A stretch of 40,496 nucleotides of DNA from Bryobacterales bacterium (lineage in GTDB: Bacteria > Acidobacteriota > Terriglobia > Bryobacterales > Bryobacteraceae): the NCBI GenBank assembly GCA_020851655.1, contig JADZCI010000186.1:1-40496 (forward strand). Reading direction: 5' to 3'. Below, piece after piece: positions 1 through 40,496 of this stretch. The notes beneath the pieces are model-generated. The model made no database searches, had not been told where the DNA came from, and saw only the letters and a program-made list of their open reading frames with translations. A program made the translations under genes and the position numbers. The stretch's first letter is position 1. Each line of letters begins with the position of its first letter.

Positions 1-73
1 GACCGAAAACTTCTGTCGATCTGGACGCCAATGAAACTCTTTCAGGACTTGGGTCTGGCTGGCACAGAAGTCT

Positions 74-532
74 TCATAGGAATCGGCCACGGCCAAGACG
101 CTGTGTGTCGAGTCGGAAGGATACAAAGTCCTCCGAGTACAGATAGTGGAATGCATGCCCCATGCCGCCGTCCTCGTATTCGCATAGCAAGATCTCCCGG
201 CGATCCGGCAGGGCCACCTTCTCGCACGAGCCTATAATCAGGGCGCGCCGATACCAGATTGGAGTCCAGACGCCGCCGCGCCGGCTCAGCAGCAGCGTGC
301 CGCCGAAACGCTCTGGATGGCCTTCCGTGCTGGAGCCGCCAACTGCTGCGTCGTCGCTGTCAGGCCCAAGAAAATGGCCGAACACGACGCTCTTCGGATG
401 AAACGTACGGTCAACGATATTGGAGAATCCAGGCCCCAGCAGCCGCGCCGTGCACGTATCGAGTCCCTTAACAGCACGAACCGGCGTCTCGCAGAACGCG
501 GCCAGCAACTTGTCTGCTTCGCCTTGCCCTAA
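74..532 (-). pseudogene. Remnant of a hypothetical protein gene, start lost, possible frameshift
   Basis: An open frame runs on the minus strand from just after a stop at 533-535 to a stop at 74-76. There is no ATG or GTG near its beginning; the first usable codon is a TTG at 508. The translation looks like real protein (for example GHFLGPDSDD and ILLCEYEDGGMGHAFHYLYSEDF). Close to its end, another minus-strand frame carries protein-like sequence to the window edge (VLAVADSYEDFCASQTQV), so a one-base frameshift around 100-135 is plausible. I do not recognise the family. The 5' end of the frame meets the hairpin cluster at 522-571, which suggests that the N-terminal part was cut off by an insertion or rearrangement. 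It could instead be a short intact gene starting at TTG 508. Confidence 0.45.
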
Positions 533-571
533 CTAGGCAAGGGCTTCGCCCTTGATATCCCTGCGGGATAT
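522..571. repeat. Left hairpin cluster
   Basis: Two perfect hairpins lie back to back: CAAGGGC-TTC-GCCCTTG at 538-554 and ATATCCC-TGC-GGGATAT at 555-571, each with a 7-bp stem and a 3-base loop. An alternative 7-bp stem, CCTTGCC/GGCAAGG (522-528 with 536-542), overlaps the first, so the RNA or single-stranded DNA could switch between two folds. The cluster lies beyond the 3' end of the four-helix-bundle gene and could act as its transcription terminator, but there is no T-run. It may instead be an element border. Confidence 0.6.
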
Positions 572-604
572 GGAAGCCAGAAGTCAGGAGCCAGAAGCCA
601 GAAT
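572..604. repeat. GAAGCCAGAAG-type short repeat at the 3' end of the four-helix-bundle gene
   Basis: The block is built from near-identical units (GAAGCCAGAA, GTCAGGA, GCCAGAAGCCAGAA). On the minus strand it reads TTCTGGCTTCTGGCTCCTGA, so it encodes the last residues of the four-helix-bundle protein and contains its stop codon. A related copy stands alone at 2735-2771. Confidence 0.65.
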
Positions 605-955
605 GGCGCGCGCGTAGGCGTTCAGCAAACGGCTGGCTTCTTCCAGCGTGCTCATCAACGGCTCGGCTTGTCCATAGCCCAGATCCTGAGTAAGGATCAG
701 GTAGTAACGGCACTCTTCCAGCGAGCCTTCTGCGATATTCAAGAAGCGGGCTTTCTCGGCTTGGCTGCGTTTGCCGAATCCCTCGGCGATGTTGGCCGGA
801 ATGGAAACGGCGGCCCGGCGGAGTTGATGAGACAGCCCGAACTTCTCCCGGTCAGGAAACGATTCCGTCAGCCGATAGACCGCCAGCACGAACTCGTGGG
901 CCTTTTGCCAGACCACCAAATCACGGAAACTCTGCGCGGCTGGTCGTGGAGGCAT
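584..955 (-). CDS. Four-helix-bundle protein (23S rRNA intervening-sequence / Avd-like)
   Basis: The 123-aa product has the hallmarks of the TIGR02436/S23-type four-helix-bundle family: an N-terminal FRDLVVWQKAHEF helix, LTESFPDREKFGLSHQLRRAAVSIPANIAEGF in the middle, and a LEECRYYL segment followed by a last helix with LEEASRLLNAYAR. Members are small pentamer-forming proteins found inside 23S rRNA intervening sequences, beside diversity-generating retroelements (Avd) or alone; their cellular job is poorly known. Here no rRNA gene, reverse transcriptase or template repeat is nearby. The ATG at 955 starts it, 61 bases from the divergent gene at 1017. Its stop codon lies inside a short repeat (572-604). 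Length is normal for the family, so it appears intact. Family call is firm; function is open. Confidence 0.88.
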   Translation of the reverse strand: MPPRPAAQSFRDLVVWQKAHEFVLAVYRLTESFPDREKFGLSHQLRRAAVSIPANIAEGFGKRSQAEKARFLNIAEGSLEECRYYLILTQDLGYGQAEPLMSTLEEASRLLNAYARAILASGS

Positions 956-1016
956 AGGTCAGTAAGGCGTCCACGGGTGTAATCTTCCAGGTATCTCACC
1001 ACGCTGGAGGTTTCCC

Positions 1017-2636
1017 ATGAACGCCTTTTTCGAGCACCACAAGGATAGCATCCGCTTCGGCTACCGGTGTTTCGACCGTCTTCTGCTGAACGGGTTGATC
1101 CAACCGTTTCAGCAGCCGGAACGAGTAGTCGGGTTCTTCAATTTTTACCGGGAGCAGTATCCCGTCAGCCGGGACGTGCTGCGGGACATCGCCGGCCAGT
1201 TCCAACACTGGGTGGTCAACCGCTCCCAGAAGTGGGGCGCGCCCATCCTGGAAGCACCCGAAAGCCGGCGCGATGAATTCGTCAAACCCTATTTCCGGAA
1301 GGCAAAAGCCAATGAGGTGGTCGCGATTGTGAAGGGTCGTGAACCGGCCCGCATCATGATCGCCATCGGCAACAAGAAGGACGACCGCTGGCATCTGCAG
1401 ATCGCGCAGCGGTGGGTGGTGCAGTATAACTTCTACGTGAATGATGAGCGGTGGGGGCCGATGTTCGTGCGCATGTGCCCGTACCTGCCGTTCTCGGCGC
1501 GCCTCTGCCTGAACCAGCACCACTGGTTGGCGCAGCGCATGCGCGACGAAGGTATCGATTTCCAGCAGTGCACCAATGCCTTTCTGCGGTGCGCCAATCC
1601 GGCGCGGCTTCAGGAGCTATCCGATTCGCTGACGCCGCGCGATCTGTTGACCTGTGGCCAGAAGTGGCTCGCCACGTTCACACCGTTCTTCACTGAGCGC
1701 GAACGCAAGCAGGCCGGCTGTCAGCACCGGCTCTTTTTCGCTCAAGTCGAGTACTGCGACAATCTGGTCTTCCGCCGGCGTGCGGCGTTGGACCAAATGG
1801 GGGAACGGCTGCTGGATGCCAATCGAACCATCGGGCAGCCGAACAAGATCACCGTCATCTTCGGCCGCAGGGTTACCAAGCAGTATCGGGGCAAGCTCCA
1901 GACGGTCATTGAAGACTTGGATCTGCCCAATCCGGTTATCCGCAGTCACTACGGCAATGGGTTTCTCAAGCAGTATGTGCGCGATCACGTCCTGCTCCGC
2001 ACGGAGCCGGCCTCCAACAACGTGGCCGATTACGGCGTCAAAAAGGCCGTCGAGAATCTGCCGCAACTGCGCAAAAAGATCTCAGCCGTCATCGACAATT
2101 ACCACAACGTCCAGCAGGACATCCTGGAAACCTTCATCGACCGCGGGCAACTGCGCAAGCTGGCGCAGCCGACCGTAATGCCCAACGGCAAGCGCATCCC
2201 AGGCCTGAAGCTGGATCATCCCCGGCAGCTGGCCCTGATGCACGCGCTGGTGCGCTTCAGCCACATCGCCGCGCAAAGCACTTTCACCACAGCGGAAATT
2301 TACGCTGACACGCTCACCGCTCTGGAGGCTTCACCGAAACAATACACTCTGGCTTCGCTCCGCTACGATCTTTCAAAGCTCAGGGCCAAGGGACTGGTGG
2401 AGAAGGTCCCGAAGTCCCGGCGGTATCGCTTGCTTCCGGAAGGATATTCCATCTGCCTGGTGTTCCTGAAGCTCTTCGAAAGGATCTACGCTCCCCTTAC
2501 TGCCGGGCTGCTCCAACCCTTCGCGGGAGACTCGAAACTACAACAGGCGAAGCGATCGCAACTCGACCGTCTTTATCAGCGTGTCGTTGATGATCTGAAC
2601 AAGCTGATCGTGGCTGTTGGTCTCAAGGCCGCCTGA
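1017..2636 (+). CDS. Uncharacterised 539-aa protein, paralogue of the gene at 2808
   Basis: The ATG at 1017 has a good Shine-Dalgarno (GGAGG, 1006-1010, 6 bases away). I cannot assign a named family. Visible landmarks are an N-terminal CFDRLLLN motif (C18, D20, R21, N25), a region with WGPMFVRMCPY and LNQHHW, QVEYCDNLVF, an RSHYG...KQY...LLRTE segment, and a winged-helix-like region near residues 415-480 (LRYDLSKLRAKGLVEKV, then RRYRLLPEG). A helical tail follows. There is no signal peptide or membrane segment, so it is probably cytoplasmic and may bind DNA. All landmarks recur in the same order in the 545-aa protein encoded 172 bases downstream, so the two are diverged duplicates. Codons look normal for the window and the frame is intact. 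A mobile-element protein is possible but unproven. Confidence 0.85.
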   Translation: MNAFFEHHKDSIRFGYRCFDRLLLNGLIQPFQQPERVVGFFNFYREQYPVSRDVLRDIAGQFQHWVVNRSQKWGAPILEAPESRRDEFVKPYFRKAKANEVVAIVKGREPARIMIAIGNKKDDRWHLQIAQRWVVQYNFYVNDERWGPMFVRMCPYLPFSARLCLNQHHWLAQRMRDEGIDFQQCTNAFLRCANPARLQELSDSLTPRDLLTCGQKWLATFTPFFTERERKQAGCQHRLFFAQVEYCDNLVFRRRAALDQMGERLLDANRTIGQPNKITVIFGRRVTKQYRGKLQTVIEDLDLPNPVIRSHYGNGFLKQYVRDHVLLRTEPASNNVADYGVKKAVENLPQLRKKISAVIDNYHNVQQDILETFIDRGQLRKLAQPTVMPNGKRIPGLKLDHPRQLALMHALVRFSHIAAQSTFTTAEIYADTLTALEASPKQYTLASLRYDLSKLRAKGLVEKVPKSRRYRLLPEGYSICLVFLKLFERIYAPLTAGLLQPFAGDSKLQQAKRSQLDRLYQRVVDDLNKLIVAVGLKAA

Positions 2637-2662
2637 CAAGCTCCGCAACGAGAACAAAATTC

Positions 2663-2733
2663 CCGTTACGCTTCGCATAACGGCCTACGCTTTTTCGCGG
2701 ACTGCGCCGCGAAAAAGTGGCCCCTTCGGGGCC
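2663..2733. repeat. Hairpin cluster between the paralogous genes
   Basis: Three hairpins follow one another: CCGTTA/TAACGG (2663-2668 with 2678-2683, with GC-TTC-GC inside the loop), CTTTTTCGCGG/CCGCGAAAAAG (2690-2700 with 2707-2717, perfect 11-bp stem), and GGCCCC-TTC-GGGGCC (2719-2733). They could end transcription of the upstream gene, although none is followed by a T-run. The TTC loops match those of the clusters at 538-554 and 4467-4477. Confidence 0.65.
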
Positions 2734-2734
2734 G

Positions 2735-2771
2735 CAGAAGTCAGGAGTCGAGGAAGCCAGAAGCTAGAATC
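2735..2771. repeat. Orphan copy of the GAAGCCAGAAG-type repeat
   Basis: GAAGTCAGGAG followed by GGAAGCCAGAAGCTAGAA matches the repeat that forms the 3' tail of the four-helix-bundle gene at 572-604, in the same orientation and likewise next to a hairpin cluster. No four-helix-bundle gene adjoins this copy. It may be a scar of a lost gene or a recombination site. Confidence 0.55.
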
Positions 2772-2807
2772 TGCAGGTGGCGATCGCTCCGTGCTTAACT
2801 GCGAAAC

Positions 2808-4445
2808 ATGGCCGATGGACTCAGCAAGAGGTATGCGGACCTGCTGACCGGCAGCTACGACTGCGTAGACCGTATTGTGTTGAACGCCTATTTCCGCATG
2901 GGGCATCATCCCGGTGGCTTCCGTGTATGGTGGCGTGCCCTGACCGGATCGGAGGATACGCTGGACAACACGCATCTGATGCGCATGGCGGGCCGGTTCA
3001 GCCGTCGCCTGCGCGCCTATGCCCAGGCCAAAGGCATTCCGGTCGTGGATTGTCCGGCTGGCGAGCGCAAGCATGACCTCGCGGAAAAATACCTGGCGAA
3101 GACCAACATCACAGAAGGCTTGTTTCTGATTCTCGTCGGCCGTGCCCAGGCGCCGGTGTGGGAGGTCAGCGGTAAACATCACCTCGAGCGGAAGAAGCCC
3201 CTGCCGTACGTGAACCACTATTCATTCCATATCCTCGATCCCGACTGGGGACACATCACCATCAAAATCAGCGGGCATCCGCCCTTTCCTGCCCAGGTGA
3301 TCCTGAACGGCCACGAGTACGTCGCCTGTCAGGCACGCAAAGCGGGCATCCGCTTTACAAAAGAGGGCAATTGTTTTACTCATATCTCTGACGCCGCAGG
3401 CTTGGCGAAGATCGCAGACACCTTGTCCGGACAACGGACTATAGGGCGGCTGAGCCGGGTCTGCGAGCGTTGGATTTATACCACCTGCCTCTGTTTCGCG
3501 CTCGACCTGGAAGAGCAGAAACAGAGCGGATTTCATTACCAGTACTCCAATTATCAGGTGGAGTATAGCCGGAACCTGATTTTCGAGGTCGGCGGGCAGA
3601 TGGACCAGGTTTTTCAGGCGCTGATTGACCGGAGCCGCGTGCTGCTGGACCTGAAGACGGTGAGGACGATTCTGGGCTACAAGCGCCGCCCGAAGTATCG
3701 CAAGCGGAAAAACAAGTCCGCCGAATGGGAAGTCACGGTCGAGAAACCTACGTATGATCTGACGATCTTCAGGCTGCACTGCGGCAAGCTGACTCTGAAG
3801 ATCTATACCAAAGGCGAGCGCGTGCTTCGCATCGAGACGGTCGTCCACAATACCAAGGAACTCCGGTGCGGTCGTTCACTGCGGTATTTTCCGGAGATCG
3901 TGATCGAGGCGAAAGGAATTCTGGAGCGATTCATGAATGCACTGAGCTGCATCGATCAGTGCTTCATCGCTGATCGGATGCTGGAGCAACTCCCAGCCCC
4001 TTCGCAGGTCGGCAAAACCATGGTCGGTGGCATCGATCTCAACAAGCCACGCATGCGCTGGGTCATCGAGGCGCTGATTGCGCTATCGCCTTCCCCCGGC
4101 GGATTCACAGCGTCCGAACTGGCCAGCCGGGTTCGCGTGCTCAGCCAGCAAAGGGAATCGGAGTATGGTCCACGCCGGGCCGCTTATGACCTGAAGAAAC
4201 TCCGGGGCAAGAAGGTGATCCGGCGAATCGGGCCAACGCGCCGATATGAATCGATACCGAAGGGTCTGAGAGCGATGACGGCGCTGATGGTGCTGAGAAA
4301 CAAGGCCATCCAACCCTTGCTGGCCGCCGCGCAGGAACTGCGCCCGTCGCGCGGCGCGCAGAATCCTTCAGCCATCGATCGGCATTACGACACGCTTCGC
4401 GCCGCGATGCAAGGTGTGTTTCACGAACTGGGTCTGGCCGCGTGA
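2808..4445 (+). CDS. Uncharacterised 545-aa protein, paralogue of the gene at 1017
   Basis: The ATG at 2808 gives a 545-aa product but has no clear Shine-Dalgarno, so the start is less sure than in its partner. No named family is recognised. It aligns by eye with the 539-aa protein along its whole length: CVDRIVLN (C19, D21, R22, N26), WGHITIKISGHPPF and LNGHEY, QVEYSRNLIF, RLHCG, IYTKG...LRIE, and a C-terminal winged-helix-like part near residues 430-490 (YDLKKLRGKKVIRRI, then RRYESIPKG). A lysine/arginine-rich patch (YKRRPKYRKRKNK) could touch nucleic acid. The IYTKG...LRIE strand pair loosely recalls Y-x-K...R-x-E segments of phage and plasmid replication initiators, a weak hint only. No signal or membrane segments are seen. 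Confidence 0.85.
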   Translation: MADGLSKRYADLLTGSYDCVDRIVLNAYFRMGHHPGGFRVWWRALTGSEDTLDNTHLMRMAGRFSRRLRAYAQAKGIPVVDCPAGERKHDLAEKYLAKTNITEGLFLILVGRAQAPVWEVSGKHHLERKKPLPYVNHYSFHILDPDWGHITIKISGHPPFPAQVILNGHEYVACQARKAGIRFTKEGNCFTHISDAAGLAKIADTLSGQRTIGRLSRVCERWIYTTCLCFALDLEEQKQSGFHYQYSNYQVEYSRNLIFEVGGQMDQVFQALIDRSRVLLDLKTVRTILGYKRRPKYRKRKNKSAEWEVTVEKPTYDLTIFRLHCGKLTLKIYTKGERVLRIETVVHNTKELRCGRSLRYFPEIVIEAKGILERFMNALSCIDQCFIADRMLEQLPAPSQVGKTMVGGIDLNKPRMRWVIEALIALSPSPGGFTASELASRVRVLSQQRESEYGPRRAAYDLKKLRGKKVIRRIGPTRRYESIPKGLRAMTALMVLRNKAIQPLLAAAQELRPSRGAQNPSAIDRHYDTLRAAMQGVFHELGLAA

Positions 4446-4450
4446 AACAT

Positions 4451-4477
4451 CGACAATTATTTTGTCGGGCTTCGCCC
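4451..4477. repeat. Right hairpin cluster
   Basis: CGACAA/TTGTCG (4451-4456 with 4462-4467) is joined to GGGC-TTC-GCCC (4467-4477), starting six bases after the stop of the 545-aa gene. It may terminate that transcript. The palindrome GGGCTTCGCCC is identical to bases 541-551. Confidence 0.6.
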
Positions 4478-4529
4478 CTAAGCGCCTAACGTTTTCCACC
4501 GGTTCTGACGAAGGGTGTGTGGAGAAGCC

Positions 4530-4964
4530 ATGCACCTCCCGCTTCTGGCAGTTACGGCTCTCGGATTTGTCGCGGCGCTGACGGACGTCCGGACGCGCAC
4601 GATTCCCAACTGGATTTCCGTCTCGCTGGCGCTGTTCGGGCTCGGGTGGAATGCCTGGCAGGCGGGTCTGCCCGGTCTGGCTGCCGCTGCGCTTGGGTGT
4701 CTCGCCGGGTTTGGCATCTTCCTTGTGTTCTACCTGCTTGGCGCCATGGGGGGCGGAGATATCAAGCTGATGGCGGCGCTCGGAGCGGTTCTGGCCGTGC
4801 CGGCTCTCTTTGAAGCGGCTGTCTGGACTGCGATTCTCGGCGCCATCCTTGCCGTTCTGGCTCACACGTTCGCTCTGCTCAGAAAGACCAAAGTGGCCGC
4901 CATACCGTATGCTCCCGCCATCGTTACCGGCGCCTGGCTGACGCTGTGGGCGCACATCCCGTGA
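4530..4964 (+). CDS. Prepilin peptidase, short CpaA/TadV type (A24 family)
   Basis: The 144-aa product is an all-membrane aspartic protease of family A24. It would cut the leader of type IV pilin-like or Tad pilin precursors at the inner membrane. Both active-site aspartates are visible: D19 in TDVRTRTIPNW and D77 in the GGGDIKL motif. Four to five hydrophobic stretches fit the core fold. The length matches CpaA/TadV forms that lack the methyltransferase domain of PilD. The ATG at 4530 was chosen because GGAG lies 6-9 bases upstream. No pilin or Tad secretion genes are nearby, so its substrate must be encoded elsewhere. It sits directly right of the hairpin-bordered segment. Confidence 0.85.
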   Translation: MHLPLLAVTALGFVAALTDVRTRTIPNWISVSLALFGLGWNAWQAGLPGLAAAALGCLAGFGIFLVFYLLGAMGGGDIKLMAALGAVLAVPALFEAAVWTAILGAILAVLAHTFALLRKTKVAAIPYAPAIVTGAWLTLWAHIP

Positions 4965-5067
4965 TGCCTGCCTGTTCCCTCCGCCCCGGCGCGCTGTCCT
5001 AATTGAGCAGCAGGACGGAAATCCTTCAGCGCTGAAGCCGTCTGTCGAGGAAAATAGAGAAACTTTG

Positions 5068-5985
5068 ATGACGCGCGCTCGCAGGCTGGGCCCACTTGTC
5101 TTTTGGCTGGCGGCGGCCACGGCAACAGGCGCTCCAACCTACGTGGGAAGCGCCACTTGCCGCCGCTGCCACCCCGATGTGGTGATGAGCTTCAGCCGCA
5201 ACCCGCACTATAAGGCCCAGGTGGAGCACCCTGACGCCAGAGATCAGGGCGGCTGCGAGTCCTGTCATGGCCCAGCGAGCGAACACGTCGCCGCCGGCGG
5301 CGGAAAGTCGAACCTGGCCGCCTTCTCGGTCATGCCGTCCCGGCAGGTCCTGGACGCCTGCCTCCGCTGTCACAGTAACTCGCTGGGGCGCGCCAGCGTC
5401 CGCGGCTCGTCTCACTCCCTGGCGCAGATCGCCTGCAACCAATGCCATTCGGTTCATAAGTCTCCTGTCCAGAAGTTTCTTCTGGCCAGGGAGCAGCGCG
5501 ACCTTTGTTACGGCTGCCACCAGACCGTCAAGGCGCAGTTCTCCATGCCGTTCAAGCATCGTGTCAACGAAGGATTCATGAGTTGCGCCGATTGCCACAA
5601 CCCTCACGGCGCGGCGGCGCCCGTGTGGCGCATGGGCGCAAGACCCCGCATGACCGGTGTTGCGTTACAAAACGAGGAGCCATGCCTGAAGTGCCACACC
5701 GACAAACGCGGGCCCTTCGCCTTCGAGCATTCGGGAGTCCGAGTGGATGGATGCGAGACGTGCCATAGTCCTCATGGATCCGCCCATCCGCGCCTGCTCC
5801 GCCGCCCGGCCGTCTTCACGCTCTGCCTGGAGTGCCACAGCGGCGCGGGCAATTTCGGCAGGCAGGGCGACGGCATCAACATGACATCCGTCACGCACAG
5901 CATGACGGATCCGAAGTTTCAGAACTGTACGGCCTGTCACACGCGGATCCACGGGTCGAACGCCGACGAGAGGTTCCTGCGGTGA
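5068..5985 (+). CDS. Decaheme c-type cytochrome, MtrA/DmsE-like
   Basis: A signal peptide (hydrophobic LVFWLAAATATGA) is followed by exactly ten CxxCH heme-binding motifs: CRRCH, CESCH, CLRCH, CNQCH, CYGCH, CADCH, CLKCH, CETCH, CLECH and CTACH. The 305 residues and the ten evenly spread hemes match the DmsE/MtrA family, periplasmic wires that plug into an outer-membrane barrel and pass electrons across the outer membrane. The ATG at 5068 is preferred over the TTG just before it. The last bases overlap the start of the next gene (GTGA), so the cytochrome and porin are translated together. No outer-surface cytochrome (MtrC/OmcA type) is adjacent. Direction of electron flow cannot be read from sequence. 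Confidence 0.93.
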   Translation: MTRARRLGPLVFWLAAATATGAPTYVGSATCRRCHPDVVMSFSRNPHYKAQVEHPDARDQGGCESCHGPASEHVAAGGGKSNLAAFSVMPSRQVLDACLRCHSNSLGRASVRGSSHSLAQIACNQCHSVHKSPVQKFLLAREQRDLCYGCHQTVKAQFSMPFKHRVNEGFMSCADCHNPHGAAAPVWRMGARPRMTGVALQNEEPCLKCHTDKRGPFAFEHSGVRVDGCETCHSPHGSAHPRLLRRPAVFTLCLECHSGAGNFGRQGDGINMTSVTHSMTDPKFQNCTACHTRIHGSNADERFLR

Positions 5986-7922
5986 GGCGCGCGGTCGTCT
6001 GGCTCGCCCTGGCTTGTCCCCTTTGGGCGCAGCCGGCCGTGGCGCCGTCGGACGAACTTGTCGGGCGGCGCAGCGGGGAGCAATGGGCGGGATACCGGAT
6101 TATCCAGTCCTGGGAACTCGGATACCGCCTCTCGTCCACCGGCGGAAACGAGGGTAAGTATCGCAGCGACGTGAATTATGGCAACGGGATCCGGCTTCTG
6201 TCCGGGCGTTTCGCCATGACCTCCAACGACGGACACGGCCGCTGGTTTGACGAGCTGCTGCTGAACACGCAAGGGCTGGGGAACGATCCCTACGAAGCCG
6301 CGAACTTCCGGATCCAGAAGAACAAGTGGTATCGCTATGATGGGCTCTGGCGGCGGAACGACTATTTCAACCCGGCGCTTCCGATCGCCGGCGGCCAGCA
6401 TCTGGAGGACACCGTCCGGCGCCTGCAGGATCACGACTTCACCCTGTTTCCACAATCCAGTGTGAAGTTCTTCACCGGCTTCAGCCGGAACACGCAAACC
6501 GGACCCGGGCTGTCGACTGTGGCGCTGGCGGGTTCGACCGGAGCCGTCACGCCGTTGATGCTGGATATACGCCGGTCGCAGAATGAATTCCGCTACGGCA
6601 ACGAATTCCGCGTGGCCTCGATACGCATCAACTGGATGGGGGCGCGGGAATGGTTTCGCGAGGAATTGCCGGCGCGGTCCTCGCAACCCGCCGGAACACA
6701 GGTCAGCCGCTCGCAGGTCTACGAGGGGACCACTCCCTCATGGCGCTTGAACTTCTTCCGGGAACAGGGTGAGAAGTGGGCGATCAACGGCCGCGGCACT
6801 TATTCCCGGGGCTTGCGGAATTACGACACCCAGGAAACGGCCACCGGAGTCCCGGCCGCCTCGCCGTCACGCGCCATTCAAACCGTTGTCGGCGGAGTTG
6901 CGCGCCGGCCCGTCCTGACGGCCAACGTGACGCTGAGCCTGTTCCCCACATCGCGGCTCACGGTCACAAATCAAACCGCCTACCACGACGTGCGCATGTA
7001 CGGCGATTCGTTGTACAGCCAGTTGGAGAATTCCACGCTCCTGCAGAGCCTCATCTACTTCCAGACACTTGGCATCCGCACACTGGCCAACGCCGCCACG
7101 GTGGATTTTGTGGTGAGGCGGGGTTTGTCTCTCCGCGGTGGCTATCAGTATTCGGAGCGCCGCATACAATCGGTCGAAAGAAACACCGAGAACGTTGAAG
7201 GCGGCTTTACGGATTTGAAAACCGGAGATCAAACCAACCGGCTTCACTCCGGCATGGCGGGACTTCGCTTGCAGCCGGTCAAAGGGGTAACGATCCTGCT
7301 CGACGGGGAAATCGGCCGGCAGGACCATCCGTTTACGCCCATCAGCGACAAGAACTACCACGGCTTGAGCGCCCGGGCGCAATGGCGCGGGCGGAGCTTC
7401 ACCTTAGGCGCGGTGGCTCAGGCCAACTACAATTTCAATTCCATTTCGCTGTCGCACCACAGCAGCCGGACGCGCCGCTACGCGGTGGACGCCTCGTGGT
7501 CGCCGCGCTCGTCCGTCTCCATCGAGGCGAGCTACGCCAGGCTGCATCTGGACACGGCTACCGGTCTGGCGTACTTTGTTTCGCTCCGTCCCGTCATCGG
7601 CCAATCGCTGTTCTTCAGCAACGTCCACTCGGCTTACGCCGGAGTCCGGCTGTCCATGATCAAGCGGGCGGATCTGTACTTCGGCTACACCGGAACCTTT
7701 GATACGGGCGACGGCGGAACGGCGCCCGGTTCGGACGCGTTTCAACAGGTGCAAACCTACCCGATGAGTTACCAATCACCCCTGGCGAGGGTCTCGGTCC
7801 TGATCACCAATAAGCTGCGTTGGAATGCCGGCTACCAATATTACGGTTACCACGAAGACCTGTACTCGTATCAGAACTACCGCGCACACACCGGATATAC
7901 AAGCCTTCTGTTCACCTTCTAA
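5982..7922 (+). CDS. Outer-membrane beta-barrel of the MtrB/PioB type
   Basis: A GTG at 5982 overlaps the cytochrome stop codon by four bases and starts a 646-aa protein with a signal peptide (VVWLALACPLWAQ). The body is rich in alternating aromatic and polar residues typical of transmembrane beta strands, with many short turns, and it ends in LLFTF, the C-terminal phenylalanine signature used for insertion by the BAM machinery. Size and pairing with a decaheme cytochrome fit the MtrB/PioB family, which forms the sheath around the MtrA-like heme wire. Longer open frame exists upstream to 5832, but that part overlaps the cytochrome gene and lacks a signal peptide in the right place. Confidence in the pair is high; in the exact subfamily, moderate. 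Confidence 0.85.
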   Translation: MRRAVVWLALACPLWAQPAVAPSDELVGRRSGEQWAGYRIIQSWELGYRLSSTGGNEGKYRSDVNYGNGIRLLSGRFAMTSNDGHGRWFDELLLNTQGLGNDPYEAANFRIQKNKWYRYDGLWRRNDYFNPALPIAGGQHLEDTVRRLQDHDFTLFPQSSVKFFTGFSRNTQTGPGLSTVALAGSTGAVTPLMLDIRRSQNEFRYGNEFRVASIRINWMGAREWFREELPARSSQPAGTQVSRSQVYEGTTPSWRLNFFREQGEKWAINGRGTYSRGLRNYDTQETATGVPAASPSRAIQTVVGGVARRPVLTANVTLSLFPTSRLTVTNQTAYHDVRMYGDSLYSQLENSTLLQSLIYFQTLGIRTLANAATVDFVVRRGLSLRGGYQYSERRIQSVERNTENVEGGFTDLKTGDQTNRLHSGMAGLRLQPVKGVTILLDGEIGRQDHPFTPISDKNYHGLSARAQWRGRSFTLGAVAQANYNFNSISLSHHSSRTRRYAVDASWSPRSSVSIEASYARLHLDTATGLAYFVSLRPVIGQSLFFSNVHSAYAGVRLSMIKRADLYFGYTGTFDTGDGGTAPGSDAFQQVQTYPMSYQSPLARVSVLITNKLRWNAGYQYYGYHEDLYSYQNYRAHTGYTSLLFTF

Positions 7923-7951
7923 CTGGCTTTGAGGTGCGGCGAATGCCACAC

Positions 7952-10315
7952 TTAGTAGGTCACCTTGGAGTCGGCTTCAAACTTTCGGTAGTCGCGGAAA
8001 GTGGTTTCATTGCGGACAATGGTCTTGCCTTGACGAAGCTGCAGCACGGACTTCAACGGAACCAGGTAGTCCTGCCCCGACACCTGCGCCAGGCCATAGT
8101 CCAGCGACAGCGCCGGCGATTTCAGCGGGAAGTCTTTCGGCAACCCGGCGCCTTCGATCGTCAGGCGGCGGACCAGTCCCTGTTCCTCGTCAATAAAGAC
8201 GCGGCCTTTGTAGCCCGCCACCTCCTGGCGCAGGTTGTGATAAAGCACGAAGTTCGACTTTTCCGGTTTTACTTCAACGTCGAAAACGCGGCAAAGAGAA
8301 CCGCCGGCCATGGCGCGCCCCGCCCATTGGTATTTGGCCTCGACTTGAGGCCCGAACAGCGATCGCAGCAGGGTGCCGAATTCGCCCCGGGAGTAGACTC
8401 CCTGGTTCTTCTTTGATTCCCGGCTGGCCTTCAGACCGTTCACTTGCAGCGTGCGGTACGTCTCGCGCCCGTTCTCATAGACCAACTCGCTGACGATCAC
8501 GTCTCCTTCTCGAAACTGGTCCGGGTTTTTGGCGGGCGCGGTCAGGCGCCTGGTTTCCTGGTTGCATCGGAAGTTTGGCAGGCTCCTGGAATAGTTCAAG
8601 GCGTTTGCCGCCGCCTCATCCCAGTAACGCTTCTGTTCCTCCGGCGATGGCGCCACACCCGCCGTCTTCACCGCGACCGGATCCAGTTCCGGCATCACGA
8701 CGTCGTCTTCCGGGGCATCCACGGCAGGCCCGGCGCCGGATCCTGAGACAATCTCCGCCGGAGCGCCGTCTTCGCCGGCGACATGGAACGGCACAGTGCG
8801 GCTGATGACATTCCTGCCTTGTTTGACCGTGATGCGGGCCTCGTATTCGCCCCCGCTGAACCTGGCATTCTTCAGAACCGCGAGGTAAGGGAACTGGTTC
8901 TTCTGTTCGCCCTTCATTGTGCCGATCCCTTCGCGCGACGTGTCGCGAATGTTGTCGGTAAAGGGCAGCGGCATCCTGCCAATGGACTTCCCGTTGCGCA
9001 AGACCTCCACGGTGATGTCCGGCTGTCCGCCATACAAGTCGGGGTAAATGACAAAGTAGACTTGCAGGTCGAAAGACTTTCCGGCTTTGAATGATGGGCT
9101 CAACACGGGCGAAATGGCTTCGCCGTCGTAGCTGAGCACCTGGTCGGCTTCGAACTTGTCCGCCGCGCCGTTGAACGGCTTGATGAACAATGCGTCGCTC
9201 ACATTAAAGCCCGGAACGCCATCGCCGGTTCGCAGCGCCTCGCGCACCCCGCCGGATTTGGCGGCAATCTGATCCTCCACCAGGCCTTCGAGCGTGTACT
9301 TGCCGGCGGGCAGTTGAACCTCGCGCATGTAGAACAGCGAGCCCTGCATTCGCGTCTCGATCCGGCTCGACGGTCCTTTGATCACAATGCTCTTTCTGGC
9401 CGTCCAGACTGCCTCACCCTTGGCGTTGCGGACAATCTGCGTCACCATGGCCCTGGCCAGGTACGTCCTGGAGTTCTCGTCCACCTGGAACCTCAGGTCC
9501 TTCAGGGGCGACTCGACGATGAGCAGGCCCCGCAGGACTCCGGTCACGGCTTCGGTATTGGGCCCGCCCTCGCGGGTCACAATTCCTCCACCGCCGGGTC
9601 CGCCCCCGCTGCTGAAGGCGCGCTGCGTCCCCCAACTGGTGCTCCGGCTGGCCGACATTCGAACGAAGCGGATGTGGACCGGCAGGTCCTTGGGTAACTC
9701 GGCCGGCGCCGCGATGGACGGAGGTGGAGCGCCTGCCGCGGCGGCGGCAGGCTTATGGAGAGCGGCGTCGAGCGCCCGTCCGCTGCGGACCGCAACCAGG
9801 GCTTGAGCGTCAGCCAAGGGCTTCCATGCGGCCGCCAGGCCCTTTCCAGATGGATCAAAGACGGCAATGTGAACGGACCTTGCGGAAGCCTGCTCAACGA
9901 TCAGTTTCAAAGTCTCTTCCGCGGCGGTGGAAAGCGGAGGAGTCTCGAGGATAAGAACAAGCCAGCGCTCGCCCGCTTGCCCTTCCAGAGCTTGCGCGGC
10001 CGCTTCAAACGAGTTCAGGAAGGCCGCCGGATCGGCGTCTCTCGCTCCGCGCGCGGCTTCCAGGAGAAGTTGCTCCAGGGCTCGCGCGGGCATCTTCGGG
10101 CTGGCCCGGACTCCTTCTTGTGTACCGGACTTGCGCACTTCGAGCGAGCTTCCGGGTGCAGACAACCAGCGCCGCGCCGGGCCCGCCACGGCGGAGGATG
10201 TCTCGCGCGCCGCCTCGGCGCCTTCCGGTCCAAAAAGGAAGATGGCGGACCGCTCCGCCGCCAGGCATGAACCGGCGAGCAAAGCGGAGAGAACGATATG
10301 GAAGAACACAGTCAT
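7952..10315 (-). CDS. Secreted 787-aa acidobacterial protein with VWFA-like N-terminal part
   Basis: The protein begins with a signal peptide (FFHIVLSALLAGSCLAA). Residues up to about 200 resemble a degenerate VWFA-type fold (RWLVLILETPPLSTAAEE, then HIAVFDPSGKG), but a proper DxSxS metal site is not seen. A glycine-rich linker (GGGPGGGG) follows, then beta-rich segments with phrases such as LPAGKYTLEGLVEDQ and GGEYEARITVKQG, suggesting Ig-like or carboxypeptidase-regulatory-like modules. A C-terminal region with LPNFRCNQETRR and VFIDEEQGLVRRL resembles outer-membrane lipoprotein-carrier-like folds seen in acidobacterial secreted proteins. Function is unknown. It follows the M16 peptidase gene by 74 bases and may share its transcript. 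It is convergent with the porin gene. The ATG has only a distant GGAGG, so the start is moderately sure. Confidence 0.75.
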   Translation of the reverse strand: MTVFFHIVLSALLAGSCLAAERSAIFLFGPEGAEAARETSSAVAGPARRWLSAPGSSLEVRKSGTQEGVRASPKMPARALEQLLLEAARGARDADPAAFLNSFEAAAQALEGQAGERWLVLILETPPLSTAAEETLKLIVEQASARSVHIAVFDPSGKGLAAAWKPLADAQALVAVRSGRALDAALHKPAAAAAGAPPPSIAAPAELPKDLPVHIRFVRMSASRSTSWGTQRAFSSGGGPGGGGIVTREGGPNTEAVTGVLRGLLIVESPLKDLRFQVDENSRTYLARAMVTQIVRNAKGEAVWTARKSIVIKGPSSRIETRMQGSLFYMREVQLPAGKYTLEGLVEDQIAAKSGGVREALRTGDGVPGFNVSDALFIKPFNGAADKFEADQVLSYDGEAISPVLSPSFKAGKSFDLQVYFVIYPDLYGGQPDITVEVLRNGKSIGRMPLPFTDNIRDTSREGIGTMKGEQKNQFPYLAVLKNARFSGGEYEARITVKQGRNVISRTVPFHVAGEDGAPAEIVSGSGAGPAVDAPEDDVVMPELDPVAVKTAGVAPSPEEQKRYWDEAAANALNYSRSLPNFRCNQETRRLTAPAKNPDQFREGDVIVSELVYENGRETYRTLQVNGLKASRESKKNQGVYSRGEFGTLLRSLFGPQVEAKYQWAGRAMAGGSLCRVFDVEVKPEKSNFVLYHNLRQEVAGYKGRVFIDEEQGLVRRLTIEGAGLPKDFPLKSPALSLDYGLAQVSGQDYLVPLKSVLQLRQGKTIVRNETTFRDYRKFEADSKVTY

Positions 10316-10389
10316 GCCAACTGACCGATGTCCTCCCTATTCTCTCCCACGCGGGGGCGAACGTCCGGTCCCGCCTGCCGGCATGGACG

Positions 10390-13101
10390 CTACTGAACCG
10401 GCTTGCCGCTGGCGTCGATGACTTTGTACTCGCCGAGATTCAGTTCCTTGATGCCTTTTTCGATCTTGGCCCGGTCTCCGACCACCACCCAAACAAGATT
10501 GTCCGGGTGAATCACCTTCTCGGCTACCGTTGCGATGTCTTGCGGTTTCAAGGCGCGAACCTTGCCGGCGTAGGTCTCGTAATAGTTGTCCGGCAGGCCG
10601 TAAGTCACCGTCTCCGACATCGAATTGAGTACCGCGGCGGCCGTTTCGCGAGAGCCGGCCAGCGAGAGAACCTCGTTGTCCTGCGCGAAACCCAGCTCTT
10701 CGGCCGTCGCTGGACGGCTCCGCGCGATGTCGCGCAACTCCTTCTGAATTTCGACCATCGACTCCTTGGTCTTGTCTGTCTGTACGGGGGCGAACATCAC
10801 GAACGGGCGCTGGCCGGTGGCGTTGAAGAAGATGGTTCCCGCGCCGTAGCTCCAGTGCTTGTCTTCGCGCAGGTTCATGTTGATGCGGGAAGTGAACTGT
10901 CCGCCCAGCAGCGTGTTGAGCACCGTGATGGCCACATCGTCCGGGTTGTTTCGCGGCGGGGACACGTGACCGGCGAGAATCACGGATTGTTCTGAATCCG
11001 GGCGGTCAATCAGGTAGACGGCCGGTTTGGCCCGCTGCGGAACCGTGGACAGGTTCTTCTTCGGGACGTCGCCCGGCTTCCACCCGCCGAACAGCTTCTC
11101 CAGCTTGGGGAGGATTTCGGCCAGCGTCGTATCTCCGGCCACGACCAGCGTGGCGTGGTTGGGCTTGAACCACGTCTCGTAGAACTTCTTCAAAGCAGCC
11201 GGCGTCAACTCCGAAACCGGGCCCGCGTATCCCGAACCGGTGAGCGGCTGCGCATAGGCATGGCCAGTGGGGAACATGAGCGGCGGCAGCACCCGCAGCG
11301 CCATGCTGAAGGGCTCCACCTCCTCTTGCTGGATTGCGGCGAGCAGGTTCTTTCGCACCCGCTCGAAATCCGTTTGCGGGAAAGCCGGACGAATCGCCAC
11401 ATCGGCGAAAAGGTCGAGCGACGCATCCAGGTTCTTCTTGAGCGCGGCCAGGCCGACGCTCAGCGTGTCAAGCGAGGCGCGCGTGCCGAGTTCCGCGCCA
11501 AGACGCTCGGCTTCTTCACTGATCTGCAGCGATGTCCGGGTGGCCGTGCCTTCGTCCAGCATCGCCATGGTCAGGTTGGCCGTGCCGGGAACGGCAAGCT
11601 GGTCGGCGGCGAAACCCGCGTCCACCAGCAGGCGCACGCGCACCACGGGAATCTCATGCCGCTCACCCAACACGACCTTCAAGCCGTTGGACAGGGTGCC
11701 GCGCTGGACTTTGGGCAAGCGCAATTCCGGCGCCGCGCCCATCGCCGGCAGCTTGGATCGATCCAGTTTGCCGCTGCTTTCCTTGTATGCCGCAAACGGG
11801 TGGACTTCCAGCACGTAGACCCCGTCGGAGAGCCACCGCCGGGAGACTTCCTTGACTTGCGCCGGCGTCGCGGTTTCCCAGATCTTCACCGTGTCTTTGT
11901 AGGCGGCGGGGTTGCCGTAGAACACCTCTCCGGTGGCCAGCAGGTCCGACTTTCCACCGAAACCGCCGACACGCTCGACCCCTTTCAGAAAGGACGACAA
12001 CCACGCGTTGCGCACACGCTCCATCTCGGACGCCGTGGGACCCTGATCGAGGAACCTGGCCATCTCATCATCCAGCGACTTCTCGACTTTGCTCAGCTCC
12101 ACGCCGGGGCGTGCGCTGGCAATGACCATAAAGAGACTGCCGATTTCCCCGCCGGCGGGAAAAACCTCGATATCGGTCGCCACCTGCTCGTCGTACACCA
12201 GGCGCTTGTAGAACCGCGAATTTTTACCTCGTCCCAGAACGTTGGCGGCAATCTCGAGCAGATCCGCCTCCGCCGCGGTTTGCGCCGGGATGTTCCACAC
12301 TTTGTAGATCCGCGCCTGCGGCACGCGGTCTTCCATGCGCTGCCGCTGTTCTCCGGAGCGCTTGGCGGCCCAGGACTGGTGATACGCAACCGGCGGGCCC
12401 GGCGGAATGTCGCCAAAATACTTCCGCATCTTCTCCTTCGCCGTCGCGGCATCGATATCGCCCGCCAGCACGACGACGGCGTTGGTCGGACCGTAATACG
12501 TCTTGAACCATTCCTTCACGTCGTCCAGCGAAGCGGCATTGAGGTCCTCCATGGACCCGATTACCGGCCACGAATAGGGATGGCCCTTCGGATACGAGTT
12601 CTCGTAGATCAGGTTGAACACCTTGCCGTAAGGCTGGTTCTCCCCCTGCCGTTTCTCGTTTTGGACCACTCCGCGTTGTTCGTCCAGCCTGGCTTTGTCG
12701 ATTGCCCCCAGCAGGAATCCCATGCGATCGGCTTCCAGAAAAAGGACCTGGTCCAGCGCGGTGGTGGGCACATTCTGGAAGTAGTTTGTCCGGTCGCTGC
12801 TCGTCGTGCCGTTCAGGTCGGTGGCGCCGATCTTCTCCAGCGCTTTGAAGTAATCGGTGTTGAAGTGCTCACTCCCGTTGAACATCAAGTGCTCAAACAG
12901 GTGTGCGAAGCCCGTCTTTCCCGCCTTCTCGTTCTTGGAGCCGACGTGGTACCAGACGTTAACCGCCACGATGGGCGCTTTGCGGTCGGTATGAACGATC
13001 ACCGTGAGCCCGTTGTCGAGTTTGAACTTCTCAAACGGCACGTCGACGGTTTGGCCGTACGCCGCCGCCACGGCCAGAACCACGCTCAAAGCGAATTTCA
13101 T
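10390..13101 (-). CDS. Secreted M16 zinc metallopeptidase, two-domain (pitrilysin-like)
   Basis: The 903-aa product starts with a signal peptide (MKFALSVVLAVAAAYGQ). The first M16 half carries the inverted zinc site HLFEH (67-71) and the distal glutamate E149 in VVQNEKRQ. The second half, from about residue 480, repeats the fold (LSNGLKVVLGERHEIPVV) but has LTMAMLDEG where the zinc site would be, as is usual for the partner half that closes the chamber. Such proteins degrade peptides in the periplasm. An upstream GTG extension to 13131 is possible, but the ATG at 13101 gives the signal peptide directly at the N-terminus and has AAGG just before it. A hairpin at 13136-13162 separates it from the upstream ankyrin gene. 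Downstream is a secreted protein on the same strand. Confidence 0.93.
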   Translation of the reverse strand: MKFALSVVLAVAAAYGQTVDVPFEKFKLDNGLTVIVHTDRKAPIVAVNVWYHVGSKNEKAGKTGFAHLFEHLMFNGSEHFNTDYFKALEKIGATDLNGTTSSDRTNYFQNVPTTALDQVLFLEADRMGFLLGAIDKARLDEQRGVVQNEKRQGENQPYGKVFNLIYENSYPKGHPYSWPVIGSMEDLNAASLDDVKEWFKTYYGPTNAVVVLAGDIDAATAKEKMRKYFGDIPPGPPVAYHQSWAAKRSGEQRQRMEDRVPQARIYKVWNIPAQTAAEADLLEIAANVLGRGKNSRFYKRLVYDEQVATDIEVFPAGGEIGSLFMVIASARPGVELSKVEKSLDDEMARFLDQGPTASEMERVRNAWLSSFLKGVERVGGFGGKSDLLATGEVFYGNPAAYKDTVKIWETATPAQVKEVSRRWLSDGVYVLEVHPFAAYKESSGKLDRSKLPAMGAAPELRLPKVQRGTLSNGLKVVLGERHEIPVVRVRLLVDAGFAADQLAVPGTANLTMAMLDEGTATRTSLQISEEAERLGAELGTRASLDTLSVGLAALKKNLDASLDLFADVAIRPAFPQTDFERVRKNLLAAIQQEEVEPFSMALRVLPPLMFPTGHAYAQPLTGSGYAGPVSELTPAALKKFYETWFKPNHATLVVAGDTTLAEILPKLEKLFGGWKPGDVPKKNLSTVPQRAKPAVYLIDRPDSEQSVILAGHVSPPRNNPDDVAITVLNTLLGGQFTSRINMNLREDKHWSYGAGTIFFNATGQRPFVMFAPVQTDKTKESMVEIQKELRDIARSRPATAEELGFAQDNEVLSLAGSRETAAAVLNSMSETVTYGLPDNYYETYAGKVRALKPQDIATVAEKVIHPDNLVWVVVGDRAKIEKGIKELNLGEYKVIDASGKPVQ

Positions 13102-13130
13102 GACCTTCAGTCTCCCATGCGCCCTACACA

Positions 13131-13162
13131 AAATTGCGGACTTCCCGCTCGGGGAAGTCCGC
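13131..13162 (-). terminator. Intrinsic terminator-like hairpin after the ankyrin gene
   Basis: GCGGACTTCCC (13136-13146) and GGGAAGTCCGC (13152-13162) form a perfect 11-bp stem with a 5-base loop. On the minus strand it is followed by AATTTT. It lies 49 bases past the stop of the ankyrin gene and 35 bases before the M16 start, so it probably reduces read-through between them. Confidence 0.65.
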
Positions 13163-13211
13163 TTCAGGGAAGAGAAACCGCAAATGTTACAGCGGTCACT
13201 CAGGCTGGGTG

Positions 13212-15242
13212 TTACCGGAGCGCGGAAATCACCGTTCGCGGCTCAGACGGCGCGGCCAGGCTGAGCGCCATCGCCGCCCAACTGGTTCCGGCGGCGGAGA
13301 TCCACTGGTCGCGGCCATGCGGGAAACCGCTGTCGACGAGCGGCTGGAACGGGAACGAGCGGGTACGCACGTGCCACGTTCCATCCGCATGTTGCGTGCG
13401 AAGCAGGTAGGCCACGCCGCGCTGGTAAGCGTCGTCCGGCGGGCGAACCATCCCCGACGCCGCCAGGGCAACCAGGGCTTCGCCAGTCACGTAGGCGTCG
13501 GTTTCCCGGCCATCCAACTGGGACCAGCCCCCGTCGTCCTGTTGCGCGTCGAGAACGCTCGCGGCCAGGCGCCTCAGGTCACGATGCGGGACGCCGGCCC
13601 AGGCCAGACCTATCAGTTGCATCACCTGTTCTTCGGTGTTGTGCGGTCTGGCATTCCGCAGCCAGGTTGCGGCGCGCTGGATGCGGGACTGCATTTCCAT
13701 CCTGCGGCCCGGCGGCGTGTATAACTGCAAGGCGCGAAGCGCGATGGCCGTCGAGCGGATGTCGCCCGCCTCCAGCGGCGCGCGCATCGCCCAGCCATAC
13801 CAGCTTCCGTCCGTCAACTGCTTGGCTGCGATATTGTGCACCGCGGCGGCGGTGACAAAATCCGGCTGATAATTGGCCGCGGCCAGCCCCATCAGGATGT
13901 AGCCGCCGCTCACCGGGATGTTCGGCAGGACGTCGGTGCCTTCCGCCAGGATCTCGCCAGCGGGAGTTAGAAAGCCGGCGACGGTCTTCAGCGACTTTTG
14001 CGCCGCCTCTTCGTCGACATGGAACCCGCGGTGGCGGGCTCTGGCAATGGCCATTTGCGGCAGGCTCTGGTGGTGGCAGGAGATGCAGCCGGACTTCTTG
14101 AAGAATTGCGGGCCGCTCTGCTGCAGCGGGGCGATTGCCCGTTCCACCGCGTCCTGAATTTGGGCGGCTTGAGCCTCCATCCGCTGGCCGGCGGGACGGA
14201 TCGTGGCGCAGACCGGCGAGGCGGAGGTGAGCGCCGCGCCCGCCGCGCGCAACCGCGCCGTGATCGGTGACTCGCCGTTCCGCAGCGCCCACATCATGGG
14301 AGTCTCGCCAGCCTTGTTGCGGACGTCCGCGCTGGCGCCCGCGGCCAACAGCAAGTCAAGCATAGACGCGCTTCCTTGCTCGGAATAGGCTGCCCACATC
14401 AACGGCGTCGAGCCGGAACCATCGGTGGCATTCACGTCGGCGCCGCTCTTGATCAGTTCACGCGCCACCGGGACGGAATTGCGGGTCGCGGCCAGCGCCA
14501 GCGCATTCGTCTGCGTGGGCAGCTTTGTCTTGTGATTCACATCGGCGCCCGCGGCCAGCAGCAACTTCACCGCCTCCAAGTTTCCCCGCAGAGCGGCTTC
14601 GGTCAGGGCTGTGTTGCCGTTATTGTCCATGGCGTTGACGTCCAGACCCATCTCCAGGAACAATCTCAAGGCCGCCGTGTCCTTGGTCTTGGCGGCTTCC
14701 ATGAGAGCCGAAGCCATTCCGCCTCCGGTGAACAACAACGGAATTCCCTTGAGATTGTCCTTGACGTTCGGGTTGGCGCCCTTGTCGAGCAGCATCCTGA
14801 CCATGCCGGCGCCGCCGTCCACCGCCGAGGCAATGAGCAGCGGCGTGCGTCCCGGCGCGGAGCGCGCGTTGACATCGGCGCCCTTGTGGATCAGCATCCG
14901 GACCTTGTCCCGGTCCGGGATGGCCCACATTAGCGCGGTGGCGCCCGCGGCGTTGGGCTGATTCGGGTTGGCTCCCGCGTCAAGGAGCGCCCGCACGGCG
15001 CCGGCGTCGCCAAACATGGTCGCGAGCATCAGTGCGGGGTTGCCGGCCGCGTCCTTGCCGTTCGGGTCCGAGCCGCGCTTCAGGGCCGCGCGAACCGCCG
15101 CGGTGTCGCCGGAGCGGAGGGCCCGGTCGAACGCCGCATCCAGCGCCGCCGGGCGTGGAGTTACTTGGGCCACCATTGCCGCCGCGCTCAGGGCGGTGAA
15201 CGCCGCCGCGTACAGGATCCTTCGAGCCGTTTTGTGCTTCAT
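13212..15242 (-). CDS. Secreted ankyrin-repeat protein with one c-heme motif and an alpha/alpha-toroid domain
   Basis: The 676-aa product has a signal peptide (residues 1-26), about eight ankyrin repeats (about 35-335, with repeated LLDAGANPN and TPLMWA phrases), a lone CISCHH heme c motif (386-390), and a C-terminal helical region (about 395-676) with DDGGWSQ and ADGTWHV motifs typical of squalene-cyclase/prenyltransferase-like alpha/alpha toroids. The cyclase catalytic DxDD acid motif is not evident, so the toroid is probably a binding or structural domain. The heme motif would be loaded only in the periplasm, which agrees with the signal peptide. Role unknown. The start is the ATG at 15242; a GTG directly before it is an alternative. 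It is divergent from the sigma factor gene at 15317. Confidence 0.85.
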   Translation of the reverse strand: MKHKTARRILYAAAFTALSAAAMVAQVTPRPAALDAAFDRALRSGDTAAVRAALKRGSDPNGKDAAGNPALMLATMFGDAGAVRALLDAGANPNQPNAAGATALMWAIPDRDKVRMLIHKGADVNARSAPGRTPLLIASAVDGGAGMVRMLLDKGANPNVKDNLKGIPLLFTGGGMASALMEAAKTKDTAALRLFLEMGLDVNAMDNNGNTALTEAALRGNLEAVKLLLAAGADVNHKTKLPTQTNALALAATRNSVPVARELIKSGADVNATDGSGSTPLMWAAYSEQGSASMLDLLLAAGASADVRNKAGETPMMWALRNGESPITARLRAAGAALTSASPVCATIRPAGQRMEAQAAQIQDAVERAIAPLQQSGPQFFKKSGCISCHHQSLPQMAIARARHRGFHVDEEAAQKSLKTVAGFLTPAGEILAEGTDVLPNIPVSGGYILMGLAAANYQPDFVTAAAVHNIAAKQLTDGSWYGWAMRAPLEAGDIRSTAIALRALQLYTPPGRRMEMQSRIQRAATWLRNARPHNTEEQVMQLIGLAWAGVPHRDLRRLAASVLDAQQDDGGWSQLDGRETDAYVTGEALVALAASGMVRPPDDAYQRGVAYLLRTQHADGTWHVRTRSFPFQPLVDSGFPHGRDQWISAAGTSWAAMALSLAAPSEPRTVISALR

Positions 15243-15289
15243 CACACCATAACGCCGGAATTCCCGCTCAAACGGCTCACCTTTTTCAC

Positions 15290-15295
15290 TACAAT
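15290..15295 (+). promoter_or_regulatory. Possible -10 element of the sigma factor-kinase operon
   Basis: TACAAT lies 22 bases before the ATG at 15317 in the 74-base divergent gap. A matching -35 hexamer is not clear. Spacing would give a short leader containing the AGAGGG ribosome site. Confidence 0.35.
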
Positions 15296-15316
15296 TAGAA
15301 AACCAGAGGGTGCGAC

Positions 15317-15883
15317 ATGGCCGCCGCGCAAGATGTTACGAGTTTAATCGCGCGCTGGAAGCAGGGTGATAAATCGGCCCTGGACCAGGTGTTGCCTCTT
15401 GTTTACGAGGAATTGCGCCGCCTGGCCCGCCACTATCTGGCCGCCGAACGTTCCAACCACACGCTCCAGCCCACCGCCCTCGTCCACGAAGCCTACATGC
15501 GGCTGACCGGCCAGCTGCAGGTCGACTGGCAGAACCGCGCCCAGTTGCTCGGGATCGCGGCCCAAATGATGCGCCGCATTCTCCTTACTCATGCCGAGGC
15601 GCGGAACGCCGGTAAACGGCAGGGCCAGTTGGTGACCATCGGCCGGGCGCTGGATGTTTTCGACCGGCAGGAAATCGACCTGCTCCTGCTCGAGTCCGCC
15701 CTCAAGAAACTGGGCGCCTTGGACCCTGAACAGGAAAAGCTGGTCGAACTGCGGTTCTTTGGCGGCCTGACTATCGAAGAAACGGCGGAGGTAATGAATT
15801 CGTCGCCCGCAACGGTGAAACGCGCGTGGAGCCTGGCCCGCGCGTGGCTGTTTCGCGAACTCACCGGGGCGGCGCCCGCATGA
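15317..15883 (+). CDS. ECF sigma factor, Sig-70_X6 (acidobacterial) type
   Basis: The 188-aa protein has the pattern of the ECF subgroup common in Acidobacteria and Planctomycetes: LVYEELRRLARHYLAAER, then LQPTALVHEAYMRL in region 2, an AQMMRRILLTHAEARNAGKR linker, and a region 4 helix-turn-helix (LTIEETAEVMNSSPATVKRAWSLARAWL). It would direct RNA polymerase to its own promoter set. The ATG at 15317 follows AGAGGG by six bases. Its stop overlaps the kinase start (ATGA), so the two are made together. No anti-sigma gene is adjacent; in this subgroup a coupled Ser/Thr kinase probably takes over signalling. Confidence 0.93.
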   Translation: MAAAQDVTSLIARWKQGDKSALDQVLPLVYEELRRLARHYLAAERSNHTLQPTALVHEAYMRLTGQLQVDWQNRAQLLGIAAQMMRRILLTHAEARNAGKRQGQLVTIGRALDVFDRQEIDLLLLESALKKLGALDPEQEKLVELRFFGGLTIEETAEVMNSSPATVKRAWSLARAWLFRELTGAAPA

Positions 15884-18378
15884 GTCCGGACCGGTTCCGC
15901 CAGGTCAAGGAGATCTACTTCGAGGCGTTGGAGCGCGAGGGTGATGCGCGCGTCTCGTTTCTTGAAGCCGCATGCCAGGCCGACTTCGAACTCCGGACCG
16001 AAGTCGAGTCGCTGCTCCGGCACGGCGAATCGGCTGGCAGTTTCTTGAGCACTCCGCCCGGCCTTGCCGCGCTGGCGGAAGCCCATGCTATTCCGGAGCG
16101 CATCGGGCCGTACCGCGTTCTGCGGGAAATCGACAGCGGCGGAATGGGCGCCGTCTACCTCGCCGAGCGAGAGGAGCATTTTCGCCAGCAGATTGCGATC
16201 AAGCTGATCAAGCGCGGGTTGCCGGAAAACGTCACACTCCGGCGGTTCGAGCAGGAGCGCCAGATCCTGGCCCGTCTCGAACACGCCTACATCGCGCGTC
16301 TGCTGGACGGCGGCACGACCAAGGACGGGCAGCCGTACTTTGTCATGGAGTACGTCGAAGGCCAGCCGATCACGCGATACTGCGACGACCGCCGCCTGAG
16401 CTTGGACGCGCGCCTGGCCCTGTTCCGGCGCGTCTGCGCGGCCGTCAGTTTCGCTCACCAGAACCTGATCGTCCACCGGGACTTGAAACCTTCCAACATC
16501 CTGGTCGCCATGGACGGGACTCCCAAGTTGCTCGATTTCGGTCTGGCGAAGATCATCGATCCCAGCCGTGAGTTGGATCAGACCGTCTCGGCGATGCAGA
16601 TCATGACACCGGCCTACGCCAGTCCCGAGCAGGTTCTGGGCAATGCCATCACCGTCGCGAGCGACATCTATTCACTGGGCGTCATCCTCTACGAACTGCT
16701 GGCCGGCAAGCGTCCCTATCACACCGGCAACCTGTCGCCGCTCGACACCGCGCGCCTGATCTGCGACTTTCAACCCCCGCCGCCGAGCGCGAATTTCAGC
16801 AATGAAGGGGCCGTCGCCGACACCGCCGCGAGGCGCTCATCCACGCCCGGGCGGCTGGCGCGCAGGCTCTCGGGCGACCTCGACAACATCGTGATGATGG
16901 CGCTGCGAAAGGATCCGGCGCGGCGCTACGCGTCCGTGGAGCAGTTTTCCGAAGATATCCGGCTCTACCTGCGCAAGCGGCCGATTCAGGCGCGGCGCGA
17001 CTCGGTTCCCTACCGCGTGACGCGGTTTGTTCAACGCAATCAACTCGCCATTTCCGCCTTTACCCTGGCCGCCATCGCGATCGTATCCGGCATCGGGATC
17101 ACTCTCTGGGAAGCGCGTCGCGCCGAACGGCGGTTCCATGATCTGCACGGGCTGGCCAACTCGGTGGTTTTCGAACTGCACGACGCCATCGAGAAACTAC
17201 CCGGCTCGACCCATGCGCGCGCGCTGCTGGTCAGCCGGGCATTGCAGTACCTCGACCGCCTCGCGGCCGAAGGCGGCAATGACAAGGAACTGCGGCGCGA
17301 CCTCGCACTGGCGTACCGCAAGGTAGCCGATGTTCAGGGCCAACCCGGCGGCGCCAACCTGGGAGACACCTCTTCGGCCTTGATGAACTATGAGAAGGCT
17401 AGCGCCTTGTTTGAGGCCCTCTCCCGGGAAAGCCCGGCCAATCCGGAACTGCGGAGTGAGTTGGCTCGCTGCTATCTCGGTTTCGCCGATCTGCTCGATA
17501 GCGCCGGACAGGCGGACCGCGGCCTCAGTCTGACGCGCCAAGCCATCGACGTAATCAAGCCTGCTGTGGAAGCCAATCCCGGCGACCGCAAGCTGGCGGG
17601 CGAACTGGCGTCCGCCTATTTCTCCCTGGGAATGGTCTTGGCGCAAAGGCAGCCGGACGAAGCGCTGGCGGCCTACCGGCAGGCGCGGCAGACCTACGAA
17701 GTGAATGCGCGGCTCGACCCCGGCAACCTGACCGCGCAGCGCAACTTCGCTCTCACTCTAAAGCGGACCGGAGGGATTCTGGCGCGCGCCCGCCGTCTGG
17801 ATGAGGCTCGCGCCGAATACGACAAGGCGCGGCAAATCGACGAGAAGCTGGTGGAGCGCGATCCATCCAACATGAGCCGCAAGCTGGACCTCTCGTTTGA
17901 CTACAGCGATCTCGGCTGGATCGCCGGTGAACGCGGCGATTACCGGGCGGCGCTCGGATTTCACCAGAAGGCGCTGGCCTTGCGAACCGCTGCCGCGGCG
18001 GCCGACACCAAGGACACGCGCGCGGCGGGCGCGGTGGCTTCAACGCTCGCCCGGATGGGTATTGCCCACAGCCGTCTGGGCGAATATGCGCCGGCCCGGA
18101 CCAGCCTGGACAAGGCGCTCTCCATTCGGCTGGACCTGGCGGCGTTGCCGGGCGCGGGTCCCAACAGCCAAACCGAGATCTCGGAATGCGAGACGTTGCT
18201 CGGCGACCTCGACACGGCGCAGAAACGCTGGCAAGCCGCTCGCGAGCACTACCAGAGTGCGCTGGCGCGCTACCGGCGGCTCGAACAAGGCAAACAACTC
18301 CATCCCACGTTCCAGGACAACATCAATGGGTTGGAGAAGAAAATCGCATCCTCCGAGCGCCGTTCGCCCGCCCAGTGA
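15880..18378 (+). CDS. Transmembrane Ser/Thr protein kinase with C-terminal TPRs
   Basis: The ATG at 15880 overlaps the sigma factor stop by four bases and gives 832 aa. The kinase domain begins near residue 75: glycine loop DSGGMGAVYLA, catalytic lysine K108 (IAIKLIK), HRDLKPSN (D201, K203, N206), DFG at 219-221, and the YASPEQ activation segment end. One transmembrane helix lies at about 390-410. The remaining 420 residues are helical pairs of TPR type (LAYRKVADVQG, AKLSYDLGWIAGERGDY-like units), placed outside the membrane. All key residues are present, so it should be active. Gene coupling suggests that it controls the sigma factor, probably by phosphorylation. Substrates and the sensed signal are unknown. 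Confidence 0.93.
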   Translation: MSPDRFRQVKEIYFEALEREGDARVSFLEAACQADFELRTEVESLLRHGESAGSFLSTPPGLAALAEAHAIPERIGPYRVLREIDSGGMGAVYLAEREEHFRQQIAIKLIKRGLPENVTLRRFEQERQILARLEHAYIARLLDGGTTKDGQPYFVMEYVEGQPITRYCDDRRLSLDARLALFRRVCAAVSFAHQNLIVHRDLKPSNILVAMDGTPKLLDFGLAKIIDPSRELDQTVSAMQIMTPAYASPEQVLGNAITVASDIYSLGVILYELLAGKRPYHTGNLSPLDTARLICDFQPPPPSANFSNEGAVADTAARRSSTPGRLARRLSGDLDNIVMMALRKDPARRYASVEQFSEDIRLYLRKRPIQARRDSVPYRVTRFVQRNQLAISAFTLAAIAIVSGIGITLWEARRAERRFHDLHGLANSVVFELHDAIEKLPGSTHARALLVSRALQYLDRLAAEGGNDKELRRDLALAYRKVADVQGQPGGANLGDTSSALMNYEKASALFEALSRESPANPELRSELARCYLGFADLLDSAGQADRGLSLTRQAIDVIKPAVEANPGDRKLAGELASAYFSLGMVLAQRQPDEALAAYRQARQTYEVNARLDPGNLTAQRNFALTLKRTGGILARARRLDEARAEYDKARQIDEKLVERDPSNMSRKLDLSFDYSDLGWIAGERGDYRAALGFHQKALALRTAAAAADTKDTRAAGAVASTLARMGIAHSRLGEYAPARTSLDKALSIRLDLAALPGAGPNSQTEISECETLLGDLDTAQKRWQAAREHYQSALARYRRLEQGKQLHPTFQDNINGLEKKIASSERRSPAQ

Positions 18379-18401
18379 GGCGCGGCATTCTGATCGCGAG
18401 G

Positions 18402-18767
18402 CTATTCAACCGGCATGCCGGCTTCTTTCCAGGCGCGCCATCCTCCATCGAGGGAAATCGGATTCGTGTAGCCCATCTTCTGAAGATTGTCAGCGGCCAG
18501 GGCGGAGCGAAAGCCCCCGCCGCAGTACAGAACCAGAATGGTGGACTTGTCGGGAACCCTGGACTCGATATCGCGTTCGATGATGCCTTTGCCAAGGTGC
18601 ACGGCGCCGGCGGCATGGCCGGCGGCGAACTCGCCATCTTCCCGCGTGTCAATCAGAACGAGCGGCGTGCCTTCAGCCACCATCTTCTTGTAGCCGTCCA
18701 TATCGATCTCCCTGATGCGGGACTTGGCGTCATTTACGAGTGCCAGAAAAGCTGCTGAATGGGCCAC
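18402..18767 (-). CDS. Rhodanese-like domain protein
   Basis: A single 121-aa rhodanese domain shows the LIDTREDGEFAAGHAAGAVHL region and the active-site loop CGGGFRS with the nucleophilic C82. Such proteins carry a persulfide sulfur on this cysteine and pass it to thiol acceptors in the cytoplasm. No signal peptide is seen. It is the last gene of a minus-strand operon and starts five bases after the murQ stop. Its link with MurQ and the aminotransferase is not obvious. It is convergent with the kinase gene, 23 bases apart. Confidence 0.93.
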   Translation of the reverse strand: MAHSAAFLALVNDAKSRIREIDMDGYKKMVAEGTPLVLIDTREDGEFAAGHAAGAVHLGKGIIERDIESRVPDKSTILVLYCGGGFRSALAADNLQKMGYTNPISLDGGWRAWKEAGMPVE

Positions 18768-18772
18768 GGTAT

Positions 18773-19666
18773 TTATGCCTCCAAAGCCGCCCGGACGCGG
18801 CCGCCGGCCCGCTCCAGGCGGGTCTCAGCCTCTGCGCGGCTGATTCTCAGTTTACCCATGACGATCGCGACGCGCACATTGCGGCCGGACATTTCCAACA
18901 AGCGCGCCGACTCGGCCGCATCCACCCCGGCGACCAGGCGAATAATCCGCTGGGCGCGGTCAACCAGTTTCTCGTTGCGCGGCTGGACGTTGACCATGAG
19001 GTTCGAGTACACGTACCCCAGGCGGACCATGGCGCCGCTGGACAGCATGTTCAGCACCAGTTTGGTGGCGGTTCCGGCCTTGAGGCGCGTCGAGCCGGAG
19101 ATCACCTCGGGTCCCGGCAGCGGCTCGATGGGGATACGGACCGCGCGGCTTAAGGCCGATTGCGGAGAGCAACTGATGCCCACCGTGACGGCGCCCATCT
19201 GGTTGGCCAGTTCAACCGCACCCAGCACATAAGGAGTACGCCCGCTGGCGGCGATTCCGCAAAGCACGTCCCGGGCCGTGAAACCCGCGGCTTTCAAGTC
19301 GCCGGCGCCAGCCTCCGGGTTGTCTTCGCTTGCCTCCGTTGCCCGCGCAAGCGCTGGTTCGCCTCCCGCGATGATCCCGGCCACCATGCCATAGGGCACG
19401 CCGAAAGTGGGCGGACATTCGGAAGCATCCAACACCCCGAGGCGCCCGCTCGTTCCCGCGCCGATATAGAAAAGACGGCCTCCGGACGACATCGCCGACG
19501 CAATCGCATCCACGGCGCGAGCGATGTTCGGAAGTTCCTTCTCCACCGCTTCGGCCACCTGCTTGTCCTCACGGTTGAACACCGCCAGCATTTGTTCGGT
19601 CGGCAGAGCATCGAGATCTTCCGAATGCGGATTCCGTTGCTCGGTAAGGAGCCCCGCCAAATCCAT
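18773..19666 (-). CDS. murQ: N-acetylmuramic acid 6-phosphate etherase
   Basis: The 297-aa product matches MurQ in length and sequence. It cleaves the lactyl ether of MurNAc-6-phosphate to give GlcNAc-6-phosphate and D-lactate in peptidoglycan recycling. The N-terminal LLTEQRNPHS motif, the SIS sugar-phosphate site (FYIGAGTSGRLG, 67-77), the catalytic E83 in ASECPPTFG and the second glutamate E114 are all present. It lies one base downstream of the aminotransferase stop and five bases upstream of the rhodanese start, so the three genes form an operon. Other recycling genes (anmK, nagZ, MurNAc transport) are absent from the window. Confidence 0.96.
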   Translation of the reverse strand: MDLAGLLTEQRNPHSEDLDALPTEQMLAVFNREDKQVAEAVEKELPNIARAVDAIASAMSSGGRLFYIGAGTSGRLGVLDASECPPTFGVPYGMVAGIIAGGEPALARATEASEDNPEAGAGDLKAAGFTARDVLCGIAASGRTPYVLGAVELANQMGAVTVGISCSPQSALSRAVRIPIEPLPGPEVISGSTRLKAGTATKLVLNMLSSGAMVRLGYVYSNLMVNVQPRNEKLVDRAQRIIRLVAGVDAAESARLLEMSGRNVRVAIVMGKLRISRAEAETRLERAGGRVRAALEA

Positions 19667-19667
19667 T

Positions 19668-20960
19668 TCAGTAGTTCTTCTTCTCGATACGCGGCCGTTC
19701 GGCGCGGCTCATCGATTTCAGCGCCGCGAGCTTCGGGTCGGCATCTTCCAGTTGAGCCAGGTTGACGGCCACTTTCTCGACCGCGCCAATGACGTCGGCG
19801 ATGTCTCCCTCGCCGCCCAGCAACTCGAACTGCGGCAGCCAGATCGACTCCTCGTAAGCGGCGCGTTCGGAAACCGGGCACGAGGCTTTCCGGAGGTCGC
19901 GGTCCAACTGCGGAAAATCCTCCCGCTTCACCTGGAAGAGATCGCTGCGGTAAACCGGTTCGTAGAACCGCCCGTCGCAAGGGATACCTTCGGCGTCGAG
20001 CGCCGCCGCAAACATGTCCCGTGAGACCTTCGAATTCCCGGGGCGGTACTGGAAGATGTAGTTGTAGATCGGCTCACGCGTCAGGGCTGTTTGCGGGGGC
20101 AGAGGCCGGACATTGGGAAGCGCAGCCAGCGCGGCGCTCAGTTTCGCGCCCATGGCCACGCGAGCCGCCGCCAGTTCCGGCAGCGTCTCCAACTGGCCCA
20201 GCAGCACGGCTGCCTGGAACTCCGTCAGCCGGTAGTTGGAACCGATGACGCGGCGCTTGAATTGATCCGTCATGCTGGCGCGCCCGCAATTGACATAGGA
20301 CTGGATCGTTTCGAACATGTCCAGGCGGGACGTGAGAACAATGCCGCCTTCGCCCGCCGTCATCAGCTTGCTCGATTGCATGCTGAAGGTCCCGGCGTCT
20401 CCCATGGAGCCGGCGCCGCGCCCTTTGTAGGCGCCGCCATGGACATGGGCGCAATCCTCAATCACCAGCAAGTCCTTCTCCCGGGCCAAGTCGAGCAGCG
20501 GGTCCATGTCCGCAAAACGCATGGCCAGGTGAACCGGCAGAAGCGCCTTGGTGCGCGGCGTGATAGCTTGCCGGGCTGACTCGACGCTCATGCAGTAAGT
20601 GTCGGGATCGATGTCGGCGAACACCGGAATCGCTCCGGCAAACAAAACCGCCGTTGCTGTGCCGTCCCACGTGTAGGCTGGGACAATGACTTCGTCGCCG
20701 AACTTGACTCCGGCGGCTTGCAACGCCACGACAATCGCCACCGTGCCGTTGACCAGCGTGCAACCGTACTTAGCCCCATGATAATCTGCAAACTTCTGAG
20801 CGAACTCCGACGCGTACCGGTTCGGAAAAGGGTAACCGCCCCAATTCCGGCTTTCCAGTACTTCGAGCAGCCTCGCGCGGTCGCGTTCGGTGAATTGAGG
20901 CCACGGAGAGAATGGCTTGCGGCGGACCGGTTCCCCGCCCAGGATCGCTAGTTTAGTCAT
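19668..20960 (-). CDS. DegT/DnrJ/EryC1/StrS-family PLP aminotransferase
   Basis: The 430-aa protein has the fold-type I sugar aminotransferase pattern: LVNGTVAIVVALQAAG, then VIVPAYTWDGTATAV, D169 in VIEDCAH that binds the pyridine nitrogen, and the PLP lysine K198 in SMQSSKLMTAGEGG. Family members transaminate nucleotide-linked or free keto-sugars, and some act as dehydratases; with the lysine present, aminotransfer is likely. The substrate is unknown; pairing with murQ suggests amino-sugar metabolism. The ATG at 20960 overlaps the start codon of the divergent glycosidase gene, with AGG six bases upstream. It appears to be the first gene of the operon with murQ and the rhodanese. Confidence 0.92.
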   Translation of the reverse strand: MTKLAILGGEPVRRKPFSPWPQFTERDRARLLEVLESRNWGGYPFPNRYASEFAQKFADYHGAKYGCTLVNGTVAIVVALQAAGVKFGDEVIVPAYTWDGTATAVLFAGAIPVFADIDPDTYCMSVESARQAITPRTKALLPVHLAMRFADMDPLLDLAREKDLLVIEDCAHVHGGAYKGRGAGSMGDAGTFSMQSSKLMTAGEGGIVLTSRLDMFETIQSYVNCGRASMTDQFKRRVIGSNYRLTEFQAAVLLGQLETLPELAAARVAMGAKLSAALAALPNVRPLPPQTALTREPIYNYIFQYRPGNSKVSRDMFAAALDAEGIPCDGRFYEPVYRSDLFQVKREDFPQLDRDLRKASCPVSERAAYEESIWLPQFELLGGEGDIADVIGAVEKVAVNLAQLEDADPKLAALKSMSRAERPRIEKKNY

Positions 20961-23900
20961 GAAAAACCTATTTTATGCGATTTTCCTGCTATTCCCGCTC
21001 TTAGCGGAAGACTGGCGCGTCCGGATTGAAGAACCTACCGGCATCTATGCGCGCGGCGGCGAAGTGGTGGCCGTCCCGCTGGCCAGGCTTGGCTCTCATG
21101 CTTCTGGTTACTCGGTGCGCGACGCGCAGGGTAAAGACGTTGTATCGCAGGTGACGGCTGCCGAGTTACTGTTCCCGGTTACGTTAGTGCCGGGCGAACT
21201 CCCGGTTTACACGATTTCCTGTTGCTCTTCGACGACGGCGGAAAGTTCTTCGCGCCTCGTCGCGCGAAAGCTGGGCACCGCCCGGATGGAACTGGCAAAC
21301 GCACGATTCCGCGTCATTCTGGATACCCGGACAGGCGGCATCGTCGAGGCTTACTCGCTGTCCGCCGATCCGGCGCGCACCTTGAACTTTGTGGAGACCA
21401 CCCCGGACCGCTACGACCCGAACGACATCCATGCGGATCGAGCCAAGCCTTTGGAGCCCGCGGCGCCCAACGACGGCTGGACCACCCTCGGCGGAACCGG
21501 AAGCTTTACCCAGGTTGACATCGTCGAATCCGGACCCCTGCGGGCGCGCATTCGGCTCACGCGCGCCGCAGAGCGGTGGGAGTTCGTCTTTACGGAGCAC
21601 AGCGCGTGGCTTCGCTGGCGCGCCGGGAAGGGTTACCGCTTTTCCTGCATTTCTGCCGCGCCTTACATGCCGTTTGACAGGTTCGTGGATGGCGATGAGT
21701 CCCGCTGGCCCACGGGACCCGGCTCGGACGAACCTCCGGACCACGCTATAGCCGCTCGCACCTGGACCAAGCCGCGCGGCGGCCACATGGTGTACTACCG
21801 CGCGGCGGAGAACTATGGCGCGCTCGGCCTGGTGGCCCTCGACGCCGGTCTCGAGTGGTCAAATGCGGGTACGCGGCGCGTGACGGCATCGAAGAACGCC
21901 GGAGAGAGCGAAATCGCCTTGACGTTTCCGCTCTGGAACGGAAATTCGACGGTCCTCGAAGCCCGCAAGGAAGCGCGCTGCCTGCGCCAGCCGCTGCTGG
22001 TCTCGGTGCTTCCGGCAAATGCCGGAACTCTTGTTCAGCCCCAGCCGCAGGTGTCCGGAACCGGCAATGGACAAATGGCAACGGTCGAGTTGAACGGCGA
22101 CTGGAGTCTCGCCTGGGGCGAGAAGGGCGCGGGCCCGGCGTCGGAACGGCGGACCGTCAAGGTGCCCGGTTCCGCCCACGTGCAATGGCTTCCCCCGGAG
22201 CAGATCTATACGCGCCAGGCCAATTGGGTCAGCGGCAAGGAGTGGTGGTACACGCGGAGCTTTACCGTGCCTGCCGGTTGGACCGGCAAGCGAATCCGGC
22301 TGCAATTCGACGCGACGGATTATTACGCCGACACCTATATTGACGGTCGCAACGTGGGGCGTCATGAAGGCTACATCGACCCCTATGAGTACGAGGTGAC
22401 CGATTTCATCAAGCCCGGACAGCACCAGGAAATTTCGGTTCGTGTGTGGACGCCGGTCGATTACTATTGGCGCCACCGGCCATACACGATCAAGGGCGCC
22501 TACGGAGCGGTCGACCAGAAGCCGGATGACATTACCGCGTTGGGAATCACCCGCGGAGTTCGCCTGGTGGCTTCCGGCATGGCCTGGATCGAAGACATTG
22601 CCGTCTCAACCCGGCTGTCTGGCGGCGGCGCCGCCGTGGAACTGCGGCTTTCCTCGAATGCTTCCAATCCCCATTGGGAGGCGGCACTCGAGCCGCGCAA
22701 TTTTCAAGGCACGGAACGGCCGCGAGCGCAAGGCGGCGGACCGCGCCTGGTCATTCCCATACGGGATCCGCAACTGTGGTGGACCTGGGATCAGGGCAAG
22801 CCCAATCTCTACACCCTGACCGTGCGCCTGTTGAGCGGCACCGGCGACGAACTCGACCGGAAGCAGCTCGCCGTGGGGATTCGTGAGATAGAGCGGATCG
22901 GCGATCAGTTCTACCTGAACCGGCGCCGTGTGTTTCTTCGCGGCACCAACAGCTATTACCACCTGTTTCTATCGGAGATGAACCGCGCGGCCTATGAACG
23001 CGACATGGCTTTGATGCTCGGCATGAACGTCAACATCATCCGCCTGCATTGCCACTTCACCAACCCGGAGTTCTATCAGCTTGCCGACGAGAAAGGAGTG
23101 ATGATCTGGCAGGATTTCCTCGAAGCCTGGTATCCCCACGACACACGTTTCTCCACGCGCGCCGCGCCGCTCTATGACAATCACATCCGCTACGTTCGCA
23201 ATCACCCTTCCGTAGTCGTGTGGGCGCCCTGTGATGAAGAGGACCTGGAGAATTACCGCGATCTGTCAAAGCACTTGGCCGGGCGGTTAGCGCAGATGGA
23301 CCCGCAGCATCGCCCCGTGGTGCGTTCCACGGGCCGGTGGCAGGATGCGCATCTCTATCACGGCTGGTACGGCGATTCCATCTGGAAGTACACCAGCATG
23401 ACCGCGAACCTGGTTACCGAACTCGGGGCCACCACCTTGCCCGCCCGGGAATCGCTCGACAAGTTCCTGCCCGGAAAGTGGCCCATTTCGGCGCATGCGG
23501 ATGAATGGCGGTTTCATAAGCTGCAAATCGAAGAGGCGCTCGCCAATTGGGGCGACCCCAAGGGCATGACGCTAGACGAGTACATTCCGCAGACACAGGC
23601 TTATGGCGCACGCCTGTTCCAACTCGCGCTGGAACGGTCCCGCCGCCGCAAGGCCGAAGGCGCCGGAGGTATTTTTCACTTCTTCGCCATCGATATCTGG
23701 CCGTCGGTCACAATGGCAGCCTACGATTTCTACCGGGCGCCTACGAAAGTGGTGGATACGGTCCGGCGCAGTTTCGAGCCGGTCCTCGCCTCGATTGAAT
23801 ACACGCGGGATACCTATAAGGAAGGCGAGGAGGTGCGCTTTCCTTTGTGGGCTGTGAACGACCGGAACGAAGCGATCACGGGCAGAATCGAGTGGGAAGG

Positions 23901-24063
23901 TGGAGGTCAAGCGGTTCAGTTGCCGCCGGACTCTTCACAGTTGGTGGGAGAGGTCAAATGGAAAGCCGCCGGCGCGGGACCTGCGAAACTGGCGCTTCGC
24001 GTCACCGCAGCCGACGGCCGAATTCTGTCCGAGAATCTTTACGAGTTTCGCGTTACGCGTTGA
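20959..24063 (+). CDS. Secreted glycoside hydrolase family 2-like enzyme
   Basis: The ATG at 20959 begins a signal peptide (NLFYAIFLLFPLLA) on a 1034-aa protein. Residues to about 370 form an extra beta-rich region (ANARFRVILDTRTGGIVEAYSL) that recalls the C-terminal sandwich of alpha-mannosidases. From about 375 the GH2 layout follows: sugar-binding jelly roll (WWYTRSFTVPAGW, DATDYYADTYIDG), Ig-like domain, then the catalytic barrel (NIIRLHCHF, MIWQDFLEAWYP). The acid/base region reads WAPCDEED (E760/E761) in place of the usual GNE, and E821 in VTELGA fits the nucleophile. It would act on beta-linked glycans outside the cytoplasm. Its 3' end overlaps the convergent Fe-S carrier gene by 11 bases. 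The substrate is unknown. Confidence 0.88.
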   Translation: MKNLFYAIFLLFPLLAEDWRVRIEEPTGIYARGGEVVAVPLARLGSHASGYSVRDAQGKDVVSQVTAAELLFPVTLVPGELPVYTISCCSSTTAESSSRLVARKLGTARMELANARFRVILDTRTGGIVEAYSLSADPARTLNFVETTPDRYDPNDIHADRAKPLEPAAPNDGWTTLGGTGSFTQVDIVESGPLRARIRLTRAAERWEFVFTEHSAWLRWRAGKGYRFSCISAAPYMPFDRFVDGDESRWPTGPGSDEPPDHAIAARTWTKPRGGHMVYYRAAENYGALGLVALDAGLEWSNAGTRRVTASKNAGESEIALTFPLWNGNSTVLEARKEARCLRQPLLVSVLPANAGTLVQPQPQVSGTGNGQMATVELNGDWSLAWGEKGAGPASERRTVKVPGSAHVQWLPPEQIYTRQANWVSGKEWWYTRSFTVPAGWTGKRIRLQFDATDYYADTYIDGRNVGRHEGYIDPYEYEVTDFIKPGQHQEISVRVWTPVDYYWRHRPYTIKGAYGAVDQKPDDITALGITRGVRLVASGMAWIEDIAVSTRLSGGGAAVELRLSSNASNPHWEAALEPRNFQGTERPRAQGGGPRLVIPIRDPQLWWTWDQGKPNLYTLTVRLLSGTGDELDRKQLAVGIREIERIGDQFYLNRRRVFLRGTNSYYHLFLSEMNRAAYERDMALMLGMNVNIIRLHCHFTNPEFYQLADEKGVMIWQDFLEAWYPHDTRFSTRAAPLYDNHIRYVRNHPSVVVWAPCDEEDLENYRDLSKHLAGRLAQMDPQHRPVVRSTGRWQDAHLYHGWYGDSIWKYTSMTANLVTELGATTLPARESLDKFLPGKWPISAHADEWRFHKLQIEEALANWGDPKGMTLDEYIPQTQAYGARLFQLALERSRRRKAEGAGGIFHFFAIDIWPSVTMAAYDFYRAPTKVVDTVRRSFEPVLASIEYTRDTYKEGEEVRFPLWAVNDRNEAITGRIEWEGGGQAVQLPPDSSQLVGEVKWKAAGAGPAKLALRVTAADGRILSENLYEFRVTR

Positions 24064-24376
24064 AGGAACTGCCGCAGCCGCAAGTCGACTTCACGTTCGG
24101 GTTGCTGAACTTGAAGCCCGACCCTTCCAGCGACTCGACGTAATCCACCTGCGCGCCATCCAGATACAGCATGCTCGCCTGGTCGATGAACACCTTCAAT
24201 CCGTTGAAGTCGTACGTCTTGTCCAGCATGCCCGGCGCGTTCTCGAAGGCCATCGAGTAGCTGAACCCGGAGCACCCGCCTCCGACCACCGCAATGCGCA
24301 GTCCGGTCGGCTTGGGTTCCTGCGAGTCCAGAATCTCCTTTACCTTGAAAACCGCGGTTTCAGTCAGTTGAACCAT
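24053..24376 (-). CDS. A-type iron-sulfur cluster carrier (IscA/ErpA/SufA family)
   Basis: The 107-aa protein begins MVQLTETAVFKVKEIL and carries the three cluster-binding cysteines of the family: C35 in GGGCSGF and C99 and C101 in the terminal CGCGSSF. It receives Fe-S clusters from a scaffold and hands them to apo-proteins in the cytoplasm. The ATG at 24376 is preferred because AAGGGA lies 10 bases upstream; a TTG at 24385 is an alternative. No other isc or suf genes are near. The stop overlaps the end of the glycosidase gene. Which of the three subtypes it is cannot be told from sequence alone. Confidence 0.93.
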   Translation of the reverse strand: MVQLTETAVFKVKEILDSQEPKPTGLRIAVVGGGCSGFSYSMAFENAPGMLDKTYDFNGLKVFIDQASMLYLDGAQVDYVESLEGSGFKFSNPNVKSTCGCGSSFNA

Positions 24377-24625
24377 TTGATGCAAGTCCCTTCTTCTTCT
24401 GAATCAGCCCTAAATCGTATTGTAACGGCTGACGCACCGTCTCTATCAATAGGATGCATCAAAAAAGGGAAAAGTGTCACGCGAGCGCAGCCAACAAAAC
24501 AATGGCCCTGAACCTGCCAACAGGGAAATATTACGGCCCGATGTCGGGATTTGCTATGGTGAGGGCTTGAAGCGCTCCTAAGATGTTGTAACCGGAGGAC
24601 TCTAGGCCGCGTCTGGCTGGTTGTC
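24377..24625. promoter_or_regulatory. Divergent intergenic region with a palindrome, probable promoters
   Basis: This 249-base gap lies between the Fe-S carrier (minus) and the sigma factor operon (plus). It contains the palindrome CCCGATGTCGGG at 24537-24548 and GGAAAT at 24524-24529, which could be part of an ECF-type -35 box for self-activation by the downstream sigma factor. A GGAGG at 24593-24597 has no start codon at a usable distance. No RNA gene is recognised. Confidence 0.35.
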
Positions 24626-25300
24626 ATGAACGGTGCGGTTGGCGTGCTTCCGATTCCGGCGACTGGAACTCGGGGAGACACCCGAGCCACAAAGGCCCGT
24701 GTGGAGTACCGAAAAACTGACGAAGCTGACCTCGTGCGGCGGGTGCAAGCCCGTGACGAAATCGCCTTCCGCGAAGTCGTTGATCGCTACCAAGGTAAAG
24801 TCTTTTCAATCATTTTCGGCATCCTGCGCAATCACAACGACGCCGAAGATATTGCGCAGCAGGTCTTCGCTAAAGTCTACTTCTCTATCAATAATTTCGA
24901 TTTCCGCAGCTCCCTGCTGACCTGGATCTACAAAATCACCGTCAACGAGTGCTACGACTATCTGCGGAAGAAGAAGGTCCGGAAGCTGGTCTACGAGAGT
25001 GATTTTTCCGAGGACGAGTCGCTTCGGATGGAGCAGAGCGAGCCGGATCTCGACAAGCCGGTGGATGCCGCGCTGTCTGACCGCGACCTGGTGATGAAGC
25101 TGTTGTCGAAAGTCTCCGAGCAAGACCGGCAACTGATGCTTCTAAAGGAAGTTGAAGGTCATTCTGTCGAGGAGTTGGCGGAGATGACCGGCATGAACGA
25201 GAATACGATTAAGGTAAAATTGTTTCGCGCGCGCCAGAAGCTGTTAAAGGCCGCGCACCGTCTGGGCCGGGGCGTTTCCGGGCCCAAGGCGGGTTCGTAA
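24626..25300 (+). CDS. RpoE-like ECF sigma factor
   Basis: The protein has region 2 (FREVVDRYQGKVFSIIFGIL, then DAEDIAQQVFAKVY and LLTWIYKITVNECYDYLRKKK) and region 4 (MLLKEVEGHSVEELAEMTGMNENTIKVKLFRARQKL) of an ECF sigma factor. The 224-aa version starts at ATG 24626 with no clear ribosome site. A GTG at 24701 after AAGG would give about 199 aa and drop a poorly ordered N-terminal stretch, so the start is uncertain. Genes for a zinc-finger anti-sigma factor and an LTXXQ membrane protein follow in the same direction. This layout suggests a cell-envelope or metal stress regulon, with the sigma factor held by the anti-sigma at the membrane until a signal arrives. Confidence 0.92.
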   Translation: MNGAVGVLPIPATGTRGDTRATKARVEYRKTDEADLVRRVQARDEIAFREVVDRYQGKVFSIIFGILRNHNDAEDIAQQVFAKVYFSINNFDFRSSLLTWIYKITVNECYDYLRKKKVRKLVYESDFSEDESLRMEQSEPDLDKPVDAALSDRDLVMKLLSKVSEQDRQLMLLKEVEGHSVEELAEMTGMNENTIKVKLFRARQKLLKAAHRLGRGVSGPKAGS

Positions 25301-25483
25301 GCTGTTTGTCAGGTAATGGATTCTGCTGGAAACAACAGCACGCAGGCGAGACAGTTCGGCCGCGTAGCCGGACTGAAGCAGGACAGGGCCAACGAGCTCT
25401 GCCGGAAAGACCTGCGGCATGGGGTCGAGTTCGTACAAAGTCAAAAGCTTTGTAGGAGGTCGTCTTAAGATTTGAGGGAAGAA

Positions 25484-25993
25484 ATGCTACACCAGCTCGT
25501 CCAAGATCATCTTGAGGACTACCTCGCCGGAAGGGGTAATCCGGTGCACCGCGGAGCGGTTCTTCAACACTTGTCCGGCTGCTCAGAATGCCGGCAAGTG
25601 GTTGAGGCGATGCAACTGCAAGCGCGGTGGGTTCAGGCTCTGCGTCCCCGCCACGATGCCGCCGCGAGTCCGGGTTTCTACGCCCGTGTGCTGGAGCGGA
25701 TCGAGTCTCAAACACCGATTTCCTTTTGGTCCTTCTTTCTGAATCCCGCAATTGGCCGGCGTCTTGTTTTCGCGTCGCTGACCCTCATGGCCCTTCTGGC
25801 AGGGATTGCCGCATCCACGGATGGCGATTCAGACGTGCTTGGGCCCATGGAAATCATGGCCCGGCATGAATACGCTCCGGCGCCGGGTATCGATCAACAG
25901 CAGGACCGTGATGTCGTACTGGTAAATCTGGCGACCTGGCATGCGCCCGGCAACGCGCACGATGCGGGGTTGCTTCCATTGGATTCGCAGTGA
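25484..25993 (+). CDS. Zinc-finger anti-sigma factor, single-pass membrane protein
   Basis: The 169-aa product has the N-terminal ZAS motif HxxxCxxC (H29, C33, C36 in HLSGCSEC), which folds around zinc and clamps the sigma factor. One transmembrane helix lies at about 92-111 (RLVFASLTLMALLAGIAAS), and about 58 residues are extracytoplasmic. The ATG at 25484 has GAGG six bases upstream; a TTG at 25472 with GGAGG is the alternative. The 183-base gap after the sigma gene holds no recognisable gene. The next gene starts 21 bases after its stop. Pairing with the upstream ECF factor is clear from position. What releases it is unknown. Confidence 0.88.
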   Translation: MLHQLVQDHLEDYLAGRGNPVHRGAVLQHLSGCSECRQVVEAMQLQARWVQALRPRHDAAASPGFYARVLERIESQTPISFWSFFLNPAIGRRLVFASLTLMALLAGIAASTDGDSDVLGPMEIMARHEYAPAPGIDQQQDRDVVLVNLATWHAPGNAHDAGLLPLDSQ

Positions 25994-26014
25994 TGTTGTC
26001 AGGAGGTCTAGGGA

Positions 26015-26419
26015 TTGGTCAGCTTTCAGGCCGCGCTACACGATAACCGGGCCACATGGCATAATCCCAGGATCCTTCTCGTCCTCTGCCTCGTCTTCCT
26101 CTGCGGCGCCACAGCGGGCGGTCTCGCGATGAGGATGCGCAGCGTCAACCCCGCTCCCAAAAGTTGGATGCTGTTCTGGAAAGACGGCGGCCGCAACATC
26201 ACCCTGAACAAGTTCAAGCGCGAACTGAATCTCACTCCCGAGCAGGCGGCCGAAATCGAGGCGTCGCTCGATGAGTTCGTCAACTACTATCAGAGTCTGC
26301 AAGTACAAATGGACGATTTCCGCGCATATGGAAAGCAGCGCATCATGAAGGTCCTCACTCCTGAGCAAAAAGTGAAGTTCGAGGAGATGCTCAGCGGCAT
26401 GCAGACCAAACTCCGCTGA
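26015..26419 (+). CDS. Membrane-anchored LTXXQ (Spy/CpxP/CnrX-like) protein
   Basis: A strong Shine-Dalgarno (AGGAGG, 26001-26006) eight bases before a TTG at 26015 sets an unusual start codon. The 134-aa protein has one N-terminal transmembrane helix (about 18-40) and a helical domain outside the membrane with two LTPEQ motifs (73-77 and 114-118), the signature of Spy/CpxP chaperones and CnrX/ZraP metal-sensing proteins. As third gene after sigma and anti-sigma, it may sense misfolded proteins or metal ions in the periplasm and influence the anti-sigma, as CnrX does in the CnrYXH system. That role is inference. No metal-resistance pump is adjacent. Confidence 0.8.
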   Translation: MVSFQAALHDNRATWHNPRILLVLCLVFLCGATAGGLAMRMRSVNPAPKSWMLFWKDGGRNITLNKFKRELNLTPEQAAEIEASLDEFVNYYQSLQVQMDDFRAYGKQRIMKVLTPEQKVKFEEMLSGMQTKLR

Positions 26420-26543
26420 CGGACTTCACCTCACCACCCGCTCTGTCCTTGCACCAGCTTGAGCCGCCCGCCCGCGCCCCCTGCCGTTCATCGGAAGTAT
26501 CTCGGCGGCGATTGTGTCAGACCATGATGTGGGAGGCGAATGA

Positions 26544-27872
26544 ATGGCTTATCGGAAAGCTCTAATTGAAGCCAAGGCGGTGGAGAAGTATTACCCGGCG
26601 CCAGACGGCCACAAGATTCAGGTAATCGCCCCCTTGGACATTACCGTCTATTCGGGCCAGATCCTGGCTTTGCTTGGCCCGTCCGGGTCCGGCAAATCGA
26701 CGCTCCTGCGAATCCTGGCCGGTCTTTCGAAACCGTCCTCCGGCGAGGTCCGCTGGAACGGGCAAGGCGAACGCCCGAACAATCTCGCGATCGTCTTTCA
26801 GAGCTTCGCCTTGTTTCCTTGGCTTACCATTCAGGAGAACGTGGAAGCGCCGCTGGAGGCGCGAGGCGTCGACCCGGCCGCGCGGGCCGGGCGTAGCAGA
26901 AACGCCCTCGATGTCGTAGGCCTTGACGGCTTTGAGGCGGCCTATCCCAAGGAACTTTCCGGCGGCATGAAGCAACGCGTCGGCTTCGCGCGGGCGCTGG
27001 TGGTTGAACCCGAAGTCTTGTTCATGGATGAGCCATTCTCCGCGCTCGACGTTCTCACGGCTGAGAACCTGCGGAGCCAGGTAATCGAGTTGTGGATGGA
27101 CCAAAAGCTCTCCACTCAAGCAATCTTCATCGTCACCCACAACATAGAAGAAGCAGTCCTTTTGGCCGGCCGGGTCATCGTGCTGGGAAAGAATCCGGCT
27201 CGCATTCGCGCGGATTTTGAGATCACGCTCGAACACCCGCGCGACCGGAAATCGCATCAGTTTCTGCGCTACGTCGATTACATCTATCAGGCGCTGACCA
27301 AGCCGGATGCGGAACCACCCTTGCATTTGGGAGAGCCTCCCGCCGAGGGCCAGACGGCGAAGTATCAGATGCTTCCCCATGTGAGACCGGGCGGGCTCGC
27401 CGGTTTGCTCGAAATGCTCCCCGAGGAGGGAGACCGCATCGACCTCTTTCGCCTGGCCGACGAACTCGGTCTTGAGGTAGACGACATCCTGCCCATCATC
27501 GAGGCGGGCGTGCTCCTCGGTTTCGTCGCCCTCGTTGAAGGGGATGTCCACCTGACTGGCGCCGGCCGCCGTTTCGCCGAGGCCGGCATTCTGGCCCAAA
27601 AGGAGTTGTTCAAGGAAGCGGCCCTCAAGGCCGTTCCGCTTATCGACCAGATTTGCCGGGCCCTGGCGATCAAACCCAATCACCGCGTCGCAGATGAATT
27701 CTTTCGCGACCTGCTGGGTGAACATTTCACCGAAGATGAGTTGCAGCGCCAGCTTGAAACCGCCATCGCCTGGGGCCGCTACGCGGAACTCTTCGATTAC
27801 GACACAACTCAAAAGCGCTTCTTCCTGTCCGAACCGGAGCCGGCGACCGAAGGCGGCGGGGTTCACGGGTGA
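26544..27872 (+). CDS. ABC transporter ATPase, nitrate/sulfonate/taurine type, with AAA-associated C-terminal domain
   Basis: The 442-aa protein has a complete ATPase: Walker A GPSGSGKST (45-53), Q86, signature LSGGMKQR (138-145), Walker B VLFMDEP (158-164) and H199. Sequence style is of the NrtD/SsuB/TauB group. Residues about 270-420 form an extra helical domain like the AAA-associated C-terminal domain found in some of these ATPases (LLEMLPEEGDRIDLFRLADELGLEVDDILPIIE region). It may regulate the ATPase. GGAGG lies seven bases before the ATG at 26544. Its stop overlaps the start of the permease gene (GTGA). The two form a transporter lacking a substrate-binding protein in this window, so the substrate is not known. 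Confidence 0.92.
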   Translation: MAYRKALIEAKAVEKYYPAPDGHKIQVIAPLDITVYSGQILALLGPSGSGKSTLLRILAGLSKPSSGEVRWNGQGERPNNLAIVFQSFALFPWLTIQENVEAPLEARGVDPAARAGRSRNALDVVGLDGFEAAYPKELSGGMKQRVGFARALVVEPEVLFMDEPFSALDVLTAENLRSQVIELWMDQKLSTQAIFIVTHNIEEAVLLAGRVIVLGKNPARIRADFEITLEHPRDRKSHQFLRYVDYIYQALTKPDAEPPLHLGEPPAEGQTAKYQMLPHVRPGGLAGLLEMLPEEGDRIDLFRLADELGLEVDDILPIIEAGVLLGFVALVEGDVHLTGAGRRFAEAGILAQKELFKEAALKAVPLIDQICRALAIKPNHRVADEFFRDLLGEHFTEDELQRQLETAIAWGRYAELFDYDTTQKRFFLSEPEPATEGGGVHG

Positions 27873-29596
27873 GAGCGCGCCTGCCTTTGCTGGCGCAATC
27901 CTTTGCCAGCCGTTCGATCTGGCCGGTGGGAATCGATCTGGTTCTCTTCACCTCGTTCCTCGCATGCGCCTACGGCTTTGTCGCGCTTGCCCGCTACTGG
28001 TGGGGAGCACCCGTTCCGGCGGCCACCATTTCGCAGTCCCCTTGGGCACTGCCCTTGTATGCGGGCTACTCCCTTGCGCGCATCATCGCGGCCTATCTTC
28101 TCAGTCTCGTCTTTGCCATTGCTTATGGATACACCGCCGCGAAACACTCACGGGTTGAACCCGTGCTTATCGCGATCCTCGACATTCTGCAATCCATTCC
28201 TGTCCTCAGCTTTTTGCCCGGCGTGATGCTGGCGATGATTTCACTTTTTCCCTCGCGGCAACTTGGCATCGAATTCGGGTCCATCGTCCTCATCTTCACG
28301 GGCCAGGTCTGGAACATGGCCTTCAGCTTCTATTCCTCGATGAAGGCAATCCCGCGCGAACTATACGAGGTCACGGCGATTTTCGGCTACAGCCCGTGGC
28401 AGCGCTTCCGTCAACTGGAGTTGCCTTATGGCGCGATCGGCCTGCTGTGGAACTCGATGGTTTCGGTCGCGGGCGGCTGGTTCTTCCTCATGGCGTGCGA
28501 GATGTTCGTGCTGGGCGACCGGGATTTTCGTTTGCCCGGCCTCGGCTCTTTCCTGCAAACAGCCGCAAGCGCCGGAGACATCAGCGGAATCCTCTGGGGC
28601 TTGGCGGCCATGATCGTCATCATCGTCTTGATAGACCAATTAGTCTGGCGGCCCCTGATCGCCTGGTCGGACAAGTTCAAATTTGAACAGGTCGAAACCA
28701 TCGGGCAGGCCACCAATCCAGTGCTGAAGTTGGTCCGGAGATCCAGGCTCGCCTCCTTCGCGGGTCGCGCGCTTCAAAAGACTTCTGGCCGTCTTGTGGC
28801 GCCGTTCAGCAAACCGGCGCAGGTCCGGTCAACTGGCGTGAAGCGCGGTGCTCGCACCGCGGGTTATGTAATCGCCGCCGCCGTCTTGTTGTTGGCAGCC
28901 TTTGCGGTGTCGCGCGCGTTTCTGCTGCTGGCCGGAATTCCGGCTGGCGAATGGAGGTCGACTTTCAAAGATGCCGGCTTCACATTCATGCGCGTGAACG
29001 CGGCGCTGCTGATTGCGGCCGCGTGGACCATTCCCGCGGGCGTCGCCATTGGTTTCAATCCCAGACTGGCGCGTCTGGCGCAACCGCTGGCGCAAATAGC
29101 CGCCTCCGTTCCCGCCACGGCGCTGTTTCCCGTGCTGTTGCTCGCCCTTGTCCGTGTTGGCGGCGGCATCGGAATTGCCTCGATTCTGCTGATGCTGCTG
29201 GGGACTCAGTGGTACATCCTCTTCAACGTCATTGCCGGCGCCCTGGCCATTCCCGGCGAATTTAAAGAAGTCGGAATTGTGTTCAACTTTACCCGCGGCC
29301 AGCGGTGGCGCACCATCATCCTGCCCGGAATCTTCCCCTATCTCGTGACGGGGCTTGTCACGGCATCGGGCGGCGCCTGGAACGCGAGTATCGTCGCCGA
29401 GTACTTCCACCTGAAGGGGCAGACCTTTGCGGCCCAAGGTCTGGGAGCGCAAATCAGCAGCGCAACCGACGCAGGGCGGTTCGATCTGCTTTTACTCTCC
29501 ACCCTCGTCATGGCGTCCGTCGTGATCTTCACCAACCGGCTGGTCTGGCGGCGGCTCTATCGCGTGGCGGAGAGCCGCTATCGTCTCGAAACTTAG
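27869..29596 (+). CDS. ABC transporter permease, two permease domains fused in one chain
   Basis: The GTG at 27869 overlaps the ATPase stop. The 575-aa product holds two binding-protein-dependent permease units in tandem. Each has several membrane helices and its own cytoplasmic EAA-type coupling loop: ELYEVTAIFGYSPWQRFRQLELP in the first half and EFKEVGIVFNFTRGQRWRTIILP in the second. A polar linker of about 60 residues (285-330) joins them. One chain therefore can form the entire transmembrane core, with two copies of the ATPase. Family likeness is to nitrate/sulfonate/bicarbonate importers. No gene for a periplasmic binding protein adjoins. Confidence 0.9.
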   Translation: MRARLPLLAQSFASRSIWPVGIDLVLFTSFLACAYGFVALARYWWGAPVPAATISQSPWALPLYAGYSLARIIAAYLLSLVFAIAYGYTAAKHSRVEPVLIAILDILQSIPVLSFLPGVMLAMISLFPSRQLGIEFGSIVLIFTGQVWNMAFSFYSSMKAIPRELYEVTAIFGYSPWQRFRQLELPYGAIGLLWNSMVSVAGGWFFLMACEMFVLGDRDFRLPGLGSFLQTAASAGDISGILWGLAAMIVIIVLIDQLVWRPLIAWSDKFKFEQVETIGQATNPVLKLVRRSRLASFAGRALQKTSGRLVAPFSKPAQVRSTGVKRGARTAGYVIAAAVLLLAAFAVSRAFLLLAGIPAGEWRSTFKDAGFTFMRVNAALLIAAAWTIPAGVAIGFNPRLARLAQPLAQIAASVPATALFPVLLLALVRVGGGIGIASILLMLLGTQWYILFNVIAGALAIPGEFKEVGIVFNFTRGQRWRTIILPGIFPYLVTGLVTASGGAWNASIVAEYFHLKGQTFAAQGLGAQISSATDAGRFDLLLLSTLVMASVVIFTNRLVWRRLYRVAESRYRLET

Positions 29597-29714
29597 CCGC
29601 TGACCAGGAGAGCCTGCGCTAAGCCGGGCGCCCCCTGACCCGCTGCAACCCCGCCGCGTTAGCATACGTCACAGGTCACAGTGAGCCACCGATCGCGCAT
29701 CCCGGGAGAGCCGT

Positions 29715-31232
29715 ATGCGATGTAAACCCGTCCGGTTTGTGGTCTGCCTGATTGCCGCCGCCTCGCTTGCCGCCGCGCAAGCCCCAACCACCGAAAAGCC
29801 CACCCCACCTCCCGATGCGGCGCCCGTTCCCGCCAGCCAGGACAAGCAGGAAGTGACCGTATTCCGAAGCGATGTTTCGCTGGTGCGCGTGGACGTGCAG
29901 GTGTTGGATCGGGATCACCGGCCGATTGGCGGTCTGAAGGCCAAGGACTTCCTGATTCGCGATGAGGGCAAGGAGCGGCCGATTCGCAGCTTCGCACAGG
30001 AAGACATGCCGGTGGATGTCCTGTTCCTGCTCGACGTCAGCGCCAGCATGCGCCCGCATGTCGAGCGGATTGCCGCCGCGTCGAGAAGCGCAATGAGTGT
30101 GATGGGCGAAGATGACCACGTCGCCATCATGGTGTTTGACCGGCGCACCCGCATCCGGATGCCTTTCCGAAGCAGTCAGGACGATATTGAGCGCGAGTTT
30201 AGCAATCTCCTGAACAAGGAACGCTTCAACGGCGGAACCGACATCACACGCGGTCTGCTGGATGCGGCCGACTACGTATATCGCAATGCGCGCAAAGATG
30301 CGCGGCGGGCCATTGTCATCCTTACCGACGACCAGACGGAGATGCGGCGCGCCGACGAAGAGGTCGAGATGGCGCTGACGCGGGCGCAAGCGGTCCTGAG
30401 CGCCCTGATTGCGCCGGACGCGATGGGCCAGATTTCCGGTTACCCGGGGCGCCGCCGCTATCCGGGTGGTGGCGGCGTGACTTGGCCCGGATCCCCGTTC
30501 CCGGGTGGCGGAGGCGTTCCCGGCATCATTCTGGGCCGCCGCGGCGGTTACCCAGGCGGGGGCTACCCTCCAGGCGGGGGTTACCCTCCGGGCGGAGGTT
30601 ATCCACCGGCTGGCGGCGGTGGCGGCTTTGGAACCCATTCGGCCGGGACATCGGAGATTGCGATCGCTTCCGGCGGCGACAGCATGCCGGTCGACGATGC
30701 CGAGTCGCTGGAAACAACCTTGTCGAGAATCCGGCAGCGCTACGCGCTCTACTACCAGATCCCTCCTGGCGCGGCGCCCGGCCGCACCCGGAACGTCGAA
30801 GTCCTGCTGGCCGGCAATGCGCGGCGCGAGTATCCGGGCGCGGACTTACGCTACCGGCGCAGCTATGCGTCGCCCGGCAACATCGGCGATCCGCCGCCCT
30901 CGGTCGCCGAGGAGACCACAGTAGAATCCGGAACAGTCAGGGCTCAAACCGGTCAGGAACCAACTCCGGACGAAAACTCGGGCGGCTCACAGACAGCACC
31001 TTCGCGCCGGCGCCGGACTGTCTTGGGCGATTCGCCTGAAAGCCCGCGCGGCCCCAACCCATCAGTGGGGGCCCCTCCGCCAGCACCCAGCCACGCTCTG
31101 CCGCTCTCCACACCAGCAGTCCCGGTCCAAGCCGCCGAGGTTCAGCCCCGCAAAGGCTGGCGTACGGCGGAACCCGCGGACATGGCGCCCGTCCCCGCCG
31201 ATCCGCCCAAGACCAAGCCGAAAAATGATTAA
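29715..31232 (+). CDS. Secreted VWA-domain protein, acidobacterial VWFA-related type
   Basis: A signal peptide (VVCLIAAASLAAA) and a proline-rich stretch precede a typical N-terminal strand region (VSLVRVDVQVLDRDHRPIGGLKAKDFLIRDEGK) and a VWA domain from about residue 100. The metal site is intact: DVSAS (D107, S109, S111), a GGTDIT threonine and the ILTDDQ aspartate. This order is that of the TIGR03436 family, expanded in Acidobacteria. A glycine/tyrosine/proline-rich insert (about 240-310) interrupts the end of the domain, and LSRIRQRYALYYQIP follows it. The tail is proline-rich and low complexity. It probably binds proteins in the periplasm or at the cell surface. GGGAGAG lies close before the ATG at 29715. 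Confidence 0.9.
   Translation: MRCKPVRFVVCLIAAASLAAAQAPTTEKPTPPPDAAPVPASQDKQEVTVFRSDVSLVRVDVQVLDRDHRPIGGLKAKDFLIRDEGKERPIRSFAQEDMPVDVLFLLDVSASMRPHVERIAAASRSAMSVMGEDDHVAIMVFDRRTRIRMPFRSSQDDIEREFSNLLNKERFNGGTDITRGLLDAADYVYRNARKDARRAIVILTDDQTEMRRADEEVEMALTRAQAVLSALIAPDAMGQISGYPGRRRYPGGGGVTWPGSPFPGGGGVPGIILGRRGGYPGGGYPPGGGYPPGGGYPPAGGGGGFGTHSAGTSEIAIASGGDSMPVDDAESLETTLSRIRQRYALYYQIPPGAAPGRTRNVEVLLAGNARREYPGADLRYRRSYASPGNIGDPPPSVAEETTVESGTVRAQTGQEPTPDENSGGSQTAPSRRRRTVLGDSPESPRGPNPSVGAPPPAPSHALPLSTPAVPVQAAEVQPRKGWRTAEPADMAPVPADPPKTKPKND
30555..30608 (+). repeat. Three 18-base tandem repeats inside the VWA gene
   Basis: Three units, each beginning GGCGG and differing at third codon positions, encode GGGYPP three times. 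The sequence variation is mostly silent, so the peptide repeat is being kept. Unit number is likely to vary between strains. Confidence 0.8.
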
Positions 31233-31321
31233 CGGCCAGGGTTCGGAGCGGCAGACGGTACAATTGTGCTACGATAACTTCGTAATAGAACGAACGTAAG
31301 ACGAGGAGTGTGTTTTCCAGG

Positions 31322-31591
31322 ATGGCACTGGCGGCAGAAGCCAAGACGCAGACGATAGCCAAGTTTCGGACCCACAAAACCGACACTGGCTCGCCAGAGG
31401 TTCAGGTCGCTCTCCTGAGCCAGAATATCTCGTTGTTGACCGAGCATTTCAAGACCCACAAGCAGGACCACCATTCCCGCCGTGGTCTCCTGAAGATGGT
31501 CGCCAAGCGGCGCAGGCTGCTCGACTATCTCCGGTCTCGCAGCCCTGAGCGCTATAAGAGTCTCATCCTCAGCCTTGGTATCCGCCGTTAG
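31322..31591 (+). CDS. rpsO: 30S ribosomal protein S15
   Basis: The 89-aa product has the exact usual length and the conserved segments [24 protein letters not shown] and [10 protein letters not shown]15 binds 16S rRNA early in assembly of the small subunit platform. The ATG at 31322 is chosen for length; GAGGAG lies 13 bases upstream. Upstream, TGCTACGAT at 31267-31275 may be an extended -10 promoter element. The pnp gene follows at 144 bases, the classic rpsO-pnp order. Confidence 0.97.
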
Positions 31592-31608
31592 GCGCCCAAG
31601 CACACACA

Positions 31609-31623
31609 CGGTAGGTCCTACCG
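31609..31623. promoter_or_regulatory. Small hairpin between rpsO and pnp
   Basis: CGGTAG-GTC-CTACCG forms a 6-bp stem with a 3-base loop in the 144-base leader of pnp. In other bacteria this leader carries a processing site for pnp self-control; here the stem is short, so a regulatory role is only possible. Confidence 0.35.
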
Positions 31624-31735
31624 CGGAAAGGCCAGAACCCGCCCTTCTTCGCCCCTAGTTCATTCGACAAACTGAAAGTCGATCGGCGTTTCGGATTGGT
31701 TGCACCACCGGACGTCGAGACTGGGAGAACACAAA

Positions 31736-33841
<2,106 letters not shown>

Positions 33842-33868
33842 GCCTACTGCCTGTACCGGAGAATTGGC

Positions 33869-33914
33869 GCCCCCGTGACGCGTGACCAAGCGCGTTCCGG
33901 GGGCTTCCTCTTTT
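33869..33914 (+). terminator. Intrinsic terminator after pnp
   Basis: GCCCCCG (33869-33875) pairs with CGGGGGC (33898-33904), and an inner CGCG/CGCG pair extends the stem. A pyrimidine run ending in TTTT follows (33905-33914). It lies 27 bases after the pnp stop. Confidence 0.85.
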
Positions 33915-34058
33915 CTGAGCGCACTCGCTGGGAGGTAGCCCCGCGGTATCAGGAAATTTGCAGATTATTCTCAGGTCGCCTTGCCATGAATTGGCTCCAT
34001 GATAGGGCGAGCCCATCGGCGACGTGTCCGTCGTGGCATCCCTTTTAGGAGGATCCTA

Positions 34059-35132
34059 GTGGCGCGGTCTGCAGTTCTACTTGCCTTCTTTGCCTTCCTT
34101 GTCAGTCTCACGGCTCAGCGGCCGGCGGCCGCCGCCAGCCAGAGCTTCCCGGTCTTCATCACCTGCAACAGCACCGGCCAGGTTTGTTCGCCGGCCTTCA
34201 TCGCCACCAGGAGCGTCGCCGGCGCATCTCAACTGACAGTCGAGTACATATCGTCGCCCCAACTTTGCTCGGACCTTCGAGTTTCGATCTCGCTCGATGG
34301 CGCACCGCGCTTGACCAGCAATTTTGTTGGGCCCGGCGGAAGCACAGGACCGCTCAACCTCGGCCTCGTGAGTGCGGGCAGCCACGCCGTGACGGTACAG
34401 GGGGAGGGAAGAATTGGCGGCTGCAACTTGGGTTCGCTGGCGTCTTGGGGTGGCACGCTGATTGTTTCAGATTCTGTCCCTGTGGCAGTGACTAGGATTC
34501 TCCCGCAATTGGCCTTCGGCGGGGGATGGTACACCGCGTTATACTTCACCAACACTAACGTTACCCATCTCCAGGCAACCCTCACGTTCATAGGCAACGA
34601 TGGTCTCCCGCTTACAATTCAGGCCCTCGGTGCGTCTTCGGTGGTGTTGAATCTGCCGAGCCTTGGGACGGCCCTCTTCGAAGTGCAGAACACCGGCCCA
34701 CTGATGCAGGGATACGTCCGGGCGACCTTGCCCCAAGGCGTAACCGGTTACGCCGTGTTCCGTCAATCTGTTCCCGGAGTGCCGGATCAGGAGGCCGTTG
34801 TGCCTTTGTCGGGAAACACAGCCACCACCAGCACGCTGATCTTTGACGACACGAAGTACATCACCGGCGTTGCGGTGGTGAATGTGGCTTCGGTGAGTGG
34901 CGCCATCACGGTCGCCGTGCGCGACCGGTCGGGCAGCATGTTCGCGCGCAGCACCATCCCGCTCGGTCCCAACGCCAAGACTGCATTGGTCCTCAGAGAC
35001 ATCCCCGGACTGGCCGGGGTTGCGGGGACTATCGGCACGGCGGAATTCAGCACCTCCATTGGGAGTGTCGCCGCGCTCGGTCTGCGCTTCAACGGGCAGG
35101 CGTTCACGTCCATTCCCACAACCCGCGAGTAG
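34059..35132 (+). CDS. Secreted beta-rich acidobacterial protein, first of three
   Basis: The GTG at 34059 has AGGAGG six bases upstream and starts directly with a signal peptide (VLLAFFAFLVSLTAQRPAAA), so it is preferred to the longer open frame. The 357-aa product ends with a region common in secreted Solibacter-type proteins (LAFGGGWYTALYFTNTN, TGPLMQGYVRATLPQGVTGYAVFRQSVPG, DQEAVVPLS). The rest is strand-rich with few charges and four cysteines in the N-terminal part. No catalytic motif is seen. It is probably an extracellular or outer-surface structural or adhesive module. The next secreted gene begins 20 bases after its stop. Confidence 0.82.
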   Translation: MARSAVLLAFFAFLVSLTAQRPAAAASQSFPVFITCNSTGQVCSPAFIATRSVAGASQLTVEYISSPQLCSDLRVSISLDGAPRLTSNFVGPGGSTGPLNLGLVSAGSHAVTVQGEGRIGGCNLGSLASWGGTLIVSDSVPVAVTRILPQLAFGGGWYTALYFTNTNVTHLQATLTFIGNDGLPLTIQALGASSVVLNLPSLGTALFEVQNTGPLMQGYVRATLPQGVTGYAVFRQSVPGVPDQEAVVPLSGNTATTSTLIFDDTKYITGVAVVNVASVSGAITVAVRDRSGSMFARSTIPLGPNAKTALVLRDIPGLAGVAGTIGTAEFSTSIGSVAALGLRFNGQAFTSIPTTRE

Positions 35133-35152
35133 CCGTCAGTACCGGAGCAGCC

Positions 35153-36445
35153 ATGCGACTTCACTTCCGTTCAAGCGCCTGTATCGTCGTGCTGCTGGTA
35201 ATGGTCCTCCCTGGCCTGGCGCGAGCGCAAGGCAGTTGCCTCAACCTCGACGGCGTGTGGCAGATGGACGAAAGAGCCACGCTGAAATGCGTGGTCACGG
35301 TGGCGGGAGCAACCGATACTTACACGGATCCGCTGTTTGCGGCGCGGGAGGTGACGATTTCCCAGCTTCCTGGAACTTGTTCGTTCAGGTACGATCCGGG
35401 CTCCATCGGCGCGGGCCGCTTGGTGCAATACTTGCGCACCCAGGTGGCCGGTACTATCGCCGGAACTTCCGTCAGCACGGCGGGCGGCACTCTCCAGGCA
35501 ACACCAGGCGCCCAACTGCTTGAGGCCTCCTTCACCGCACACGGCCAAGCTTCCGATACCAGCATGACCTTGGCTGGTTCCGGCGTCCACAAACTCCGGC
35601 AAACGGTCGAAGGAGGCTTCATTGCCGACCTGACCTGTCTGCTCACTTCTACCGCTCAATTCTCGCGCCCCAATCCGAATCCAGCACCGGCCATCCGCGC
35701 CACTCAACCTGTGCTCCAGGCATTTCTTGGAGGAGATCGCATTTCGCCTGGAACTTGGCTCGAGATCTACGGCCGGAATCTCGCCATCCAGGCGAGGGAT
35801 TGGACAGGACTCATGCAAGGCAATCAAGCGCCCGTTTCGATCGATGGCGTGCGGGTGAACATCGACAGCAAGCCGGCCTACATCTACTACGTCAGTCCCA
35901 CACAGATCAACGCGCAGGCGCCCGACGGGATTGGGACAGGGCCCGTGACGGTGGAGGTCGTCACGGCCGGGGGCAGGACCACGTCGATGGTGCAGGCATC
36001 GGCGTTCTCTCCTGCCCTACTTACGACCCCTTCGTTCCTGGTGGGGGGACGGCAGTATGTCGCGGCCCTCTTTGCGGGGGAATTGAACCAGGGCAAACAG
36101 GTTTTTGCCGGCCGCGCGAACCTGGCGCCAGGCGCCTCGTTCCGCCCGGCCCGCCCGGGAGACATCCTGACCCTGTTTGCGGTCGGATGCGGTCCCACCA
36201 ATCCTGGGTCACCTGCCGGGTTGGTGACCCAGGGTTTGCGGCCGCTCGCCAGCCAGCCGCAAGTGCTCTTTGGACAGTCATCGGCGGACGCTTCGGGCTA
36301 CTTGGCTTCAGGCTTCGTCGGACTCTGCCAGATCAACACGACAGTCCCCAACGTGTCCGGAGACTCCAACGGAGATCTACCAATCAGCGTGACCATTGGA
36401 GGAATCAGGAATGGCCAGGACCTGTTCATCACGGTTCAACCATAG
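35153..36445 (+). CDS. Secreted protein with TIGR03437-type C-terminal domain, second of three
   Basis: The 430-aa product has a signal peptide (CIVVLLVMVLPGLARA) and a short N-terminal beta domain with paired cysteines. From about residue 185 it carries the Solibacter-type TIGR03437 domain: GTWLEIYGRNLA, the hallmark YYVSPTQINAQAPDGIGTGPVTV, and FAVGCGPTNPGSPAG. These domains resemble IPT/TIG folds and occur at the ends of many secreted proteins in this lineage, with unknown role. GGAG lies five bases before the ATG. The 3' end overlaps the next gene by 35 bases, so their translation is probably coupled. Confidence 0.88.
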   Translation: MRLHFRSSACIVVLLVMVLPGLARAQGSCLNLDGVWQMDERATLKCVVTVAGATDTYTDPLFAAREVTISQLPGTCSFRYDPGSIGAGRLVQYLRTQVAGTIAGTSVSTAGGTLQATPGAQLLEASFTAHGQASDTSMTLAGSGVHKLRQTVEGGFIADLTCLLTSTAQFSRPNPNPAPAIRATQPVLQAFLGGDRISPGTWLEIYGRNLAIQARDWTGLMQGNQAPVSIDGVRVNIDSKPAYIYYVSPTQINAQAPDGIGTGPVTVEVVTAGGRTTSMVQASAFSPALLTTPSFLVGGRQYVAALFAGELNQGKQVFAGRANLAPGASFRPARPGDILTLFAVGCGPTNPGSPAGLVTQGLRPLASQPQVLFGQSSADASGYLASGFVGLCQINTTVPNVSGDSNGDLPISVTIGGIRNGQDLFITVQP

Positions 36446-38606
36446 CGTCGTTGGAGTCTGTCGTGCTCTTAGCGGGCTCCTACTCGGCGCGGTCATGCCC
36501 AGCGCCGCCAGTGCCCAAATCTGCGCGGCCTATCCGGCAGGCTTTGTGCCGTTTGCGGCAATCAGTTACGTGACGCCTACCAACAGCAGCGGGGACCGGC
36601 TCGTTGTGGGGACTCTGCCAATGCCCGATGGCCTCCGCGCTATCGACAACAGGATCCCCCTTCCTGCCGTGCCGAACCAAACCTTCTGCGAGGACCGTAT
36701 CGGGTTGGGGCCAGCGTCGACTTACGACACGGTGTACGTCCCGAGCGCGGAAGAGCGCTCCGGGCGTCATTCCGCCTTCTCCGGACTCCTCAGGGATCCC
36801 GATAGCGGAGTTCCTTTCCCGAACGGCATCATCCCCCCAAACCGCTTTGGCGGAGTCTACGCCTGGAGGATCGGTCCGCTCCGGCCGGTCGCCTTGGTGT
36901 CGTCGGCCAGTGGCAGAGCGGTAGTTGCTCCCGACTCGCTTGCCACGATCTACGGCGTGAATCTGGCGCGCAATTCCGTCACGGGCCACGTTGATCCTTC
37001 GGGACAGTACCCAATCGAACTCGACGGGGTCACCGTTCGCTTGGCCGGGCGGGCGGTGCAGTTGCTATACGTCTCGCCTCACCAGATTAATTGCCTGGTG
37101 CCGAAAGACGCGCCGGCCGGAATTGTCGAAGCCTCCGTTCAGAGCGCCAACGACGCGAACGTCCGGCGGGGTACGGCGACAATTCAGGCTGAGGCGCCTG
37201 GCCTTTTTGCCTTGGACGCTACGGGTGCGGGCGCTATAGTGAATGCGGTCACCGGCAGTCTCAGTCCTTTCGCCGTTGAAACGCCGGAGAACCCAGGTGC
37301 CGACAAAGCGACACGGCTTAGCCTCTTCGGAACCGGATTTCGGAACGCCGGTCCGGTCAAGGTCGAGGCTGTCGACGGTCTCGGGCAAAGCTTTAACCTT
37401 GTCGTGGAATATGCCGGGCAAGCGCCTGGCTATCCTGGACTCGATCAAGTCAACATCGTCTTGCCGCTCACCATGGCTCAATCGCCGGGCGTCGTGACCT
37501 TCGTCCGGACGCGGGCGGGAGTCTCCAACGCTGTGCATTTCTTTGTCAGAGGCGTAATCGACTGGGTGTTTCCGAACGACGGCAAATGCGATGCCAAGAC
37601 CGAACAACTGGCATACGAAGCCGGACGCGTGGCTGCTCAGTGGATGCGGACTGTAGGAAAAGCGCCGCTCGGCGCTTACCACTTGAATCACTTTCTTGAC
37701 GCTTCCGGCACACCGCTGTATTACGCCCGCGATATGGCGCCGTCACCCGAGTTCCTTGATGTTCCGCAACGAGTGAAGAACAGCACACGCTACCTCGAGA
37801 TTCGCGCCAGCGTGCTGAGACGCCTGGCGAACTTCGCCTCGGAACGGCTCCAGCAACAGGGTTCCCTGCCGGCGTCTGCTGAAATCGCTGAGTTTCTCAA
37901 AGCATTGAAGCCTACCTTCGATCCGGCAGACGGGTATACGACAGCGAAATACTTTACCCAGGCGGATGACCCCGATCTGTTCTGGGCCATCCACGGCATC
38001 AACGCCATCAGGATCGTGGTCAGGGATGTCGAGATTTCGCCCGCGGGCGTCGTGGCCCGCGTTACTTTTAGCTTCGCTGATCTTTACAAGTTCTACGACT
38101 GGCATCGGGACCGAAGCTTGTGGCCCGCCAGACTCGAAGCCGCCGCGATGCTCTATCTCCAAGAAAACTGCCGGACGGTTCAGCCCTACCGAACGGCAAT
38201 CCAAGTGGAAGATGAACTCACCATCGGCTCTTGCGAGCAGGTTTACGCCGGACCTTACAGTCTGCGCGTGTGGAACGACCTACCCGGCGAGGTCGACTTT
38301 CAATTTGTTGACGTCGTCGCGCCCGGCTTGGGCCGGCGGATTGTCCCGTTTGCCGCCCTCATGGACCCCGGTGTGTGTGAAATCTACGGCGTTCCCATCC
38401 TCGGCGTCTACACGGTGGATGTGAACCGGAGGCCTGACCGGCCAAAGAAGCGGCTCTTGGTGACCTTTGATTCCGAACAGGACACCGGGTTCGTGATCGG
38501 TGGTGAACGAGTTTCCGTCTTGCGATTGTCCGAAGGGGCGCAATGCAAGGATGGGCAAATCGTCCGGTTCTTCAGCCAGCCGGCTTATACCGCCTGCCTG
38601 CCGTGA
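36411..38606 (+). CDS. Secreted TIGR03437-type protein with an uncharacterised C-terminal domain, third of three
   Basis: The ATG at 36411 has GGAGG eight bases upstream and overlaps the preceding gene by 35 bases. The 731-aa product has a signal peptide with a long basic N-region (cleavage near ASAQ, residue 35). Residues about 165-385 hold TIGR03437-like parts (LATIYGVNLA, LLYVSPHQINCLVP, then a second LSLFGTGFRN...LDQVNIVLP unit). From about 385 a different domain follows, with WVFPNDGKCD, APLGAYHLNHFLDASG, LYKFYDWHRDRSLWP and a cysteine-containing end. I do not recognise it. It looks globular, mixed helix and strand, and could be an effector or binding domain displayed by the TIGR03437 part. 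Confidence 0.85.
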   Translation: MARTCSSRFNHSVVGVCRALSGLLLGAVMPSAASAQICAAYPAGFVPFAAISYVTPTNSSGDRLVVGTLPMPDGLRAIDNRIPLPAVPNQTFCEDRIGLGPASTYDTVYVPSAEERSGRHSAFSGLLRDPDSGVPFPNGIIPPNRFGGVYAWRIGPLRPVALVSSASGRAVVAPDSLATIYGVNLARNSVTGHVDPSGQYPIELDGVTVRLAGRAVQLLYVSPHQINCLVPKDAPAGIVEASVQSANDANVRRGTATIQAEAPGLFALDATGAGAIVNAVTGSLSPFAVETPENPGADKATRLSLFGTGFRNAGPVKVEAVDGLGQSFNLVVEYAGQAPGYPGLDQVNIVLPLTMAQSPGVVTFVRTRAGVSNAVHFFVRGVIDWVFPNDGKCDAKTEQLAYEAGRVAAQWMRTVGKAPLGAYHLNHFLDASGTPLYYARDMAPSPEFLDVPQRVKNSTRYLEIRASVLRRLANFASERLQQQGSLPASAEIAEFLKALKPTFDPADGYTTAKYFTQADDPDLFWAIHGINAIRIVVRDVEISPAGVVARVTFSFADLYKFYDWHRDRSLWPARLEAAAMLYLQENCRTVQPYRTAIQVEDELTIGSCEQVYAGPYSLRVWNDLPGEVDFQFVDVVAPGLGRRIVPFAALMDPGVCEIYGVPILGVYTVDVNRRPDRPKKRLLVTFDSEQDTGFVIGGERVSVLRLSEGAQCKDGQIVRFFSQPAYTACLP

Positions 38607-38640
38607 CGCCAGGCATTTTCTATACACTCACAGGTCTTGT

Positions 38641-38646
38641 TATACT
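38641..38646 (+). promoter_or_regulatory. Possible -10 element of the LamG regulator gene
   Basis: TATACT lies 22 bases before the chosen GTG start. The -35 region is poor. It would give a short leader with GAGAGG as ribosome site. Confidence 0.35.
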
Positions 38647-38667
38647 GGCGTGCCGAGAGGCGCGCAA

Positions 38668-40419
38668 GTGGTGCCTGACAGTTCGATGCCGGTCCGGTAT
38701 CGATTTGACGGTTTTGTGCTGGATGCGGCCGCGCACATGTTGCGGCGAAACGACGGTGCGGTCCTTCCCCTCCGGCCGAAGTCTTTTGCGACCCTCGCTT
38801 ACCTCATCGAGCACCGCTGCCGGGTTGTTCCCAGGTGGGAACTGATCGAGCAGATCTGGAGCGGCGTCCATGTTTCGGAGGATGTCCTGGTGGGCTGTAT
38901 CGCGGACATCCGCCACACGTTGGGCAGTTCCAGGAACGTGATCCGGACGGTCCCGAAAACAGGGTACCAGTTTGTGGCCGAGCTTCAAGGCGAACCACCT
39001 CAAGCCCGTTCGCAACAGCGGCAGTCTCGATTCAAATGGCTGCCGGTTACTGTCGCGGCTGTAATGCTGACCGGCGGGCTTGCAGCTTGGCGCTATTGGC
39101 CTCGTCCGCCGGTGGAGGTTGGGTGGTGGCGCTTTGACGAGCCAATTTCCGGGCGCGTGCGCGACTCGTCCCCACGCGGCAACCAGGGACGGACCGTTGG
39201 TTTGTTGACCCACACGCGGGAGGCGCCCTCCGGTCACGCTCTTGAGTTTTCCGGCAATAGCCATATCGCCGGTGACACCCATGGAGTGGGATTTCCGAGG
39301 GGTGACGCCTCGTTTGCCATCACCGCCTGGGTGCGTGTGTCCGTTATCCCCAAACAGCACGGCCCCATCTTTCATTTCGGGAGCGTGGGCCACTCGCCAC
39401 GTTCCAATGCCCACCTCTTCATGACTTCATCGGGCGCCCTTTGCTTCGGATGGGGTGATGGGTACGGAACGGCTTGTGGCGGCGAGGCCGTGACCGATGG
39501 CAAGTGGCATCACGTCGCCGCCACTTACAACAGTCAGGCCAAGAGACTCACCATTTATGTCGATGCCGCCGACTACGCGCGCCAGATTACGGACTCCCCT
39601 GGACAACTGGGTGGCGGCGCCCCTTGGATGATCGGATCGTTCCAGACAGGTGGCTATCCGTTTGTGGGATGGCTGTCCGATGTCCGTCTCTACCGTGGCA
39701 ACGTCACGCATCCACAGATCGCCGCTCTGGCCGGTTGCACCTCTCCCGGAGCGGTCCGTCTACGTGGCGGCAACGGTTATTTCGTCCCGCTCTATCGAGC
39801 GACGGTGGAGGCGCCTCCGGCACAGCCGTATAGTCCGGGCAGTTTTGAATACAGCGGCTTCGGTAAGGGTGGCGCCGAATTCGCCTTACCGGACGGACCT
39901 TGCAGCCTGGCGTCACTGAGGGGTGCTTCTCTTGCTGCTGACCTACGGATTTCCTCGGAACTATACCTGCCCGCGGACACCGCAGCGGGACCGTTCTTCC
40001 GTGCGCGCCGTGTTGGCCCGGGAGACCCGCTGGAAACCGGGCGCTCTTCGGGTTACTGGCTGCGCCTCGACGCCAGTGGTGAGGTCACCCTTCATTCACT
40101 CGCCCATCCAGAAGACGCGAACGCTCCGCCGCTAGCCAAAGCACTGGCACCAGTCCCGGTTCACGCAAAGGAATGGCACCGGTTGGAAGCAGAGGCGCAT
40201 GGGGCTGTGCTCCGCGCCTGGGTGGACTCCCAACCCGTTTCCTTTTCGTTGGGAGGCCGGTTTTCTCAGGCTGTTCCGCTGGACACGTCTGCAACCGAGA
40301 ACGCCGCGGGCATCCTGGTTCAAGCGCCGCAACGCCCGACTGACGCCATACTCGTCCGATCGATTGCCGTCGTGGACGCAGACCATCCCGAAGCCGGGCG
40401 TGCCCAACCTCAGCCCTGA
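38668..40419 (+). CDS. Transmembrane winged-helix regulator (ToxR/CadC-like) with LamG-like outer domain
   Basis: GAGAGG seven bases before GTG 38668 supports this start (583 aa); GTG 38671 and ATG 38686 are alternatives. Residues about 9-103 form an OmpR/PhoB-type winged helix (PLRPKSFATLAYLIEH, RWELIEQIWSG, VLVGCIADIRHTLG, IRTVPKTGYQFVAEL). One transmembrane helix lies at about 124-141. Outside the membrane, residues about 152-360 look like a LamG/concanavalin-type jelly roll (WWRFDEPISGRVRDSS, FAITAWVRV, DGKWHHVAATYNSQAKRLTIYVD, GWLSDVRLYRG), and a second beta-sandwich follows to the end (LRAWVDSQPVSFSLGG). It would bind DNA in the cytoplasm and sense a ligand, perhaps a glycan, outside. 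It lies 61 bases after the TIGR03437 gene and may control the secreted-protein cluster. Confidence 0.88.
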   Translation: MVPDSSMPVRYRFDGFVLDAAAHMLRRNDGAVLPLRPKSFATLAYLIEHRCRVVPRWELIEQIWSGVHVSEDVLVGCIADIRHTLGSSRNVIRTVPKTGYQFVAELQGEPPQARSQQRQSRFKWLPVTVAAVMLTGGLAAWRYWPRPPVEVGWWRFDEPISGRVRDSSPRGNQGRTVGLLTHTREAPSGHALEFSGNSHIAGDTHGVGFPRGDASFAITAWVRVSVIPKQHGPIFHFGSVGHSPRSNAHLFMTSSGALCFGWGDGYGTACGGEAVTDGKWHHVAATYNSQAKRLTIYVDAADYARQITDSPGQLGGGAPWMIGSFQTGGYPFVGWLSDVRLYRGNVTHPQIAALAGCTSPGAVRLRGGNGYFVPLYRATVEAPPAQPYSPGSFEYSGFGKGGAEFALPDGPCSLASLRGASLAADLRISSELYLPADTAAGPFFRARRVGPGDPLETGRSSGYWLRLDASGEVTLHSLAHPEDANAPPLAKALAPVPVHAKEWHRLEAEAHGAVLRAWVDSQPVSFSLGGRFSQAVPLDTSATENAAGILVQAPQRPTDAILVRSIAVVDADHPEAGRAQPQP

Positions 40420-40461
40420 TGGACCGTTGATGCCGGCGTCACGTTTCCGGCTACACTGGGC

Positions 40462-40496
40462 ATGTCACCAAAGGTCATGGCCGACCCCACGGGCTC
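40462..40496 (+). CDS. Possible start of a gene cut by the right window edge
   Basis: An ATG at 40462 opens a frame (MSPKVMADPTG) that runs off the window. TACACT at 40452-40457, four bases before it, could be a -10 box of a leaderless transcript, with TTGATG at 40427 as a loose -35. The fragment is too short to identify. Confidence 0.25.
   Translation, partial: MSPKVMADPTG

Follow-up and report, generated by a model that had tools for sequence, protein, structure and literature searches.

Comparison between genomes shows that a discrete element of about 4 kb, lying within the window (the whole 40,496-nucleotide stretch of Bryobacterales DNA analysed here), moves between genomic sites, and that its insertions lie at CTAA with no visible target duplication. 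It very likely represents a transposon family not described before, whose Rep_trans-like tyrosine transposase would work in the manner of IS200/IS605 or IS91 but without the HUH fold, and probably a new class of soil-bacterial transposon whose DNA jumps in single-stranded form. We also think it likely, with rather less assurance, that the enzymes constitute a new transposase class: Rep_trans-type nucleases of the TBP fold that carry hairpin-ended single strands between CTAA sites in Acidobacteriota, Actinomycetota and Pseudomonadota, mobilise their own derivatives of about 150 bp, and provide a third route beside HUH Y1 and Y2. A search of the open-access literature, as distinct from subscription papers and preprints, found no description of the family.

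The initial annotation had drawn attention to positions 1017-4445 and suspected a DNA-mobilising element with hairpins, at variable genome positions. The reading frames and the suspicion were both right, but the mobile unit is larger (Table 1), and its four-helix gene and exact ends had been overlooked. Precisely over 529-4489 the window shows 2 mismatches in 3961 bp to contig JAIXKK010000115 (L003), from another Bryobacterales MAG, in which the surrounding DNA is unrelated; the suspected variability of position is supported. L008 holds a further, less similar copy of this unit. In the host genome of the window, the terminus of one contig (C236) also carries the left flank and left end of the other genome's copy. 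Either this host has two copies of the element or one contig was mis-binned; on both readings, the compared sequences represent two distinct insertion sites of near-identical elements.

Table 1. Features of the element, in window positions.
Feature	Position	Strand	Remarks
Whole mobile element (A+B composite)	529..4489	.	99.95% identity to L003, flanks unrelated; 70% to L008
Inferred strand cuts	534/535 (left); 4487/4488 (right)		CT|AG (left); CT|AA (right)
Left end	529..571	.	Target-derived C[TC]AA, CTAG, hairpins 538-554 and 555-571; in all A-type copies
Four-helix (23S rRNA-intervening-sequence protein) gene	584..955	-	123 aa; A-type accessory; PF05635
Protein A	1017..2636	+	539 aa; predicted Rep_trans-like tyrosine transposase, from model and residue counts
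A-module right end	2646..2687	.	Two hairpins, then CTA; right terminus of A-only elements
B-module left end	2685..2733	.	CTA, then two strong hairpins
Protein B	2808..4445	+	545 aa; paralogue of A, active-site series complete
Right end of B module and of whole element	4451..4489	.	Hairpins, then AAGCGCCTAA

Of 16 elements whose right end can be recognised, 15 have CTA[AG] <=10 nt past the right-end hairpins, against a background of 1.1% (p 5e-29; some of these elements are related, and the 16 are therefore not independent); ahead of the left end, the four adjacent letters tend towards C[T/C]AA. When the flanks of the L005 copy are joined by a single CTA they read QKSAQPTKP*, and four loci without an insertion show the same frame and length (QKSALPTKP*, QKSAQPDKP*, QKSAQPNNA* and QKPTQPNNA*); these empty sites are homologues about 80-90% identical, not isogenic strains. 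If the right-hand CTAA is taken out too, the frame is lost. Because one CTA restores the frame, entry would have been at CT|AA, with CT|AG...CT|AA as the product, or would have involved a 3-bp CTA duplication; the left and right junctions share CTA, which fits zero duplication and a 3-bp duplication equally well. The insertion at L089 agrees in length with the uninterrupted homologous site L119, and in other subfamilies, including the Rhodococcus copies, CTA can be seen by eye on both sides. A search for an empty site corresponding to the window's own insertion found none. Two other placements were considered and dropped: insertion after the left CTAA (IS200-like, on the top strand), for which the predicted empty site is 4 nt short and frameshifted, and a 4-bp target duplication, since L005 and L006 have CCAA on the left and CTAA on the right.

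The left end follows the consensus C[TC]AA-CTAG[CG]CAAGGGCTTCGCCCTTGATATCCC-NNN-GGGATA, which forms two adjoining hairpins, and the right end consists of ACGAGAACAAAATTCTCGT, a second GC-rich palindrome, TAACGG and, after 0-6 nt, CTAA; the two are dissimilar, and the element is without terminal inverted repeats. The hairpins that had been noted around the genes are well supported at the left ends of A (DNA fold -11.3 kcal/mol, z -3.9 vs shuffles) and B (-20.2 kcal/mol, z -5.1), but the right ends fold less strongly in the window, and better in other copies. Comparable hairpins lie ahead of the B-type genes at L036 and L046. The left-end pattern is present in 10 of 19 genomes, with 15 copies in one of them (G163), while the reversed control gave 0 matches. 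Seven loci in three genomes, L089 among them, carry copies of about 150-180 bp reduced to the ends, and there are further copies with internal deletions. These end-only, non-autonomous copies show that it is the ends that are recognised, and the smallest of them, of about 150 bp, that an element can be moved in trans.

The order of parts in the window is end hairpins, four-helix gene, A, middle hairpins, B, end hairpins. Elsewhere A alone, B alone and A+B are all found: five A-only units span the equivalent of 529 to about 2683 and contain A and the four-helix gene and nothing else, and four B-type genes occur without A. A-only and B-only elements are in fact common, and A and B are not the obligatory partners that the initial annotation had envisaged. 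The A-B junction in the window, ...AACGGCCT|ACGCTTTTTCG..., is the leftover to be expected from insertion of B into the A right-end CTAA, and the pair would accordingly have arisen when an A-type element received a B-type one at its right-end CTAA, the two having moved together since. The product of the four-helix gene matches PF05635 (E 1.2e-38 over 102 residues); the gene is intact in 7/7 A-type elements examined, with dN/dS of 0.06-0.15 for pairs with unsaturated dS, and by these comparisons its protein is an accessory under selection in A-type elements. The nearest relative of the window's A is that of L004 (86%), and of its four-helix protein that of L008 (84%); these differ, so the modules of the element recombine.

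A and B align over their full length (BLASTP; 24% identity, 44% positives, E 7e-46), and the motifs CxDR, WG..PF, LNxH, QVEY, KxY..LRxE and YDLxKLR are kept across 34 homologues. Both are under purifying selection, with dN/dS of about 0.05-0.13 for A pairs with unsaturated dS and 0.07 for B. Searches of Pfam, NCBIfam and PHROGs gave no significant match for either protein; the 34 homologues, searched against these and PADLOC, gave weak winged-helix matches only, none of them matched a DDE, recombinase or HUH family, and a sequence search of the PDB gave zero matches for the family. The early description of the pair as full-length tandem paralogues with a shared motif set, both copies retained, belonging to an unrecognised family and having no recognised transposase motif, has held up.

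A and B are each predicted to consist of a TBP-like, Rep_trans-type catalytic domain and a C-terminal winged helix. In the AlphaFold2 model of A (pLDDT 84) the TBP-like domain extends over residues 1-371 and the winged helix over about 398-500, and the strands carrying the tyrosine motif (315-322) and LRxE (326-333) adjoin; comparison of this model with known structures using VIA-align gave TBPs at Z 8-9. The model of the B catalytic domain (pLDDT 87.5, pTM 0.88) likewise has TBPs as its best structural matches, at Z 8-9, and it also aligns with all three listed Rep_trans structures over 178-194 residues (4cij, Z 7.3; 4cwe, 7.1; 4cwc, 6.8), the alignment with 4cij covering 194 residues at 5.0 A; a Rep_trans Z of about 7 is middling. 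TBP and Rep_trans share a sheet topology (PMC4797284). Foldseek detected no significant match in the PDB, and among viral models it found TBPs (E 6e-4).

The candidate active-site series of A reads C-x-D20-R, Q243-x-E245, K318-x-Y320-x-[KR]322 (R322 in A itself) and L-R328-x-E330. Among the 34 homologues, with only those sequences that reach a column being counted there, D20 is found in 28/28, E245 in 33/34 (one D), K318 in 31/32, K or R322 in 31/32, and Y320, R328 and E330 in 32/32 each; by alignment B has the complete series (E252, K331-x-Y333, R341-x-E343). The order is that of the Rep_trans motifs N', I, III and IV (PMC4797284; PMC5714925), which in pC221 RepD read SFDAMT, RLDLAF, IRIYNKK and WRVE. 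The residues concerned in RepD/RepDE are D46, R140-x-D142, R189-x-Y191-x-K193 and R212-x-E214, of which the tyrosine is the nucleophile and D46, D142 and E214 are metal ligands (PMC4797284); three carboxylates, D20, E245 and E330, are present in the Rep_trans order, as judged along the chain only. We infer from the model and the residue counts that A and B would act as tyrosine nucleases. The weak echo of replication initiators that the initial annotation perceived has accordingly gained substance, as a near-invariant KxYxK...LRxE on a TBP/Rep_trans-like fold; the comparison with known structures that it proposed links the B model to Rep_trans. A possible HUH motif, read from 'LNQHHW', was rejected, the column being LNGHEW in most homologues. 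The PF02486 profile matched none of the 34 family members, nor was anything found with it among 150 relatives and 4 plasmids, and when the catalytic-domain alignment was compared by hhalign with pC221 RepD alone, the probability was 0.1%. For this reason the claim is limited to a Rep_trans-like nuclease serving as a transposase, not a member of PF02486.

A further point of agreement lies in the DNA. Rep_trans/MOBT enzymes have their nic site, CT'AA, within the loop of a hairpin (PMC9371924), and pT181 and pC221 both contain AACCGGCTA-CTCTAA-TAGCCGGTT, a hairpin whose loop includes CTAA; the CTAA of the elements is next to the hairpins and outside their loops. Since the CTAA target of the elements was derived from DNA alone, its match to the Rep_trans nic site is independent evidence. 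In the mechanism we propose, the winged helix and the hairpins would bring the enzyme to the element ends, where the conserved tyrosine would cut a single strand, the left-hand cut falling at CT|AG and the right-hand cut at CT|AA, and would stay attached to the 5' end; the strand released, 5'-AG...CT-3', would then be joined, as such or as a circle, into a new CT|AA site. Joining of an AG...CT strand into CT|AA would leave no bases duplicated. In the window, a B-type element would have entered the right-end CTAA of an A-type element in this way, and both would now travel together.

Among known systems, the Rep_trans (PF02486)/MOBT enzymes (pT181/pC221 Rep, RepSTK1, ICEBs1 NicK, RelSt3) have the same TBP-like catalytic sheet, the same motif series (D, RxD/QxE, R/KxYxK, W/LRxE) and a hairpin-linked CTAA, in the loop there and beside the hairpins here, but A and B differ in their length of about 540 aa, their C-terminal winged helix and their lack of detectable sequence similarity; moreover, Rep_trans/MOBT enzymes sit in a plasmid, phage or ICE, while A and B sit in a small two-ended transposon. 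Rep-Arvir (DUF7845), whose members were recognised as archaeal initiators in 2026, likewise via TBP matches, resembles A in having a TBP-like N-terminal domain plus winged helix and recognises its hairpin in cis (PMC13107129); it differs in belonging to archaeal virus and plasmid replicons and in having KHYYM around the tyrosine, and DUF7845 (PF25227) was not among the families matched by the 34 members. IS200/IS605 and REP/RAYT share with the present elements their subterminal hairpins, a short fixed target, no clear duplication and end-only derivatives moved in trans, but use a small HUH Y1 transposase of unrelated fold, and the element here is without TnpB. IS91/ISCR and Helitrons also have an initiator-like transposase, a fixed short target and no clear duplication, but theirs are HUH Y2 enzymes, with other targets and ends. 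The 23S rRNA IVP/S23 elements likewise have a PF05635 gene, but the one here is not inserted in rRNA and is coupled to a large gene of nuclease-like type.

Hairpin-origin initiators suggest another reading, in which the elements are integrated rolling-circle replicons, A and B initiate replication and integration is secondary; Rep_trans and Rep-Arvir enzymes do start plasmid or virus replication at hairpin origins (PMC4797284, PMC13107129). The many end-only copies of about 150 bp, the fixed CTAA target and the lack of an integrase in the element fit this poorly, as does the failure to find any family member in the phage records searched, and we consider it improbable. It is quite improbable, too, that A and B ride along as cargo, being regulators that bind DNA or proteins that bind hairpins, while a transposase from elsewhere moves the ends. 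That idea would account for the only weak family matches being to winged helices (PF25213, MarR-like), for an ArsR label borne by one plasmid homologue and for movement that can be supplied in trans, but it leaves little room for A-only elements with their two genes, or for the subfamilies of several phyla in which this protein alone lies between CTA-bounded ends, and one would not expect a regulator to combine a fold of the nuclease type with a near-invariant Y/K/R/E/D series.

The CTA common to both junctions suits nicking, but it would fit just as well a transposon of the DDE or tyrosine-recombinase type that duplicates a short CTA or crosses over at CTA. We regard such an enzyme as highly improbable, given unlike ends with no terminal inverted repeats, the TBP-like fold, and the absence of DDE, recombinase and HUH matches in the 34 homologues. 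Returning to the preferred reading, a Rep_trans-like transposase, a 2017 review placed transposases among the HUH enzymes and assigned Rep_trans to plasmids, phages and ICEs (PMC5714925). A transposon driven by a nuclease of the TBP fold would, if confirmed, break this division; widespread proteins at present labelled ArsR regulator or hypothetical would gain a function, and a class of hairpin repeats found in soil bacteria would be accounted for. The transposon itself is probably of the single-strand, hairpin-ended kind; if catalysis is proved, its transposase would be a new class, and the fixed CTAA target and small ends make the system directly testable.

Within the window's taxonomic family, A homologues occur in 63 of 237 genomes, often several per genome, and many have in-frame stops or are split into fragments; in a sample of the phylum, B was matched in 19 of 297 genomes. 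Members are also carried by plasmids of Rhodococcus, Mycobacterium, Mycolicibacterium, Paraburkholderia and Caballeronia, one plasmid member being annotated as an ArsR regulator, and other subfamilies, from several phyla, have a single A/B-type protein between CTA-bounded ends.

The four-helix/IVP gene (PF05635, 23S-IVP) of the element is under purifying selection, and its closest relatives are not those of the adjoining gene A. Because these neighbours differ in their nearest relatives, the elements are, judged by sequence relationships, mosaic. Degenerate AGTCAGGAG/AGCCAGAAG repeats lie immediately internal to the left ends of both modules, and are also retained in the ~150-bp non-autonomous copies.

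Features discussed in this section
Feature	Sequence	Position	Strand
Degenerate repeats, A module	window	575-605	
Four-helix/IVP gene	window	584-955	-
Degenerate repeats, B module	window	2735-2770	
Cytochrome ORF, then 696-aa ORF	window	5065-7922	
Element end after tRNA-like 5' half	locus L092	1461-1500	
Further left end (L093)	G000:C236	6382	
Family member	NZ_CP014580.1	252820-254295	

The 10.7 Mb genome G163 carries 15 left-end copies (loci L087, L094, L097, L099-L107), the majority of them short non-autonomous derivatives. The assembly that contains the window has a further left end, located at a contig end, which shares its flank with the near-identical element L003 of genome G065; either the element is present twice or the contig was binned wrongly. 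At L092 an element end immediately follows sequence resembling a tRNA gene's 5' half (..GTAGCTCAGTTGGTAGAGCATCTGATTTGTAATCAAA); the element seems to have inserted close to the anticodon.

The family member encoded on a Paraburkholderia plasmid carries the annotation ArsR family transcriptional regulator, which its winged helix probably explains. Beyond the element, a multihaem c-type cytochrome ORF (~10 CxxCH) and a 696-aa ORF resembling an outer-membrane barrel form a possible extracellular electron-transfer pair.
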